Assembly: GCA_009692665.1 (NCBI GenBank)
Contig: SHYT01000001.1
Coordinates: 124,001-188,000 of the forward strand
From: Dehalococcoidia bacterium
Lineage (GTDB): Bacteria > Chloroflexota > Dehalococcoidia > Lucifugimonadales > SHYT01
Direction: 5' to 3'
DNA length: 64,000 nucleotides
The notes under the pieces were generated by a model. It ran no database searches. It was not told the DNA's origin and saw only the letters and a list, made by a program, of their open reading frames with translations. This document shows, piece after piece, positions 1 through 64,000 of this stretch. Within the stretch, counting starts at the first letter, position 1. Every line of letters starts with the position of its first letter. A program made the position numbers and the translations under genes.

Positions 1-890
1 GTAGGTGGGGTTCGAGTACGCTGTGCACTGGTAGTGCCGCTTACCCTTCAGGAAGTCCGGATATAGGGGATTGTTGTAGAACCGAAATCGACGTAGCGCC
101 CCGTCGTTCAAGATGTCGGCATACAGGTCGTGCGACTCCTGCCGCTTCAGGAACACCTCCTGGTCCGGCACCATCGCGAAGTCGTATCCCGCCGACGTCA
201 TAATCCCTTCAAAGCCCATCTTCGTGACCGTCTCGTACAGCTCGTACAGGTCGTCCTTCTGCGAACCCTTAAACAGCGTTGAGTTGCAACACACGCGGTA
301 TCCCTGCTCCAGCGCCTTCTTTGCCGCCCGCATGGCCACACGCCACACGTCGCGACGGGCGACGGCTACGTCGTGCCGGTCTTCCATCCCGTCCAGATGA
401 ATCACCCAGCATAGATATTTGGAGGGCGGCACCTGCGGCAACAGCTTCTCTAGCAGCAACGCATTTGTGCAGCAGTACACAAAGTATTTGCGTTTGATGA
501 GCTCGTTCAGCAATTCCGGAAGCTGTGGATACATAGTCGGCTCGCCGCCCGCCACCGACACAATGGGCGCGCCCGATTGCTCCACCGCACGCAGAGCGTC
601 GTCCAGCGGCAGCATGCAGTGGAGCACCGGCTCGTACTCCCGAATGCGCCCACACCTCTCGCACGTCAGGTTGCATGCTTCCAGTGGCTCCAGCATCGTC
701 ACCAGCGGAAACCGCTTCTGGCCCCGAACCTTCTGCTTGAAATGTACGCAAACAGCCGGATGCCAATCTCCACTGGCCTCTTGGGGGCGCGCTGAGGGCC
801 TTCCGGTATGTATTCCTTGAGCGCATCCTCCGCGGTCCTGATACGAGGAGCCTGCTTGGTAACCTGAAGCGGTTTGATCGTGACGCTCAT
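1..890 (-). CDS. hpnH: HpnH-like radical SAM enzyme (adenosyl-hopene transferase family), frameshifted and cut by the window edge
   Basis: HpnH couples the adenosyl radical of SAM to a hopene-type polyprenoid in extended hopanoid synthesis. Reading the minus strand from about 740 down to 1 gives an unbroken frame with the family's block KRFPLVTMLEP, the radical SAM cluster CNLTCERC (CxxxCxxC), the GGE motif (SVAGGEP), VYCCTNALLLEK, HLDG and a late YQCT. The N-terminus lies in another frame: ATG at 888-890 with AGAGGTG just upstream, reading to IGIRLFAY. The join at about 735-743 looks like one missing T (ATTTC for ATTTTC), which would restore the frame. The 3' end lies outside the window. The prenyl synthetase gene stops 24 bases upstream on the same strand, which suggests one isoprenoid operon. 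Family assignment is firm; the true substrate is unknown, as no squalene-hopene cyclase is in view. Confidence 0.82.
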
Positions 891-914
891 AGCAGCACCT
901 CTTGGCCTAGTCAA

Positions 915-1949
915 CTATTTCTGGCGGATTAAAACGAACTCTACCAGCGCTTCCAATTCCTGCTGCGCGGCCTTCGACAGCCGCGCCTGCCGAGCGCATG
1001 CCAGCGCCTGCGTGCCTTGATCCTCAGCCAGCTTCTGCGCAAACTCGTGCGCCCGAACGTCCTCCAGAATGCCTAGCATTTCATCCACTGCTGCCTCTTC
1101 CACCTGCGGCTGGGACGCCAATACCTCTAGCCGCTTTTTCTGCTTCCCTCGGCTTACTTGGAGCGCGTGCACCACCGGGAACGAGCGCTTTTGCCGCCGC
1201 AAGTCCGCGCCAATCGCTTTGCCGGTCACCTTCTCGTCACCCCAAACGCCCAGCACGTCGTCACGCACCTGAAATGCCAACCCCAACAGCCTTCCGCACT
1301 TCGCCAACGATTCCACTCGGGCCGCGTCCTCAGTCCCCAGAAACGCGCCCAGGCGAGTCGCCGCCTCCATGAGCGCTCCGGTCTTCCGGCTAATCATGTC
1401 TAGATACGCGTCCTGCGAGATGTCCGTGCGCCCCTCAAAGCTCAAGTCCAGGTACTGTCCCTCAATCATTTCGAGGTACAGCTCCGTCAGCATCCGGCTG
1501 GCCGCTACTGCCTTGCCAGCGGGCACACCGGCGCCGGCGAGGCCTCCCAGCGCCAAGTCTGCCACACAGCACAGCACGTCACCAGCCATCAGCGCCGGTG
1601 CTTTGCCCCATACCGTCCAGACAGTCGGTCGGTGCCGCCGTTCCCGGTCGCCATCCTGCAAATCGTCGTGGATGAGGGAAAAATTATGAATAAGTTCCAG
1701 ACTGACCGCCGCGGGCATTGCGCGTTCGGCGTGGCCGCCGACGGCTTCGCACATGAACAGGCAAAGAAGCGGACGTATGGCCTTACCGGAGCCGATGCTG
1801 GACAGCCTTCCGCGCTGGTCTTCCCAGCCCAGGTGGTAGCGCAGCATGTGGAACAAGGGCTGGCTGTCTTGAGGAAGCGAAAGCTTCAGCGCGGCATTGA
1901 GCGCCGAACCGAACCGTTCCAGCGGGGCGCGCGTTTCTACTCGGGCCAT
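915..1949 (-). CDS. Polyprenyl (trans-isoprenyl) diphosphate synthetase
   Basis: Condenses isopentenyl diphosphate with an allylic diphosphate to make a longer prenyl diphosphate in the cytosol. The 344-residue protein has the first aspartate-rich motif HDDLQDGDRERR (DDxxD) with the usual HRPTVW following, the second aspartate motif QVRDDVLGVWGDE, and the KAIGADLRRQKRSFP block. I start it at ATG 1949 (MARVETRAP), which has AAGGCGG upstream. A start at 2045 would add 32 residues without family resemblance. Chain length cannot be read with certainty; it resembles GGPP-type enzymes. It precedes the hpnH homologue in the same orientation. Confidence 0.85.
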   Translation of the reverse strand: MARVETRAPLERFGSALNAALKLSLPQDSQPLFHMLRYHLGWEDQRGRLSSIGSGKAIRPLLCLFMCEAVGGHAERAMPAAVSLELIHNFSLIHDDLQDGDRERRHRPTVWTVWGKAPALMAGDVLCCVADLALGGLAGAGVPAGKAVAASRMLTELYLEMIEGQYLDLSFEGRTDISQDAYLDMISRKTGALMEAATRLGAFLGTEDAARVESLAKCGRLLGLAFQVRDDVLGVWGDEKVTGKAIGADLRRQKRSFPVVHALQVSRGKQKKRLEVLASQPQVEEAAVDEMLGILEDVRAHEFAQKLAEDQGTQALACARQARLSKAAQQELEALVEFVLIRQK

Positions 1950-2247
1950 GCGCTTTTCCGCCTTTTGGTGAGTTGCGAACGAGGGTGAGGCTAGCACACA
2001 CGCCAGCCTGCCGTCAAGAAAACACCACGTCGTGACGGCCCGCATTGGCTTCGCGATTCATGGAATCAAGACTACTCCTCGCCTTACCTGGTGTCCACCG
2101 TACAACCACGACTTGCCGTACATGCAACCCACCCCCGCCAGAAGCACCCTTCCGCTTGTATGCTGGAGCGTATAATGGCGGGGCCGACTTTCGAGGGGGA
2201 ATGGCCATCCCGCCATTGCCCCAGCCCCGCGAGAAGGAGTAGCCGCT

Positions 2248-3564
2248 GTGTCCTTTGCTGACGTCCAACGTCTGTTCCCCGTCACCACGCGCGCACTATC
2301 GAATGACCACCTGGAAATCGGCGGCCGTGACGTCACCACCATGGCCCGCGAGTACGGCACTCCGCTGTATGTTTTTGACGAGGACACGCTGCGCGCCCAG
2401 TGCCGCGACTTTGTGAAAGGCTTCGGCGCGCACTACCCAAAAGTCAAGGTCCTCTTTGCAGCCAAGGCCTACGTCAACCCCGCGCTCGCCAAGATTGTTC
2501 AAGAAGAGGGTCTGGGCATGGACATCGTATCCGGGGGCGAGCTCGCGGTCGCTCGCGTGGCGGCGTTCCCGCCTGAGCGCCTCTACTTCCACGGCAACAA
2601 TAAGCAGGCCCGCGAGCTTGACGACGCGCTTGCCTATGGCGTCGGCCGCATCGTGCTGGACAACATTGAAGAGTTGGAACGCCTCGAGAAGATCGCTGCT
2701 GAGCGCAAGGTCAAAGCCAATGTGATGGTACGCATCACTCCAGGCATTGATCCACACACGCACGCGCACACCACGACCGGCACGGTGGACAGCAAGTTCG
2801 GCTTTCCCATGTTGACTGGACAGGCGGAAGAGGGCGTGAAGCGCGCACTCGCCTCGCCGCACCTGAACGTTGTCGGTATCCATTTTCACCTTGGCTCACC
2901 CATCTTTGAGCTTGAGCCCTATGCGCTAGGCGTGGCGGTGGTCATGGACTTCGCCGCCAAGATGGTCGCCCACGGCCTGAACCTTGAGGAGTTTAGCCCC
3001 GGCGGCGGCTTCGCCATTAATTACTTGCGCTCCCAGCACGCCCCCGGCCCGGAACAGTATGCTGAGGTTATTGGCAACGCGCTCAAGCAGGCTTGCCAGA
3101 AACATCGCATCCAGCTTCCCACGCTGGTGCTGGAGCCTGGCCGTGCCATCGTCGGCCCTGCGGGCGTGGCCGTCTACACTGTGGGCTCCATTAAGCGCAT
3201 TCCCGGCGTCCGCACCTACGCCGCGGTGGACGGCGGCATGGGCGACAACATCCGTCCCGTGCTGTACGACGCCAAGTACGAAGCCGTCATCGCCAACCGC
3301 CTCAGCGCCAAGGAAGAAGAGACCATCACCATCGCGGGTAAATACTGTGAGTCCGGCGACGTGCTGGTCAAGGACGCCAACTTGCCGCGCCTGCAACAAG
3401 GCGACGTTGTGGTGATGCCTTCCGCTGGCGCCTACGCCCCTTCCATGGCTAGTGTCTACAACCTCAACCCACGGCCGGCCGTGGTGCTGGTCAAGGGCGG
3501 CAAGTCGCGCATCATCCGCCGCCGCGAGACTTACGAAGACCTCATGCGCAACGACGTGATCTAG
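2248..3564 (+). CDS. lysA: Diaminopimelate decarboxylase
   Basis: Catalyses the last step of lysine synthesis, meso-diaminopimelate to L-lysine plus CO2. It is a 438-residue fold-type III PLP enzyme. Visible: the PLP lysine in LFAAKAYVN, HFHLGS, the glycine-rich phosphate-binding block SPGGGFA, EPGRAIVGPAG, the dimer-interface active-site motif CESGDVL, and GAYAPSMAS near the end. Start is GTG 2248, preceded by AAGGAG. It is first in a tight run with chrA (19 bases later) and holB. Its presence means diaminopimelate is made, presumably for lysine, which says nothing by itself about peptidoglycan. Confidence 0.95.
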   Translation: MSFADVQRLFPVTTRALSNDHLEIGGRDVTTMAREYGTPLYVFDEDTLRAQCRDFVKGFGAHYPKVKVLFAAKAYVNPALAKIVQEEGLGMDIVSGGELAVARVAAFPPERLYFHGNNKQARELDDALAYGVGRIVLDNIEELERLEKIAAERKVKANVMVRITPGIDPHTHAHTTTGTVDSKFGFPMLTGQAEEGVKRALASPHLNVVGIHFHLGSPIFELEPYALGVAVVMDFAAKMVAHGLNLEEFSPGGGFAINYLRSQHAPGPEQYAEVIGNALKQACQKHRIQLPTLVLEPGRAIVGPAGVAVYTVGSIKRIPGVRTYAAVDGGMGDNIRPVLYDAKYEAVIANRLSAKEEETITIAGKYCESGDVLVKDANLPRLQQGDVVVMPSAGAYAPSMASVYNLNPRPAVVLVKGGKSRIIRRRETYEDLMRNDVI

Positions 3565-3583
3565 GTTAAGGGGCAGCGTACCC

Positions 3584-4930
3584 ATGGCTGAGCGCAATGG
3601 GCCACCCCAGCAGGAGGGTGTCCGCAGTGGCGTGACACCCCAAGCTGCATTCATGCCCACGTTTGGCGAAGCGTTCCGCTACTGGCTGCGGCTGGGTTTC
3701 ATCAACTTTGGCGGCCCTGCCGGCCAGATTGCTATCATGCACAAAGAGCTGGTGCAGCAGCGCAAGTGGATCGGCGAGCGCGCGTTCCTTAACGGTCTGA
3801 ACTACGCCACCCTCCTGCCCGGCCCTGAGGCGCAACAGGTCGCCACGTACATCGGCTGGCGGCTGCACGGGACGCTCGGCGGCCTCGTCGCAGGCACCTT
3901 TTTCGTGCTGCCCGCCGTCACAATCTTGCTCGTGCTGAGCTGGCTCGCCGCCGCTCACGCCAACGTCACAGTCGTGGCGGGTGCGCTCTACGGCGTCCAG
4001 CCCGTCGTCATCGGCATCGTCGCCGAGGCGGTGGTCCGCATCGGCCGCCGTGCGTTGCGGCCCAGGGCGCTTGTTGGCATAGCGGTTGCCGCATTCGTAG
4101 CGATTTACTTCTTGCACATCCCATTCCCACTTATCGTGGCTACCGCCGCACTGATCGGTCTCCTCGCGCAGCGCTTCACGCCCGCGCTCTTCCAGGCCCC
4201 AGGTCGAGGAGAAACCATTGCCGCTCCAGTAGAAAAGGTTCCACCGTTCTGGCCCCGGGCGCTGAAGATTCTTGCAGTGAGTGCGGCGATCTGGGCCATC
4301 CCAGTGGGCGCCATCCTGCTCTGGCAAGGCGCGGATAGCACGCTGTTCAGGGAAGCCCGCTTTTTCACCTGGGCCGCTTTCATCACCTTTGGCGGCGCAT
4401 ATGCCGTCCTGAGCTTCGTGGCCGACCAGGCGGTGAACGTCTACGGCTGGCTCTCCGGCGCGCAGATGGTGCAGGGCCTCGGCCTCGCCGAGTCCACACC
4501 CGGCCCGCTCATCATGGTGCTGCAATATGTAGGGTTCTTTGGCGGCTATAACAACCCCGGCACACTCAATCCGCTCCTGAGCGGTGTTCTCGGTGCGCTC
4601 ACCACAACCTTCGTCACCTTCCTGCCCAGCATCATGTTCGTCTTCCTGGGTGCGCCGTACATTGAGCTGCTCGGGCGCAACAAGCGCATCGCTACGGCCA
4701 TGACTGCCGTCACCGCCGCCGTCGTGGGCGTCATCGCCAACCTGGGGATGTTCTTCGCCACTAAAGTGCTCTTCCCCGCCACCGGGGGCTTCGACTGGTT
4801 CGCCGCTCTCGCCGCGCCGATTGCGTTCATCGCGGCATGGCGCTTCAAGGTGCCGCTGCATGTACTGGTTATCGCCGGCATCGTCACGGGCATCACCAAG
4901 CTGCTCATCCAGCAAGCGGTTATGGGCTAA
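3584..4930 (+). CDS. chrA: Chromate transporter family, two-domain (ChrA)
   Basis: Integral membrane protein of the CHR family, whose studied members export chromate by proton antiport. The 448 residues form two repeated CHR domains. The first begins FGEAFRYWLRLGFINFGGPAGQ and contains LNYATLLPGPEAQQ. The second begins near residue 260 with FTWAAFITFGGAYAVL and contains GLAESTPGPLIMV. The paired FGG...PGP pattern is the family hallmark. It sits between lysA and holB, spaced 19 and 4 bases, so it is probably co-transcribed. The substrate here is inferred from the family only. Confidence 0.92.
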   Translation: MAERNGPPQQEGVRSGVTPQAAFMPTFGEAFRYWLRLGFINFGGPAGQIAIMHKELVQQRKWIGERAFLNGLNYATLLPGPEAQQVATYIGWRLHGTLGGLVAGTFFVLPAVTILLVLSWLAAAHANVTVVAGALYGVQPVVIGIVAEAVVRIGRRALRPRALVGIAVAAFVAIYFLHIPFPLIVATAALIGLLAQRFTPALFQAPGRGETIAAPVEKVPPFWPRALKILAVSAAIWAIPVGAILLWQGADSTLFREARFFTWAAFITFGGAYAVLSFVADQAVNVYGWLSGAQMVQGLGLAESTPGPLIMVLQYVGFFGGYNNPGTLNPLLSGVLGALTTTFVTFLPSIMFVFLGAPYIELLGRNKRIATAMTAVTAAVVGVIANLGMFFATKVLFPATGGFDWFAALAAPIAFIAAWRFKVPLHVLVIAGIVTGITKLLIQQAVMG

Positions 4931-4934
4931 CGCT

Positions 4935-5975
4935 ATGTGGAGCACCCTGGGCCAGGACCTCATCCTCCGCATGCTCCAAGAGGCTTTGCGGCAAGGAACG
5001 CTCGCCCATGCGTATCTCATCGTCGGCCCGGCGCACAGCGGCAAGGGCACTTTAGCCAGAGACATTGCCCGCGCCGTCAACTGCGAACGCCAGGACGCAG
5101 TGCCAATCTCCGGCCCGTGCGGCGAATGTCGCCAGTGCCAGCGCATTGCGGACGGCAAGCACGCCGATGTAGTGACCATCGCCGTAGACGAAGCCGAGGG
5201 CCGTAAGGCCATTCGCATCGCGCAAATCCGTGATGCCCTCCACTCCGCCAACCTCCAGCCCTACGAAGGCCGTTTCCGAGCCTTCATCATCGACAGCGCC
5301 GAATACATGAACGACGAGGCCGCCAACGCCCTCCTGAAGACCCTTGAGGAGCCACCCCCCAACGTGCTGTGGCTGCTGCTCGCCGCAGAGGAAGATCAGG
5401 TCATTCCCACCATTCGCTCCCGCTGCCAGCGGCTGGCGCTACGCCCAGCGCCCGCCAAGCAAGCAGCGCAGTGGCTTCAGGAAAAGTGGGGCGCCACGCC
5501 GGAGCACGCCCAGTTGCTCGCCCAACTTGCCAAAGGCGCCCTCGGCTGGGCCGTCAATGCCGTGCAAGACCCGTCAATTCTGGAAGCCCGCACCCGCACC
5601 TTAGAGCGCCTGACCTCGCTACCCGCCGCATCGCTGGAGGAACGGTTCGCCTATGCCGCCGAACTCGCTACCCTTATCCCACGCGAGCGTGTTGCGGCCC
5701 GCGAACTACTGGACCTTTGGGCCTCCTGGTGGCGGGACATCCTGCTACTACGCGCCGGTGTCGCAGAAGGCATCTGGAACCAGGACAAACTCACTGAGCT
5801 GAAGGCCGAGGAGTCCGCGTACCAGACCGCCGCTGTCTCCACTTTTGTCCAAGCCCTCATCCGCGCCAAGCAGGTCCTCGACATGAACGTCAGTCCCCGC
5901 CTGGTCTTTGAGAACCTCATGCTCTTGATGCCTTCCAGCGCTCAGTCTGCCCACACAACCGTATCGTCAAACTAG
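4935..5975 (+). CDS. holB: DNA polymerase III delta' subunit
   Basis: Clamp-loader subunit that helps load the sliding clamp at replication forks. The 346-residue protein has a Walker A-like loop (GPAHSGKGT), a zinc-binding cysteine cluster ending CGECRQC, the sensor-type stretch FIIDSAEYMNDEAANALLK and the SRC motif (IRSRCQRL), typical of DnaX/HolB. I use ATG 4935 because homology starts at WSTLGQDLILRMLQEAL; an in-frame extension to 4821 would overlap chrA. The ATG lies four bases after the chrA stop, suggesting translational coupling. No Shine-Dalgarno sequence is obvious. Confidence 0.92.
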   Translation: MWSTLGQDLILRMLQEALRQGTLAHAYLIVGPAHSGKGTLARDIARAVNCERQDAVPISGPCGECRQCQRIADGKHADVVTIAVDEAEGRKAIRIAQIRDALHSANLQPYEGRFRAFIIDSAEYMNDEAANALLKTLEEPPPNVLWLLLAAEEDQVIPTIRSRCQRLALRPAPAKQAAQWLQEKWGATPEHAQLLAQLAKGALGWAVNAVQDPSILEARTRTLERLTSLPAASLEERFAYAAELATLIPRERVAARELLDLWASWWRDILLLRAGVAEGIWNQDKLTELKAEESAYQTAAVSTFVQALIRAKQVLDMNVSPRLVFENLMLLMPSSAQSAHTTVSSN

Positions 5976-6009
5976 TTCCAGACATTTGCGTCGCTGGTAG
6001 GAGTGCTCT

Positions 6010-7098
6010 CTAGCTGAAGCGGAATACTCGGATTGCAACCACCGACGTCACCAGCACCCATGCCGCTAGGATACCCAGTTCGGTTGGGAAACTCCAAATC
6101 GGCTTGGCGTCCAGCGCCACCCCACGCAGCGCGGTGAGCATGGGTGTCAGTGGCAGGTACTGCACCACCGCGCGCATGGTAGCAGGCAGCGTGTCCGTGG
6201 GAAAGAACACGCCGGAAAAGAACATCATTGGCATCGTCACGGCATTGCCTAGCCCAATCGCCGTCTGGGGTGTCCTGGCGAAGGAGCCGACAATGAACCC
6301 GATGTTCAAGAACACAATGTTCCCAAGAAAGACGAGCACCGCAATCCACAGATAGCTGCCGTATACATGCCCGTGGAAGAGCAGTATGCCCGCCAGCAGG
6401 ATAATGGCTGCCTGAACCAGCGCCAGCACGAGATGCGCTCCAATAATCCCTGCGAAGAACTGCCAGCCTGGTAACGGGCTCGCCAGAATGCGCTTCAGTA
6501 TTTTCTGCTCCCGGTACAGCGACAGCACCGTGGCCACTTCGATGATCGCGTATGTCATCACGCCCATACCCACGAAGCCGGGCAGCAAGAAGTCAAAGTA
6601 CCGAAGCTGCTTGGCCTGAATGGCCTGCCCTTGCACGGCAATGAGCGGCTTGGCGTGGTTCAAGGAGAGGTTGGCTTGGTCAACAAACCCGTTTAAGATG
6701 GCGAACATTCGCTGGTTGTTCTGCAAGCCCGCCGCGTCGTAGCTCAGCCCCAAAGGCACAGGCGCGGCTGTTCCCCGCGCCACGGTCTGCTCTAGCTCAG
6801 GTGGGATGACGAGCACATAGTTTACCTTGCCGCCCTGCAAGTCTGCCTGTGCCTGCTCCAGTGTCCGCGACTCGTCCACGCGAATCAGGGTGATGCTCTT
6901 AAGCTGGTCAATCAGCGCGCGGGAAATGCTGTCCTTGGACTGGTCAATCACCACCAGCTTACTGGTCACCGGCTGGTCAAGCCGGAACAGGCCAAACACC
7001 ACCACAAAGATCAGTGGGAACACCAGCGCCCAAAACAGCGACTGCCGGTTCCGGAACGTCATCTTGAGGTTCGCTATTACCATGTACCAGGCCGTCAT
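6010..7098 (-). CDS. ABC-2 type exporter permease
   Basis: Membrane subunit of a two-gene ABC exporter; substrate unknown. The 362 residues show the ABC-2 layout: one N-terminal membrane segment (FWALVFPLIFVVVFGLF), a large outer loop of about 130 residues (VIDQSKDSISRALIDQL and onward), then a block of five or six membrane segments including the FLLPGFVGMGVMTYAI region and TMPMMFFSGVFFP. It begins seven bases after the ATPase gene ends, so the two are one operon. Confidence 0.9.
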   Translation of the reverse strand: MTAWYMVIANLKMTFRNRQSLFWALVFPLIFVVVFGLFRLDQPVTSKLVVIDQSKDSISRALIDQLKSITLIRVDESRTLEQAQADLQGGKVNYVLVIPPELEQTVARGTAAPVPLGLSYDAAGLQNNQRMFAILNGFVDQANLSLNHAKPLIAVQGQAIQAKQLRYFDFLLPGFVGMGVMTYAIIEVATVLSLYREQKILKRILASPLPGWQFFAGIIGAHLVLALVQAAIILLAGILLFHGHVYGSYLWIAVLVFLGNIVFLNIGFIVGSFARTPQTAIGLGNAVTMPMMFFSGVFFPTDTLPATMRAVVQYLPLTPMLTALRGVALDAKPIWSFPTELGILAAWVLVTSVVAIRVFRFS

Positions 7099-7105
7099 CG
7101 TGTCC

Positions 7106-8038
7106 TCAGTCCCTTAACTGCTTTCCCGTGAGCGCCAGGAACACGTCCTCCAGCGTTGCAGGCCGCACTTCCAGGTGCTCAAAAGCGACCCCTTGCTGCT
7201 TGCCCCAGGTCAGCAGGGCTGGCACCGCGCTCGCACTATCCGACACGTCCAGCGTATACACGTGACCGTCACCGTTGCCTGAGACGTGCTGCACCGCCGG
7301 GAGGGCCGCCATCTGATCTATCGGCAGCGCACGCGAGCTTTTCACTTTCACTCGGTACGGCGTGGGCAATCGGTGAATGAGGTTCATCGACGTGTCCAGC
7401 GCCACAATGCGCCCCCTATCCATGATCGCGATGCGCTCGCACAGCGCTTCTGCTTCTTCCATGTAGTGTGTTGTGAGCACCACCGTGCGCCCCTCGTGGT
7501 GGATCTGCTGGACCAACTCCCAGAGGTTCCGCCGCGCCTGCGGGTCAAGGCCGGTGGTGGGCTCATCTAGGAACACCACCTCGGGGTCGTTCACCAGCGT
7601 GGCCGCAATGCTGAACCGCTGCTTCTGCCCGCCGGACAGTTTGCCAACCGTCGTCTTCGCCTTCTCTTCGAGCCCAACTTTCGCCAGCAGCTCGCGAGGG
7701 GGCACGTGCCTCGTATAGATCCGTCCAAACAGGTCCAGGATTTCTGCTAGCGTCAGGTAGTCAAAGTACGCCGATGCCTGCAATTGCACCCCAATGCGCT
7801 GCTTGACCTTCGCACCGTCGCGGTGTGTGTCCAAGCCCAGAATCACGGTTCGTCCAGAGGTCGGCTCTTGGATACCTTCAATGCACTCCAGCGCCGTCGT
7901 CTTGCCCGCGCCGTTCGGCCCCAGAATCCCAAACACCTCGCCCTTACGCACCTCAAACGAGATACCGTCGACCGCTATTAGCGGGCCAAACTTCTTGACC
8001 AACTGCTCCACTTGAATAATGTTTTCCATACGAGCCAT
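7106..8038 (-). CDS. ABC exporter ATP-binding protein
   Basis: Nucleotide-binding subunit partnering the permease just downstream. The 310 residues contain Walker A GPNGAGKT, Q-loop GVQLQASAYF, signature LSGGQKQR, Walker B VVFLDEPTTGLD and switch histidine LTTHYMEEAEAL, with a C-terminal extension typical of DrrA/CcmA-type export ATPases. I start at ATG 8038, preceded by GGTGG; a second ATG at 8029 (MENIIQVEQL) is possible. A perfect inverted repeat overlaps the leader at 8041-8056. Upstream lies the terminator of the preceding gene. Confidence 0.92.
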   Translation of the reverse strand: MARMENIIQVEQLVKKFGPLIAVDGISFEVRKGEVFGILGPNGAGKTTALECIEGIQEPTSGRTVILGLDTHRDGAKVKQRIGVQLQASAYFDYLTLAEILDLFGRIYTRHVPPRELLAKVGLEEKAKTTVGKLSGGQKQRFSIAATLVNDPEVVFLDEPTTGLDPQARRNLWELVQQIHHEGRTVVLTTHYMEEAEALCERIAIMDRGRIVALDTSMNLIHRLPTPYRVKVKSSRALPIDQMAALPAVQHVSGNGDGHVYTLDVSDSASAVPALLTWGKQQGVAFEHLEVRPATLEDVFLALTGKQLRD

Positions 8039-8040
8039 CT

Positions 8041-8056
8041 TACCACCCACGTGGTA
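8041..8056 (-). promoter_or_regulatory. Inverted repeat at the ABC operon leader
   Basis: TACCAC and GTGGTA form a perfect six-base inverted repeat with a four-base centre, two bases upstream of the ABC ATPase ATG and covering its likely ribosome binding site. It could be an operator or a small hairpin limiting translation. No candidate regulator is adjacent. The symmetry is seen directly; the function is inference. Confidence 0.35.
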
Positions 8057-8075
8057 AATAGCGGCGAAATAAAAA

Positions 8076-8111
8076 GACGACCCAATGGCGTACAAACACC
8101 ATTGGGTCGTC
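8076..8111 (-). terminator. Rho-independent terminator after the 146-residue unknown
   Basis: A perfect 13-bp stem (GACGACCCAATGG and its complement) with a ten-base loop, followed on the minus strand by a T-rich run (TTTTTATTT). It separates the unknown gene at 8137-8577 from the ABC operon. Confidence 0.85.
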
Positions 8112-8136
8112 TCAAAAAGAGAAGTCCCGGAAAGGC

Positions 8137-8577
8137 CTATCGGTGGCGGCGGGCCCAGACAGTATGGTAATTATCGCCGGTCACCGCTGCAATGAGCTCC
8201 GCGCGCTCCAGGCGGCGCAGTTCCTCAATGGCACGCTGGACCACTTCCACGGCGTTGCCGTCGCCCGTGTCCGCCACACGCTCCAGCAGCACGGTAGAAA
8301 CTCCGGTAGTAGTCAGGCTGCGGACGTAGCGGTCCCAGGGAATCATGGTCAGATTGTCCAGCCTGGGCAGCCCTGGCCGCATGCGGATGAGATACTGCAC
8401 GCTTTCCTTGGAGTTGCGCGCCATTGGCACCAGACGCACAAATGGCGGGTAGACGGCGTTGGTGCGGAGGTCTACGAGGAGTGTGCGGTGAAGATGAGGA
8501 AAGAAAAGGTCAAATACGTCTGATGTGCGGACTGCTTTTACAACATCCTCAACGCTGGACTGGTGCTCGCCGTTCAT
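8137..8577 (-). CDS. Conserved hypothetical protein, 146 residues
   Basis: I do not recognise this family. The protein is soluble, with no signal peptide or membrane segment. Regions of note: an N-terminal acidic/helical part (SVEDVVKAVRTSDVFDLFFP), a basic stretch in the middle, and a C-terminal helix EVVQRAIEELRRLERAEL that could be a helix-turn-helix or oligomerisation helix, ending in basic WARRHR. A terminator follows and another hairpin separates it from etfA upstream, so it is probably monocistronic. Confidence 0.7.
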   Translation of the reverse strand: MNGEHQSSVEDVVKAVRTSDVFDLFFPHLHRTLLVDLRTNAVYPPFVRLVPMARNSKESVQYLIRMRPGLPRLDNLTMIPWDRYVRSLTTTGVSTVLLERVADTGDGNAVEVVQRAIEELRRLERAELIAAVTGDNYHTVWARRHR

Positions 8578-8624
8578 ATCTACCTCTCAAGGCGTATTTG
8601 CGAAGCCTTCGGCCCTACAAGACA

Positions 8625-8658
8625 AGACACCGACGGGTAGCGCAACCTATCGGTGTCA
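8625..8658 (-). terminator. Imperfect hairpin after etfA
   Basis: GACACCGA pairs with TCGGTGTC, extended after two mismatched positions by GGT/ACC, about 45 bases past the etfA stop. There is no clear T-run, so termination is only probable. Confidence 0.5.
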
Positions 8659-8704
8659 AGTGTCAACGCTTTGATTAGCACTGTCAATGCATAGATTTGC
8701 GATG

Positions 8705-9700
8705 TTATCGGTTGCTGTTCAACTCCCTTACCGCAGTCAGGAAAGCCGGAAGCACCTTGTTCCAGTCGCCAACCACGCCGTAACGCGCCTCTTTAAAGAT
8801 ATTCGCATCAGCGTCCTTGTTGATAGCCACAACGTTCTTGACGGTTGAGATGCCCGCCAAGTGCTGGCTGGCCCCGGAGATGCCCACGGTTATATAGAGG
8901 TCGGCGCTGATGCTCTTGCCGGTCAGGCCGATCTGGTAGGTGTGCGGCACCCAGCCCGCATCGCACGCTGCGCGCGATGCGCCAACTGCTGCCTTCAGTT
9001 CTTTGGCAACCTCGTCCAGTACCTTGAACGGTTCCGGCCCGCCAAGCCCACGCCCGCCACCTATCACGATCCGGGCCTCTTCCAGCTTGATGCCGGTGGC
9101 CGCCTGCTTCTGCTGGCTTAACACCTTGGTCATCACCGACTTGGGATCAATGCTCACTGTGAGCGGAACTATCTGCCCAGGGGCGGAGTTCGCAATGGGA
9201 TCGAACACCTTTGGCCGGACCGTGGCCACCGCAGGGACGCTCTTAACGGCGACTTTCGCCATGGACGCGCCGCCGTACACGGGGCGTGTAGCTACCAACG
9301 CATGGTGGCCCGCGTCCCATGAAAGGTCCACGGTGTCCTGCGCAATGCCCACGCCTAGCCGAAACGCTAGCCGGGGGCCGAGATCCCGCCCTATCACACT
9401 CCTGGCAACCAGAATAATGCGCGGGTTAATCTGCTTGATCGCAGCCGCCAGCGCTACCAGATGCGCCTCGATCTGGAAACCAGCTAGCAGCGAATTTTCA
9501 ACCGTGTACACCTTGCTCACGCCAAGATGGCTAGCTTCTCCAGCTGACGTGGCTACCTTATGGGCAGCCACAATGACGCTGAGTTCCTGGCCTAGCGACT
9601 TAGCAAGCTGCGCGCCAATAGTCGCTAGTTCCGCAGTAACACTCGCGACCTTGCCCTCTGCAAGTTCCGCGATAATAAGGACGCCGTTTGGGTCTGCCAT
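8705..9700 (-). CDS. etfA: Electron transfer flavoprotein alpha subunit
   Basis: FAD-carrying subunit of ETF, taking electrons from acyl-CoA or other flavin dehydrogenases and passing them to a membrane quinone reductase. The 331-residue protein has the typical FAD domain: VIGGGRGLGGPEPFKVL near residue 210, then AVGASRAACDAGWVP, QIGLTGKSISADLYI, GISGASQHLAG and AINKDADANIF. It follows etfB by 33 bases. A likely partner, a membrane FeS/heme-b oxidoreductase, is at 48068-50143. Confidence 0.95.
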   Translation of the reverse strand: MADPNGVLIIAELAEGKVASVTAELATIGAQLAKSLGQELSVIVAAHKVATSAGEASHLGVSKVYTVENSLLAGFQIEAHLVALAAAIKQINPRIILVARSVIGRDLGPRLAFRLGVGIAQDTVDLSWDAGHHALVATRPVYGGASMAKVAVKSVPAVATVRPKVFDPIANSAPGQIVPLTVSIDPKSVMTKVLSQQKQAATGIKLEEARIVIGGGRGLGGPEPFKVLDEVAKELKAAVGASRAACDAGWVPHTYQIGLTGKSISADLYITVGISGASQHLAGISTVKNVVAINKDADANIFKEARYGVVGDWNKVLPAFLTAVRELNSNR

Positions 9701-9733
9701 TGTTTCTTACACCCTCACCAGTTTGGAATACGC

Positions 9734-10531
9734 TTAGATCAGCTTGGCTTCACGAAGCTTCAGGGCAAGCTTCCGGCCCTTGTCTTCCTCGTTCTCGCCG
9801 TCGATAATCTCGCACTTCTTTTCGCGGGCCGGGATAAACAACTCCAGCATTTCCACCTTGGCTTCAAGTTGCGCGGCGTTCAACCCCAGGTCGGCCAGCT
9901 TCCAGCTGATTGGCTGCTTCCGCCCGGCAGCCATGATGCCGCGCAGGCTGGGATAGCGAGGCTGGCCAAGCTCGTTGCTCACCGTTACCAGCGCGGGCAT
10001 CGGCGACTCCACCACTTCGGTAGAGTCGGCGAATGCACGGCCCACTGTGACGTTTTTGTCCTTGACGTCAACCTTCTGGCCAATAGTGACACAGGGGATA
10101 CCAAGCAATTCCGCAATGCCCAAAGGCACATACGCCTGGTCAAAATCAGAAGCCTGCCGGCCACAAATCACGAGGTCGTACGTTCCGATTTTCTTGATGG
10201 CGGCGGCAAGCACCTGCGCCGTGGCGTACCCGTCGAACGTGTCCGCAGCGTCATCCTGGATGAGCACCAACTCATCGCAGCCCATGGATAGAGGCTTCTT
10301 CACAACGTCCGTCACAAACGCTTTGCCTACAGAGATAACGGTAACTTTGCCTCCCTGTGCATCTTTAATGCGGAGGGCAGCCTCCACAGCGTTCTCATCA
10401 AAACCATTGATGACCGGCGGCACATTTGGCGGTGTTTCCATGCGCTTGGTCTGAGCGTTTAATCGCAGGGAAGATGCTGGGGTCTCAGGGTCTATAACTT
10501 GCTTTGCGGTGACAATAATGTTGACAGGCAC
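9734..10531 (-). CDS. etfB: Electron transfer flavoprotein beta subunit
   Basis: Partner of EtfA, binding AMP or FAD according to ETF type. The 265 residues include KQVIDPETPA at the N-terminus, the DENAVEAALRIKD motif, the nucleotide-binding region (VICGRQASDFDQAYVPLGIAE) and ESPMPALVTVSNELGQPRYPSLRG. Start is GTG 10531 with GAGGGG upstream. Whether this ETF bifurcates electrons cannot be settled from the sequence alone; no bifurcating partner enzyme is adjacent. Confidence 0.94.
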   Translation of the reverse strand: MPVNIIVTAKQVIDPETPASSLRLNAQTKRMETPPNVPPVINGFDENAVEAALRIKDAQGGKVTVISVGKAFVTDVVKKPLSMGCDELVLIQDDAADTFDGYATAQVLAAAIKKIGTYDLVICGRQASDFDQAYVPLGIAELLGIPCVTIGQKVDVKDKNVTVGRAFADSTEVVESPMPALVTVSNELGQPRYPSLRGIMAAGRKQPISWKLADLGLNAAQLEAKVEMLELFIPAREKKCEIIDGENEEDKGRKLALKLREAKLI

Positions 10532-10741
10532 GTGTCCCCTCTAGTGCGAAAAATAAGCCGCAAACTCTATGCCACAGAGGCAACGCTTCGTCGCATCCGC
10601 TTGGCTGCCGAGAAAGGGTATCATCCACGCAAAAGTGTGTCAATGAACCCAATCACGGGGGTCACACGCCCTCATGTACTGTGACTCGTGCATGGTATTC
10701 TCATAGTCCATGGGTACCGTTGCAGCGTAGAAATAAGTGCG

Positions 10742-12007
10742 ATGCTGAAATCAACAAAGCGAACTTTGACGTTTAGCTACTTGCTACTCCTCGTTTTCCT
10801 CCTGAGCAGCGGGACAACGCCGATTAGCCTTACACAGCGTGTGGCCGCACCGTACTTGTTCTCCATTCCTTTCTGGGAAGCACGCTACTTCCCAGAAAAG
10901 TGGGTGCGGTGGGTGACTAATGCCTTCTCGCGCGCGGAGGCGAGCGGGGAGGCGCAACAAGCGCTTGTCCACGAGTACTTTGCCATTAACCACCAGGTGC
11001 ACGCCTTGGAGCAGCAGTTGCAACAACGCTCCCAGCCCACCGCCCGCGCGGGCGGGCCTGCAACCCAACCGCTACTGGCGGAAGTCGATTTGAGGAAGGA
11101 TCTGCTGACGCTCGAACAACGCCAGACGGCTATTACCCCACGGGTAGAAGAAATAATGGAGGCCGCTTTCAGCACGGTGCTCCGTGAACAGGGCGTTGTG
11201 GGCAAGATTGGGCCGACCAATATCCAGTTCCCGCCAGTGGATATCCACCTTGGCCCGCTGCCCAAGGCGCTTGCTATCTCCGAGCGCAGCTCCATCAAGC
11301 TGGTGGAGACTGACCTCTTGCGCGGCGATATGACTGTGGAGCAAGTCGACGCACTGGAAAAGCGCCTGGAGCAGGAGAATGGCACGTCCGCGTATGTTGC
11401 TAGCCTATTGGGTGTGGCGACCTATCCGGCCATTGTTCGTAACACAGGCGATCCACAGGAGGTGTTTAGCACCATCTGCCACGAATGGCTGCACCACTAC
11501 TTCGCGTTTCACCCGCTAGGCCAACACTTCTACGCATCCAACGACCTCCGCACGATGAACGAGACCTCCGCAGACATGGGCGGCGGAGAGCTGGCGGTGC
11601 TCGTCATGCAGCGCCTTGGTTTTCCAGCGCCTGCGCCTAGCATCCCGCAGACTGTCCAGAAAGACCCATCGGGTTACTCCTTCATCGCGGAGCTGCGGAA
11701 GACCCGGCAGCAGGTAGAAGTCCTGCTCAGCCTAAGGCAGGTGGACGAAGCCGAAAAGTACATGGAAGAGCGTCGCCAGGAGTTTGCCGCGCACGGCTAC
11801 TACTTGCGCAAGCTGAATCAGGCGTTCTTCGCATTCCAGGGCAACTACGCGGACTCCGGCGCCTCTATAAGTCCCATCCAAGGCCAGCTCCAGGAGCTAC
11901 GCGCCGCATCGCCGTCCCTGAGCGCGTTTCTCCATACGGTAGCTGGTTTTGACAGTCCGGACGACTTGTCCGCAGCAGTACACCAAATTCGGGTGACCGG
12001 CAAGTGA
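10742..12007 (+). CDS. Membrane-anchored zinc metallopeptidase-like protein (HEWLHH)
   Basis: Probable membrane-bound gluzincin-like peptidase of a family I cannot name. From ATG 10742 it has 421 residues: an N-terminal hydrophobic segment (about 9-25), a helical region, then the zincin motif HEWLHH with H247, E248 and H251, and a downstream acidic ligand candidate E274 in NETSADMGG. The spacing of about 23 residues fits gluzincins. It overlaps the PAP2 gene by GTGA, so the two are co-translated. An earlier start at 10688 would put residues ahead of the anchor. Target unknown. Confidence 0.75.
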   Translation: MLKSTKRTLTFSYLLLLVFLLSSGTTPISLTQRVAAPYLFSIPFWEARYFPEKWVRWVTNAFSRAEASGEAQQALVHEYFAINHQVHALEQQLQQRSQPTARAGGPATQPLLAEVDLRKDLLTLEQRQTAITPRVEEIMEAAFSTVLREQGVVGKIGPTNIQFPPVDIHLGPLPKALAISERSSIKLVETDLLRGDMTVEQVDALEKRLEQENGTSAYVASLLGVATYPAIVRNTGDPQEVFSTICHEWLHHYFAFHPLGQHFYASNDLRTMNETSADMGGGELAVLVMQRLGFPAPAPSIPQTVQKDPSGYSFIAELRKTRQQVEVLLSLRQVDEAEKYMEERRQEFAAHGYYLRKLNQAFFAFQGNYADSGASISPIQGQLQELRAASPSLSAFLHTVAGFDSPDDLSAAVHQIRVTGK

Positions 12008-12642
12008 AGCAACCCACTTCGCCCCGCACTCTAGCTGCCACTGTGACAGTCGTCTCCCTTGTTGCATTCCTCCTGCTGGCCTTCGCCGCAAGGCTACCGC
12101 AGCCCCTGGCGTGGGATGCTGCGCTCCAGTCCGGTATCCGAAACTCACAGACCCCTCTGCTGACCACATTCCTCACCGGACTCACGTGGTTTGGCAACAC
12201 GTACGTCCAGGTGACCACCGATGTCGTGCTCATCATGGCCAGTCTGGTCCTGCGGCAATTCCGGTACGCCACCTCCTTCGCCCTCATCGGCCTTATGGAG
12301 TTGGGCAATCAAGTCATACAGGAGGTGATTGGACGAACTCGCCCTGATTCGCTCGTCCAGAGCGCCAGCGACAGCTTCCCGAGCGGCCATCCCCTACATA
12401 TCGTCTTGCTTGGCGGCTTCCTCGTGGCAATGCTGCTCCCGCGTATCGCTGGCAGCGGACGCAAGCTGGCCATCGTTATCGTTTTCTTAGTCATCGTGGT
12501 GTTAATGGGTTTCTCGCGTGTCTACCTGGGCTTTCACTGGCCTACCGATGCCCTTGGCGGGTTCCTTCTGGCAGTGCCTGCGCTGCAGTTTGTGCTCTTC
12601 GTCCACCAGCGGCTGCCACAACGCAAACATGCACTCCGTTAA
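12004..12642 (+). CDS. PAP2-family membrane phosphatase
   Basis: Likely hydrolyses a phosphorylated lipid (undecaprenyl pyrophosphate, phosphatidate or similar) at the membrane. The 212 residues have five or six membrane segments and the three phosphatase motifs: IGRTRP (motif 1, although the usual lysine of KxxxxxxRP appears replaced), FPSGH (motif 2) and SRVYLGFHWPTD (motif 3, SRxxxxxHxxxD). The GTG start overlaps the stop of the zincin gene. A perfect 40-base palindrome follows at 12643. Confidence 0.9.
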   Translation: MKQPTSPRTLAATVTVVSLVAFLLLAFAARLPQPLAWDAALQSGIRNSQTPLLTTFLTGLTWFGNTYVQVTTDVVLIMASLVLRQFRYATSFALIGLMELGNQVIQEVIGRTRPDSLVQSASDSFPSGHPLHIVLLGGFLVAMLLPRIAGSGRKLAIVIVFLVIVVLMGFSRVYLGFHWPTDALGGFLLAVPALQFVLFVHQRLPQRKHALR

Positions 12643-12682
12643 AGAGCACCAGCCCGGATACGCGTATCCGGGCTGGTGCTCT
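12643..12682. terminator. Perfect 40-base palindrome between convergent genes
   Basis: Twenty paired bases per arm, starting AGAGCACCAGCC and centred on GCGC, directly after the PAP2 stop and before the convergent flavin reductase stop. There is no T-run on the plus strand. Its position suggests a bidirectional terminator or mRNA 3'-end protector. Confidence 0.75.
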
Positions 12683-12702
12683 AAAGCATTTGTCTGTGAA
12701 GT

Positions 12703-13203
12703 TTATGCGGACGCTGGAATAGACAGCTTAGGATACTTGCCTTCGTAAAACATCAGCGGCACACCATCACCTATTTCAATCTGTTCCACTGCGCCAATGA
12801 ACAGGATGTGGTCGCCTTCCAGGTGGGAAGAGACCACTTTGCAGTCAAAGTATGCCAGTGCGTGCTCAACCTTGTAATTGGTGCCCACCTGCTTCAGATG
12901 CAGGTTGCCGGGCTTCGCCATCTTGCCCCGATCTTCCGGCTTCCGCGAGTAGTAGAACGCAATGTCAAACTGGTCCTCGCGCAAGATGCTGATGCCATAT
13001 GAGCCAGCCTTCTGGATGAGCTTGAGGTGGTTTGCGTGGAACCCAATGCTCACCATGTTCAGCAGAGGCTCCAGAGACACGGACATGACCCCATTGGCGG
13101 TCATCCCCTGGACTTCGTGCTTGTCGTCAAACGCCGTGATAACGCTCACGCCTGTGGCAAACTTGCCCCACGCTTTGCGGAAGAAGTCTTTATCAGCAGG
13201 CAC
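12703..13203 (-). CDS. Flavin reductase-like FMN-binding protein
   Basis: Member of the flavin reductase-like split-barrel family, which uses NAD(P)H to reduce FMN/FAD, often for a partner monooxygenase. The 166-residue form starts at GTG 13203 (VPADKDFFRKAWGKFATGV) and shows WGKFATGVSVIT, GMTANGVMSVSLEPLL and the FIGAVE strand of this family. I prefer GTG 13203 over ATG 13287 because GGGAGG lies five bases upstream and a good promoter (13243-13270) would fall inside the longer reading frame. Substrate and partner unknown. Confidence 0.88.
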   Translation of the reverse strand: MPADKDFFRKAWGKFATGVSVITAFDDKHEVQGMTANGVMSVSLEPLLNMVSIGFHANHLKLIQKAGSYGISILREDQFDIAFYYSRKPEDRGKMAKPGNLHLKQVGTNYKVEHALAYFDCKVVSSHLEGDHILFIGAVEQIEIGDGVPLMFYEGKYPKLSIPASA

Positions 13204-13242
13204 GACGGCCTCCCATACATTTTCTGAACTTGCGCGTGCATG

Positions 13243-13270
13243 ATTATAACGGTCAGGGCAGCGCTTGCAA
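13243..13270 (-). promoter_or_regulatory. Sigma-70-type promoter of the flavin reductase gene
   Basis: On the minus strand TTGCAA (-35) is followed after 16 bases by a perfect TATAAT (-10). The expected transcript start lies about 30 bases upstream of GTG 13203. This decides the translation start of the gene downstream. Confidence 0.65.
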
Positions 13271-13290
13271 AGCTGATAATCGGCCATGCC

Positions 13291-14561
13291 TCACTTGAGG
13301 CTTGCTTTTGCAGCATCATCTAGAAAACGCAGCGCCACGGCCACTGCCTGCTCAAGCGGCCTTGCCGAGATTTTTTCGACGGTGTCCCCCGGCGTGTGGA
13401 TGACGCTGAAGTCAGGTGTGGTGAGGATGACCTCAGGCAACCCTCCCCGCATGAATGAAATGTGGTCGCTGGGAATGTCCTCCTCCACTGCAGGGAGCGT
13501 CAGGTCAATGCCTTTTGCGGACTGTATGACTTGCTGTTGGAGCGTGCCGGCGCCGCCCACCCGCAGTGGCACATTGGCGCCCGTCACATCAAATTCACCA
13601 TGGCGATGACTTGGCTTTTAGCCTGACGCACCACGTCACTCACGTACGCCTGGCTTCCCACCAACCCAAGTTCTTCCGCGCCGAAGGCGATGATTTGCAC
13701 CGTGAACGGGAACTGTTTCCCTGCAAGCTTATGCGCCAGTGTGAGGAGCACCGCTGTGCCTGACGCATTGTCAACTGCGCCGCCTGTGACCGGCACAGTA
13801 TCGTAGTGGCCGCCCAAGATCACCGTACCCGCACCAGTGCCTGGAATCTCAGCAATGACGTTCTGACTGTTCATCTGTGAGCGCCTGACCGTAACACTGA
13901 GGCTCCCCGTCCCGCGGCTCAGCGCATCCCGCAGTGCCTGGCCCTCTTCGCGGGTAATACCGGCAATGGGAATTGTGCTGCCCGTGGCGGTCAAGGAACC
14001 GCGGATCGGCCCGGGAGCATTGTTGAAGACTACAACAGCTGGAGCGCCCGCCCGCGCCGCGTTGACCACCTTATCTTGAAACGTGATCTGGCCGCGTTCC
14101 AGCAGGGCAACTTTGCCCGCCATACCCGCGTTGGAAAGCTCGTCAGGGCTTCCAAGTCCCCCGAAGAGCAGTGGCGCCGTCACCTCACCCGTCATGGAAA
14201 ACCGCAGCGGCTCCGCGTCGATAGCATGCTGCTGGGGCGCTGTCTGGCTTACTTGCGCATCAAAGACCGGCACCGGAAACTGCTGGCGCCCGACCTGGAA
14301 TCCCGCTGCCTTGAGCTCTTGCTCCAGATAGCTTGCCGCTCGCTCCTCAGCGCCCGACGCCGTGTCCCGTGGTCCGATGTCCACGGACAGCACCCTGATA
14401 TATTCCAATGCCTGCTTCCCAACATCGCTTTCAGCCGCCGTGGGTGTCGCCGAGGGTGGGACGGCTGACAGCGCCGCTGAGGTGCCTACCAATGGCATCT
14501 GCTGGCAACTCGCCAGCAATACAACCACCGAAAAGAGTGCGATAATCCGCGCAATACGCAT
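13291..14561 (-). CDS. M28 metallopeptidase lipoprotein with PA domain, frameshifted
   Basis: Predicted exported zinc aminopeptidase. From ATG 14561 the N-terminus is a lipoprotein signal (MRIARIIALFSVVVLLASC, lipobox LASC), followed by a PA domain (GGLGSPDELSNAGMAGKVAL) and the M28 domain: GGHYDTVPVTGGAVDNASG with zinc ligands H and D, then FGAEELGLVGS with the catalytic and zinc-binding glutamates. The frame ends at AMVNLM, where the family has N-L-D; a second frame resumes with VTGANVPLRVGG and runs to 13291 with SDHISF. One missing G near 13588-13591 would rejoin them. Confidence 0.85.
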
Positions 14562-14822
14562 AAGGGCTATCCCTCTCAGTGCTTCACTCAAGCATACGAA
14601 ATTTCAACAGACATGGCTTGTCTCTCCACGTCCGATAGACCAAATCGCACGTAGTACACAACGGCATGGCGCATTGACCAGGAAATGCGCTGCTGGTACG
14701 CTGCTGGTGCGCTCGGTCTTCTCCTACTTTCGCCGCACGCAAGGCAAGACTGCGTCCATTGCATTACGTCAGGCAAACTTCTGGACCGGACATACTAGGT
14801 GAACCAGGAAGGACTCCTCAGA

Positions 14823-17288
14823 ATGATCGAAAGACTCACTCCAAATCAGGTACGACGGCCATTTGACCCGACCACTCTGGATTTCAAGACCACTGTTGAG
14901 GTTGAACCGCTAATAGGCATTGTGGGACAGGATAGAGCTCTGCAGGCACTCGGATTCGGACTCGATATTCAGCGAACTGGTTTCAACGTCTTCGTCAGTG
15001 GCCCGCCGGGTACCGGCAAGACACATGCCGTGCAGAGCATCCTCCACTTGCGTGCTGAGCAGCTCCCCCGTGCTAACGATTGGTGCTACGTCAATAACTT
15101 CCAGGACTCCTACCGCCCCAAGAGCATCCAGCTGCCGCCTGGCCGCGGCCGCGCGCTCCAGCGGGCCATGGACACGTTGGTGCAGCAAGCGCGCCAGGAT
15201 ATTCCAAAAGCGTTTGAAAGTGAAGAATACACAAACCGCCGCGAATATATTGGGCAAGGCGTGCAGGCAGCGCAGCAAGAGCTGCTAGAACAACTTAATC
15301 GCAAGAGCCTTCCTTTAGGGCTCACCGTCCGCATCAGCGATATGGGTGTCGTTGTTGTGCCGGTAGTTAACGGCAACCCTATCTCCGCGCAACAATTTCA
15401 GACACTGGACCAGCCCACGCAGGAACGGTTGGAACTGGCGCGCCAGAGCATTGAGGGCGACATTAAAGACCTTACCGTCAAACTCAGGGCGGTCCAGCGC
15501 CAGGCCGAGGAGCGTCTTACTACGCTGAACCGCGAGGCCACCCTTTTCGTAATCGGCGGCCTGTTTGAAGATCTGCGGAAGCAGTTCAGCGACTGCAAAG
15601 AGGCCTTGCCCTTCCTGGAGGCGGCTGAGAGTGACATGATCGCCAATCTCCAGCAGTTCCTCACACCTCCGCAGGCGCCAACGCCACAAGCCGCTGTCGT
15701 CCTCCAGGAGCTAGCTTTCCGCAAATACGCCGTCAACGTGCTGGTGGACAATAGTGACGTTCAAGGCGCCCCTGTCGTCATTGAAAACAATCCCACCTAT
15801 CCCAACCTCTTTGGGCGGCTTGACCGTGAGGCTGTCTTTGGTGTCCTTCAGGCGGACTTCACGCTGTTCCACGCTGGCTCCATGCACCGCGCAAATGGCG
15901 GGTATCTAGTGATCCCCGTGGATGAGCTGCTGCGCAATCCTGGTTCGTACGAGGGGTTGAAGCGAGCGTTGCGAAACTACTGCCTGACCATTGAAGATAT
16001 GGCCGACCGCGCTGGCATCACCAGCGCCAAGAGCGTGCAAGGGGAGTCCGTTGCCCTTAACGTGAAAGTTGTGCTCCTCGGCAGTGCCTACGCCTATCAA
16101 GCGCTCTACGGTGGCGATGAGGACTTCAGGGAGGCGTTCAAAGTAAGGGCCGACTTTGACAGCCAAATGGAGCGCAACCACAAAAACATCGATGCATATG
16201 CGGGTTGGATCAGCGCCCAGTGTCAGAAAGAGGGGCTCCGGCCACTGGACGCCAGCGCAGTTGGGAAGATTATAGAGTTAGGGTCACGGCTTGCAGAAGA
16301 CCAGGAACGCCTGACCACCCGGTTCGGCGATCTGGCCAACACGCTGCGAGAGGCCAGCCACTGGGCTATACAGCAAGACAGCCCTCACGTGTCCGCGTCG
16401 CACATCAACCATGCGATTTCAGCGCGCGACTACCGCGCCAACCTCATTGAGGAGCGTTTGCGTGAACTGGTTGCCCGCAACGTCATCAAAGTCGACACCG
16501 AGGGGGTACAGGTCGGCCAGGTGAATGCCCTGGCCGCATCCAGTCTTGGCGACTACATATTCGGCATGCCCTCACGCATCACCGCGTCAGTTAGCCCGGG
16601 CCAGACCGGCCTTGTCGATATTGAGCGGGAAGCGACGCTCGGCGGCGCAACGCACACCAAGGGTGTGCTCATTCTTGGCGGCTACCTCATGTGGCGGTAC
16701 GCGCAAAAGCACCCTCTGTCCCTGTCCGCGCGCCTGGTGTTTGAGCAGACCTATGACCGTGTGGATGGTGACAGCGCATCCAGTACGGAACTCTACGCCA
16801 TCATCTCCGCCATCTCCAACGTACCCATCAAGCAGGGTATCGCCGTCACAGGCTCAGTGGATCAGCGCGGCAATGTGCAAGCCATTGGTGCAGTCAACCA
16901 CAAAATCGAGGGGTTCTTTGACGTCTGCCGCATCAAGGGGCTGACCGGCGGCCAGGGCGTTATGATCCCCAAGACCAACATGCAAAACCTGATGCTCCGC
17001 GAGGACGTAGTTGACGCCATTGCCAAAGGTAAGTTCCACATTTGGACGGTGGCTACCGTAGACGAGGGCATCGAAGTCCTCACCGGCGTGCCGGCAGATG
17101 GCAGCGGTAAGAACGGCCGCGTGCCCGGCGGCGCCATGAGCGAGCGCGTGCAGAAACGGCTAGAGGAGTTCGCATTTGTGTTGCGCGGCACCACGACTCC
17201 TGCCGGACGCCGCGCTCCCGTTACCCGCACTACTCGCGCGAATGGTGCGCATGAGCCTGCGCCCACCAAACGCGCCCGCAAGCGCTAG
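14823..17288 (+). CDS. Lon-like ATP-dependent protease (LonB/LonC type, COG1067)
   Basis: AAA+ protease lacking the N-terminal substrate domain of LonA. From ATG 14823 (AGGAAGG upstream) it has 821 residues; GTG 14799 is an alternative. Walker A GPPGTGKT is at about residues 60-67. A long helical insertion follows, then Walker B-type ANGGYLVIPVDELL. The C-terminal S16 protease domain carries the serine-lysine dyad: S651 in DGDSASSTE and K694 in AVNHKIEGF. The tail (about 780-821) is rich in R, T and P. Its stop shares CTAG with the stop of the convergent gene. The role is cytosolic protein quality control by family. Confidence 0.92.
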   Translation: MIERLTPNQVRRPFDPTTLDFKTTVEVEPLIGIVGQDRALQALGFGLDIQRTGFNVFVSGPPGTGKTHAVQSILHLRAEQLPRANDWCYVNNFQDSYRPKSIQLPPGRGRALQRAMDTLVQQARQDIPKAFESEEYTNRREYIGQGVQAAQQELLEQLNRKSLPLGLTVRISDMGVVVVPVVNGNPISAQQFQTLDQPTQERLELARQSIEGDIKDLTVKLRAVQRQAEERLTTLNREATLFVIGGLFEDLRKQFSDCKEALPFLEAAESDMIANLQQFLTPPQAPTPQAAVVLQELAFRKYAVNVLVDNSDVQGAPVVIENNPTYPNLFGRLDREAVFGVLQADFTLFHAGSMHRANGGYLVIPVDELLRNPGSYEGLKRALRNYCLTIEDMADRAGITSAKSVQGESVALNVKVVLLGSAYAYQALYGGDEDFREAFKVRADFDSQMERNHKNIDAYAGWISAQCQKEGLRPLDASAVGKIIELGSRLAEDQERLTTRFGDLANTLREASHWAIQQDSPHVSASHINHAISARDYRANLIEERLRELVARNVIKVDTEGVQVGQVNALAASSLGDYIFGMPSRITASVSPGQTGLVDIEREATLGGATHTKGVLILGGYLMWRYAQKHPLSLSARLVFEQTYDRVDGDSASSTELYAIISAISNVPIKQGIAVTGSVDQRGNVQAIGAVNHKIEGFFDVCRIKGLTGGQGVMIPKTNMQNLMLREDVVDAIAKGKFHIWTVATVDEGIEVLTGVPADGSGKNGRVPGGAMSERVQKRLEEFAFVLRGTTTPAGRRAPVTRTTRANGAHEPAPTKRARKR

Positions 17289-17755
17289 ATAACGGGGCTC
17301 GAACCGCCGTCGATGGTGATAGCAACAGTGGTCAGGATTCCAAAACCAAGGTCGCCCACAATACCAAGCGGGTAAGACTGGATGCCCAGCGCCGGAATAA
17401 TGTCGGAAATATCCTCTACCAAGGACATTGCCACGCCGACGAGGACATAGCTAAATCGGTTTTTCTCGTTCGCGGAAGGGGAACGCCGCCGTGCACGAAA
17501 GAGCATGACCAACCCCACAATCGTGGGGACGAATGATACGAGAAAGTACAGCGGAAACGCGGGCCCAAGCACAGGGGCATAACCATAGAACTTCACCTGC
17601 ATACTCGTGGCGACAAGTCCCAATAGGGCCAGCACCGCGACTACGATGCCTAACACATAAAACACCCGCAGTGACCACCGGGCCCAGCGCGACTGAGAGC
17701 CTGTGAAGTGAAGATCGAAGATGCAGGTAAAGCAAAAAACATAAGGCCCGCTCAC
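17285..17755 (-). CDS. Membrane protein resembling a truncated 7TM sensor region
   Basis: The readable frame has about four membrane segments. FPLYFLVSFVPTIVGLV, NRFSYVLVGVAMSL and IPALGIQSYPLG strongly resemble the N-terminal 7TM region of some histidine kinases and diguanylate cyclases, but no kinase or cyclase domain follows and the first membrane helices are missing. The nominal start at 17755 lies inside the groEL terminator, so a real start must be further in; GTG codons after about residue 28 are candidates. It looks like a remnant, though a small standalone membrane protein cannot be excluded. Confidence 0.45.
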   Translation of the reverse strand: MSGPYVFCFTCIFDLHFTGSQSRWARWSLRVFYVLGIVVAVLALLGLVATSMQVKFYGYAPVLGPAFPLYFLVSFVPTIVGLVMLFRARRRSPSANEKNRFSYVLVGVAMSLVEDISDIIPALGIQSYPLGIVGDLGFGILTTVAITIDGGSSPVI

Positions 17756-17780
17756 CCTAATAGGGTGAGCAGGCCTTATA
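17742..17780 (-). terminator. Rho-independent terminator of groES-groEL
   Basis: ATAAGGCC and GCTCACCCT pair with their complements (one mismatch between the two blocks) around a three-base loop, followed on the minus strand by six T (complement of 17735-17740). It lies 20 bases after the groEL stop. Confidence 0.88.
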
Positions 17781-17799
17781 ACTGAGGTGTTGCCTTTCC

Positions 17800-19440
<1,641 letters not shown>

Positions 19441-19451
19441 TCATCGTTCTG

Positions 19452-19751
19452 TTATTTGCCGACAATTTTCGCCAAGATGTCCCGCTCACTGAGCAGCAAG
19501 AACTCCATTGAGTCCTCTTTCAACTCAGAGCCGGCGTACTTGGCGTAGAGCACCCGCTCGCCCGTCTTCAGGTCCATTGGAAGGCGCTTGCCCTCCTCAG
19601 TCAGGCGCCCCGGTCCAACCGCAACGACTTCGCCCTCTTGGGGCTTCTCTTTCGCGGTTTCGGGCAACACAAGACCGCTCTTGGTCACCTCTTCTGTGGA
19701 AAGTGGCTTGATAAGCACGCGGTCACCCAGTGGCTGGTACGTTCGTGGCAC
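19452..19751 (-). CDS. groS: Co-chaperonin GroES
   Basis: Heptameric lid of GroEL. The 99 residues include YQPLGDRVLIKPL at the N-terminus, the mobile-loop region around EEVTKSGLVLPETAKEKPQ, GEVVAVGPGR and VLYAKYAGSELK. Start is GTG 19751 with GAGGAGAG upstream. First gene of the groESL operon; a CIRCE operator lies 93 bases upstream. Confidence 0.97.
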   Translation of the reverse strand: MPRTYQPLGDRVLIKPLSTEEVTKSGLVLPETAKEKPQEGEVVAVGPGRLTEEGKRLPMDLKTGERVLYAKYAGSELKEDSMEFLLLSERDILAKIVGK

Positions 19752-19843
19752 TGTTTTTCTCCTCTCCTCTCGCTTACAAACACGTATACACGTGCCGTTG
19801 TGACATGGTTAGCAGTCAATAGGGTCGACTGCAAGTAGATAGG

Positions 19844-19870
19844 TTAGCACTCGCTGTCTGCGAGTGTCAA
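19844..19870 (-). promoter_or_regulatory. CIRCE element (HrcA operator) of groESL
   Basis: TTAGCACTC, nine bases, GAGTGTCAA. The left arm is a perfect CIRCE arm and the right arm differs from GAGTGCTAA only by two swapped bases. It is placed upstream of groES as in HrcA-regulated heat-shock operons. No hrcA gene is in the window. Confidence 0.85.
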
Positions 19871-19958
19871 GCATCGCAATGTCCGAAACCACGCCAGTGG
19901 AAGCCGTTCTGTAAGCTCCTTTGCGACCCGCAGCTTATGGCGACAGTACTCCCTGAGG

Positions 19959-20006
19959 TTCATGAGTAGGTCTCTTCCTGCTATACTAAGCGTTACGTTT
20001 GTAACG
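19959..20006 (+). promoter_or_regulatory. Probable promoter and operator-like repeat upstream of the speD-like gene
   Basis: TATACT at 19982-19987 is a good -10, with a weak TTCATG 17 bases upstream. Just downstream CGTTAC-GTTT-GTAACG (19991-20006) is a perfect six-base inverted repeat near the expected transcript start, about 34 bases before the ATG. Regulatory function is inferred. Confidence 0.4.
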
Positions 20007-20039
20007 AACGAATCCGCCAAGCGTTTTGGAGTTTAGGCC

Positions 20040-20444
20040 ATGCACCTTGCCTTGGACGGGTACACCCCGGAATACGAAAAGCTGAGGGACGCTTCCTTTG
20101 TGGAGCAGTTCCTGAACAATTTCCCAGCCTCTATTGGTATGACCAAAATTACCAAACCAATGGTAATGACGTACCATGCTCCCATCCAGAAGGACTGGGG
20201 TGTGACGGGCGTCGTCATAATTGCGGAAAGCCACATTAGCATCCACACGTTCCCGGAACGCAACTTGGTCTACCTGGACGTGTTCTCATGCATGCCATTC
20301 GATGCTGACCTGGTGCAGCGCCGCCTGACCGAGGCGTTCAACCTCACCCGCGCCGTGCCTTATCGCATGGAGCGCGGCTTGGAGCACTACAACGAGGAGT
20401 ACGCCCAGGAAGCCGCCAACGCGCGGATAACGCAGCGCGCGTAG
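20040..20444 (+). CDS. speD: AdoMet decarboxylase-like pyruvoyl enzyme, possibly arginine decarboxylase
   Basis: SpeD-family proenzymes cleave themselves at a Glu-Ser bond to form a pyruvoyl cofactor. The 134-residue protein has the cleavage site and active site AESHISIHTFPE and the cysteine motif DVFSC. It differs from classical SpeD in HTFPE (for HTWPE) and SCM (for TCG), and has a distinct N-terminal block (IGMTKITKPMV). It ends six bases before an agmatinase gene, with no spermidine synthase nearby. SpeD homologues with arginine or ornithine decarboxylase activity are known in bacteria and archaea, so an arginine-to-agmatine role is a strong alternative to AdoMet decarboxylation. Confidence 0.85.
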   Translation: MHLALDGYTPEYEKLRDASFVEQFLNNFPASIGMTKITKPMVMTYHAPIQKDWGVTGVVIIAESHISIHTFPERNLVYLDVFSCMPFDADLVQRRLTEAFNLTRAVPYRMERGLEHYNEEYAQEAANARITQRA

Positions 20445-20450
20445 CGTTCG

Positions 20451-21353
20451 ATGACGTCTCCCCGGCTCCCACCCGAGGTTTTCACCCCCTCCAACTTCCT
20501 GGCGCTTGAGCCTGACCAGTCCTCATTCGATACCTCCCGCGTCGTGCTGCTTCCCGTCCCGTACGATAGCGCCAGCTCCTTCCGCAGCGGCGCCCGAGAA
20601 GGCCCTCGCGCCATCATCGAAGCGTCCCGCCACCTGGAGGATTTTGACGACGAGCTGAAGCTGGAGCCATGCACCGCAGGTATCCACACGTTGCCCGAAT
20701 TGGAAATGCACGCGGGCAGCCCCAAGGCCATGTCCCAGCGCGTCACGCGTGTGATTACCCCGCTCGCTGACGCCGGCAAGCTCGTCGGCACCCTTGGCGG
20801 CGACCACTCGTTAACCGCGGGGGCAGCAGAAGCCTTCCGCCGCAAATACCCAGACCTCTCCGTGCTCTACCTGGACGCCCACGCAGACCTCCGCGACAGT
20901 TACCAGGGCAGTCGGTACAGCCACGCCTGCTCCGCCCGCCGCATTCATGAACACTCTCCGCTCGTGCTTGCAGGCCAGCGCAGCCTGTGTACAGAAGAGT
21001 GGGAGTATATCCAGGCGCGGCGCATCCCCTTCTACCCGTGGACAGAGCCACAAAATATTGAAACCGCGGCGAAGGCCATACGCCAACGCCTCTCCCAGCA
21101 CGTTTATATAAGCATAGACCTGGACGTACTGGACCCGGCGCTGATGCCAGCGGTCGGAACGCCGGAACCGGGCGGCATGACGTGGCACGAAATGCTGACC
21201 ATACTGCGCACCGTTGCCGCCAGCAAGACTATCGTCGGCTTTGATGTGATGGAGCTTGCGCCCTGGGCGGGCCCACCCGCATGTGCGTATACAGCCGCCA
21301 AGCTAGTGTATAAGCTCATTGGGTACGCTCTCTTCGGGAAGCCCGCGAGGTAA
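20451..21353 (+). CDS. speB: Agmatinase (ureohydrolase family)
   Basis: Manganese enzyme that hydrolyses agmatine to putrescine and urea. The 300-residue protein has the binuclear metal motifs in order: GGDHSLTAG, DAHADLRD and the closing SIDLDVLDPALMPAVGTPEPGG. The start is six bases after the speD-like stop and has no clear ribosome site of its own, which suggests coupled translation. Other ureohydrolases (arginase, guanidinobutyrase) share these motifs, so the exact substrate is inferred from context. Confidence 0.9.
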   Translation: MTSPRLPPEVFTPSNFLALEPDQSSFDTSRVVLLPVPYDSASSFRSGAREGPRAIIEASRHLEDFDDELKLEPCTAGIHTLPELEMHAGSPKAMSQRVTRVITPLADAGKLVGTLGGDHSLTAGAAEAFRRKYPDLSVLYLDAHADLRDSYQGSRYSHACSARRIHEHSPLVLAGQRSLCTEEWEYIQARRIPFYPWTEPQNIETAAKAIRQRLSQHVYISIDLDVLDPALMPAVGTPEPGGMTWHEMLTILRTVAASKTIVGFDVMELAPWAGPPACAYTAAKLVYKLIGYALFGKPAR

Positions 21354-21381
21354 CGTTGCCATTGCGGATGCGAGGTGTAGG

Positions 21382-22523
21382 GTGGGGTTCGGTCCAGCAA
21401 TTCAAATCGCCAAAATCTTTGGCATCCCTATCAAGATCAGCTTAAGCTGGCTAGTCATCCTCGCCCTCGTCACCTTCTCTCTTGAACAGGAGCTTAACTT
21501 CTTCTACCCGCGCTGGTCATTCCTGGAGGTCTGGAGTACCGCCGCTGCCGCCGCCGTCCTCTTCTTCGCATCCGTCATCACCCACGAGTTGAGCCACAGC
21601 CTGCTCGCTATCCGCAAAGGTATTCCTGTGCACGGCATCACCCTCTTCATCCTGGGTGGTGTCTCTCAGCTTGACCACGAGGCCCCAAACCCCCTCTCAG
21701 AGTTCCTGGTCGCCATCGTTGGCCCCCTCTCCAGCCTGCTGCTGAGCGCACTCTTCTTTGGACTGATGCTGCTTGTAAAGCCGCTGAACGCCCACGCCGA
21801 AGCACTCTTCCTCATTCTCACCCAGACCAATCTGGTGCTCGGCCTCTTCAACTTCGCGCCCGCATTCCCGCTGGACGGCGGCCGCGTGCTCCGTGCAGCA
21901 CTCTGGCACTTCACCCGCAGTCGTCGCCGGGCCACCACCATTGCCGGACGCATCAGCCAGGGCTTTGCCGTGCTCATGATAGGTGCAGGCCTGTTTTACG
22001 GGACTGTCTTCTCCGATGGCTCGCTGCTGTCCGGATTGTGGCTCGTGCTCATTGGCTGGTTCTTGTTCACAACCGCATCGCAGAGCATGCGCCAAGAGCA
22101 TGTGCAAGACGAGCTGTCCTCTCTCCACGCCCGCGATATCGTCGCTGCGAACGTGCCCGTACTTGCCGAGCAGGATACCGTGCAGAGCGCCGCCGCCGCA
22201 CTGCTACGCTCCCATACTCCCTTTATCCTGTTGCAGACCAGGGCGTCGTCACCAGCCTGCTGCTCCCCTCCACCATCCGCAAGCTTCCACGCACCGTGTG
22301 GAGCGCTGCTCAAGTCAGCCCCCTGGCAGTGGCCATCTCTCGATTGCCCACCGTCGCGCCAGACGCGCCTGCATCCCGGGTGGTGGAGCTGCTCGCAGAA
22401 ACCAACGCTACCACCATTGTCGTCTCCGACCAGTCTGCATTCCACGGAATTGCCACGCAAGAAAGCATCCGCTCCGTCCTCCGCCAGCTCCAGCAGCTGG
22501 GCCTCCACCGCAACTCCAGCTAA
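21382..22523 (+). CDS. M50 site-2-type protease with CBS domains, frameshifted
   Basis: Intramembrane zinc metalloprotease of the CBS-linked SREBP site-2 family. From GTG 21382 (GAGGTG upstream), HELSHS gives the zinc motif at H68, E69 and H72. NFAPAFPLDGGRVLRA near residue 155 supplies the third ligand. The CBS region starts at HARDIVAANVPVL and is lost in frame after HTPFIL; the family continuation (PVADQGVVTSLL to RNSS) resumes in another frame and ends at 22523. One missing C near 22226-22229 would restore a protein of about 380 residues. It lies 28 bases after agmatinase. Confidence 0.85.
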
Positions 22524-22986
22524 CCAACTGTCTCCACACCCCCAGACTCCACAGGAACAAACATCGGAAGCGATGCCATAGACGGATTGATATGGTTTGG
22601 CTTGACGGCTTTCGCTGCACCTGCGCTTGGGGATTACGGGAATGTATGTATTGTGTCGCAACTGGGCTGCATAGGCCTACATAGTCGGCTCGTCGCGAAA
22701 TACTCTGTGGGAGTGCGAGTGCTTTATGTAAAGGGTTTTGGCGAGGTATTAAGCAGTCATAGCGCCTCCGTGTGTCATGGTGCCACCATGAGGCGTGTGA
22801 AGCTATGGTTGGATGACACAAACGCGTAGCGCAGTATTCCATCATCACCCCTCCCCAGCGCGCCCCTGATTGCCACTCTACATTCTCGCGAGCCGTCTCC
22901 ATACCGAGCCATCAGGCCATCATGCTATAATTCATGCACACGGCGATATCCGCGTCATTACTGCAACGTCTCTAGGGAGGAAATTG
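22524..22986. other. Intergenic region with a folded element at 22763-22820
   Basis: No convincing gene in 463 bases. A nested dyad is present: CGCCTC (22763) with GAGGCG (22790), enclosing CATGGTG-C-CACCATG, and TGTGTCAT (22771) with ATGACACA (22813). It could be a terminator for the protease gene or a structured leader; there is no T-run. A good AGGGAGGAAA ribosome site for the next gene lies at the end of this stretch. Confidence 0.35.
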
Positions 22987-24186
<1,200 letters not shown>

Positions 24187-24204
24187 GCGCGTGGCGCATC
24201 TAAT

Positions 24205-24813
24205 GTGAAAGGTTGTCTTGCTTTGCGTCTCCTATGCCAACAAGGAATCACAAAAGTTTCTCCACATCACGCGGTATCAAGGTTTACGGTACTGCTGGTG
24301 ACGATGCTCGTTACGCTTATGGGGCTCACCGTATTTGCTTGTATCATTCCCGTTGAACGCGGCAAGCTCGTTGAGGGCCGCTCCCTTACTGTGGGCGTCA
24401 CCCAGGTCAGAAAAGTGTCGGAAGTATTCTATGAAGACCAGGGCCAGCACTTCGTAATCCGCCCCCGCGACCCGGAGAAGAATACACTCGCTCTCACCAG
24501 CATTAGCATCGCCAACTATCGCTCCGCCCGCGTCCTCATGAGCATTGATAGCGCCGCTGCCTACGTTGACGACCAGCAGAACAGGCAGTACCCCGTCATC
24601 AACCCCTTTGGCACACAGCGTGAAAAGTTGGACCAGCCCGGCAAAGATGAACCTCTGTATGTACCCTTCCTTTGGGGTACTATTGGGCTTGATCTGAACA
24701 CCCAGATCACCGGGTGGATGGTCTTTGAAGTCCCTAAGGCCACGGAAGTACAGCGCTTTGGATGGCAGCAGGGCGAAAACATTGTCGTCAGGTTCTGCAA
24801 GGAACCTTGCTAG
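24205..24813 (+). CDS. Secreted or lipid-anchored hypothetical protein
   Basis: Unrecognised family. A likely start is ATG 24304, giving 169 residues that open with a hydrophobic signal (MLVTLMGLTVFACIIP) whose cysteine could be a lipobox. The mature part is beta-rich, with SISIANYRSARVLMSIDS and WMVFEVPKATEVQRFGW. This resembles the immunoglobulin-like DUF4352 proteins, in which a similar W-x-V-F-x-V-P strand occurs near the end, but the match is weak. It stands alone between iscS-like and ABC genes. Confidence 0.6.
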   Translation: MKGCLALRLLCQQGITKVSPHHAVSRFTVLLVTMLVTLMGLTVFACIIPVERGKLVEGRSLTVGVTQVRKVSEVFYEDQGQHFVIRPRDPEKNTLALTSISIANYRSARVLMSIDSAAAYVDDQQNRQYPVINPFGTQREKLDQPGKDEPLYVPFLWGTIGLDLNTQITGWMVFEVPKATEVQRFGWQQGENIVVRFCKEPC

Positions 24814-24940
24814 GCACTCGCGTACGGAGATATTTTGTTGCTCAGTCGCTACCTATCGTCGGAGGCGAACCAGGGCCGTGTGTTAGAATCACGGGTCAAC
24901 GCAAACGCTGCGAGCGGATTCTGGGCTGTGCGGAGGCGCT

Positions 24941-25906
24941 ATGGCTATTCAGCCTGAACGAGAAGTAATGATTGAGGCTCAAGGCCTCACGAAGTATTAC
25001 GGTGACTTCATGGGCGTTGAGAACCTTAACTTCAAGGTGATGAAGGGCGAAGTTGTGGGCCTGCTGGGGCCGAATGGTTCCGGCAAGACAACGACGATGC
25101 GGATGCTGACCGGCTTCATGCCCCCTTCCAGCGGCACCATCAAAATCGCGGGCCATGATATGCAGGCGGAGTCACTTGAGGGACGGAGGGCCATTGGCTA
25201 CCTGCCTGAGACTGTGCCGCTCTACACTGACATGACCGTAGAAGACTACCTGGGATTCATGGGTGTTATGCGCGGCATGAGCGCGGACCGCATCAAGCGG
25301 CGCTTGGGCGAGGTCATTGAGCTCACCAAGCTCGGCGCGTACCAGCACAGCCACATAGCCAAGCTGTCCAAAGGCTACCGCCAGCGCGTCGGCATCGCCC
25401 AGGCCATCATGCACGAGCCACAAGTGCTCATTATGGACGAGCCAACAGTAGGTATCGACCCCATTCAGGTAGTGGAGACCCGCCAGCTCATTAAGACGCT
25501 TGGTGAGGAGCACACGATTTTGCTCAGCACCCACATCCTGCCGGAAGTGAGCATGGTCTGCGAGCGCGTGCTCATCATCCACGAGGGGCAGTTGGTGGCT
25601 GAAGACACGCCCAGCAATCTGGCCCATCGCCTGCGTGCAAGCGACCGTGTGGAAGTAGAAGTCCGCGGCCCGTCCGGCGAGGTCACTACAGCCCTGCGCA
25701 CTATCCAGGGCGTCACGAACGTGACGCGCACCGGAGGCGGCGACCTTGCCACCTACATGGTTGAGTTCCGCAGCGATGTTGACCCACGGGAGCAAATTGG
25801 CAAGCTCGTCATCACCAAGGGCTGGGGACTGCGCAAAATGAACCCGCTGGCCATGAGCCTTGAGGAAATCTTCCTGCGGCTAACCGTTCGTGAGGAGGGA
25901 ATCTAG
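24941..25906 (+). CDS. GldA-like ABC transporter ATPase
   Basis: ATP-binding subunit of a GldA/NosF-type ABC system. The 321 residues have Walker A GPNGSGKT, signature LSKGYRQRVGIAQAI (the LSKGYRQR form typical of GldA-like ATPases), Walker B VLIMDEPTVGID and ILLSTHILPEV. A C-terminal domain of about 90 residues follows. First of four co-directional genes with the permease, GldG-like and DUF4340-like proteins. Alternative start: ATG 24968 (MIEAQGLTKYY). Confidence 0.92.
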   Translation: MAIQPEREVMIEAQGLTKYYGDFMGVENLNFKVMKGEVVGLLGPNGSGKTTTMRMLTGFMPPSSGTIKIAGHDMQAESLEGRRAIGYLPETVPLYTDMTVEDYLGFMGVMRGMSADRIKRRLGEVIELTKLGAYQHSHIAKLSKGYRQRVGIAQAIMHEPQVLIMDEPTVGIDPIQVVETRQLIKTLGEEHTILLSTHILPEVSMVCERVLIIHEGQLVAEDTPSNLAHRLRASDRVEVEVRGPSGEVTTALRTIQGVTNVTRTGGGDLATYMVEFRSDVDPREQIGKLVITKGWGLRKMNPLAMSLEEIFLRLTVREEGI

Positions 25907-25907
25907 C

Positions 25908-26624
25908 GTGCTCAGAAATACCCTGGCCATCACGTGGAAAGAGACAAAAACGTATTTCTCATCGCCGTACGCCTTCATTATTGCAGGCGTTTTCCTGGCA
26001 CTGACCGGATACTTCTTTGTGCAGAGTATCAGTGGGCCGCTGCCGGAGGCATCCATTCGCAACTGGGCCTTGGGATCCACAATCATTTTCGTGCTCTGGT
26101 CCCCGGTCCTGACTATGCGCCTCTTGGCGGAAGAGCAGAAACTTGGAACGCTGGAATTGCTGATGACCGCACCGGTTCGCGATTCAGAGATTGTGATGGG
26201 CAAGTACCTGGCGGCGCTTCTCGTTCTCTTGAGCACGATGGTGCTCACGCTCTTCTACGTCGGCATGTTGATGTTTTTCGGTGACCCAGATCTTGCTCCA
26301 ATCTTTGTGGGCTATCTGGGACTGCTCCTCTACGGCGCGGCAACGCTCGCGGTGGGGTTGCTAGCCTCTTCCTTCTCGCCCAACCAGATTGTGAGCGCTG
26401 TGGTGGGTTTTGGCGTGCTGCTTCTGCTGACGCTCATTGCGCAAGCGGCGCCACTGACGCAAGGCCTTACCTCGCAACTCCTGCAACAGATTTCTCTGAC
26501 GGACCACTTTCTTGACTTTGCAAGAGGCATCATAGACAGCCACAACATCGTGTACTTTGTCGTTTTTACCGCGCTCATGCTGTTCCTGACTTCTCGAAAC
26601 CTTGAGTCGCGGCGGTGGAGGTAG
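25908..26624 (+). CDS. GldF-like ABC-2 permease
   Basis: Six-segment membrane subunit of the preceding ATPase. The 238 residues from GTG 25908 (GAGGAGG upstream) include SSPYAFIIAGVFLALTGYFF, the conserved loop LRLLAEEQKLGTLELLMT-like segment (MRLLAEEQKLGTLELL), and VRDSEIVMGKYLAAL, a pattern shared by GldF and NosY. The start is one base after the ATPase stop. Substrate unknown. Confidence 0.9.
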   Translation: MLRNTLAITWKETKTYFSSPYAFIIAGVFLALTGYFFVQSISGPLPEASIRNWALGSTIIFVLWSPVLTMRLLAEEQKLGTLELLMTAPVRDSEIVMGKYLAALLVLLSTMVLTLFYVGMLMFFGDPDLAPIFVGYLGLLLYGAATLAVGLLASSFSPNQIVSAVVGFGVLLLLTLIAQAAPLTQGLTSQLLQQISLTDHFLDFARGIIDSHNIVYFVVFTALMLFLTSRNLESRRWR

Positions 26625-26625
26625 C

Positions 26626-28290
26626 ATGGCGCGCGAACGCACCACAACCGAATCCGCTCCTGGAGCGGGACCTCTGGGCCGCATCCAGCGCACACTCCGA
26701 GACATTGCTATTGTGCTTGCCATCATCGGCGGCGTTGGTGTCGTTGGCGGTTTCGGCATCTTCATCGCCATACCGGAACTCCGGCGCTTCGCGGTGTACA
26801 CCATGGCCGTTGGCGCTATCTTCCTGCTGCTGGCAGTCGCCTCGTCCTTTGTACAGGTGCGGAGTGCGCTCGTTGGCCGCCGTGGCCGGTACACTACCAA
26901 CGCCATCGTCATCATTGCTTTGTTCATAGCCATCACTGTGCTGATCAGCCTGATCAGCTTCCTGAACCCCAAACGGTTAGATTTGACTGCTACCAAGCAA
27001 TTCACACTCGCGCCGCAAACGGTGAAAGTCCTCGGCGAACTTAAGGAACCCGTCAAAGCAATCGCATTCTTCATCCCAAATGCAGAAAGCCAAATTGCTG
27101 ATAGGCAGCGCACAGATGACTTCTTCTTTGAATTCAGCCGCCGCGCCAAAACCAAGTTCACCTACCGCTTCGTAGACCCGGAAGCTGACCCGTCCACTGC
27201 AAAGCTATACAACATCAGCAACTACCCCAGCATCGTTTTTGAGGGGCAGGAGTCAAAGCGCCGGCAGCTTATTGCGGTACCGCCGGTCACAGAACAGGAT
27301 CTGACCAGCGCTCTTATTACCGTTACCGATCCAGCCAAGCAGAAGGTGGTGTACTTCCTAACCGGTCATGGCGAGAAAGACTCTGCGGACACCACAGAAG
27401 GGAATTTCGCCTTCGGAGTTGCCAGCCGTGGCATCCTGGGGGACAACTATCAGATCAGGACTGTCAACCTCTTTAAAGAGAAGAAGATGCCTGGTGACGT
27501 CGCGCTCCTCGTCATTGCAGGCCCGGTGAGGGATCTCTTGACTGACGAGGTTCCGCTCTTATCTGACTGGCTTAAAAATGGTGGCCGGGCCATCTTCCTG
27601 ATGGACCCCAATCCGCCCGAAAGTTTCACGCAAGTCCTGGCCCAGTGGGGCGTGCGGCTCCCTGCAGGGGCTGTAGTAGACCTTGCAAGTTCTGTATCCG
27701 GTGACCCGCGCACCATCCTGGTGCAACGCGGGGAATACGGTTCGTCGCCAATCACCACGCCGCTAGACGCCACCTTCTATCCACTGGCTACCGCGGTATC
27801 GAAGCTCGATGAATATAAGAAGGATCCGCGAAAGCAGCCACCCTGGGTTCGGTACACGCCGGTCATCTTGGCCTCGCCTACGAGTTGGGTCACAACCGAC
27901 CCGGAGCGAAACACCTTTAACCCGGCAAAGGATACGCAAGGGCCGCTTATTCTTGGAATGATCGTGGAGGCGACATCCACCATCGATGTTGAACCGCCTC
28001 AGCCCAGCCAAAACGATACGCAGAAGGTCACGCGCCTGGTCATTATTGGCGATTCGGACTTTGCATCAAACAAGTACTTCCACGCCTACAACAATGGAGA
28101 CCTGCTGGTCAACGCGGTGAACTGGCTGGCGCAAGACTATTCGCTCATCTCCATTCGTCCCAAGCCCACTGTGTTTCGTCAGCTCGTGCTGACCCGGCAA
28201 GAATTTGGGTTTATTAGGTATTCCATTTGGTTCTTCCTGCCGTCAATCGTGGCTCTTGGCGCACTGGTTGCCTGGTGGCGGCGCCGGTAA
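26626..28290 (+). CDS. GldG-like ABC auxiliary membrane protein
   Basis: Family with a large extracytoplasmic ABC-auxiliary domain. From ATG 26626 (GGTGGAGG upstream) it has 554 residues: two N-terminal membrane segments (about 30-55 and 60-80), a third near 95-115, then a domain opening with RLDLTATKQFTLAPQTVKVL, the GldG hallmark, with VVYFLTGHGEKD and a late VIIGDSDFASN. It ends in one membrane helix and an RRR stop-transfer signal. Starts one base after the permease stop. Despite the Gld name, such proteins occur in non-gliding bacteria. Confidence 0.9.
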   Translation: MARERTTTESAPGAGPLGRIQRTLRDIAIVLAIIGGVGVVGGFGIFIAIPELRRFAVYTMAVGAIFLLLAVASSFVQVRSALVGRRGRYTTNAIVIIALFIAITVLISLISFLNPKRLDLTATKQFTLAPQTVKVLGELKEPVKAIAFFIPNAESQIADRQRTDDFFFEFSRRAKTKFTYRFVDPEADPSTAKLYNISNYPSIVFEGQESKRRQLIAVPPVTEQDLTSALITVTDPAKQKVVYFLTGHGEKDSADTTEGNFAFGVASRGILGDNYQIRTVNLFKEKKMPGDVALLVIAGPVRDLLTDEVPLLSDWLKNGGRAIFLMDPNPPESFTQVLAQWGVRLPAGAVVDLASSVSGDPRTILVQRGEYGSSPITTPLDATFYPLATAVSKLDEYKKDPRKQPPWVRYTPVILASPTSWVTTDPERNTFNPAKDTQGPLILGMIVEATSTIDVEPPQPSQNDTQKVTRLVIIGDSDFASNKYFHAYNNGDLLVNAVNWLAQDYSLISIRPKPTVFRQLVLTRQEFGFIRYSIWFFLPSIVALGALVAWWRRR

Positions 28291-28393
28291 GCTTGTTGAA
28301 CCTTGCTTTCCCAAAGTGCGTAGGTGTTAATGGAAGTGCCGGTGGCTACGTACCTACCAGCACAATACAAATCCAAAGTGAGCGTGCAACGCC

Positions 28394-29401
28394 ATGAGTA
28401 TCCGCACTACCTTCGTACTCCTCATGTTCCTCAGCGTGGTGGCTGGCTATTTCATGCTGGCCAACTTCCGTAGCTCGGCCTCTACTGAGCCGACCACGCC
28501 CTGGTTCTATACCACCAACATGGATGACATTCGCAGCATCCGCTTCACCACAAGCGATAACAAGGCCATTGGCTTCTTGCAAGACCAGGACAAGGCCTGG
28601 AGGTTTGATGACCAGTTTTCGATGCAGGTGGACTACGCGCGATGGGGCGGTGTCACGCTCCTGCTGAGCGGGCCCCGGTCGCGCCGCGCCCTCTTCCCCA
28701 AGGTGGAGGACCCGGAACAGTTTGGCCTGAACCAACTTTTCTTGAAAATCGACGTCACACTCACCGGCAATCGTAACGTGACTGTTGGCCTTGGAGACAA
28801 AACCCCTGACCAGCTTAACTACTATATTGTTCAGGAAGGAAATCCCGCCCTGTATCTTATTGACGGCACATGGGGCGATGTCTTAGCCAGACTCACATCT
28901 GAACCGCCGTTTCCCGCCTGGTACTACAAAATTGATCCAACAAAAGTGCTGTTCTTGAAAGTCACCCATCAGGGCCAGGACCAGTCATTCCGGCTTGAGC
29001 GCTTCCTTGGGGAGGGCGATGTCTGGCGGTTCGTAGGCGCAGATGGCGATGTGGTGGACAGCACGCGCTGGAACAAAGAAATCAAGCCCGGCCTTGGAGG
29101 TCCATCAACCTTCACACTCGTGAAGAAGGGCGTTGATGGCCGGGCGAAGTACGGCTTGGATGCCTCAAAAAGTTCCATCAATGTCGAATATCAGCCTCCC
29201 AATGAGCCGGACCAAGAGGACCCTGACGCTGAACTCCGTCGGACTATCGATTTGCGCATCGGAAGCCTCACTCCAGATGGCAAAATGTACTATGCACAGC
29301 CTAGTGGGCAGGACTACGTGGTATCCGTCGATAAGGATTGGGTGGACAACTTCACCAAGCTAGTCACCACCCCGCCCGTCAAACCAGCCGGCGCAAAATA
29401 G
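28394..29401 (+). CDS. DUF4340-type membrane-anchored protein
   Basis: 335 residues: an N-terminal membrane anchor (TTFVLLMFLSVVAGYFML), then an extracellular beta-rich region containing DIRSIRFTTSD, WRFDDQFSMQVD and the repeated motif VTVGLGDKTPDQLNYYIV. DUF4340 proteins regularly follow GldG-like genes, as here (103 bases later), so it is probably part of the same envelope complex. Function unknown. Confidence 0.8.
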   Translation: MSIRTTFVLLMFLSVVAGYFMLANFRSSASTEPTTPWFYTTNMDDIRSIRFTTSDNKAIGFLQDQDKAWRFDDQFSMQVDYARWGGVTLLLSGPRSRRALFPKVEDPEQFGLNQLFLKIDVTLTGNRNVTVGLGDKTPDQLNYYIVQEGNPALYLIDGTWGDVLARLTSEPPFPAWYYKIDPTKVLFLKVTHQGQDQSFRLERFLGEGDVWRFVGADGDVVDSTRWNKEIKPGLGGPSTFTLVKKGVDGRAKYGLDASKSSINVEYQPPNEPDQEDPDAELRRTIDLRIGSLTPDGKMYYAQPSGQDYVVSVDKDWVDNFTKLVTTPPVKPAGAK

Positions 29402-29467
29402 CCCTGATAGCTCAACCACGCACGCGCCGCCTCTCCTAGTGGGAAGTGGCATGGTACGCTTTTCAGC

Positions 29468-30523
29468 ATGAGCGCTATGCACACCAGTGACTTTGATTAC
29501 CGGCTGCCCCTAGAATTTATCGCGCAAACGCCCATGGAGCCACGTGACTACTCGCGGCTCCTGGTGCTGGACCGTGTCACTGGCGCCATCTCGCACCGCC
29601 GGCACTTCTACGAACTCGCTCAACTGCTCCAGCCTGGCGATCTGCTCGTCCTGAACCAGAGCCGTGTCTTGCCGGCGCGTCTGTACGGCATCCGGCTGGA
29701 TAGCAAACGGCCCGTTGAGCTCCTGCTGCTTAAGCGACTGGCGCCGGGACTGTGGCAATGCATAGGGAAGCCTGGTCGCAGACTTACAGCGGGCGCACGC
29801 CTATTGCTCCGGAAAGACACCTATGAAACCGAGGCACTGGTGGAGTCTGTCGATACTGACGGACTCCGCACGGTGTGCTTTATAGACGAGCATGCTCTTG
29901 AGTACATTGGCCACGCGCCGCTGCCTCCATACATTCACGAGCAATTGGCGGATCCCTCTCGCTACCAAACGGTGTATGCGCGGGAGCCAGGCAGTGCTGC
30001 CGCACCCACCGCAGGGCTCCACTTCACTCCATCCCTGCTGCAGACCCTTCTTAATATGGGTGTGGAGCAGGCCTTTGTAACCTTGCATGTAGGCCTTGAC
30101 ACGTTTAAGCCTGTGCACGAAGAAGATCCAACGCAGCACGCCATCCACACCGAATTCTGGGAACTCAGCGCTGAAACTGCCCGCCTGCTCAACAAAGCAC
30201 GTTCGGAGCACCGCCGGATCATCGCTGTCGGCACAACAAGCGTGCGCGTGCTGGAGCAGGCCGCCCAGCTTGCGGCATCGCAGGCGGGCAATAGTGCATG
30301 GGAGTTTGCTCAGGCATCCGGCTGGGCTGACCTGTTCATTTTGCCGGGTTACCGCTTTCTTGCCGTGGACGCAATGGTAACTAACTTCCACTTGCCGCGC
30401 TCTACCCTCTTAATGCTGGTGAGCGCGTTCGCCGGACGAGAACGCATTGTGCGTGCGTATGAGGAAGCAATCGCCCAGCGCTACCGCTTCTACAGCTTCG
30501 GGGATGCAATGCTGATTGTGTAA
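29468..30523 (+). CDS. queA: S-adenosylmethionine:tRNA ribosyltransferase-isomerase
   Basis: Transfers the ribosyl part of SAM to 7-aminomethyl-7-deazaguanine in tRNA, giving epoxyqueuosine. The 351-residue protein is the usual length with FDYRLPLEFIAQTP, RDYSRLLVLDR, GDLLVLNQSRVLPARL, APTAGLHFTPSLLQ, HVGLDTFKPV, GTTSVRVLEQAA and TNFHLPRSTLLMLVSAFAG. ATG 29468 is used; ATG 29477 is also possible. No other queuosine gene is in the window. Confidence 0.96.
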   Translation: MSAMHTSDFDYRLPLEFIAQTPMEPRDYSRLLVLDRVTGAISHRRHFYELAQLLQPGDLLVLNQSRVLPARLYGIRLDSKRPVELLLLKRLAPGLWQCIGKPGRRLTAGARLLLRKDTYETEALVESVDTDGLRTVCFIDEHALEYIGHAPLPPYIHEQLADPSRYQTVYAREPGSAAAPTAGLHFTPSLLQTLLNMGVEQAFVTLHVGLDTFKPVHEEDPTQHAIHTEFWELSAETARLLNKARSEHRRIIAVGTTSVRVLEQAAQLAASQAGNSAWEFAQASGWADLFILPGYRFLAVDAMVTNFHLPRSTLLMLVSAFAGRERIVRAYEEAIAQRYRFYSFGDAMLIV

Positions 30524-30557
30524 ACTCAGCCATAACGCAAGTATTAGGGGGCTCGGA

Positions 30558-31075
30558 ATGCCGACTGATTTCCTACGCGCAGTGAGGGCCCGGAATGCAC
30601 GGATCGCGGCGAGTGTCACGGCGACACGGGGACAAGGCCCCGGCGCGGTAAAAGCCGCTCGTCTTTTCTTGTCCACCCTGGATTTGCGCCCATTTGGCGA
30701 AAGCAGACTTACTGTATTTCGGACGCGACTCGATAAGGCAACAGACGAGCTTAAGATAGCCTTGCCGCGAACCGCCAGAAGTTGGGGATTAGCAAGGAAG
30801 TTGCTAACCATCTTTCTTCGCGACGCACTTTATACGACATACCTATGCGATGAGTTCCACCTAAGTGCTGCCGAGAAGTGCCTTTGGACTCGATAACTGG
30901 GAAGCGCCTTCGGAAAATCGCAGGTCGGGGTGAGCTTCCCCGTTGGAAGGGGGTAAAGCACCTTACTCCGGACGCAAGTGATCAATACCAAGACTACGCG
31001 AAAAATCTCGCGCAGCCTTCCCACTATGCTCGGGTTCACTTAGACACTTACTGGTGGGGTGAACGCGCAAGCTGA
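30558..31075 (+). CDS. Conserved hypothetical protein, frameshifted
   Basis: Reading from ATG 30558 gives MPTDFLRAVRARNARI and on to AWKLLTIFLRD-type text (ARKLLTIFLRDALYTTYLCD), ending early at 30896. A second frame starts near 30881 with PLDSITGKRLRK and continues through LPRWKGVKHLT, SDQYQDYA and RVHLDTYWWGER to 31075. The two halves resemble one soluble protein family of about 170-200 residues that I have seen only as unnamed. One missing G at about 30878-30881 (TGG CCT read as TG CCT) would join them. Function unknown. Confidence 0.65.
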
Positions 31076-31099
31076 TGGGTGCTATACTTTCCAAAAAAA

Positions 31100-31222
31100 A
31101 TGCATACTCCTCGCGCGGACAAACCGTTTCTCTGCGATATCTGCGGCTCTAAGATGGCCAGTGTCCACTGTAAACTGCGTTGCCCCAACTGCGGCTATAC
31201 CAGAGACTGCGCCGATCCATAG
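31100..31222 (+). CDS. Small zinc-ribbon protein, 40 residues
   Basis: A short frame with two cysteine knuckles: CDIC at residues 12-15 and CPNC at 28-31, plus C24 and C37 and a histidine at 23, ending in GYTRDCADP. The C-x2-C...C-x2-C arrangement predicts a zinc ribbon. Similar tiny proteins with a CPNCGY centre are widespread and unnamed. It lies 24 bases after the frameshifted unknown and may be co-transcribed with it. No strong ribosome site is visible. Confidence 0.6.
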   Translation: MHTPRADKPFLCDICGSKMASVHCKLRCPNCGYTRDCADP

Positions 31223-31778
31223 ACACTCGGCGGCTACGAATCTCCAACGATGCTTCCATCAGCTTCACACGTTATTGCTGTTCACCGCACGATAGACAGC
31301 GAACCCTTGCGCCCACTGGCTCGCGGCGGCATGCTAGATGTGGGTGCGTCCAGCATGCGGACCACGTAGAGAAGAGCAATCAGAGGCCAATCAGGAAGCC
31401 GAAGGGCAATCGATGCAGGCGGAGAAAACCCTTGAAGAAACCAGGAGACAGAACTCACTGGCGGTCGCCGCAGACCAAGCCGTCACAACTCAGTATGCTG
31501 TCGCGCCCTTAACATGTGATCCAATGCAGCCCAGTTGTGACAAGATGCTTGCATCTAAAACCATGCCGCAAGGTCGTGGCGACACAATACGCAAACATTC
31601 GTAGTTACCCAGATTGGGGCGAAACAGATTCCGTCACTATGGGCGCACAGGAAAGCAGTCGTGGCTGCTAGTTTTAGGACAGCACCAATACCAGCGAACG
31701 GTACGTATCAGCTACCTTCTAATCTCTTAGAACCCTTGCCGTACAATCACATGTAGGCTGTTCTGAGGAGATATATGC
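31223..31778. other. Intergenic region, no supported gene
   Basis: 556 bases without a recognisable gene. Two short open frames (about 110 and 88 codons) lack family resemblance, have biased composition and overlap each other. GCATGC-containing arms near 31330 and 31354 form a weak dyad. A GAGGAG ribosome site for cinA stands at 31765. Confidence 0.4.
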
Positions 31779-33026
31779 ATGCACGCCGAGATCTTTGCCA
31801 TTGGCACAGAGTTGCTTATGGGCGAAATCGTGGACACGAATTCCGCATACATGGCTACACGCCTGCCAGCCCTTGGCATTGAGCTTCGCCAAATCAGAGC
31901 CCTTGGCGATGACCTGGGAATGCTCACCGATGCGTTTCGCTCCGCATGGCAGCGGTCTGAATTGGTGCTTGCCACTGGTGGCCTTGGTCCCACACAAGAC
32001 GACCTCACCCGCGAGGCGATAGCCCAAGCACTGGGTGAGCCGTTGACAATCGACTCTGCCCTCAAGGCGGAGCAAGAGGCGTACTGGTCCTCCCGGCGGC
32101 TGGCCATGCCGCCGTCTAACCTCCGACAGTCTGTGCTTATCCCCTCCGCGGTGCCAATTCCCAACCCGCACGGAAGCGCGCCGGGATGGTGGGTGGAAAA
32201 GAACGGCCACGTCATCGTCTCCATGCCGGGCGTGCCGCATGAGTTTTATCAGATGTGGCAAGACCAGGTGGTGCCCAGGCTGCTCAAAATGCCGCGCGGA
32301 CATCTCTTGATATCGCGCACCATCAAGACTTTCGGCCAGAGCGAATCAGCTATGGATGACACGCTGCATCACCTCTTCGGCAAGGAAAATCCCTACCTGG
32401 GTATCTACGCTAAGCCGGACGGCATCCACCTCCGCATCATCGCCAAGGCACGCAATAAAGAAGAGGGCAAGCGTTTGATAGAACCCGTGGAACAGGAGAT
32501 CGAGCGACTAATTCCTGATCTCATCTGGGGCTATGATGATCAGACCCCAGAAGAACGTGTTGGCGAGGCCCTACGCCGAACCAAGACTTCCCTAGCCACA
32601 ATGGAGTCCTGCACCAGCGGGCTGCTGGCAAGCACAATCACGGATGTGCCTGGCAGTTCTGACTATTTTCGCGGTGGCTTCGTCACCTATACCAATGAGG
32701 TGAAAATCGCTCAAGGTGTACCAGCGCCGCTTATAGCGCAATACGGAGCAGTCAGCACACAGGTGGCTGAAGCTATGGCGCAAGCCGCCCGAACAAATAT
32801 AGGTGCTGACTTTGGCGTTGGCGTCACCGGCGTTGCAGGGCCCGGTGAAAGTGAAGGCAAGCCACCTGGGACGGTGTACATCGGTTTAGCGTGGAAAGGC
32901 GGTGCGCGGTCGATTACAGCGCGGCTGCGATTTGACCGCCAGCTCATCAAGCGCCGCTCCGTAACGCAAGCGCTCCTTGAATTGCGCCGCCTCATCAACG
33001 AGGTCCATCATGAGAGGCTCACATGA
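31779..33026 (+). CDS. cinA: CinA family protein (NMN deamidase / ADP-ribose pyrophosphatase type)
   Basis: Two-domain CinA: the N-terminal molybdopterin-binding-like domain (MHAEIFAIGTELLMGEIVD, ATGGLGPTQDDLTREA, GVPHEFYQMW) and the C-terminal NMN amidohydrolase domain (SLATMESCTSGLLASTITDVPGSS, GVTGVAGPGESEGKPPGTV). Known family activities are nicotinamide mononucleotide deamidation, for pyridine nucleotide recycling, and ADP-ribose hydrolysis. 415 residues, normal length, with GAGGAG upstream. It overlaps the next small gene by ATGA. Confidence 0.95.
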   Translation: MHAEIFAIGTELLMGEIVDTNSAYMATRLPALGIELRQIRALGDDLGMLTDAFRSAWQRSELVLATGGLGPTQDDLTREAIAQALGEPLTIDSALKAEQEAYWSSRRLAMPPSNLRQSVLIPSAVPIPNPHGSAPGWWVEKNGHVIVSMPGVPHEFYQMWQDQVVPRLLKMPRGHLLISRTIKTFGQSESAMDDTLHHLFGKENPYLGIYAKPDGIHLRIIAKARNKEEGKRLIEPVEQEIERLIPDLIWGYDDQTPEERVGEALRRTKTSLATMESCTSGLLASTITDVPGSSDYFRGGFVTYTNEVKIAQGVPAPLIAQYGAVSTQVAEAMAQAARTNIGADFGVGVTGVAGPGESEGKPPGTVYIGLAWKGGARSITARLRFDRQLIKRRSVTQALLELRRLINEVHHERLT

Positions 33027-33229
33027 GAGGAAAAGAAGCTGTAGTGCGTCGATTGGCGCTGGGTGCTTTCTTCATTGTCCCGCTCGTTTTGGCGTTTGCT
33101 ATCTTCTTTACAGCGGTAGCGGCGAAAGCCGTGCAGCAGGGTTCCGCGCCTGGCCCAGACTCCCCTGCCCAGCAAACATCCCTGACTGGCTGGCAGCAAA
33201 CAGCCCTCTGGCTCTGCCCGCTTCACTAG
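33023..33229 (+). CDS. Small single-pass membrane protein
   Basis: 68 residues with a basic N-terminus (MRGKEAVVRRL), one membrane segment (ALGAFFIVPLVLAFAIFF), then a short outer tail rich in Q, P and S. It overlaps the cinA stop by four bases (ATGA) and is followed by a strong terminator, so it is probably translated with cinA. Family unknown. Confidence 0.55.
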   Translation: MRGKEAVVRRLALGAFFIVPLVLAFAIFFTAVAAKAVQQGSAPGPDSPAQQTSLTGWQQTALWLCPLH

Positions 33230-33249
33230 CAAGTCGCAGCGGCTCAGCC

Positions 33250-33290
33250 AACAAGAACGAGGCCGCGATAATCGCGGCCTCGTTCTTGTT
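33250..33290. terminator. Perfect 20-bp-arm palindrome terminator
   Basis: Arms starting AACAAGAACGAGGCCGCGA pair perfectly around a three-base turn (TAA). The arm ends give T-rich tracts on both strands. It lies between the cinA transcript and the convergent small membrane gene, and probably ends both. Confidence 0.85.
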
Positions 33291-33316
33291 CATTCAGACA
33301 CCGTCGAGAAGCCTAC

Positions 33317-33586
33317 CTAGTTGGATCCACGCCTCGGCTCTTTCTCGTAACCCGTGCCCATCAGCTCGATAATAGTGTTCAGCGTGAGAATGGAGCTAAA
33401 AGCCAGCAGAAAGCCATACCACGCCTGCATACCACCACGCCTGGTCATATCGTGTTCCAGAAATATGCTCATGACAATGGGCAGAGCGTAAAAGAAGGCG
33501 AAAACAATCGCGTTAACAAGCATGTAGCGTGTCAGAGACCCACGGCTCTTACGAAGAAACCGGTAAATCCGGAACCGCAAAGACAT
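33317..33586 (-). CDS. Small two-pass membrane protein
   Basis: From ATG 33586 (GGGGGG just upstream) it has 89 residues: a basic start (MSLRFRIYRFLRKSRG), a first membrane segment (MLVNAIVFAFFYALPIVMSI), a short loop with HDMTRRGG, a second segment (YGFLLAFSSILTLNTII) and the tail GTGYEKEPRRGSN. No family recognised. It reads towards the palindromic terminator at 33250. Confidence 0.65.
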   Translation of the reverse strand: MSLRFRIYRFLRKSRGSLTRYMLVNAIVFAFFYALPIVMSIFLEHDMTRRGGMQAWYGFLLAFSSILTLNTIIELMGTGYEKEPRRGSN

Positions 33587-33724
33587 AGACCCCCCAGTAT
33601 CCACATCAGGCTCTAAGGCCAGCCCATGCTATTGTATCGAGCTTGTGAGCAAGGTCAAGATGCTGCGCGTCGTTCAGTTTCGGAAGATGGAGTACCCCAT
33701 TTAGCACACCAAACCAGCAGCCAG

Positions 33725-34615
33725 CTACGCCTCCCCAACACTTCGCTTTGCGGCGCGCAGCGTATTGGAAAGGAGCATTGCGATGGTCATTGGGCCAACG
33801 CCGCCCGGAACTGGTGTAATTGCCTCAGCCTTGGCGGCGACGGGTTCGTAATCAACATCGCCTACAATCCGGTACCCACGCTTGTCCGTGGGGTCATCCA
33901 CACGGTTAATGCCAACATCGATAATCACCACACCAGGCTTGACCATATCGGCCTTGATGGCCCGTGGGCTACCCGCCGCAGCGATGATGATGTCAGCCTG
34001 CCGAGTAAATGACGCCAGGTCTTTTGTGCCGGTGTGGCAGACCGTGACCGTCGCGTTGGCTCCAGCCCGCTTCTGCATCAACAGATTTGCAATTGGCTTT
34101 CCTACAATGTTGCTGCGCCCACACACCACCACGTGTTTGCCTGCTGGGTCATATCCATACCGGATCAGCAATTGCTGGATGCCTCCTGGCGTGCACGGCA
34201 CAAAGGACGGCTCGCCCTCCATAAGATGCCCCATGCTCATGGGATGGAGGCCATCAACATCCTTTTCGGGGCTCAGGGCCAGTGTTACTTTACGTTCGCT
34301 GATCTGTTTGGGCAGCGGAAGCTGCACCAGGATGCCATGGAAGCGCGGATCATGATTGAGCCGCTCTATGATGCTCAGAAGCTCTGCCTCTGGGGTTTCT
34401 TTTGGGAGCTTGATAGTTTCTGTAAAGGCTCCGACTTCCTGACACGCGCGGCCTTTGCTACGCACGTATGTGGCGGATGCCGGATCATCACCGACCAGAA
34501 CAACTACGAGACCAGGCGTGACGTTCTTACGATCCTGAAGCTCCTTGATGCCGCGTGCTACTTCTGCGCGGATATCTTGAGCTACCTTGGCGCCATCGAT
34601 AATTTTTGCCGCCAT
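33725..34615 (-). CDS. folD: Methylenetetrahydrofolate dehydrogenase / methenyl-THF cyclohydrolase
   Basis: Bifunctional enzyme of one-carbon metabolism. The 296 residues include the catalytic tyrosine and lysine in SATYVRSKGRACQEVG, GILVQLPLPKQI, the aspartate in SPEKDVDGLHP, FVPCTPGGIQQLL, the NADP-binding VVVCGRSNIVGKPIANLL and the closing GDVDYE...TPVPGGVGPMTIAML. It is full length. Confidence 0.96.
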   Translation of the reverse strand: MAAKIIDGAKVAQDIRAEVARGIKELQDRKNVTPGLVVVLVGDDPASATYVRSKGRACQEVGAFTETIKLPKETPEAELLSIIERLNHDPRFHGILVQLPLPKQISERKVTLALSPEKDVDGLHPMSMGHLMEGEPSFVPCTPGGIQQLLIRYGYDPAGKHVVVCGRSNIVGKPIANLLMQKRAGANATVTVCHTGTKDLASFTRQADIIIAAAGSPRAIKADMVKPGVVIIDVGINRVDDPTDKRGYRIVGDVDYEPVAAKAEAITPVPGGVGPMTIAMLLSNTLRAAKRSVGEA

Positions 34616-34869
34616 TGAGCGCCTCCTTGCGACGCCATTTCAGCGGCATCATAGCACGGAGCCAGGCCAAGGACAACCAGACTTGGAGCGCAGGAACAAG
34701 GCCACGGCCTTGACCTTTGGGTTTTGCTTTTGTTAGGATTCCTCTAGCAACCCAACCACCAGCAAACGCCATGCGGGCGCTGGTATTCTCAAGGTAGAAG
34801 GCGTCTCACCGAAACCGCAAACCCTCGTTCTCGTGTGCTCACTATCCAGTGTCGGCTGTTGTGGGAGAA

Positions 34870-37284
34870 ATGGGACACATCCACGAGTACTACACTGGCA
34901 AGACACTCCTGGTAACAGGGGCCACCGGCCTCGTCGGCAAAGTGTTGGTGGAGAAAGTATTGCACGACTTGCCCGATGTTGAGCGCATCTACGTCCTTAT
35001 CCGTCCCAAGAAACAACAGCACGGCTCTACGCTTTCCGCAGCCGACCGTTTCTCTCAGGAGATATTATCTACATCAGCATTTGATGGCCTGCGCGCCAAG
35101 TATAGTGAACAATTCAAGGCCTATGTCAGCCAAAAGGTCGTAGCAGTCGCGGGCGACTTGAGTCAAGAGCGGCTGGGCCTATCCGAACCGATGTATCGCC
35201 AACTTCAGCAGGAAGTCAACGTCGTTATCAACAGCGCCGCGCTTGTATCGTTTGATGCCCCCCTGGACCAAGCGCTGACACTGAATGTGGTTGGCACCAA
35301 GCGCATACTTGAATTCACACGTGGCTGCACAAACGCCATCTATGCACACATCTCCACCTGCTACGTGAATGGAACACGTGAAGGGCCTGTACCTGAAGAG
35401 CCATTCCATCCAACGTTCACCGTCGGCCATTTCAATAAGCGTCCCCAAACACCATACGACGTAGATGATGAACTCATCGCGATTCAACGACAGGTCGAAC
35501 GCCTGAAAAAAGACAATGCCGGGAAGAGCCCTGAGCAGCTTGAAAAGCGTTTGGTGAAAGAAGGCTTTCAGTGGGCCCAACGCCGCGGCTGGAATGACGT
35601 CTACACATTCACCAAGGCCATGGGGGAGCAGCTCATCGTCCGGTACCAGGGCGAGGTTCCAACATTGGTGCTACGCCCGTCCATCATTGAGAGTTCTATG
35701 CAGACCCCTCAGCCAGGCTGGTTGGACGGATTTCGCATGCTGGACCCGCTTATCGTAGCGTACGGTCGCGAGCGGTTGCCGGACTTCCCGGGGAATAAAG
35801 AGGGTATCCTTGACATCGTGCCGGTGGACATGGTGGTAAACGCGCTGCTGGCTGCCATTCCCTGGTCGCACCACCGCGGCGGTCTCCAGATATGCCATGT
35901 GGCCAGCGGAATGGAAAACCCTCTGATGCTTCCACGGTTTGCGAGGCTGGTGCAGGAGCACTTCCGAAAGGTACCGCTTAACGCGCGTTCCAATCGGCCG
36001 CAAAATCTGCCGGATATGACCTTCCCAAGCACACCGGCATTCCTCAGAAAGCTCTACCTGCACCAGCGGCTACCTTTGCGCTTGAGCATCTTCATGGCTA
36101 AGCTGAATCCCAATACGGACAAACGCCGCAGAGCGCTCCGTGTGGCGGAATCGAAGCAGTCCGCGCTGGACCGCTTGGGGCTGTACGCCCGGCTCTACGG
36201 CCCGTACGCTGAAGTCCGGTGCCAATATCTGACGCACCACATGAGGGAAGTGTGGGACTCGCTTTCACCGGCGGAGCGGGAACAGTTCAACTTCGACGTC
36301 CGCACCATCGATTGGGCGCGCTACATCCAGGACATCCATATTGGCGGCATCCGCCGGTTCCTATTGAACCTGTCTACATCGCTTCCCACAGAGCCGCCAG
36401 TACGCACCGTTGTCCAAGAGATAGAAGCATCATCAGATACTATCCTGCAAGGCGCCAACAGCAGCTCCCCCGGAGCCAGCATGAATGGCCCCAGCTACGC
36501 CGGCGCTGACAAAGCCGCCGGTCAACCTCGCGGGGGACAAGCGTCTGCCGTGGCCGTGCGGAGGGCAACGTCGCTCATCATGCCCGCCCCACAAGCTGAG
36601 GTGAAACGCTGGCTCCGCTCCTCTCCACTGGCAAAAGTGAGCCAGGCTGCTTGGCGCATGTGGCTGGACATCTTCTATCACGCCTATCTCGGGTTTAGTG
36701 TGGATGGTCTTGAGCACGTACCTTCCAAAGGCCCGTTGGTGGTCGTTTCCAACCACAGCAGCCACCTGGACTCCGGAGCGCTCATCGTGGCGCTCAAGAG
36801 GCGCAACCACGACCTGCACCCCATGGCTGCCAGGGATTACTTTTTCAATACTCCGTTCCGCCGGTGGGCGTCCCGCGTCCTGCTCAACGCTGCGCCTTTC
36901 GATAGAGAGCGGCACGTCGGAGAAAGCCTGGCACTAGCCCTCGGCATCCTGAACCACGGGCACTCAGTCATCTTTTTTCCTGAAGGCTCACGCAGCACCA
37001 GCGGCGTTGTCCAGCCGTTCAAGCGCGGCATTGGGCTCTTGGCAGTCGAGTCCGGTGTGCCTGTGCTTCCAGCCTACATCTCTGGCACCTATCAATCACT
37101 GCCAAAAGGCAAGGGCTGGCCCGCACGTCATCACGTACATGTCCGCTTCGGTCCGCCCATCATCGCCACAACTGCTAGTAATTCCGATGAAAGCCCCACC
37201 GACCTCGTCCGGCGGCTCACCGCCGACGTGCAGCGCGCCGTGGAAGCCCTTGCCGCCCATGTTCCTTCGAGACCCCATCGGTGA
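34870..37284 (+). CDS. Fatty acyl-CoA reductase / PlsC acyltransferase fusion
   Basis: An 804-residue fusion. Residues about 8-400 are an extended short-chain reductase of the male-sterility/FAR type: NAD(P)-binding TGATGLVGK, VNVVINSAALVSFD, and the catalytic YTFTK tyrosine and lysine. A FAR-like C-terminal helical region and a low-complexity linker (about 530-570, rich in S, G and A) follow. Residues about 600-790 are a PlsC acyltransferase with NHSSHLD (HX4D) and FFPEGSRS. By family, the first part makes a fatty alcohol or aldehyde and the second acylates an alcohol. GTG 34849 is an alternative start. It overlaps the HAD gene by four bases. Confidence 0.88.
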   Translation: MGHIHEYYTGKTLLVTGATGLVGKVLVEKVLHDLPDVERIYVLIRPKKQQHGSTLSAADRFSQEILSTSAFDGLRAKYSEQFKAYVSQKVVAVAGDLSQERLGLSEPMYRQLQQEVNVVINSAALVSFDAPLDQALTLNVVGTKRILEFTRGCTNAIYAHISTCYVNGTREGPVPEEPFHPTFTVGHFNKRPQTPYDVDDELIAIQRQVERLKKDNAGKSPEQLEKRLVKEGFQWAQRRGWNDVYTFTKAMGEQLIVRYQGEVPTLVLRPSIIESSMQTPQPGWLDGFRMLDPLIVAYGRERLPDFPGNKEGILDIVPVDMVVNALLAAIPWSHHRGGLQICHVASGMENPLMLPRFARLVQEHFRKVPLNARSNRPQNLPDMTFPSTPAFLRKLYLHQRLPLRLSIFMAKLNPNTDKRRRALRVAESKQSALDRLGLYARLYGPYAEVRCQYLTHHMREVWDSLSPAEREQFNFDVRTIDWARYIQDIHIGGIRRFLLNLSTSLPTEPPVRTVVQEIEASSDTILQGANSSSPGASMNGPSYAGADKAAGQPRGGQASAVAVRRATSLIMPAPQAEVKRWLRSSPLAKVSQAAWRMWLDIFYHAYLGFSVDGLEHVPSKGPLVVVSNHSSHLDSGALIVALKRRNHDLHPMAARDYFFNTPFRRWASRVLLNAAPFDRERHVGESLALALGILNHGHSVIFFPEGSRSTSGVVQPFKRGIGLLAVESGVPVLPAYISGTYQSLPKGKGWPARHHVHVRFGPPIIATTASNSDESPTDLVRRLTADVQRAVEALAAHVPSRPHR

Positions 37285-37961
37285 CGTCAAAATCACCCCG
37301 CCCGGCAGCCTTCTTCGATGTTGACGGCACCCTAGCCTCGTCAAATATTGTACTGGTCTTCCTCTCGCTCCAGCGGTCCCGGCTCAAAGGTTTTCGATGG
37401 TGGCTGTGGGCGCTACTTCTGTTGCTCAAGGCACCCTTCTACGGTGTTCAAGACATCATCGACCGAAAGGCGTTCAACCGCTCGTTCAGCCGCAGCTATA
37501 AGGGCATCACAATGCAAGAAGTGAAAGTCTGGTGCAATGGGCCTGGCAAACGCTTCTGGGAGCGCAGTCTCTACCCCCAGGCAGAAGCTGAGGTGCGCCG
37601 GCTTAAATCTGAGGGTTTCCCTGTAGTCATTCTCAGCGGGGGCTTGCTTCCATTTCTGCAGCCGCTCGCTGACCACCTGGGCGTGGACGCATTGTATGCC
37701 TCGCAACCGGAAGTTGTGGACGGCGTAATGACTGGGAAGCTCATTGGTAGGCCCGTAGTGGACGAGGAGAAGGGCGTCGCAATCCGGCAGGCTGCTCAGA
37801 CGCTCACTATTGACCTCACTCGGTCCTATGCCTACGCCAATAGTTACGGCGACCGCTTTTTCTTCGAGGCAGCGGGCTATCCCGTGACAGTAAATCCGAG
37901 CCGCCGACTCACTAAGCTTGCGGCGCAACACGGGTGGCCGACCCTCAGGTGGCGCAGGTAG
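37281..37961 (+). CDS. HAD-IB family phosphatase
   Basis: 226 residues with HAD motif I FFDVDGTLASS, motif II in VVILSGGLLPFLQPLADHLG, and the motif III region ending ANSYGDRFFFEAAG. A hydrophobic stretch near residue 40 (WWLWALLLLLKAPF) suggests membrane contact. HAD-IB relatives dephosphorylate phosphoserine or lipid phosphates. Its GTG start overlaps the stop of the reductase/acyltransferase fusion, so it probably works on the same lipid, for example a lysophosphatidate or phosphatidate. This is inference. Confidence 0.88.
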   Translation: MTSKSPRPAAFFDVDGTLASSNIVLVFLSLQRSRLKGFRWWLWALLLLLKAPFYGVQDIIDRKAFNRSFSRSYKGITMQEVKVWCNGPGKRFWERSLYPQAEAEVRRLKSEGFPVVILSGGLLPFLQPLADHLGVDALYASQPEVVDGVMTGKLIGRPVVDEEKGVAIRQAAQTLTIDLTRSYAYANSYGDRFFFEAAGYPVTVNPSRRLTKLAAQHGWPTLRWRR

Positions 37962-38038
37962 CCGCATTGCCTTAGCATGAGTAGCTGTGTCTAAAGAACT
38001 TCGGTAGCTGGACTGCCGCGGTCAGTGAGGAGCGGGAT

Positions 38039-38842
38039 ATGAGCAAATTCGTACAAGCGTTAGAACGTCTTAACAAGGAAGGCGGCGGCGGAACCTCTCT
38101 TGGGTTTGGGTTCACTCGCGTCGCTGGGAAAGCTGCAAAGCCGTCTGTCATGATGCTGCTGGCTGTCTCCTCACAAAGCGAACAAGCCGCCGCCGCAAGC
38201 AAGCTGGCTGATGGTTTCTTGCTTCGCCCTGCTGGCCGTAGCCACTCGGAGGCGGCCGCGGCAAAGGCGTTCGGTGAGAATGAACAGACGCCTTGGGGCA
38301 TTCAGATCAGCAAACTAAACCCTGAGCAAGCTGCCGCTCTCAAAAAACAGGGGTGTGATTTCCTCGCGCTTTCTTCCAACGCTGTTACGCTCGACGCACT
38401 TAAGGATAATGACCTAGGCCGCCTCCTCTTGGTATCTGCAAACAGCGACAAGGAGCAAGCCCACGTTTTTGCCGCAATGCCAGTCGATGCGGTGGTTATC
38501 CCGGAGCCGCTGACGTCTCCGCTGACCTTGCAGCAACTGCTGGAGCTGGCAACGTTCCGGTCTTGGTCCACCAAGCCCGTGCTGGCGAGTCTGACCAACA
38601 CACCCACACAGTGGGAGCTTGAGTGCCTGCGCGACATTGGACTGAGCGGCATTGCGCTGGTCATAGACCAGGCTGGCATGGAGGGGCTGGAAAGCCTCTC
38701 CAAAGCTATCAAGGAACTCGGCCCAAGAAAGCCACCCAAGGTTGAGCGCTCCATGGCTCTAGTTCCTGCCCCGGCAACGGCCCCAGCAGGTCGGCCAGGT
38801 CGGGAGCCGGAAAAGCCTGATGAGGATGACGACGACGATTAA
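38039..38842 (+). CDS. Conserved hypothetical protein with acidic tail
   Basis: 267 residues of unknown function. The body alternates helix and strand (VMMLLAVSSQSE, CDFLALSSNAVTLDAL, RLLLVSANSDKEQA, AVVIPEPLTSPLTLQQ), which suggests a TIM-barrel-like or flavodoxin-like fold. The C-terminus is a proline/alanine linker followed by EKPDEDDDDD. No signal peptide. GGGAT upstream of ATG 38039 is a weak ribosome site. It stands alone between the lipid genes and an M50 protease. Confidence 0.65.
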   Translation: MSKFVQALERLNKEGGGGTSLGFGFTRVAGKAAKPSVMMLLAVSSQSEQAAAASKLADGFLLRPAGRSHSEAAAAKAFGENEQTPWGIQISKLNPEQAAALKKQGCDFLALSSNAVTLDALKDNDLGRLLLVSANSDKEQAHVFAAMPVDAVVIPEPLTSPLTLQQLLELATFRSWSTKPVLASLTNTPTQWELECLRDIGLSGIALVIDQAGMEGLESLSKAIKELGPRKPPKVERSMALVPAPATAPAGRPGREPEKPDEDDDDD

Positions 38843-38942
38843 CCAATCGTCTTATCCCTAGCATGCTTTGCAGTCACTCATCCATTTATAAACTGGGTGA
38901 GGCTTGCGGCCATAAACACTTGATTGAGGATCAATTCACTCA

Positions 38943-39638
38943 ATGATCTTAAGGTATCTGTTCTCGGACCTGAGCCTTGAAGCGATCATCCACATCGTCA
39001 TCCTCACCATCATCGCCTTGCTAGTCGCCATTACCATACATGAGTTCAGCCACGCATTTCTGGCGACGCGCTTTAATGACCCCACGCCCGGCAGAGCAGG
39101 CCGGCTTTCCCTCAATCCAATGGCTCATCTTGATCCCATGGGCGCACTCATGATGCTCTTAGCCGGATTCGGCTGGGCCAAGCCGGTACCCGTCAATCCT
39201 ATGTACTTTGGGCGTAACATGCTGCAGAAGTCGGCACTTGTCGCAGCCGCGGGGCCACTCTCAAACTTCACCATCGCCGCAGTGTGTGCGATTCCCTTCC
39301 GGTTTGGTCTGCTTGTTTGGCCCTCCGACACGCGCGCATTCATGAATGGCGGACTTGAAACCCTGGCATTTCTCTTGCTATTGATGATTACCTACAACCT
39401 CATTCTTGGCGTCTTCAACCTTATCCCGCTCGCGCCGCTGGACGGCTCCAAAGTGCTCCCCGCGTTCCTGCCGCGCCCAGCCGCAGAAGCCTTTTATAGG
39501 CTGGAGCCGTGGGGGCCAGGCATTCTGATGATTATCATAGTGCTCGGTCTGTTCACCTCGTTTAATATTTTAGGAACGTTCATTGGGCCAGTTGTAAATG
39601 TCCTGAGTGGACTTCTTGTGGGAGAGCGGATTTTCTAA
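38943..39638 (+). CDS. M50 site-2-type metalloprotease, short form
   Basis: 231-residue intramembrane protease of the Rip/SpoIVFB-like single-domain group. HEFSH (residues about 34-38) is the zinc motif and NLIPLAPLDGSKVLPAFL near residue 160 gives the aspartate ligand; both lie in predicted membrane segments. It lacks PDZ and CBS domains. No obvious ribosome site stands before ATG 38943. Targets unknown; neighbours give no clue. Confidence 0.88.
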   Translation: MILRYLFSDLSLEAIIHIVILTIIALLVAITIHEFSHAFLATRFNDPTPGRAGRLSLNPMAHLDPMGALMMLLAGFGWAKPVPVNPMYFGRNMLQKSALVAAAGPLSNFTIAAVCAIPFRFGLLVWPSDTRAFMNGGLETLAFLLLLMITYNLILGVFNLIPLAPLDGSKVLPAFLPRPAAEAFYRLEPWGPGILMIIIVLGLFTSFNILGTFIGPVVNVLSGLLVGERIF

Positions 39639-39736
39639 CTGGTCCCAATGTTTTCAGCCTCACAAGCTCGCTCCCGCAAAATGTACTGTGCTATCATTGC
39701 GGTAGCGGCCTAATCATCGGCTCGTAGGGGGCAGTC

Positions 39737-40747
39737 ATGGAGCGCATCACAATCGTCGGGATGGGCCTTATCGGCACTTCTCTTGGCATGGCGCTCAAAA
39801 ATGGTGGGACGAGAGCGCAAATCGTTGGCTTCGATATTGAGCGAGGCGTCGCCAGCAAAGCAAAGAAGCGCGGCGGGTTAGACATCGTAGCCTCCAACCT
39901 GGAAGAGGCTGTTGAAGGCGCCAGGCTGGTTGTGCTGGCCACTCCCATCCCTGTCATGAAGGAACTGCTCTCGTTCCTCAGCACACGCCTTGCCGATGGA
40001 TGCGTAGTCACCGATGTGGGCGGCACAAAAGCCAATGTCATTCAGTGGGCGGACGAACTTCTGCCCTCGAATGTCAACTTTGTTGGCGGCCACCCAATGG
40101 CCGGGAGCGAGCGTTCCGGCCCGGAAGCCGGCAGTGAGGCACTTTTCAGAGGCGTCCTATACCCTATTTGTCCTTCCACAAAAGCCCATCCGGACGCAAC
40201 CAAGACCGTAGCAGACATGGTTGAAGCCATTGGCGCAAAGCCATATTTCATGGATCCCTATGAGCATGACACCTATGTTGCGGGTGTCAGCCATCTACCC
40301 TTTCTGCTCTCGGTCTCCCTGGTAGCCACCACATCCAAAAGCCCCTCTTGGCGCGAGATGCATAAGGTGGCAGCCAGCGGCTATCGCGATATTTCACGGC
40401 TCGCGTCCGGCGACCCGCTTATGCACTTGGGCGTCTGTGAGACCAACCGGGACAACATCGTCCACTGGCTGGACGAGTGCATCAAACAACTCTATGAGAC
40501 CCGCAACATGATCAAGTCCGGCGAGATGGCCAAGGTGCATCAGTTGCTTGTAAATGCGCAGGACGCGCGGGCCCGCTGGGTTGCTGGCGTAGAGCCTGGG
40601 GCAGCACCAATGGTGGAAGTCAGTGCTAAAGATGTGATGAATAACATGTTCGTTGGGAATTACGTGGGGAAGAAAGTGGGCTCCCTCCGGTCTGACCAGC
40701 AAGATCAGACACATAGCCAGCAGAAAACGAAAGACCAGAAGCGGTAA
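39737..40747 (+). CDS. tyrA: Prephenate dehydrogenase
   Basis: Converts prephenate to 4-hydroxyphenylpyruvate for tyrosine synthesis. 336 residues with the Rossmann motif VGMGLIGTSLG, VVLATPIPVM, CVVTDVGGTKANV, GGHPMAGSERSGPEA (active-site histidine region) and the dimer helices with SHLPFLLS. The charged C-terminal tail (about 310-336) is non-conserved. GGGGGG precedes ATG 39737. An arogenate dehydrogenase role cannot be excluded. Confidence 0.92.
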   Translation: MERITIVGMGLIGTSLGMALKNGGTRAQIVGFDIERGVASKAKKRGGLDIVASNLEEAVEGARLVVLATPIPVMKELLSFLSTRLADGCVVTDVGGTKANVIQWADELLPSNVNFVGGHPMAGSERSGPEAGSEALFRGVLYPICPSTKAHPDATKTVADMVEAIGAKPYFMDPYEHDTYVAGVSHLPFLLSVSLVATTSKSPSWREMHKVAASGYRDISRLASGDPLMHLGVCETNRDNIVHWLDECIKQLYETRNMIKSGEMAKVHQLLVNAQDARARWVAGVEPGAAPMVEVSAKDVMNNMFVGNYVGKKVGSLRSDQQDQTHSQQKTKDQKR

Positions 40748-40813
40748 TGCGTGCGCAACATGATGGGATCCGGCAGTTACCTGAGCTTGTGAAGGGCAAT
40801 AGGTAGCTGCCGT

Positions 40814-41422
40814 ATGGTAACGGCCACCAGCCCAAATCCTCTCTTAGTAGTCGTCTCCGGACCCTCAGGAGTGGGCAAAGACGCGGTGTTGCTCCGTATG
40901 CGAGAGCTTGCCCGTCCCTACTACTTCATCGTCACCGCTACGACACGCCCCCCACGTCCTAACGAACGTGACGGCATAGACTACTCCTTCCTAACGCAGT
41001 TGACATTTGACCATCTTATCCACAGTGGCGGATTGCTTGAATGGGCACGCGTCTACAACTATTGCTACGGCGTGCCAAAGGCCCAGGTAAGCACCGCGCT
41101 CAGCCAGGGGAAGCATGTGCTGGTGCGCACCGACATTCAAGGAGTTGCTTCTATCAAAAAGCTCGCGCCGGAAGCGGTCTTCGTGTTCTTAGCGCCGCCA
41201 TCGCTGGAAGAACTTTCGCAACGGCTAAGAGCTCGCGCAGTGAATGACCCGGAGGACTTGAAGCTGCGGCTTGAGATTGCACGGCAGGAGATGCAGGCGG
41301 CGGCAATGTTCGACTACGTAATCGTCAACCAGCCAGGTGAGCTTGACGAGAGTGTTAGCACACTAGACGCAATCATTCGCGCGGAGAGCCATCGAGCAAA
41401 GCCCCGGCATATCGCGCTCTAG
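40814..41422 (+). CDS. gmk: Guanylate kinase
   Basis: Phosphorylates GMP to GDP. 202 residues: P-loop SGPSGVGKDAV, the GMP-binding TATTRPPRPNERDGIDYSFL, LLEWARVYNYCYGVPKAQV, and FLAPPSLEELSQRLRAR with the C-terminal FDYVIVN. It follows tyrA by 66 bases. Its stop TAG is shared through CTAG with the stop of the convergent MarR gene. Confidence 0.95.
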   Translation: MVTATSPNPLLVVVSGPSGVGKDAVLLRMRELARPYYFIVTATTRPPRPNERDGIDYSFLTQLTFDHLIHSGGLLEWARVYNYCYGVPKAQVSTALSQGKHVLVRTDIQGVASIKKLAPEAVFVFLAPPSLEELSQRLRARAVNDPEDLKLRLEIARQEMQAAAMFDYVIVNQPGELDESVSTLDAIIRAESHRAKPRHIAL

Positions 41423-41943
41423 ACCCGGACAGCTCTCTTGGGCTCCGTAGTCCGCTCCACCCGTGGTGTCTGATCCACCCAAGACTCGGCGTTCTCAGCC
41501 AGAAGAGATAGCCCCTTCACAAACGCCTTCCTTTCTTGCACGGAAAGCTGCCTAATGGTCCGCTCCACGACTTCTTTGCGGTGTGAGTAGACTTCCGCCG
41601 CTATTGCCTCCGCCTCCGGGGTCAGGCTTACGACCACCTGGCGGCGGTCGCTGGTAGACCGGTTACGTACTACGCGGCCACGGCTTTCCAACGCGGAAAC
41701 ACTCTCAGTTGCAGTTGAGCAAGAAATACCCAGACCGTAGGCAAGTTCGCTCATCGTCTGCGCGCCAGAATGAAAGATATGCACAAGCACACGTACCTGA
41801 CTTAATGAAAGCCCACCACCGGCGGGCCGACTGCCTTTTGGTGGGCCCGAGCGGATGAGCCAGCGACGCAGAACGGGCAAGGCTTCCAGCACCTGGGCCG
41901 CATGACTCAGTGTATCGTTGTCAGTTGCCGGTAAAGTAATCAT
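41419..41943 (-). CDS. MarR-family transcriptional regulator
   Basis: 174-residue winged-helix repressor. LSLSQVRVLVHIF and MSELAYGLGISCSTATESVSALESRG form the recognition helices, followed by the wing motif STSDRRQVVVSLTPEAEAIA. GGGAGG precedes ATG 41943. The C-terminus (about 155-174) is basic. The divergent AT-rich stretch 41944-42034 probably carries its promoter. Target genes and ligand unknown. Confidence 0.88.
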   Translation of the reverse strand: MITLPATDNDTLSHAAQVLEALPVLRRWLIRSGPPKGSRPAGGGLSLSQVRVLVHIFHSGAQTMSELAYGLGISCSTATESVSALESRGRVVRNRSTSDRRQVVVSLTPEAEAIAAEVYSHRKEVVERTIRQLSVQERKAFVKGLSLLAENAESWVDQTPRVERTTEPKRAVRV

Positions 41944-42034
41944 AAATTGAAGGTGCCTCCCGTTTCATTGTGGAAACAAATAGTGGTTAAACGTCGATGT
42001 ACTACTCTGTAGTTCTTGTATCCCGCATTAAAAC

Positions 42035-42072
42035 ACGAAAGGCGGACATTGCATATCTATCCCGCCTTTCGT
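42035..42072 (-). terminator. Terminator of the CADD-family gene
   Basis: ACGAAAGGCGG pairs perfectly with CCGCCTTTCGT across a 16-base loop, followed on the minus strand by GTTTT, 28 bases past the gene's stop. Confidence 0.7.
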
Positions 42073-42099
42073 ACATTTTATTGGCAAGAATTGGCACTA

Positions 42100-42786
42100 T
42101 TATGCCAGAATAGCCGCTTTTTGCATCCGAATTCGCTGCACGCCATCAAGAAATCCCCAGAGTACGTCCAGGGAGCGGTCAAGCGCCTGCTCAATCTTTT
42201 GCTCCTGCTGGTTCGTCAGCTTTCCACTCGCAATGGCACGAGCCTCGCCCTCAGAGTGCTCAACGTCCAGACCGCTATGTAGAGTGAAGAACTCCACAGC
42301 TTCAGGTGTGGTCAGTCCATAGAACTCACGCAAGCCCCGCTCCTTCTCTTCTGCGATGGCAGGCACCTGGTGCTCATAGGCATACATTGCGGCAAGACCT
42401 TCTTGGTAAGAGCCCTTGCTGGTGATCTCTTTCAGCGTGTCTACCATGCGCTTTGTCTCCGGCAGCACCTCGGCGGAAAGGACATCTTCTTTGCTCATGC
42501 CCAGCGCGGCCGCAAACTGCAACCATAGGAACGCGTGGTTCCGCGGCCCATGCTCTTCGTCCCACAGGTTTTCAAGCACGATCTGCCGGGTCTGCGCATC
42601 GCTGCAATGCGTGTGGATAGCACTCAGCATCACCGGGAAGTTTGACTCGAACTGGTAATACTGCGCGGCGTACACGCGCAGGTCATTAAGGCTCAGTTTG
42701 CCCGCCTGCCAGTCCTGATAGAACGGGTGCTTAAGCAAGCTCTTTCCCTGTATCCGGCCCTGAAGCCGCGCAATCAAACCTGTCAT
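42100..42786 (-). CDS. CADD-family protein, probable para-aminobenzoate synthase
   Basis: 228-residue heme-oxygenase-fold (TenA/PqqC-like) protein. The diiron ligand pattern is visible: E and H in NLWDEEHGPRNH, E in YAYEHQVPAIAEEK, and H, D and H in LHSGLDVEHSEG. Chlamydial CADD, the named relative, makes para-aminobenzoate for folate from its own tyrosine; the conserved HPFYQDW and QYYQFESNFP blocks carry candidate tyrosines. GAGGGGG stands before ATG 42786. It could replace pabA/pabB/pabC, none of which are in view. Confidence 0.85.
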   Translation of the reverse strand: MTGLIARLQGRIQGKSLLKHPFYQDWQAGKLSLNDLRVYAAQYYQFESNFPVMLSAIHTHCSDAQTRQIVLENLWDEEHGPRNHAFLWLQFAAALGMSKEDVLSAEVLPETKRMVDTLKEITSKGSYQEGLAAMYAYEHQVPAIAEEKERGLREFYGLTTPEAVEFFTLHSGLDVEHSEGEARAIASGKLTNQQEQKIEQALDRSLDVLWGFLDGVQRIRMQKAAILA

Positions 42787-42970
42787 GCTGCCCCCTCTGA
42801 AGTATTCGACCGGATTATAGCAAGTATTAGGGGAATACGGCTAAAAACGAACAGGTTTATCGCCACAACTATCTCGGAGGCAACTAGATCAACGTTTGCA
42901 GGCAGGATAGGACAATGCATAACTTTTGCGATAGGCTATCGGTGTTCGGCGTTCGAAATGGAGCAGCCCC

Positions 42971-44107
42971 ATGACCCAGAAATCAATGGCCTCAGATGTT
43001 GCGATTGTAGGGGCAGGCATCATTGGCACCGCGCTCGCCTACTTCCTCAGCGCGGAGCACAACATGCGCTGCGTGGTGCTTGACCGCGATACCGCGCACA
43101 AGACCGCATCCTGGATGGCCGCTGGTGAGCTCAGCCCCGCCTACCGCAGCACCACTCCGTACCCGCAACCGTTCGTGGACTTCTGCGTGGAAGGACTGCG
43201 CCTGCATAAAGAGATGTACCAACAGCTCGTCCAGGAATCGGACGTGGACTACAAGCTCGTTGACACCCCTATCCTGCGCCCAGCCTTCACGGAAGCAGAG
43301 GCCGCAGAGATGCAGGAACTTGGCCGCCAGCAGCGCGGCTACGGCATGAAAAACAGGTGGCTCACCACCTCCGACCTGCACGCTATGAAAACCTGGCTCT
43401 CGCCGGACGCGCTAGGTGCGTTGCTCTGCGAAGACGAAATGCAGCTTGAGACCGCCTTACTCACCGCAGCCCTACGCCGCGCCTGCGAACAGCACGGCGT
43501 AACGTTTCGCACCGCTGAAGTCAGCGGCCTGCGCCGCCAGGGCGGCCGCACCACCGGAGTCTCCCTTAGCAATGAGCATCTCTCCAGCGAACGTGTCGTG
43601 CTCGCAATGGGCCCGTGGGCCCGGTTCGCGGAAAAGTGGCTCGGCTTCAAGGTGCCGGTGGAGCCGTTGCGTGGCCAAATCGTCCACCTGCAAATCGCAG
43701 GCCAGCTTCCTCAAGAAGCCATCTTCCACATGTCCGCCTACGTGCTCCCCAAGCCCAGTGGCCGTGTGTACGTGGGTACGACAGAGGAATACGCAGGCTT
43801 TGATGCTTCTACCACAAAGGAAGCCCACGACGCCATCATGGAATCGGTCACTCGGCTGGTGCCGTCCTTGGCCCACGCAAAAGAGCTGGGAATGACCGCA
43901 TGCCTGCGTCCACTCTCGCTGGATGAAATGCCGATCATCGGCCCGGTACCCGGCCAGCAAGGGCTGTTCCTAGCCACTGGCCACGCCCGCAAAGGCATCC
44001 TGCTTTGCCTGGCTACAGGCAAGTACTTGGCGCAGCAGATTGCTGAACAAAAGCCTGACTATTCGCTGGATGCTTTTTCTGTTGGCCGCATTGGATCGAA
44101 GAGTTGA
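42971..44107 (+). CDS. FAD-dependent glycine oxidase / amino acid oxidase (ThiO-like)
   Basis: 378-residue DAO-family flavoprotein: FAD-binding VAIVGAGIIGTALAYFL with an acidic end of strand two (VVLDRD), SWMAAGELSPAYRS, VVLAMGPWARFAEKWLG, VEPLRGQIVHL, and TACLRPLSLDEMPIIGPVPG with the final HARKGILLCLATGKYLA. This matches ThiO, which oxidises glycine to the dehydroglycine used for the thiazole of thiamine. Other D-amino-acid or sarcosine oxidases look alike, and no thi genes are adjacent. Confidence 0.85.
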   Translation: MTQKSMASDVAIVGAGIIGTALAYFLSAEHNMRCVVLDRDTAHKTASWMAAGELSPAYRSTTPYPQPFVDFCVEGLRLHKEMYQQLVQESDVDYKLVDTPILRPAFTEAEAAEMQELGRQQRGYGMKNRWLTTSDLHAMKTWLSPDALGALLCEDEMQLETALLTAALRRACEQHGVTFRTAEVSGLRRQGGRTTGVSLSNEHLSSERVVLAMGPWARFAEKWLGFKVPVEPLRGQIVHLQIAGQLPQEAIFHMSAYVLPKPSGRVYVGTTEEYAGFDASTTKEAHDAIMESVTRLVPSLAHAKELGMTACLRPLSLDEMPIIGPVPGQQGLFLATGHARKGILLCLATGKYLAQQIAEQKPDYSLDAFSVGRIGSKS

Positions 44108-44167
44108 ACCTTGTTCCTCATTCCCACCCTCTGCTACACTAAGCCGTATCCCGGCTGAGGGGCTTCC

Positions 44168-44461
44168 ATGGCACTTTCCAGAGAAGATGTCAAACACGTC
44201 GCTTCGCTTGTCCGCATTGCGGTGACAGATGCAGAGGTGGAAGTGCTCCAGCACCAACTCTCCAACACCCTGGAGCAGTTTGAATCGCTGAAAGAGTTGA
44301 ACACGGATGCCGTGCAGCCCACCAGCCATGCCGTGCCACTTTCGTCCGTCATGCGTGAGGACAAGTCACGGGACCCAATGCCTAAGCAGGACGTCCTCAA
44401 GAACGCTCCCATGATTGAGGGCGATTTCATCCGCGTCCGCGTCGTGCTGGAGGAGTCCTAG
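44168..44461 (+). CDS. gatC: Glu-tRNA(Gln)/Asp-tRNA(Asn) amidotransferase subunit C
   Basis: Small stabilising subunit of GatCAB. The 97-residue protein starts [19 protein letters not shown], contains [20 protein letters not shown] and ends with the typical [21 protein letters not shown]. Its stop overlaps the GatA start by one base. GatB is not in the window. Confidence 0.95.
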
Positions 44462-45918
44462 TGCCTGAGCTACACGACCTCACCATTCACGAAGCGCACG
44501 ACCTGCTCCGCACCAAGAAGGTCAGTTCTGTTGAGCTCACACGCGCCGTCCTGGAGCGCATCCGCAAGGTAGAACCACGCGTCCGGGCCTTCGTCACCGT
44601 CACGGAAGAACAAGCGCTACAGGATGCCCACGCCGCTGACCAACGCATCGTGCGTGGCGACATTGCGCCGCTCACGGGCATCCCTATGCAGCTGAAAGAC
44701 GTCCTCAACACCAAAGACATCCGCACCACGTGCTCCTCCAAGATGTTGGAGGACTACGTACCGGTGTACGATGCCACCGTCGTCACCAAGCTGAAAACGC
44801 AGTCGCCGGTACTTCTCGGCAAAGGCAACATGGACGAGTTTGCCATGGGCTCCTCCACAGAGAACTCTGCGTTCCACCCAACGCACAACCCGTGGGATCT
44901 CACGCGTGTGCCGGGCGGGAGCAGTGGCGGCAGCGCCGCAGCCGTCGCCGCCGGCGAGGCCTTCTTCTCCCTGGGCAGCGATACTGGTGGCAGCATCCGC
45001 CAGCCTGCCGCGCTCTGTGGCGTCACCGGCATCAAGCCAACCTATGGCCGAGTGAGCCGCTACGGTCTGATCGCGTTCGCTAGCTCGCTGGATCAGATTG
45101 GGCCGCTGACCAAAGATGTTGAGGACTGCGCGATGGTGCTCAGCGCCATCGCAGGCCATGACACCAACGATTCCACCTCCATCTCCAACACCGTTCCGGA
45201 CTACCGCAAGTCATTAACGCAAGATGTTCGCGGCCTGCGCCTGGGCGTGCCCAAAGAGTACTTTGGCGAAGGGTTTGAGCCAGGTGTGGAACAGGCCGTG
45301 CACAAGGCCATCGACACGTTCCGGCACCTTGGCGCGCAGGTAGAAGAATGCTCCCTGCCGCTCACCAAGTATGGCCTGCCTGTCTACTACATCATTGCCC
45401 CATCAGAATGCTCTGCCAACCTGGCGCGGTTTGACGGGGTTAAGTACGGCCACCAGTACAAAGGCCAAGGCACCATGTGGGACGTCATGGAAATGTCCCG
45501 GCGGGAAGGCTTCGGCCCTGAGGTGCGCCGTCGCATCATGCTCGGCTCCTACGCCCTCTCCGCCGGCTACTACGACGCGTATTACTTGAAAGCCATGAAG
45601 GTGCGCACGCTCATCCGCCAGGAGTTTGAAGAGGCGTTCAAGCGCTACGACGCCATCATCACGCCAACGACCCCGTCCATAGCGTTCAAGCTAGGCGAGA
45701 AGACAGCCGATCCTGTGGCAATGTACAAAAGCGATATTTGTACCATCCCCATTAACATTGCTGGTATCCCTTGCATCTCCATTCCATGCGGCTTCAGCGA
45801 CGGCATGCCCGTTGGTATGCAGGTCATGAGCAAGGCGCTTGGCGAGGAGACGATCTTCCGCGTCGCACACGCGTACCAGCAGGCCACAGACTGGCACAAA
45901 CGCCGGGCAACTCTCTGA
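44461..45918 (+). CDS. gatA: Glu-tRNA(Gln)/Asp-tRNA(Asn) amidotransferase subunit A
   Basis: Glutaminase subunit of GatCAB, feeding ammonia to mischarged tRNA. 485 residues with the amidase-signature triad: K in [11 protein letters not shown], cis-Ser in [14 protein letters not shown], and the nucleophile Ser in [39 protein letters not shown] is also typical. GTG start overlaps gatC. Its presence implies that at least one of glutaminyl- or asparaginyl-tRNA is made indirectly. Confidence 0.97.
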
Positions 45919-45959
45919 TAACATCCTCTCTCCCCGGTGGGAGAGGGGGGAGAACTACG

Positions 45960-46802
45960 ATGACGCAGGGAATGCCGCCCAGCGGGCCGGGTGACCAGGG
46001 CCAGCAAGACGACGTCGCGCTCCAGATACTCGGCTACGAGTCCTTCCGCGCGCCACAAGGCTACAATGGGCAAGGGCTGCTCATCCTCACCAACCGCGGC
46101 AACATCTTCAGCATGTTCCATCCCACCACCACGATGAACGGCGCGGTCATCTGGATGGGCGGTGCCAGCGGCGGGGTGGCTGGCCCGGCGGAAGGTATCT
46201 ACAACGCCCTGGCCAGCGAGCTTGCGCCAGCAGGCATCGCCTCACTTCAAATCGACTACCGCTTCCCCAATGTGTTCTACGAGTGCGCCCTAGATGCGCT
46301 GGCCGCTGCTGCCTTGCTGGAAGGTGTGGGGTTCAAGAAGCTGGCCATGGTCGGGCATTCGTTCGGGGGGGCAGTTGCCATTGGCGCCTCTGTGTTCAGC
46401 CAGGCAACAGTCACGGTCATAGGCCTATCAAGCCAGAGCGTAGGCACCGAACAGGTGGCATCCGTGGCGCCACGTCCCCTGCTGCTGGTACACGGCACCG
46501 CGGACACCGTGATTCCACCCGAGTCTTCTGACGCCATCTACCAGGAAGCTGGTAACCCTAAGGAGTTCAAGCTCTATGAAGGCGCCGGCCACAGCCTGAA
46601 GGAATGCAAGGATGACCTGCGCGTGCTTTTGAAGGGCTGGCTTACTAAGCACCTGAGCCCTAGCCCGCAGCTTTTTGGAGCCGACTGCCAGCCATCAACA
46701 CTCTTTGGCCCGGGTGGCCAGCCCACCGGCGGCTTAACGCTCCTTGGCCCCGGCGGACAGCTGCCATCTAAAGAGCCACCGCCCAGGCTGTTTAGGCCGT
46801 AG
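45960..46802 (+). CDS. Alpha/beta hydrolase
   Basis: 280-residue soluble hydrolase starting at ATG 45960 with GGGGGGAG upstream. Nucleophile elbow GHSFGGAVA, candidate acid in HGTADTVIPPESS and histidine in EGAGHSLKECKDDL. The C-terminal 45 residues are an odd proline/glycine-rich tail with two LFGPGG/LLGPGG repeats. Dienelactone-hydrolase-like esterases are the closest family. Substrate unknown. It lies 41 bases after gatA. Confidence 0.85.
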   Translation: MTQGMPPSGPGDQGQQDDVALQILGYESFRAPQGYNGQGLLILTNRGNIFSMFHPTTTMNGAVIWMGGASGGVAGPAEGIYNALASELAPAGIASLQIDYRFPNVFYECALDALAAAALLEGVGFKKLAMVGHSFGGAVAIGASVFSQATVTVIGLSSQSVGTEQVASVAPRPLLLVHGTADTVIPPESSDAIYQEAGNPKEFKLYEGAGHSLKECKDDLRVLLKGWLTKHLSPSPQLFGADCQPSTLFGPGGQPTGGLTLLGPGGQLPSKEPPPRLFRP

Positions 46803-46857
46803 GGGCGCAGCATTCCTTCGACTACGCTCAGGACAGTGGCTGGCCCCTTACGGCCTA
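46793..46857. terminator. Long hairpin enclosing a dispersed repeat copy
   Basis: TAGGCCGTAGGGGC (46793-46806) pairs with GCCCCTTACGGCCTA (46843-46857) with one bulged base. The loop holds CCTTCGACTACGCTCAGGA, a copy of the dispersed repeat also seen near 50.4 and 63.5 kb. Located between the convergent hydrolase and methyltransferase genes. Confidence 0.6.
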
Positions 46858-46864
46858 GAGTGCA

Positions 46865-47890
46865 TTAGCGCTTGTGGCCGACCATGAGATCGCGGTTGCC
46901 ACGCATGATGTGAGTGGCGATGCCCTGGAAACCCACAGCTTCCATCCACGCTTTGTACTCGGAGGCGGTGTGCTCTTCGCCGCCGGTGGAGACGAGCAGG
47001 TGCAGGTCAAGCAGGTTGGACTGCGCCGGGCCGGGCTTCTCCTCGTCAAGGAACTTTTCGCAGAGCATGAGAGCGCCGCCGGGCTTGAGCGCTTCGTAGC
47101 AGGCCCGCAAAATCGCTTTGCCCTGGTGCGGCGGCCAGTCGTGGAGGACCCAGCCGAGGGAGATGACGTCCGCTTCCTTGGGGAGGCTGGCTTTCTCGAA
47201 GAAGTCACCGGCGTGGACGCGCACGCGGTCGGCGACGCCCTGGCTTTCGATGAAGTCTTGCACGATAGTCGTGACGCCTGGCAGCTCAAAGATGATGCCC
47301 TTCAGGTTGGAGTAGCGCTTCACGGCGGCGATACAGAGTGCGCCGGAGCCGCCGCCCACGTCCATGAGCGTGTGGTAGGGCGTCAGGTCAAACGCCTGCA
47401 CCAGCTCCTCGGCGGCGGAGAGCGAGAGGTTGTGCATGCCTTGCACGAAGGCGCGGAGGCCCTGAGGGTCGTTGTAGAGGGCGCGGAAGATGTCGAAGCC
47501 GGCGCCGAAGACCTGCTTGACGCGCGGCGTGTTCTCGCGGATAGCGTCCGGGAGGTGCTGCCACAGTCGCCAGTGGAGGTTGGCGAGGTGCTCAACCTGG
47601 CCGCCGATATAGGTGGGCTTGCCCTCGACAAGGTAGGACTCGGCCTCAGGGGCGTTGCGGAAGCGGTTGCCGTCTTTGGACAGCAGGCCCAGCGATGTGA
47701 GTGCGTTCATCAGGCGCTCCAGGGCGCGGGGGTGCAACTTGAGGCGGTAGGCCAGCACCTCGGCACTAGCGGGTCCTCGGGCCAGTTCCTGGAAGATGCC
47801 AAGCTCCACGCCGGTGAAGAGGGCCTTAGCGGCCCAGAAGCCAGTCATCATTTGCTGGATACGGTCGGGATTGGGCTGTCGGTCTGTCAT
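46865..47890 (-). CDS. SAM-dependent O-methyltransferase (acetylserotonin/hydroxyneurosporene type)
   Basis: 341-residue Methyltransf_2 family protein from ATG 47890 (AAGGTG upstream). An N-terminal winged-helix dimerisation domain (TGVELGIFQELARGPASAEVLAYRL) is followed by the SAM-binding fold: LMDVGGGSGALC (motif I), VRVHAGDFFEKASLP, ISLGWVLHDWPPHQGKAILRAC and the conserved LLDLHLLVSTGGEEHT. Relatives methylate hydroxyl groups of carotenoids, bacteriochlorophylls or small aromatic compounds; substrate here unknown. Confidence 0.88.
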   Translation of the reverse strand: MTDRQPNPDRIQQMMTGFWAAKALFTGVELGIFQELARGPASAEVLAYRLKLHPRALERLMNALTSLGLLSKDGNRFRNAPEAESYLVEGKPTYIGGQVEHLANLHWRLWQHLPDAIRENTPRVKQVFGAGFDIFRALYNDPQGLRAFVQGMHNLSLSAAEELVQAFDLTPYHTLMDVGGGSGALCIAAVKRYSNLKGIIFELPGVTTIVQDFIESQGVADRVRVHAGDFFEKASLPKEADVISLGWVLHDWPPHQGKAILRACYEALKPGGALMLCEKFLDEEKPGPAQSNLLDLHLLVSTGGEEHTASEYKAWMEAVGFQGIATHIMRGNRDLMVGHKR

Positions 47891-48022
47891 GCGTACACCT
47901 TGCCGTTCTGTTGCCATGTGATTATTCTATGCGAAGTGCCGCGCCACGTGCTGCGAACAGGAACGCCGTTTGCGCGGCCGTATGACAAGCGGAAAGGGCT
48001 GTATGCCGGTTGGAGATTCAAG

Positions 48023-48062
48023 AATACGAGCGGGGAGGCGCATGCGCCTCCCCGCTCGTATT
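48023..48062 (-). terminator. Perfect 40-base palindrome after the FeS oxidoreductase
   Basis: Arms starting AATACGAGCGGGGAGGCGCA are fully complementary with no unpaired loop, six bases past the oxidoreductase stop. Acts most likely as terminator or 3'-end stabiliser between it and the methyltransferase. Confidence 0.75.
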
Positions 48063-48067
48063 GTGCG

Positions 48068-50143
48068 TTAGGCGGGTTTGTTGGCGGGGTCTCCCTGCAC
48101 GCTCTCCGCCAATATCTCCAGCAAGTCCTTTGCCTGCTTGGTGTCTGACTTGCCTTTGGCGGAGAGGCCTTCGGTCATCATTTGGAGGCAGAAGGGGCAG
48201 GAGGAGGCCACGGTGTTGGCGTCGGTTTCCAGGAACTGGTCGGTGCGAACGTGGTTGACGCGCTGGCCGCGGGACTCTTCTATCCACATGTGGCCGCCGC
48301 CCGCGCCGCAGCAGAAGCCGTTCTCGCGGCAGCGGTCGCCCATCTCCACGAGCTTGAGGCCGGGGATGGCGCGGGCGATGTCTCGCGGCTGGTCGTAAAT
48401 GCCGTTGTGGCGGCCCAGGTAGCAGGAGTCGTGGTAGGCGACGGTAGTGTCTATGGTCTTGATGGGCTTGATGCGGCCGGACTTTATCAGATCGTCCACG
48501 TACTGGCTGTAGTGCAGCACCTCGAACTTGCCGCCGAAGTCGGGGTACTCGTTCTTCATGGTGTTGAAGCAATGGGGGCAGATGGTGACGATTTTGGTGA
48601 CGTTGTAGCGCTTGAGGGTCAAGATAGCCTGCTGGGCGAGCGTCTGGAACAGGTATTCGTTGCCCATGCGGCGGGCAGGGTCGCCGGTGCAGGACTCCTC
48701 TTCGCCCAGGATGGCGAACTTGACGCCGGCCTTCTTGAAGATAGAGACGAGCGAGCGGGGGATGGCCTGGGAGCGCTGCTCGAGCGCGCCGGTGCAACCG
48801 ACCCAGACGAGGACATCCGGGCGCTGGTCTGCCGGGAGGCTCGCGGCCTCAGCCATAGTGAGCACGTCCAGGCCCTTGGCCCAGTCGAGGCGGCCAAAGA
48901 CCGTGCCGCGCCAGGGGTGACCGCGCTGCTCTATGCTACGCAGAGTGTTCATGGCCGTCTCGGGCATCTTGGACTGCTCCATGACCAGGAAGCGGCGCAT
49001 GTCCACGATAGTGTCCACGTGCTCCACGGCGACCGGGCAGGCCTGGATGCAGGCGCCGCAGGTGAGACAGTCCCAGAGCGCTTCCTCGGCAATGGCCCCG
49101 CCGATGAGCGCGTGCTCAGGGTCTTTGCCCGCCTTGATAGTGGCGGCGTTCTCCAGGAGGTAGCCCTTCACGTTTTCGACGATGTGCATAGGCGAGAGAA
49201 TTTTGCCGCTGATGTGCGCGGGGCAGGCATCGGTGCAGCGGCCGCAGACGGCGCAGGCGAAGCCGTCGAGCAACTCTTTCTGGGTCAGGTCTTGCACGCG
49301 GCCCGCGCCAAAGTGCTCAGCGGTCTCCAGGTCTTTGATTGGCTCCAGCGCGCCCATAGGGCCGGTGCGGCGCAGGAACGCGTTCAGGGGCGCGGCGAAG
49401 AGGTGCATGTGCTTGGAGAGGGGGATGTAAACGCCGAATCCGAGAATGGTGAGCAGGTGCGCCCACCAGGAGATGCCGTGGTAGAGGTCCGCGGCCTGGC
49501 CGGTGACGCCTGCATTCGCATAGAGGCCGCCGAGCAGACGGCCGATGGGGGCCTGCGCGTGGGGGCCGGCACCGCCGGACGCGATGTACATGCCCTCGGT
49601 CAGGAAGCTGAAGACCATGAGCATGATGATGAGCGTTGGGATGAGGTAGGCATCGACGCTGCGGGTGAGGTCGAACGACAGCCGGTGCGGCTTGATGACC
49701 CAGCGCCGGACCATACCCCAGATAGACGCGAGCAGGAGCAGCGCACCCACGATGTCCAAATACCAGGTGAGCGCGACGGCGCCGTTGTAGGTCAGGATAG
49801 TCTCGGAGAACTGCGGCCAGACGGTATCGCCCGCGATGAGCAGGACGTAGCCCGCGACCTCAGACAGGAAGCCGTAGAAGATGATGCTGTGGAAGACGCC
49901 CGCTACGTCGCCATGCTTGAGGGAGACGCTCTGGAGGACTTTGCTCTGGCCGAAGGCGATTCTGACGGCTTGCCACAGGCGTTTGCCGAACTGCCCGGTG
50001 CGGGTGTGCGGCTTGCCGAGCCGGATGGCGGAGTAGACGCGGGTGTAGAGGAAGTAGGCCTGGAGGCCGAAGCTGATGGCAGCCAGGATGTAGACGGGTA
50101 TCCAGATTGGGATGACGCCGAAGAGTGCGGCTGGTGGGACCAT
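48068..50143 (-). CDS. Membrane FeS/heme-b oxidoreductase, probable ETF:menaquinone oxidoreductase
   Basis: 691 residues in three parts. Residues about 1-260 hold five or six membrane segments like the NarI/DsrM heme-b domain, with candidate histidines. Residues about 285-385 bear two [4Fe-4S] ferredoxin motifs, CAVCGRCTDACP and CLTCGACIQACP. Residues about 440-670 are two CCG (HdrD-type) modules: VGCTG, ESCTGDPARR and CPHCF; then SCYLGR, CCGAGGGHMW and SCPFC. This is the architecture of proteins that pass electrons from ETF to menaquinone. EtfAB at 8705-10531 is the likely donor. Start ATG 50143 has AAGGAG upstream. Confidence 0.9.
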   Translation of the reverse strand: MVPPAALFGVIPIWIPVYILAAISFGLQAYFLYTRVYSAIRLGKPHTRTGQFGKRLWQAVRIAFGQSKVLQSVSLKHGDVAGVFHSIIFYGFLSEVAGYVLLIAGDTVWPQFSETILTYNGAVALTWYLDIVGALLLLASIWGMVRRWVIKPHRLSFDLTRSVDAYLIPTLIIMLMVFSFLTEGMYIASGGAGPHAQAPIGRLLGGLYANAGVTGQAADLYHGISWWAHLLTILGFGVYIPLSKHMHLFAAPLNAFLRRTGPMGALEPIKDLETAEHFGAGRVQDLTQKELLDGFACAVCGRCTDACPAHISGKILSPMHIVENVKGYLLENAATIKAGKDPEHALIGGAIAEEALWDCLTCGACIQACPVAVEHVDTIVDMRRFLVMEQSKMPETAMNTLRSIEQRGHPWRGTVFGRLDWAKGLDVLTMAEAASLPADQRPDVLVWVGCTGALEQRSQAIPRSLVSIFKKAGVKFAILGEEESCTGDPARRMGNEYLFQTLAQQAILTLKRYNVTKIVTICPHCFNTMKNEYPDFGGKFEVLHYSQYVDDLIKSGRIKPIKTIDTTVAYHDSCYLGRHNGIYDQPRDIARAIPGLKLVEMGDRCRENGFCCGAGGGHMWIEESRGQRVNHVRTDQFLETDANTVASSCPFCLQMMTEGLSAKGKSDTKQAKDLLEILAESVQGDPANKPA

Positions 50144-50283
50144 GTGCTCCTTCTTCTACGCGACCTCTCCCGTCTTCCCTCTCCCTAAAAGGGAAGGAAG
50201 AATGGATAGTACATCGCTGGGATGAGCGCTAGACGCTGCCATTGTACATGCAAGGACAGCATGGCGAACATTGGCCGAAAATT

Positions 50284-50536
50284 GGTAGTGGGTCAATTTA
50301 AGTATCCGGAACTGTGGATTTGACACGAGTCGGGTTGAGTCGACCAAACTGGGAAACGCTGCCCTCTCCTGTGGTGTCCGTTCATCCTTCGACTCCGCCC
50401 TACTGTAGGCAGTCGGGTACTACTGCGCTTCGCTCAGGACGAACGGGGAAAACAAGTGACATCGAAAGGAAGCAAGGCGCCAGGCAGCCTGTTGCCGCGT
50501 CGAACAGATAATCACACGTCAAATTGACCCACTACC
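50284..50536. mobile_element. MITE-like element with 16-base terminal inverted repeats
   Basis: GGTAGTGGGTCAATTT at 50284-50299 is exactly inverted at 50521-50536. The 253-base unit has no transposase or other gene. Ends of this kind suggest a non-autonomous insertion element or a deletion remnant of an insertion sequence. No clear target duplication is visible at its borders. Confidence 0.5.
50376..50448. repeat. Dispersed hairpin repeat, copy at 50.4 kb
   Basis: GTCCGTTCATCCTTCGACT at one end and CGCTTCGCTCAGGACGAACGG at the other are imperfectly complementary (CCGTTC/GAACGG outermost). The same CCTTCGACT...CGCTCAGGA core recurs at 46814 and 63522, and GTGGTGTCCGTTCAT recurs at 63446. Confidence 0.55.
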
Positions 50537-50739
50537 CGAAAGCATGCTGCTAAGGCCCGCCCTGAAGGACATTCGTTGTCCCCGGTATGGCTCCCGCACC
50601 AGATTCCTGGGCCATTGGCTTCGGCATTGCAGCAGTGTGCCAAGCGGCTCCTTGTCCCGCACCCCGGCAAATGCAACAATACTAGCAGGGAAATTTCTTG
50701 GCATTACCCTTGTTGGCATATCTGGGAGGAGGGCACATC

Positions 50740-51024
50740 GTGAGGCTGTTCTGGAGAGAGCACCGGCTGGGACAGCGGCTCATTGTGGTGGACGACAGTG
50801 GGCATGAGGAGGAGGTTGGCGGGGTGCGGAAGACGTCGCGAGGATTTGACGCGTTCGCTAAAGTCTACGGCTATGACCCAGACGCGGCGGCATCCGGCTT
50901 GCCGAGCATGGACGAAGCCAAGAAGTTTGTGGAGGCTCGCAGACCGTGGGAGATGTTTGAGGGGACAATGGGCCTGCAGATGGAGCCGACAGTGCAGCCA
51001 TTGCCAGCAAAACCTACGTCGTAG
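50740..51024 (+). CDS. Small hypothetical protein, 94 residues
   Basis: Start at GTG 50740, set by the strong GGGAGGAGGG seven bases upstream. Soluble and charged: RLFWREHRLGQRLIVVDDSG, then a helical SMDEAKKFVEARRPWEMFEG and a proline-rich tail. No family recognised. It precedes the DEAD-box helicase by 78 bases. Confidence 0.55.
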   Translation: MRLFWREHRLGQRLIVVDDSGHEEEVGGVRKTSRGFDAFAKVYGYDPDAAASGLPSMDEAKKFVEARRPWEMFEGTMGLQMEPTVQPLPAKPTS

Positions 51025-51102
51025 GTTTCTCTCTCTCGGGTTTTCTGATCGGCATATCGCCGCGACTCTCATCCCAAGTATTCGTATTTAAAGGACACTG
51101 CG

Positions 51103-52527
51103 ATGGTAGGTTTTGTTGATCTCAACCTCAATCCGAAAGTACTCCGCGCGCTGGAGGCGATGGGCTACGAAGAGCCGACGCCCGTCCAGGTGCAGGCTAT
51201 CCCCAAAATGCTGGAGGGCAAGGACCTGATAGTGCAGGCGCAAACGGGGACGGGCAAGACCGCCGCGTACGGCATTCCGATCCTAGAAAAGATTGCGGCG
51301 CAGACGCCCCGCGCGCAGGGTGTCCAGGCGCTGGTTCTGGCGCCGACACGGGAGCTGGCGCTGCAAGTGGCGGCCCATCTCAGCCAGATTGGCCAGTTCA
51401 TTGGGCTGGCGGTGCTGCCCATCTATGGCGGGCAGGGGTACGACCATCAGATACGCTCACTGCAGCGCGGCGTGCATGTAGTGGTTGCGACGCCCGGGCG
51501 GTTGCTGGACTTGTTACAGAGGCGAGCACTCACGCTGAACACCATCAAGTTCCTGGTGCTGGACGAAGCGGATGAGATGCTGGACATGGGGTTCCAGGAG
51601 GACGTGGAGCGCATTTTGTCGCAGACGCCTGCGGATACGCGGCAAACCACGCTGTTCTCCGCCACCATGCCGCCGCCGATTCTGACTCTGGCGCGGAAGT
51701 ACCTGCGCAATCCTGAGCGGATCATTTTAACCCCGCCCAAGAACATGACCGTTCCCACGGTTGAGCAGTCGTACTATCAGGTACCGCCGCACCTGAAGGT
51801 AGAGGCACTGATGCGCTTGCTGGACGGCAAAGGCCCACGGCTGGCGCTGGTCTTCTGCGCGACAAAGCGGATGGTCGACAGCTTGTATACGGAGTTGCAG
51901 GGCCGCGGCTATCGCGTGGAGGCGCTCCACGGCGACATGACTCAGGGCCAACGCAACATGGTGATGGACGCCACGCGCGCGGGCCGCGTGGAGGTGCTGG
52001 TGGCGACGGACGTTGCGGCGCGCGGCATTGATATTCCAGAGGTCTCACACGTCATCAACTTTGATATTCCGCAGGACCCGGACAGCTACGTGCACCGCAT
52101 TGGGCGCACGGCGCGTGCGGGCCGGAGCGGTGAGGCGCTGACGATTGTCACGTTCCGTGAATATTCGCTGCTGAAGATGATTGAGAACACCACCGGTGTG
52201 CGAGTGCTGCGCAAAGAGCTTCCCAGCGTCGCAGAGGTGGAGCAGCGCGAGCGGGCGGGTATCGTGGCGCAGCTTCAGGAGGCCACCACCAAGGGCCAGG
52301 GCAAGGAGTACAAGGCGCTCGTTGAGGAGATGGCCCAGGAGCTGAACCCAATGGACATTGCGGCTGCCGCGTTGGGTATGGCGTTCGGCGCCCGGCAGCA
52401 GCGGCAGGAGATTCCGCAGGTAGCGCTGCAGGAGCCGCCTGCCGGCATCCAGCGGCACGGCCCAGGCCGTCCCGCCACGGGCAGGCACTTTGGCCCACGG
52501 CGAGGACCGGCGCCCAGGGGCCGCTGA
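51103..52527 (+). CDS. DEAD-box ATP-dependent RNA helicase
   Basis: 474 residues with all helicase motifs: Q motif YEEPTPVQVQAIP, AQTGTGKT (I), PTRELALQ (Ia), TPGRLLD (Ib), VLDEADEML (II), FSATMP (III), ATDVAARGIDIPEVSHVINFD (IV-V, split) and HRIGRTARAG (VI). The tail (about 430-474) is rich in R, G and P (RHFGPRRGPAPRGR), typical of RNA-binding tails. Most like CsdA/DeaD/CshA, which act in ribosome assembly or mRNA decay, often in the cold. AAAGGA precedes ATG 51103. Confidence 0.93.
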   Translation: MVGFVDLNLNPKVLRALEAMGYEEPTPVQVQAIPKMLEGKDLIVQAQTGTGKTAAYGIPILEKIAAQTPRAQGVQALVLAPTRELALQVAAHLSQIGQFIGLAVLPIYGGQGYDHQIRSLQRGVHVVVATPGRLLDLLQRRALTLNTIKFLVLDEADEMLDMGFQEDVERILSQTPADTRQTTLFSATMPPPILTLARKYLRNPERIILTPPKNMTVPTVEQSYYQVPPHLKVEALMRLLDGKGPRLALVFCATKRMVDSLYTELQGRGYRVEALHGDMTQGQRNMVMDATRAGRVEVLVATDVAARGIDIPEVSHVINFDIPQDPDSYVHRIGRTARAGRSGEALTIVTFREYSLLKMIENTTGVRVLRKELPSVAEVEQRERAGIVAQLQEATTKGQGKEYKALVEEMAQELNPMDIAAAALGMAFGARQQRQEIPQVALQEPPAGIQRHGPGRPATGRHFGPRRGPAPRGR

Positions 52528-52565
52528 GCGGCGACGGTGTAATCTTAGTGCTTCGCGGTAGATTT

Positions 52566-52601
52566 ATAGAGAGCACCCCTCCATGGAGGGGTGCTCTCTA
52601 T
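52566..52601 (+). terminator. Terminator of the DEAD-box helicase
   Basis: A perfect 36-base palindrome with arms ATAGAGAGCACCCCTCCA, followed by TT, 38 bases past the helicase stop. Confidence 0.8.
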
Positions 52602-52639
52602 TTGATTGCCGGAATATGACAGCGATGAGCGGTTCCGTG

Positions 52640-52965
52640 TTATTGTCCCGCTATCGCGCCTTCCGGCTTCAGGAGCAGGAAGGGGATGGTGACTCGCTGC
52701 AGCTGACGCGCCAGCCGATTTCGCACTTGCCCTTCAGCGCCCACGTCTCTTTGACGCGCTTACGGTACCCGGTGATGTCTTTCATGGCGGCCAACTGTGA
52801 GGGCGTAGGCGGGTGGACAAGCTGGCCATCTGCAGGGACCACATGCATGAGCACGACTTCGCCGTGGTTGGCGGAGGCGAGGGAGACGGCGTGCGGGAGG
52901 ACCTGTTCCGCGAGCTTAGAGCCGTCCAGGGGAACGAGGATCCGCTGGTAACGCTGGGTAGTCAC
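52640..52965 (-). pseudogene. Universal stress protein, internally deleted
   Basis: From GTG 52965 (GGAGGA upstream) the frame reads a clear UspA start, RYQRILVPLDGSKLAEQVLP and VVLMHVVPADGQL, then GYRKRVKETWALKG and WRV, where it leaves homology and stops at 52669. Another frame supplies VTIPFLLLKPEG, the usual last strand of UspA, ending at 52640. The roughly 40 residues between, including the G-x2-G-x9-G-S nucleotide motif, are absent. Unlike the single-base breaks elsewhere in the window, this looks like true decay by deletion. Confidence 0.65.
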
Positions 52966-53115
52966 CGCCCATCCTCCTTTACACATAGCCGCCCGGGACT
53001 CATCGCAACGGAAACGATGCGCTTTCTCTCATAATGTACTATTATTATAGGTAGCACGAAACCTTCTGCCAGCCCTCTAGGGCGGCATTTTGTAGAGCTT
53101 CGTAGAGAGAAGTCA

Positions 53116-54975
53116 ATGTCAATACAGCCACGCTCAGACATACGCAACATCGCTATTATCGCGCACGTTGACCATGGGAAGACTACTTTAGTAGACGGGC
53201 TGCTGAAGCAGAGCCATACCTTTCGCGCCAATCAGCAGATGGGCGAGCTCATCATGGACAGCAACCCACTGGAGCGTGAGCGCGGCATTACTATCCTGGC
53301 AAAAAATACCGCCATCGTGTACAAGGGTGTGAAGATCAACATCATTGACACGCCGGGGCACGCGGACTTCAGCGGCGAGGTAGAGCGCGTCATTAACATG
53401 GCGGACGGCTGCCTGCTGGTGGTAGACGCTCTGGACGGGCCAATGCCGCAAACCCGCTATGTGTTGAAGCAGGCGCTGGGGAAGGGCCTGAAGCCGGTGG
53501 TCGTCATCAACAAGATTGACCGTCCCAACGCCAGGCCTGCGGAAGTGGTGAGCATGGTCCAGGATCTGTTCCTGGAACTGGCAACCGAGGCGGAGCAGCT
53601 TGAATTCCCCATCCTCTTCGCGTCCGCGAAGCAGGGGTATGCGGTGGCGAAGATGGCGGACATGGAGAACCCTGAGCGTACCATGGAGCCGCTATTCCAG
53701 GCCATCATCGAGCATGTGCCCGCGCCCCTCGTGGACGCAGAAGGGCCGCTGCAGATGTTGGTCACTACGCTTGCGTATGACAATCATATCGGACAGGTCT
53801 GCGTCGGGCGGGTCTTTCGCGGGCGGATTACCCCGGGCATGCCGGTGACGCGCGTGGGGCGAGATGGCAGGAGCGCGAACTACAAGATTGAGAAGGTCTT
53901 CATCTTCACCGGCCTCGAGCGCCGCGAAATCGATGCTGTTGAGGCCGGCGACATCGCCGCGGTGGCAGGTGTGGCGGACGCGTCCATTGGAGACACCATT
54001 GCCAGTGTAGAGGTGCCTGAGGCCCTGCCACCAATCATAATTGAAGAGCCCACCGTCAAAATGTCATTCGGCGTCAATACCTCGCCGTTTGCGGGGCAAG
54101 ATGGCACCGCCATCACGGCCCGCCAGCTCCAGGAACGCCTGGCCCGCGAGCTGCGCACAAACGTCAGCCTGCGCGTGCAGCCCACCGACCAGCCGGACAT
54201 CTTTATGGTTTCAGGCCGTGGTGAACTGCACCTTGCCATCCTCATAGAGAATATCCGCCGCGAGGGAGTGGAGATTCAGGTCTCCAAGCCGGAAGCGGTA
54301 ACCAAAGTAGTAGACGGGCGCGTGACTGAGCCGTACGAGATGCTCGTCATGGACACGCGCGAAGAGTTCATAGGCCCAGTCACGGAGAACATGTCTACGC
54401 GCCTGGCGCAGATGACCAACATGCAGTCGGACGGGCAAGGGAACGTGCGGATGGAGTTCAAGATACCCACACGCGGACTCATTGGCTTCCGCAGCTACTT
54501 CCTGAAAGTGACGCGCGGGAACGGCGTGATGAGCACGCAGCTGCTTGGCTACGAGCCAATGCGCGGGGCAGTGAAGACGTCACGGACGGGCGTGTTGCTG
54601 GCATCAGAGTCGGGCATTGCGGTCGCGTACGGCCTTAACATTGCTCAGGGACGCGGCTCTACATTTGTGGAGCCCGGCACTTCCGTGTACGAGGGTATGG
54701 TGGTTGGCGCCAACTCCCGTGAAGACGACATCGTGGTCAACATCTGTAAAGAAAAGAAGATGACCAACATCCGTTCGTCAACGTCTGACATCGCTGTGCG
54801 GCTGACACCTGCGGTGAAGATGAGCCTTGAGGAGTCGCTGGACTTTATCGAAGGCGACGAGTTGGTGGAGTGCACGCCCAAGAACCTGCGGATCCGCAAG
54901 AAGACCTTGCACAATGATCAGCGCCACCGGGAGCGCGGCAGCCGGGAGCGGGCAGTGGTAGTGGAAGAAGCGTAG
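53116..54975 (+). CDS. typA: Ribosome-associated GTPase TypA/BipA
   Basis: Translational GTPase of stress and cold adaptation and 50S assembly. 619 residues: G1 AHVDHGKTT, switch [10 protein letters not shown]3 DTPGHADF, G4 NKIDRP, then EF-G-like domains III and V and the BipA-specific C-terminal domain ([31 protein letters not shown]). Normal length. A T-flanked terminator follows. Confidence 0.97.
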
Positions 54976-54983
54976 CAATTGCA

Positions 54984-55012
54984 GAAACGGGCGGCTTTCA
55001 GCCGCCCGTTTC
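54984..55012 (+). terminator. Terminator of typA
   Basis: GAAACGGGCGGCT and its exact complement around a TTC loop, eight bases past the stop and followed by ATTT. Confidence 0.85.
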
Positions 55013-55152
55013 ATTTAATAAACTCTGCATGTGCGTATAGAGCATACGCCGCAAGCTCCCGCTGTTGCGGGGTGTACAATGAACGTTAGGCCGTCTGAGC
55101 GCGATGCCTGCGGCGGCAAAAATCGTAGTGGCAACAAAAGGGGTGTTTCTTC

Positions 55153-56259
55153 GTGGCAGAGGCGCAAATCGCCGTCCTTATTGACTTTGAGAACGTAGGG
55201 CTGGGCTCTGTCCAGCCGCTTTTTGACCAGCTTTCAGACCTTGGCCGTGTGATTGTCCGGCGTGCCTATGCCGACTGGTCCAAGGCCAGCAGTAAACGAG
55301 ACCAAGTGCTCCAGCTTGGTATTGAGCCCATCCACCACTTCCAGGGCTCTACCAACAAAAACTCCAGCGACATCAGCCTGGCCATTGACGCTGTTGACCT
55401 GCTCTACCGCTCGCCCGTGGACACGTTTGTCATCGTATCGTCAGACAGCGACTTTCTGGCGCTGGTGATGAAGCTGCGTGCATCTGGCAAGGTGGTCATT
55501 GGCGCAGGCAGGCGGGACGTGGCGTCTAAGACGCTGATTGCTTCTTGTGACCGCTTCATCTTCCTGGGGGAAGAGGAGAAGCCGCAAGAGCAACCGCAAC
55601 CCGAGGGCAGCAGGGCGCCTCGCCGAGTGGCGCCGCCGAAGGCCGAGGGCACGCTGACGTCTGCCCAACAGGCGGAAGCACGGGAGCAAGCCACGCTGCT
55701 CTTGCTCCGGGCGCTTCAGGCTACTATAGATCCGGATGGACAGGTGAGCGGCTCTCGCTTGTACCAGACCATGACACGCATTGACCCTAGCTTTAACTTC
55801 CGCGCACTAGGCCACAGCACGTTTACGCACTTTCTACAGGCAACGGACGACGTGCGCGTCATCCGCCGCCCACAGGGCGACGTTCTGGTGGAACTGAAGT
55901 CGCAATCGGAGCACACTGACGAGCAGTTGAGCACTCAGCACGACGGTGCGGAGCCTGCGCCATTGGACCGGTGGGACGTTGCGATGGATGCAGCCTGGGA
56001 GTCGCGCGCGCAGGACTTGAAACGCAACGCTGTCAGCGGGCCATGGGCAGCTGAGCAAGCGGCGAAGATATTAGGAGTGCCTACCTTGAAGGCATCGGCA
56101 TATCCCACGCTGCAAAGCTTGCTGGATGCCAGCCCGTACCTGAGCGAGCGCTGGGAGCGGGACGGCAACGTTCTCACCCGGCGGCGCGACAGCAGACGCG
56201 CGCTGCCTAGCTCTGATGTCCCGTCCTCATTAGAAGACACGCCGGCGAGCGCGTTTTAG
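55153..56259 (+). CDS. NYN-domain nuclease with LOTUS/OST-HTH domains
   Basis: 368 residues, GTG start. Residues 1-145 are a NYN (PIN-like, LabA type) domain with acidic residues expected for metal-dependent RNase activity: LIDFENVG (D11), NSSDISLAIDAVDLL and VSSDSDFLALV. A proline/charged linker follows, then an OST-HTH/LOTUS-like winged helix at about 175-255 (GSRLYQTMTRIDPSFNFRALG, FTHFLQA) and a second helical repeat at about 290-350. LOTUS domains bind RNA, so a role in RNA decay is likely by family. Standalone gene. Confidence 0.85.
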   Translation: MAEAQIAVLIDFENVGLGSVQPLFDQLSDLGRVIVRRAYADWSKASSKRDQVLQLGIEPIHHFQGSTNKNSSDISLAIDAVDLLYRSPVDTFVIVSSDSDFLALVMKLRASGKVVIGAGRRDVASKTLIASCDRFIFLGEEEKPQEQPQPEGSRAPRRVAPPKAEGTLTSAQQAEAREQATLLLLRALQATIDPDGQVSGSRLYQTMTRIDPSFNFRALGHSTFTHFLQATDDVRVIRRPQGDVLVELKSQSEHTDEQLSTQHDGAEPAPLDRWDVAMDAAWESRAQDLKRNAVSGPWAAEQAAKILGVPTLKASAYPTLQSLLDASPYLSERWERDGNVLTRRRDSRRALPSSDVPSSLEDTPASAF

Positions 56260-56274
56260 GCGAGTGCGTTTGGC

Positions 56275-56559
56275 TTAGCGGCGGAGCATTTGGGCGACGA
56301 TGGGCTGCGCCTTGGGCAGGTCGTCACGGTGGACGCGCACAGTAGTGAGGCGCCGCGCAGGAATTTGCTCCAGCATGCCCAGGCGGCGCAGGTGGCAGCG
56401 AATACCGTGCTCCTCGAGCTCAGCGTTCAGGTTATAGGCGTCCTGGGCTGAGCCGTATGTGTAGTACACGTCCACCCAGACAGCATCTTCTCTCACCGAT
56501 GTAATGAGCCAGCACATGACGCCAAAGACGACTAGTGCGAGCACCACAAGTATCGGCAT
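56275..56559 (-). CDS. Membrane-anchored DUF2007-like protein
   Basis: 94 residues: an N-terminal membrane helix (ILVVLALVVFGVMCWLI), then a small alpha/beta domain (VYYTYGSAQDAYNLNAELEEHGI and VRVHRDDLPKAQPIVAQ) resembling DUF2007, a fold of putative signal-transducing proteins. Function unknown. Confidence 0.65.
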   Translation of the reverse strand: MPILVVLALVVFGVMCWLITSVREDAVWVDVYYTYGSAQDAYNLNAELEEHGIRCHLRRLGMLEQIPARRLTTVRVHRDDLPKAQPIVAQMLRR

Positions 56560-56666
56560 GTTCTCTTTCCGCCATGAAGGGTTGCTGTAGTAAGGATACT
56601 ACCTCAGCAACCCCGGTTGCATCACTCCAGCCAAGAGGGGCTACGTTATATAAGAGACACAGCCTT

Positions 56667-57164
56667 CTAGGCTGCCGGGTGAATATTCGTCGGCCCGTGC
56701 AACGTTTCTAAAGCGTGCGGTATAAGCGGCAGCACAACCCCCAAGCACTCGCGCACCGCCTTTGGGCTGCCCGGCAGATTGATGATGAGGCACCTGCCTC
56801 GCACGCCGGCAACGCTGCGGCTCAGCCATGCCATCGGCGTCTGCTGCGCCGACAAATACCGCATCGCCTCCGGCAACCCAGGCACCTCGCGCTCAATCAC
56901 CGTGCGAGTCGCCTCAGGTGTGACATCCCGCTGTCCCAGCCCTGTGCCGCCGGTGCTCAGCACCAGGTCCACTTCGTCACTCCAGCGACGCATGCGGTCC
57001 GCAATCTGCTCGCGTTCGTCCGACACCAGGTCCGCACGCAGCACCCGCCATCCGCGCGCTTCCACCAGCTCACGGATCACCTGCCCGCTCGTGTCCACCC
57101 GCTGCCCGCGAGAGCCGGCATCGCTGATAGTGAGAATGCCAACGGTAATGGAATGAGTGCTCAT
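56667..57164 (-). CDS. Molybdopterin adenylyltransferase (MogA/MoaB family)
   Basis: Activates molybdopterin with AMP ahead of molybdate insertion. 165 residues with GILTISDAGSRGQRVDTSG, the substrate loop LSTGGTGLGQRDVTPEAT and INLPGSPKAVRECL. GAGAGGACG precedes ATG 57164. MoaB and MogA cannot be separated here. The only molybdenum-cofactor gene in the window. Confidence 0.93.
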   Translation of the reverse strand: MSTHSITVGILTISDAGSRGQRVDTSGQVIRELVEARGWRVLRADLVSDEREQIADRMRRWSDEVDLVLSTGGTGLGQRDVTPEATRTVIEREVPGLPEAMRYLSAQQTPMAWLSRSVAGVRGRCLIINLPGSPKAVRECLGVVLPLIPHALETLHGPTNIHPAA

Positions 57165-57337
57165 GTTTCGTCCTCTCGCTTCTCAACACAGGAGGGTTGG
57201 GGGTTGCGGTTGTGGAGAAACTGTAACGAAAATATCAAGCAAGTCATCAATGCAAAGAACCTGTCCCCCTGGTGCAGGAGTATCATAGCATAGCCATTCC
57301 TGGACACAGGCCACGCATAATATTGGATCAGGCGTTA

Positions 57338-58396
57338 ATGAAAAAGTTAGGAAAAGTCTCAAAAAGGACCTTGAATGTTACTCACACATCATCTTACGAT
57401 GATGTGTGTCAGGAAGAGGCGAGTGATAACACATCAAGCGCGTTGCTAAAACAAACGGAGACGGGCGAACGATTTAGCCGCCATGTCTCCGTTATGCTTC
57501 CTGAGAGTATCCAGGCACTCAGCGTCCAACCTGGCGGGACCTACATAGACTGCACCCTTGGCGAGGGAGGGCATACCGAGGCCCTTATCCAAGGCTCCCA
57601 GTCCAGCGGCAAAGTGCTGGGGCTGGATGCAGATAGTGAGGCCATCGCCAGGGCACACCATCGTTTCGCACTTTACAAAGATAGAGTCGTACTGGTGCAA
57701 GAGAACTTCAGACATCTGGAAGCCGTTGCAAAAGAACACGGTTTCAGAAACGTCGATGGCGTCGTCTTCGATGTCGGCATCAACACCAGGCAGCTCGCCA
57801 GTGGCCGCGGCTTCAGCTTCCGCGAGGACGCGCCGCTCGATATGCGGTTTGACACACGCCAGGATCTGACAGCGGATGACGTAGTCAACCGCTATTCGGA
57901 ACACGAGCTTGCCAAAGTGTTGACGGAGTACGGCGAAGAACCCCACGCACGGCGCATTGCAAAAGCCATGGTGCATGCGCGGCCCATTAGGACCGCGGCT
58001 CACTTGGGTCAGGTAGTGCAGTCAGCAGCAGGGTACGCAGGCGGCCGGATTCATCCGGCAACCAGGACGTTCCAGGCCATACGCATTGAAGTGAACCAAG
58101 AACTCAAGAGTCTGGAGGACGCGTTGCACCAAGCCGTCCGGCTGCTAAAACCCGGCGGGCGAGTAGCTGTGATCAGCTTTCACTCACTGGAAGACCGGAT
58201 TGTGAAGCAGGCGTTCAATCAGGAGTCACGGGAGTGTGTTTGCCCGCCCAGCGCGCCGGTGTGTGTGTGCAACCACACGCCAATGGTGCGGACGGTAGAG
58301 CCCAGGCTCTGGCGTCCATCCCCCCAGGAAGTGGGGGTTAACATTCGGAGTCGCAGCGCCCGCATGCGGGTGGCTGAACGTTTGCGGGAAGGGTAA
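57338..58396 (+). CDS. rsmH: 16S rRNA (cytosine-1402-N4) methyltransferase
   Basis: RsmH/MraW methylates C1402 in the ribosomal decoding centre. Homology starts about residue 46 with RHVSVMLPESIQAL; then DCTLGEGGHTEAL (SAM site), GLDADSEAIARA, VFDVGINTRQLA, the conserved FSFREDAPLDMRFD, ARRIAKAMVHARPI and ISFHSLEDRIVKQAF. The start is unclear: GTG 57272, ATG 57338 and GTG 57404 are in frame, and all add residues beyond the family norm. An 11-bp hairpin at 57383-57408 overlaps the last one. First gene of the reduced division cluster. Confidence 0.92.
   Translation: MKKLGKVSKRTLNVTHTSSYDDVCQEEASDNTSSALLKQTETGERFSRHVSVMLPESIQALSVQPGGTYIDCTLGEGGHTEALIQGSQSSGKVLGLDADSEAIARAHHRFALYKDRVVLVQENFRHLEAVAKEHGFRNVDGVVFDVGINTRQLASGRGFSFREDAPLDMRFDTRQDLTADDVVNRYSEHELAKVLTEYGEEPHARRIAKAMVHARPIRTAAHLGQVVQSAAGYAGGRIHPATRTFQAIRIEVNQELKSLEDALHQAVRLLKPGGRVAVISFHSLEDRIVKQAFNQESRECVCPPSAPVCVCNHTPMVRTVEPRLWRPSPQEVGVNIRSRSARMRVAERLREG
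57383..57408 (+). promoter_or_regulatory. Hairpin at the rsmH translation start region
   Basis: CACACATCATC and GATGATGTGTG pair perfectly around TTAC. It sits inside the nominal reading frame but upstream of the conserved protein, and covers the in-frame GTG at 57404. It may be part of an untranslated leader controlling rsmH. Confidence 0.4.
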
Positions 58397-58429
58397 GACG
58401 GCCCCTCCTGCCACGATACGAAAGGGACT

Positions 58430-58579
58430 AGGGCAGTGGTTCGTCAGCGTCAGACGATCTCCCCTCCCACTGCCCTCCCGATCAGTTCATCCCCTGGCCC
58501 GATTTCTAACCAGCCGCAAATCGGGAGCCGTCGAAGACCCTCGAGCATCCCCCTCTACGCTGGAGGACTTCCGACGGCT
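58430..58579 (+). other. Three tandem hairpins between rsmH and ftsA
   Basis: Within 150 bases: AGGGCAGTGG/CCACTGCCCT (58430-58439 and 58467-58476), CCCGATTT/AAATCGGG (58498-58505 and 58518-58525), and AGCCGTCG/CGACGGCT (58526-58533 and 58572-58579), the last continued inward by AAG/CTT and CCTC/GAGG. No T-run follows. It could be the rsmH 3' end or an uncharacterised structured RNA. The rest of the gap, 58580-58704, shows nothing. Confidence 0.45.
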
Positions 58580-58704
58580 AAAGCAGCTTCGTAGTACACG
58601 ATCACTGAAGATTCCTTTGATCTATCCCAAGAGTACTTGGGAAGCGACTTTTGAAAAAGTGCCGAAACTCAGGGAAAAACATTAGGAAAATACACAGAGA
58701 GTTC

Positions 58705-58733
58705 TTGACATTATGCTAATACGAGTCTAAGAT
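58705..58733 (+). promoter_or_regulatory. Sigma-70-type promoter of ftsA-ftsZ
   Basis: A perfect -35 TTGACA and -10 TAAGAT spaced by 17 bases, in a locally AT-rich stretch 124 bases before the ftsA ATG. This indicates that ftsAZ can be transcribed apart from rsmH. Confidence 0.7.
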
Positions 58734-58856
58734 TTCGCCAAATTGCTTCTGAGTGCACTGCATTTGGAAGTACTTTAGCGACCGGCAACCCGAATTCCTC
58801 GGTCTAAAGGCCGAGACATAGTGCCACCTCTCAGAATGAGAGCAGGAGGCTCGATA

Positions 58857-60167
58857 ATGGACAAGGAAACACTATACGTCTCAGTAGACGTGGGCACCAC
58901 CAAGGTCTGCACCTTGGTCGGCCTCGCCCACCTCAGCGGTTCCATGGAGATCATCGGCAGCGGCATCGTGCCATCCCGCGGTCTCTCAAAGGGGGTCATC
59001 GTCAACATTCCGGAAGCCACTGAAGCGATCCACGTTTCGCTTGAGGAAGCTGCTCGGTCTTCCGGCCAGATCATCAAGCAAGTCTACGCCACGGTCACCG
59101 GCACGCACCTGGATTTCTCCACTCGGTGGGGGAGCATACATTCACCGCACTACAGCGTCCCCATCTCCTACGGAGAAGTTGATCATGCCGTTGAGGCCGC
59201 CTACCCGGCAGACATGGGCCCGGAGCGCCAAGTGCTCCACCTGGTCCCGCGAACCTACGCCATTGATGGACTCAAGGGCGTGCGCAACCCCATAGGTATG
59301 CACGCGCTCCGGCTCGATGTCGAGACGCTGTGCGTGACCGGCGGTACGCTGCACATCCAGAACCTCATCAAGGCAATTGAGCACAACCACGTCAAGGTCA
59401 ACGGCCTTATCATGTCCGGGCTGGCCGCCGCGGAATCCGTCTTGACCCGTGACGAGCGCGAGATAGGCGTTATGCTCATTGAGATTGGCGGCGGCGTGAC
59501 CACACTGGCCGCTTTCAACCAGGACTCTCTGGCTGCCGCCGGCGTACTGCCGGTAGGTGGCTACAACTGCACCAACGACATCGCCGTCGCGCTGAGCACG
59601 CCCCCGGACGTGGCCGAAGAGCTGAAAGTCCGGCATGGCACGCTCAACCCGCAGTCCGCCCGCAACGAGCGCGTGGATATCAAGTCGTTTGGCGACGGCA
59701 ACGTGGGCCTGTCCATTGACCGTGGCGATCTGTCACGGTACATGCTGGACCGCATGGAAGAGATCATGCGCATGATCCAGTACCAGGCTAAGAACATGGG
59801 CTATCCAGCCTGGCCACCGGCCGGCGTTGTGCTCACTGGCGGTACCGCCGCTACTCCAGGCATGCAGGTATTTGCCCGCAGGGCCATTAACGCACCCGTA
59901 CGCATTGGCACGCCGCGCGGCGTGGAAGGCCTACCTGTTGAGATGGCCACTCCCGCGTACTCAGCGGTTGTTGGCACACTCCTCTGGGGTGCACGCAACC
60001 ACGTGTTCCGCATGCAAAAGCGCGGCATCTTCAGCGGCAAGCCGCCGAAGGCCGCAATGGAAGGCGAGCCCGCCACGGTGGGCGCCTCCAGCAGACCAAT
60101 TAGTGGTGAAGTACAGGCTAAGGCATTAGCCTGGCTCAAAGAACGAGCGAAACGGGTAGCACTGTAA
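58857..60167 (+). CDS. ftsA: Cell division protein FtsA
   Basis: Actin-fold membrane tether of FtsZ. From ATG 58857 (AGGAGG upstream) it has 436 residues: phosphate-1 VDVGTTKVC, an SHS2-like 1C region around GIVPSRGLSKGVIVN and ATVTGTHLDF, the phosphate-2 block MLIEIGGGVTTLAAF and the adenosine motif VVLTGGTAATPGM. The C-terminus ends in an amphipathic helix, AKALAWLKERAKRVAL, as expected for the membrane-targeting segment. ftsZ follows 24 bases later. Confidence 0.93.
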   Translation: MDKETLYVSVDVGTTKVCTLVGLAHLSGSMEIIGSGIVPSRGLSKGVIVNIPEATEAIHVSLEEAARSSGQIIKQVYATVTGTHLDFSTRWGSIHSPHYSVPISYGEVDHAVEAAYPADMGPERQVLHLVPRTYAIDGLKGVRNPIGMHALRLDVETLCVTGGTLHIQNLIKAIEHNHVKVNGLIMSGLAAAESVLTRDEREIGVMLIEIGGGVTTLAAFNQDSLAAAGVLPVGGYNCTNDIAVALSTPPDVAEELKVRHGTLNPQSARNERVDIKSFGDGNVGLSIDRGDLSRYMLDRMEEIMRMIQYQAKNMGYPAWPPAGVVLTGGTAATPGMQVFARRAINAPVRIGTPRGVEGLPVEMATPAYSAVVGTLLWGARNHVFRMQKRGIFSGKPPKAAMEGEPATVGASSRPISGEVQAKALAWLKERAKRVAL

Positions 60168-60191
60168 GCTCAAGTAGATACGGAGGACACG

Positions 60192-61328
60192 ATGGGCGAC
60201 TATCTTTTCAGCGGCTCTGGCAAAGGGAACCGTGAGGACATACCTAGCATCAAGGTCATAGGCGCCGGCGGAGGCGGATGCAACGCTGTCAACCGCATGT
60301 TCAAGGAGCCCATCCCGGGTGTTGATTACATGGTGATCAATACAGATGCACAGGCGCTGTCCCGGTACGAGACGCCTATCCGCATACAGATTGGCGAGCG
60401 GGTGAGCAAAGGCCGCGGCGTTGGCGGCGACCCGGAGGCCGGCCGGCAATGCGCCGAGGAGTCCAAGGACGAGATTGCCGAGTTGCTGCGCGGCGCTGAG
60501 ATGGTGTTCATTGCAGCGGGCATGGGCGGCGGAACCGGCACGGGCTCCGCGCCAGTGGTCGCTGAAATCGCCAAGTCACTTGGCGCTCTTACTGTCGCCG
60601 TTGTGACCAAGCCCTTCGCCTTTGAAGGCCGCGCGCGCATGAAGACCGCTGAGGACGGGATCCACCGCCTCAAGGAAAAAGTTGATGCGCTCATCGTCAT
60701 TCCTAACGACCGTCTCTCCTTCTTGTCCGACCAGAAGCTGACTATGAACAACGCGTTCCGGATGGCGGACGATGTGCTTCGCCAGGGCGTGCAGTCCATT
60801 GCAGAACTCGTCACGGTCCCCGGCGAGATCAACCTGGACTTCGCGGATGTCCGCGCAGTCATGCAGGGCGCCGGTGCTTCCTGGATGGGCATGGGCCGTG
60901 GCCGCGGTGAGCACCGTGGCATTGACGCCGCCAAGAATGCCATCAACTGCCCGCTGCTGGAGCTGTCTGTAGAAGGTGCCAAGGGCATCATCTTCAGCGT
61001 GACCGGCGGCGAGAACCTGACCCTCACTGAGGTCCAGGCCGCAGCCGAGTGCATTCAGCAGGCTGTTGACCCAGACGCCCGCATCTTCTTCGGCATGGTG
61101 CACGATCCGAAGATGGAGGACGAAGTCAAGATCACGATGATCGCCACGGGCTTCCAGGGCGGAGACTTCCTGACCTCCAGCCGTGATGCGGAGATCTCCA
61201 GCCTGGTGAACAACGGCAGCGCGCCCGCCACCCAGGCCGACATTGACCTGCCGCCGTTCCTGCGCCGGTCTTACAGCATGAGGAGGCCAACAACAGGCAA
61301 CCTGTCCAACGGATTCGGCCGGAAATAA
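60192..61328 (+). CDS. ftsZ: Cell division protein FtsZ
   Basis: Tubulin-fold GTPase forming the division ring. 378 residues with GAGGGGCNAVNRMF, the tubulin signature GMGGGTGTGSAPVVAE, the T7 loop region VPGEINLDFADVRAVMQGAG, and a C-terminal peptide DLPPFLRRS followed by a basic tail (MRRP...GRK). The linker between the globular core and this peptide is very short, about 25 residues. GGAGG precedes ATG 60192. Confidence 0.97.
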   Translation: MGDYLFSGSGKGNREDIPSIKVIGAGGGGCNAVNRMFKEPIPGVDYMVINTDAQALSRYETPIRIQIGERVSKGRGVGGDPEAGRQCAEESKDEIAELLRGAEMVFIAAGMGGGTGTGSAPVVAEIAKSLGALTVAVVTKPFAFEGRARMKTAEDGIHRLKEKVDALIVIPNDRLSFLSDQKLTMNNAFRMADDVLRQGVQSIAELVTVPGEINLDFADVRAVMQGAGASWMGMGRGRGEHRGIDAAKNAINCPLLELSVEGAKGIIFSVTGGENLTLTEVQAAAECIQQAVDPDARIFFGMVHDPKMEDEVKITMIATGFQGGDFLTSSRDAEISSLVNNGSAPATQADIDLPPFLRRSYSMRRPTTGNLSNGFGRK

Positions 61329-61373
61329 GCTATCCCTCCCCCGACACCTTGTCGGGGTTCTGCCCCTCCCCTC

Positions 61374-61403
61374 AGAGCCGCTCTGTGCCGCCAGAGCGGC
61401 TCT
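61374..61403 (+). terminator. Terminator region of ftsZ
   Basis: AGAGCCGCTCTG and CAGAGCGGCTCT pair perfectly around a six-base loop, followed by TTAAATTT. A smaller hairpin (CCCCGACA/TGTCGGGG) precedes it at 61339-61357. Confidence 0.75.
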
Positions 61404-61413
61404 TAAATTTAAA

Positions 61414-61442
61414 GTAGGGGCGGGTTTGAAACCCACCCCTAC
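61414..61442. repeat. GTAGGGG hairpin, repeat-like
   Basis: GTAGGGGCGGGTTT pairs with AAACCCACCCCTAC with a single mismatch and almost no loop. Its form resembles short interspersed palindromes common in bacterial intergenic DNA. Only one copy is seen in this window. Confidence 0.4.
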
Positions 61443-61486
61443 GCGTTAGGCGTGCCGGAGGAACCAAGCCGCGCTATACTCCGCAT

Positions 61487-61672
61487 ATGAACGCTCTGTT
61501 GCAGGAGTTCTTGGCCGCAAGCGTTAGCATGACCGCCCTGGCTACGGTCATTGCGGTGCTGTTCTGGCTCCTCACCGGCATGTCCCCGTGGCCAGGCCTG
61601 GTGCTGGGCGAGCTGGCAGGCTTTGGATTTGGGACGGCGATGTTGGCGTTGGCGTCTCCGCGCAGGCGGTAG
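61487..61672 (+). CDS. Small two-pass membrane protein
   Basis: 61 residues with two membrane segments (SVSMTALATVIAVLFWLLTG and LVLGELAGFGFGTAMLALA) and a basic end (SPRRR). No family recognised and no strong ribosome site, so this is a candidate only. Confidence 0.45.
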   Translation: MNALLQEFLAASVSMTALATVIAVLFWLLTGMSPWPGLVLGELAGFGFGTAMLALASPRRR

Positions 61673-61704
61673 AACTGGCGTAGGCTTTTCTGACGCCGGT
61701 GGAC

Positions 61705-61911
61705 TTAAGACCGACGAGCCAATTCAACGTTGACCCTCTCAATATCTCCTTCGTCTTGAAAACTTTCCTTCTCAAACAACTTGACGTCAAGCTGCCGTTT
61801 GTCCTTTGTGGCGCTCGCATGTTCAGCAATATCATTTCGCAACTTGTTTTGGAGTTCCAGGCTCTTGTTCAAGAGTTCAGGTCGCGTCATTTCGGACAGT
61901 TCCTTGGGCAC
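61705..61911 (-). CDS. Small helical hypothetical protein, 68 residues
   Basis: GTG 61911 has a strong GGAGGAAA six bases upstream, which supports a real gene. The product is charged and largely helical (MTRPELLNKSLELQNKLRND and QDEGDIERVNVELARRS), possibly a coiled coil. No family recognised. It is transcribed convergently with the small membrane gene before it. Confidence 0.55.
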   Translation of the reverse strand: MPKELSEMTRPELLNKSLELQNKLRNDIAEHASATKDKRQLDVKLFEKESFQDEGDIERVNVELARRS

Positions 61912-62172
61912 TCGTTTCCTCCGAATCCGTCATTACCCGTCCCATTCTAGGCCTTTGCTTGCTCACAGTCTGTTTCTGCGTATCCTCGCCATACCTTCGC
62001 CAAACACGCGACAATGATGCGTCATAAGTGTCACTTTTTCACCTCGAGGCTCAGTCAGTTTTGACCACTGCTTCGTGTGAGATAAGAAGAGAGGCGGGCG
62101 TAGCTAGCTTCCTTGTCTTGTAAGTTCCTTCGACACATAATCAGTCGGCTCAACGATTTCGAGGAGACACGC

Positions 62173-63411
62173 ATGGCACAAGCGGAAAAGACTGCGAAGG
62201 GCTCTATCCTGGGGACCAATCGCAATGTGTTCTTTCTGGGGATTGTCAGCGGGCTGACGGATATCTCCAGCGAGATGGTGGTCTCCATCCTGCCGCTATT
62301 CCTGAGCAACGTGCTGGGCGTGAAGACGTCGGTGATTGGGCTGATTGAGGGGATTGCCGATTCCACCGCCACGCTCACCCGGCTGCCGAGCGGCTGGCTG
62401 AGCGACCGGCTGGGCGCACGGAAGCTGCTGACTCTGGTGGGCTATGGGCTGTCCGCGCTGAACAAGCCGTCGCTCGCTCTGGCGTCGACGTGGCCCGCCG
62501 TCCTGGTGTTACGTTTCGTCGACCGCGTGGGCAAAGGGGTGCGGACATCCCCGCGTGACGCGCTCATCGCCGACTCGTCTGTTGCGGGGCAGCAGGGCAA
62601 GAGCTTTGGCATCCACCGGGCGATGGACACTGCGGGGGCGATGGTTGGCGTGCTGGCTTCAGCGCTGATCATCTTCCTTATGCAACAGGGCGCGCTGGAC
62701 CTGCGCGACGACACCTTCCGCACGGTCGTCCTGATCTCCGCAATCCCCGCGATACTTGGCGTGTTTATCCTCTGGCGCTTTGTGCGCGAGATCAAGCCCG
62801 CTCCGGCTGCGATCAGCTCCGCGACCGCCGTCCCGACTGCGCCTGTACGGTTCTCACTGCGGTTCAAGCTGCTGCTGTGCATCATGGTGCTGTTCACCCT
62901 GGGCAACAGCAGCGACGCGTTTCTGGTGCTGCGGGCGCAGAACGTGGGGCTGTCCGTGGTGCAGCTTATGGTGCTGCTGGGCGGGTTCAACTTGGTGTAC
63001 GCCCTGGCCGCCATACCATTTGGCCGCCTGTCAGACAAGATTGGCAAGACGCGGGTTATCGTCGGAGGTTTGGTGGTCTTCGCGCTGGTGTACTCGGGTT
63101 TTGCGGGGGCAAGCGCGGTGTGGCATGTGGTGCTCCTTTATGTCGGCTACGGCCTCTACTACGCCGCCACCGAAGGCATCGGCAAAGCGCTCATCGCGGA
63201 CATCGCGCCGGAAGCGCGGAGGGGCACGGCGTACGGGTTGTATAACACCGCCCTGGGCATCACGGCGCTGCCCGCCAGCCTCATCGCGGGAGTGCTGTGG
63301 CAACTGTACGGGCCGCCCGCGCCGTTCATCTTCGGCGCAGCGCTGGCGGGAGCCGCGGCTGTGCTGCTGGTGGTGCTGCTGCGCGGCGAACGGGTGGCTG
63401 TCCGAACTTAG
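62173..63411 (+). CDS. MFS transporter
   Basis: 412-residue major facilitator with 12 predicted membrane segments, starting at ATG 62173 (GAGGAGA upstream). The inter-helix loop motif occurs twice in MFS form: GWLSDRLGARKLL after segment 2 and GRLSDKIGKTRVI after segment 8. RVGKGVRTSPRDALIADS is typical of a subgroup of uncharacterised efflux-type carriers. Substrate unknown. The segment 180-200 bases upstream shows nothing. Confidence 0.9.
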   Translation: MAQAEKTAKGSILGTNRNVFFLGIVSGLTDISSEMVVSILPLFLSNVLGVKTSVIGLIEGIADSTATLTRLPSGWLSDRLGARKLLTLVGYGLSALNKPSLALASTWPAVLVLRFVDRVGKGVRTSPRDALIADSSVAGQQGKSFGIHRAMDTAGAMVGVLASALIIFLMQQGALDLRDDTFRTVVLISAIPAILGVFILWRFVREIKPAPAAISSATAVPTAPVRFSLRFKLLLCIMVLFTLGNSSDAFLVLRAQNVGLSVVQLMVLLGGFNLVYALAAIPFGRLSDKIGKTRVIVGGLVVFALVYSGFAGASAVWHVVLLYVGYGLYYAATEGIGKALIADIAPEARRGTAYGLYNTALGITALPASLIAGVLWQLYGPPAPFIFGAALAGAAAVLLVVLLRGERVAVRT

Positions 63412-63445
63412 CGCTCGACGACCTTTAGGTGCAGTCAACCAGGGT

Positions 63446-63487
63446 GGTGTCCGTTCATGGATTCGACAAGCTCACCACGAACGGGTA
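63446..63487. repeat. Dispersed hairpin repeat, copy at 63.45 kb
   Basis: GTGGTGTCCGTTCATGG at the left shares its first 15 bases with the copy at 50373. CCGTTC and GAACGG close an imperfect hairpin with TGG/CCA inside. Confidence 0.5.
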
Positions 63488-63488
63488 A

Positions 63489-63824
63489 CTATTGTGCATC
63501 ACTCCGGAGGTCGGGGTACGGATCCTTCGACTCCGCTCCGGCTTCGCTCAGGATGACAAAGAGAGGGTGGAGTGCAGGGACAAATGCAAGGAAGGTCCAT
63601 AATTCTTTGTTAGCGCTGTTTTCTAGGTTGGTAAACCAATACAGGACAGCTACACCAAGGAACGTAGATATGATTCCACACAGGCCGAAAACAGATAATC
63701 CGAGCCATGGCCTCAGTTCACGATGAGTCTGAAAGATGCGAATACCCGCCCAAATGAAAAACGTTAGATTAGCGGTGACTCCGATCGCTGCGGTAATAAG
63801 GAACTTCATTTTGTTGTCGAACAC
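63489..63824 (-). CDS. Small three-pass membrane protein with repeat-derived tail
   Basis: 111 residues, GTG 63824 with AGGAGGG upstream. Three hydrophobic segments: KFLITAAIGVTANLTFFIWAG, LGLSVFGLCGIISTFLGVAV and ELWTFLAFVPALHPLFVIL. The last 24 residues are encoded by the dispersed repeat at 63522-63554, so the natural end has probably been replaced by repeat insertion. No family recognised. Confidence 0.55.
   Translation of the reverse strand: MFDNKMKFLITAAIGVTANLTFFIWAGIRIFQTHRELRPWLGLSVFGLCGIISTFLGVAVLYWFTNLENSANKELWTFLAFVPALHPLFVILSEAGAESKDPYPDLRSDAQ
63522..63554. repeat. Dispersed hairpin repeat, copy at 63.5 kb
   Basis: ATCCTTCGACTCCGCTCC and GGCTTCGCTCAGGAT form an imperfect hairpin (ATCCT/AGGAT outermost). 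Same core as the copies at 46814 and 50389. It lies inside the 3' end of a small membrane protein gene. Confidence 0.6.
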
Positions 63825-63825
63825 G

Positions 63826-63960
63826 CTACCCTCCTATCCATTTAGAGATATGGATAATTACTCCCACTAAGAGCGCAAAAGCTAAAACTAACGCTACTCG
63901 ACGGTTACCTCGAACGAAGTTCCAAACAGACAATGAGCCCACGGCAAGAAGGCCGATCAC
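63826..63960 (-). CDS. Candidate 44-residue membrane protein
   Basis: A short frame from GTG 63960 reads two hydrophobic segments (IGLLAVGSLSVWNFV and VALVLAFALLVGVIIHI) separated by a basic loop (RGNRR), and stops one base before the GTG of the next gene. The composition is that of a real membrane protein, but the ribosome site (GAGG) is weak, and a broken or longer gene extending past the window edge is possible. Confidence 0.4.
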   Translation of the reverse strand: MIGLLAVGSLSVWNFVRGNRRVALVLAFALLVGVIIHISKWIGG

Positions 63961-64000
63961 CCACCAGGCCTCATATTAGGATGCTCATTTGCGTCCCCCA

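Follow-up and report, generated by a model that had tools for sequence, protein, structure and literature searches.

Where a homologue of the AdoMet decarboxylase SpeD is encoded in a genome without speE, or occurs as a second SpeD beside a single speE, it decarboxylates arginine (SpeDA) or ornithine (SpeDC) (Li et al. 2023, PMC10407285). Genomes with SpeDA or SpeDC have no canonical arginine or ornithine decarboxylase, and SpeDA is accompanied by SpeB or by AguA/AguB (PMC10407285). SpeDC proteins carry four diagnostic residues, Gln, Thr, Phe, and Tyr, and SpeDA is marked by the loss of a Pro residue (gamma-Pro) that is conserved in all AdoMet decarboxylases (PMC10407285). In Vampirovibrio chlorellavorus, two speD genes are clustered with speE and speB, and the assayed SpeD2 proved to be an arginine decarboxylase; the SpeD of “Candidatus Marinimicrobia” is another example of SpeDA, and the Chloroflexota protein assayed, SpeD2 of Anaerolinea thermophila, is a SpeDC (PMC10407285).

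Here we describe a gene for a SpeD homologue, referred to as SpeD2, and an adjoining agmatinase gene in a 64,000-nucleotide stretch of the genome of a Dehalococcoidia bacterium (contig SHYT01000001.1; hereafter, the window). The pair is in all likelihood a further instance of the SpeDA system (Li et al. 2023, PMC10407285), leading from arginine through agmatine to putrescine. As with SpeDA of Vampirovibrio and Marinimicrobia, which come from two-speD/one-speE genomes or from clusters of speD with speB, the Ser, His, and Cys residues are kept, the adjoining gene encodes an agmatine-using enzyme, and family searches of the genome found no canonical arginine or ornithine decarboxylase. Unlike the published examples, the speDA-speB pair of the window lies apart from speD1-speE; none of the proteins assayed in PMC10407285 is from Dehalococcoidia, and here the substrate is predicted from the genes.

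The SpeD2-agmatinase gene pair

The open reading frames (Table 1) bear out the tight coupling of a SpeD-like gene to an agmatinase gene that had been described in an earlier, sequence-only reading, and the two genes are probably co-transcribed. In profile searches, SpeD2 matches the AdoMet_dc family (PF02675) over the whole profile with an E value of 5e-25, whereas its score with the AdoMet decarboxylase equivalog model TIGR03330 (68.6 bits) is below the cut-off of 75.65 bits. Alignment places its Ser64, His69, and Cys84 at S63, H68, and C83 of the Thermotoga maritima enzyme, and because of these matches both self-cleavage and decarboxylation should work; the conserved residues point to Ser64 as the probable cleavage site of the proenzyme. 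There is no Pro at the position of T. maritima P51, and the Pro of the HTFPE motif is kept. The HTFPE, DVFSCM, and IGMTKI motifs on which the sequence-only reading drew are all present. Its description of the active site as non-classical fits the surroundings, where HTFPE stands in place of HTWPE and DWGVTG, together with an insertion of two residues, in place of PYGVSG of class 1b AdoMet decarboxylases (the SpeD proteins of T. maritima and B. subtilis), but not the catalytic residues, all three of which are retained. SpeD2 thus shares the fold and the self-cleavage residues of class 1b enzymes and differs from them in its subthreshold equivalog score and in being encoded alongside a separate AdoMet decarboxylase in its own genome.

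The product of the second gene belongs to the PF00491 family (E value of 6e-67) and exceeds the TIGR01230 (agmatinase SpeB) cut-off, scoring 232 bits versus 174.3 bits. The closest solved structure is 3pzl, an agmatine ureohydrolase (E value of 1e-36), and the metal-binding motifs GGDHS, DAHAD, and DLDVLDP are all intact. It is a full-length protein with no notable departure from the SpeB family, and its substrate is predicted to be agmatine or aminopropylagmatine. Arginase was considered as an alternative assignment and rejected on the basis of the arginase profile score (103.5 bits versus the cut-off of 227.6 bits).

Table 1. Features of the SpeD2-agmatinase gene pair (window coordinates)
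Feature	Position	Strand	Details
SpeD homologue SpeD2, predicted SpeDA (pyruvoyl-dependent arginine decarboxylase)	20040..20444	+	ATG start, 134 aa; PF02675, TIGR03330 (below cut-off), tree
SpeD2 Ser64 codon, predicted self-cleavage site (E63/S64) giving the pyruvoyl group	20229..20231	+	Invariant alignment column; T. maritima S63
SpeD2 His69 codon, processing and catalysis	20244..20246	+	T. maritima H68
SpeD2 Cys84 codon, processing and catalysis	20289..20291	+	T. maritima C83
Agmatinase (SpeB/AUH)	20451..21353	+	ATG start, 300 aa; 6 bp past the SpeD2 stop codon; TIGR01230, PF00491
Agmatinase GGDHS metal-ligand His	20805..20807	+	Motif at residue 116
Agmatinase DAHAD metal-ligand motif	20874..20888	+	Motif at residue 142
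Agmatinase DLDVLDP metal-ligand motif	21117..21137	+	Motif at residue 223

Judging by the translations, groES and groEL lie upstream of the pair on the opposite strand, and genes that encode a protease of the M50 type and a cysteine desulfurase lie downstream. The same order (groEL-groES, speD2-agmatinase, M50, NifS-like) is found in a Dehalococcoidia metagenome-assembled genome from Baikal (L005; 73% identity), and this agreement likewise points to Dehalococcoidia as the origin of the window. The M50-type protease gene of the window (21382-22523) has an apparent frameshift near position 22206. Its single-frame match extends only over residues 1 to 275 of the 379-aa relative in L005, and a CBS-like tail seems to run on in another frame, through either assembly error or decay. 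Genes for M50-type proteases are located near SpeD2-agmatinase loci throughout the class (L098, L101-L103, L105, L108-L110, L112, L120, L122, L123, L127, L128, and others).

Other polyamine genes in the genome

The source genome of the window (G000; 1.58 Mb, 91% complete) contains exactly two PF02675 genes, one for SpeD2 and one, on contig 21, for a protein referred to as SpeD1. With its one speE gene, it shows the “two speD, one speE” pattern by which SpeD-derived arginine or ornithine decarboxylases were traced in PMC10407285. SpeD1, whose gene adjoins speE, scores 139.5 bits as an AdoMet decarboxylase and by this score is a true member of that family. The earlier statement that no spermidine synthase is near the pair therefore holds locally but not for the genome, where speE sits on contig 21 with the second speD.

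Family searches of this 91% complete genome detected no PvlArgDC, OKR_DC_1 decarboxylase, agmatine deiminase, or deoxyhypusine synthase. The sole PF02784 gene is lysA (window positions 2248-3564; 473.7 bits), and the sole arginase-family (PF00491) gene is the agmatinase gene next to speD2. The case for the absence of another arginine or ornithine decarboxylase is strong but not complete, with approximately 9% of the genome missing. The search suggested in the sequence-only reading, for speE together with a separate arginine decarboxylase, thus returned speE alone.

Phylogeny and substrate-signature residues

In a tree of 83 SpeD sequences (130 columns; many inner forks unresolved), SpeD2 of the window groups with 35 other Chloroflexota SpeD2 sequences, nearly all of them from Dehalococcoidia (98/91). 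This group forms a single clade (99/90) with SpeD2 encoded in the GenBank entry MW495066 and with a fusion of SpeD2 to deoxyhypusine synthase. A split (99/97) divides the SpeD2, SpeDC-like, and pelagiphage proteins, all on one side, from SpeD1 and the T. maritima and A. aeolicus sequences, and this separation from AdoMet decarboxylases favors the arginine decarboxylase reading. Within the former set, the SpeD2 clade of the window stands apart from both the SpeDC-like and the pelagiphage sequences. The assayed SpeDA of pelagiphage HTVC201P, obtained from phage records, represents one of several independent origins of SpeDA and does not group with SpeD2 of the window. The Vampirovibrio/Marinimicrobia branch is represented by a proxy, SpeD2 of MW495066, which is not the assayed protein itself but comes from a speD-speD-speE-speB cluster that fits the Vampirovibrio description.

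MW495066.1 (L068, L193) is filed as Microcystis phage MaAM05. The 49.5 kb that were read carry proS, aspS, lepA, purL, ftsH, and a tRNA, as well as the complete speD-speD-speE-speB cluster, and because of the former genes the entry looks like a misfiled piece of a bacterial chromosome.

The probable alignment columns of the four SpeDC residues of PMC10407285 were taken from the SpeDC-like Chloroflexota sequences of L130-L132, with tandem pairs of the Anaerolineae type serving as SpeDC examples. The signature fits SpeD of L132, which stands alone, and also, in L130 and L131, where speD-speD-speE form tandem clusters, the second SpeD. On the columns so mapped, SpeD2 of the window has the Tyr only and lacks the Gln, Thr, and Phe (VVIIAESH...HTF...YLDVFSC versus VQLIETS...HFA...YIDIFSC in L130). 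The fourth position is occupied by Tyr in SpeD2 of the window and in its nearest relative, from L005, and by Asn in most relatives. SpeD2 thus resembles the SpeDC of Anaerolinea thermophila in its AdoMet decarboxylase fold, its phylum, and its status as a second SpeD, but differs from it in three of the diagnostic residues, in its clade, and in its agmatinase neighbor.

Linkage with agmatinase in Dehalococcoidia

SpeD2 is encoded in 111 of 294 Dehalococcoidia genomes. An arginase-family gene is present in 98 of these carriers, compared with 47 of the 183 non-carriers (Fisher p = 3e-27, relatedness ignored). Among 60 SpeD2 neighborhoods, the agmatinase gene comes immediately next in 32, is separated from speD2 by a deoxyhypusine-synthase-like gene in 15, and is found further on in 3. 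One of these approximately 50 linked neighborhoods, L129, is doubtful, its match being weak and 6.9 kb distant, and the count leaves out a further one, L092, which was overlooked because of an overlapping open frame. Its recurrence throughout the class places the pairing far outside what chance would produce, and the conserved linkage favors the coupling of an arginine decarboxylase with agmatinase, as previously suggested for the window.

In both cases tested with Pfam, the in-between gene belongs to the deoxyhypusine synthase family (PF01916), to which the homospermidine synthase SpeY belongs. The order at those loci would therefore be speDA-speY-speB, with the same gene content as in published clusters.

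The other 13 carriers, some of which are incomplete genomes, have no arginase-family gene. Agmatine deiminase, considered as a substitute for agmatinase, was found in none of these 13. Families f44 and f71 repeatedly lack the arginase-family gene; carriers with neither enzyme include G034, G061, G108, and G119 (f44) and G120, G143, G164, G197, and G235 (f71).

Predicted fusion proteins

Several Chloroflexota loci (L136-L142; f92, f114, and f116) contain one long open frame in which a SpeD2-type domain is joined to a divergent deoxyhypusine-synthase-like domain (e.g., L137:1694-3292, minus strand). Both PF02675 and PF01916 were confirmed in L137 and L139, and the genomes G359, G408, and G345 also have a stand-alone PF01916 gene. 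It is possible that these frames encode a natural arginine decarboxylase-homospermidine synthase fusion, a combination of which no description was found in the literature searched. In a different fusion, found in f133, the branched-chain polyamine synthase domain BpsA_C (PF01861) is combined with an AdoMet decarboxylase domain in a 507-aa protein. This architecture was assigned by domain search in L149 (1025-2548, plus strand) and by equal length and a SpeD1 match in L159 (2483-4006, minus strand).

Proposed pathway and alternatives

The SpeD2 proenzyme would be cut before Ser64 to generate the pyruvoyl group, and the mature enzyme would convert L-arginine to agmatine, a substrate to which the phylogeny, the linkage, and the missing alternatives all point. 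The agmatinase, to judge from its family, would then release putrescine and urea from agmatine, and the separate SpeD1 and SpeE of contig 21 would provide for aminopropylation of putrescine to spermidine. The arginine-to-putrescine module put forward in the sequence-only reading is therefore supported by the tree, by the agmatinase linkage, and by the lack of other arginine or ornithine decarboxylase families in the searches. What was not right was to set this module against spermidine synthesis: since the genome has speE with its own ordinary SpeD, the putrescine most likely proceeds to spermidine, and the pair is most likely the front end of that pathway.

The order of the later steps could be different, with the arginine decarboxylase unchanged: SpeE might aminopropylate the agmatine made by SpeD2, and the agmatinase might act on N1-aminopropylagmatine to yield spermidine without free putrescine, as in the Thermus/Thermococcus type of pathway. 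Given that agmatine serves as a substrate for 17 of the 18 bacterial spermidine synthases tested (PMC11107197), and that the genome has speE, speD1, and a single ureohydrolase gene, this variant deserves attention. We still consider it rather unlikely, as the ureohydrolase is well above the agmatinase cut-off and as, in many relatives, the SpeD2 and agmatinase genes flank a SpeY-family gene whose product would need putrescine for homospermidine synthesis.

A change in the first step appears improbable. Were SpeD2 an ornithine decarboxylase of the SpeDC type, it would produce putrescine directly, and the agmatinase would serve some other purpose or act as an ornithine-supplying arginase, both activities being found in one family. 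There is a proven SpeDC in the same phylum, that of Anaerolinea thermophila (PMC10407285), and SpeD2 has the Tyr of the fourth diagnostic position; however, the Gln, Thr, and Phe seen in the SpeDC-like proteins of L130-L132 are missing, the clade is a separate one, and the neighbor is by score an agmatinase and not an arginase. The chance that SpeD2 is a second AdoMet decarboxylase seems very slight indeed. Its fold and catalytic residues are identical to those of that enzyme, but SpeD1 scores far above the cut-off that SpeD2 fails to reach, the two fall on opposite sides of the 99/97 split, and SpeD2 is linked to agmatinase and not to speE. What speaks against the preferred reading, SpeDA followed by agmatinase, is the Tyr at the fourth diagnostic position in SpeD2 and its L005 relative, together with the 13 carriers that have neither an arginase-family gene nor agmatine deiminase.

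Implications

Homology-based annotation tends to label proteins such as SpeD2 as AdoMet decarboxylases, leaving a gap at arginine decarboxylase. Recognizing SpeD2 as SpeDA closes the putrescine pathway for more than one-third of the sampled Dehalococcoidia genomes (111 of 294) and suggests that the arginine route, beside the ornithine-type SpeDC of Anaerolinea, is widespread in Chloroflexota. The presence of SpeD1 and SpeD2 in one cell also offers a clean system for studying the residues that switch the substrate. Enzymes of the SpeDA kind are known and the swap of substrate has been proven in other bacteria; what is new, and well supported, is the Dehalococcoidia lineage and how widely the class carries it. 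On a bolder and, taken as a whole, rather unlikely reading, Dehalococcoidia would harbor a large, previously undescribed SpeDA lineage that ranks among the chief sources of putrescine in the class. Its product would enter spermidine synthesis by way of speD1-speE or homospermidine synthesis by way of SpeY, and related Chloroflexota would have the enzyme joined to a deoxyhypusine-synthase-like domain; within the genome of the window, agmatine might even reach spermidine through N1-aminopropylagmatine without free putrescine.
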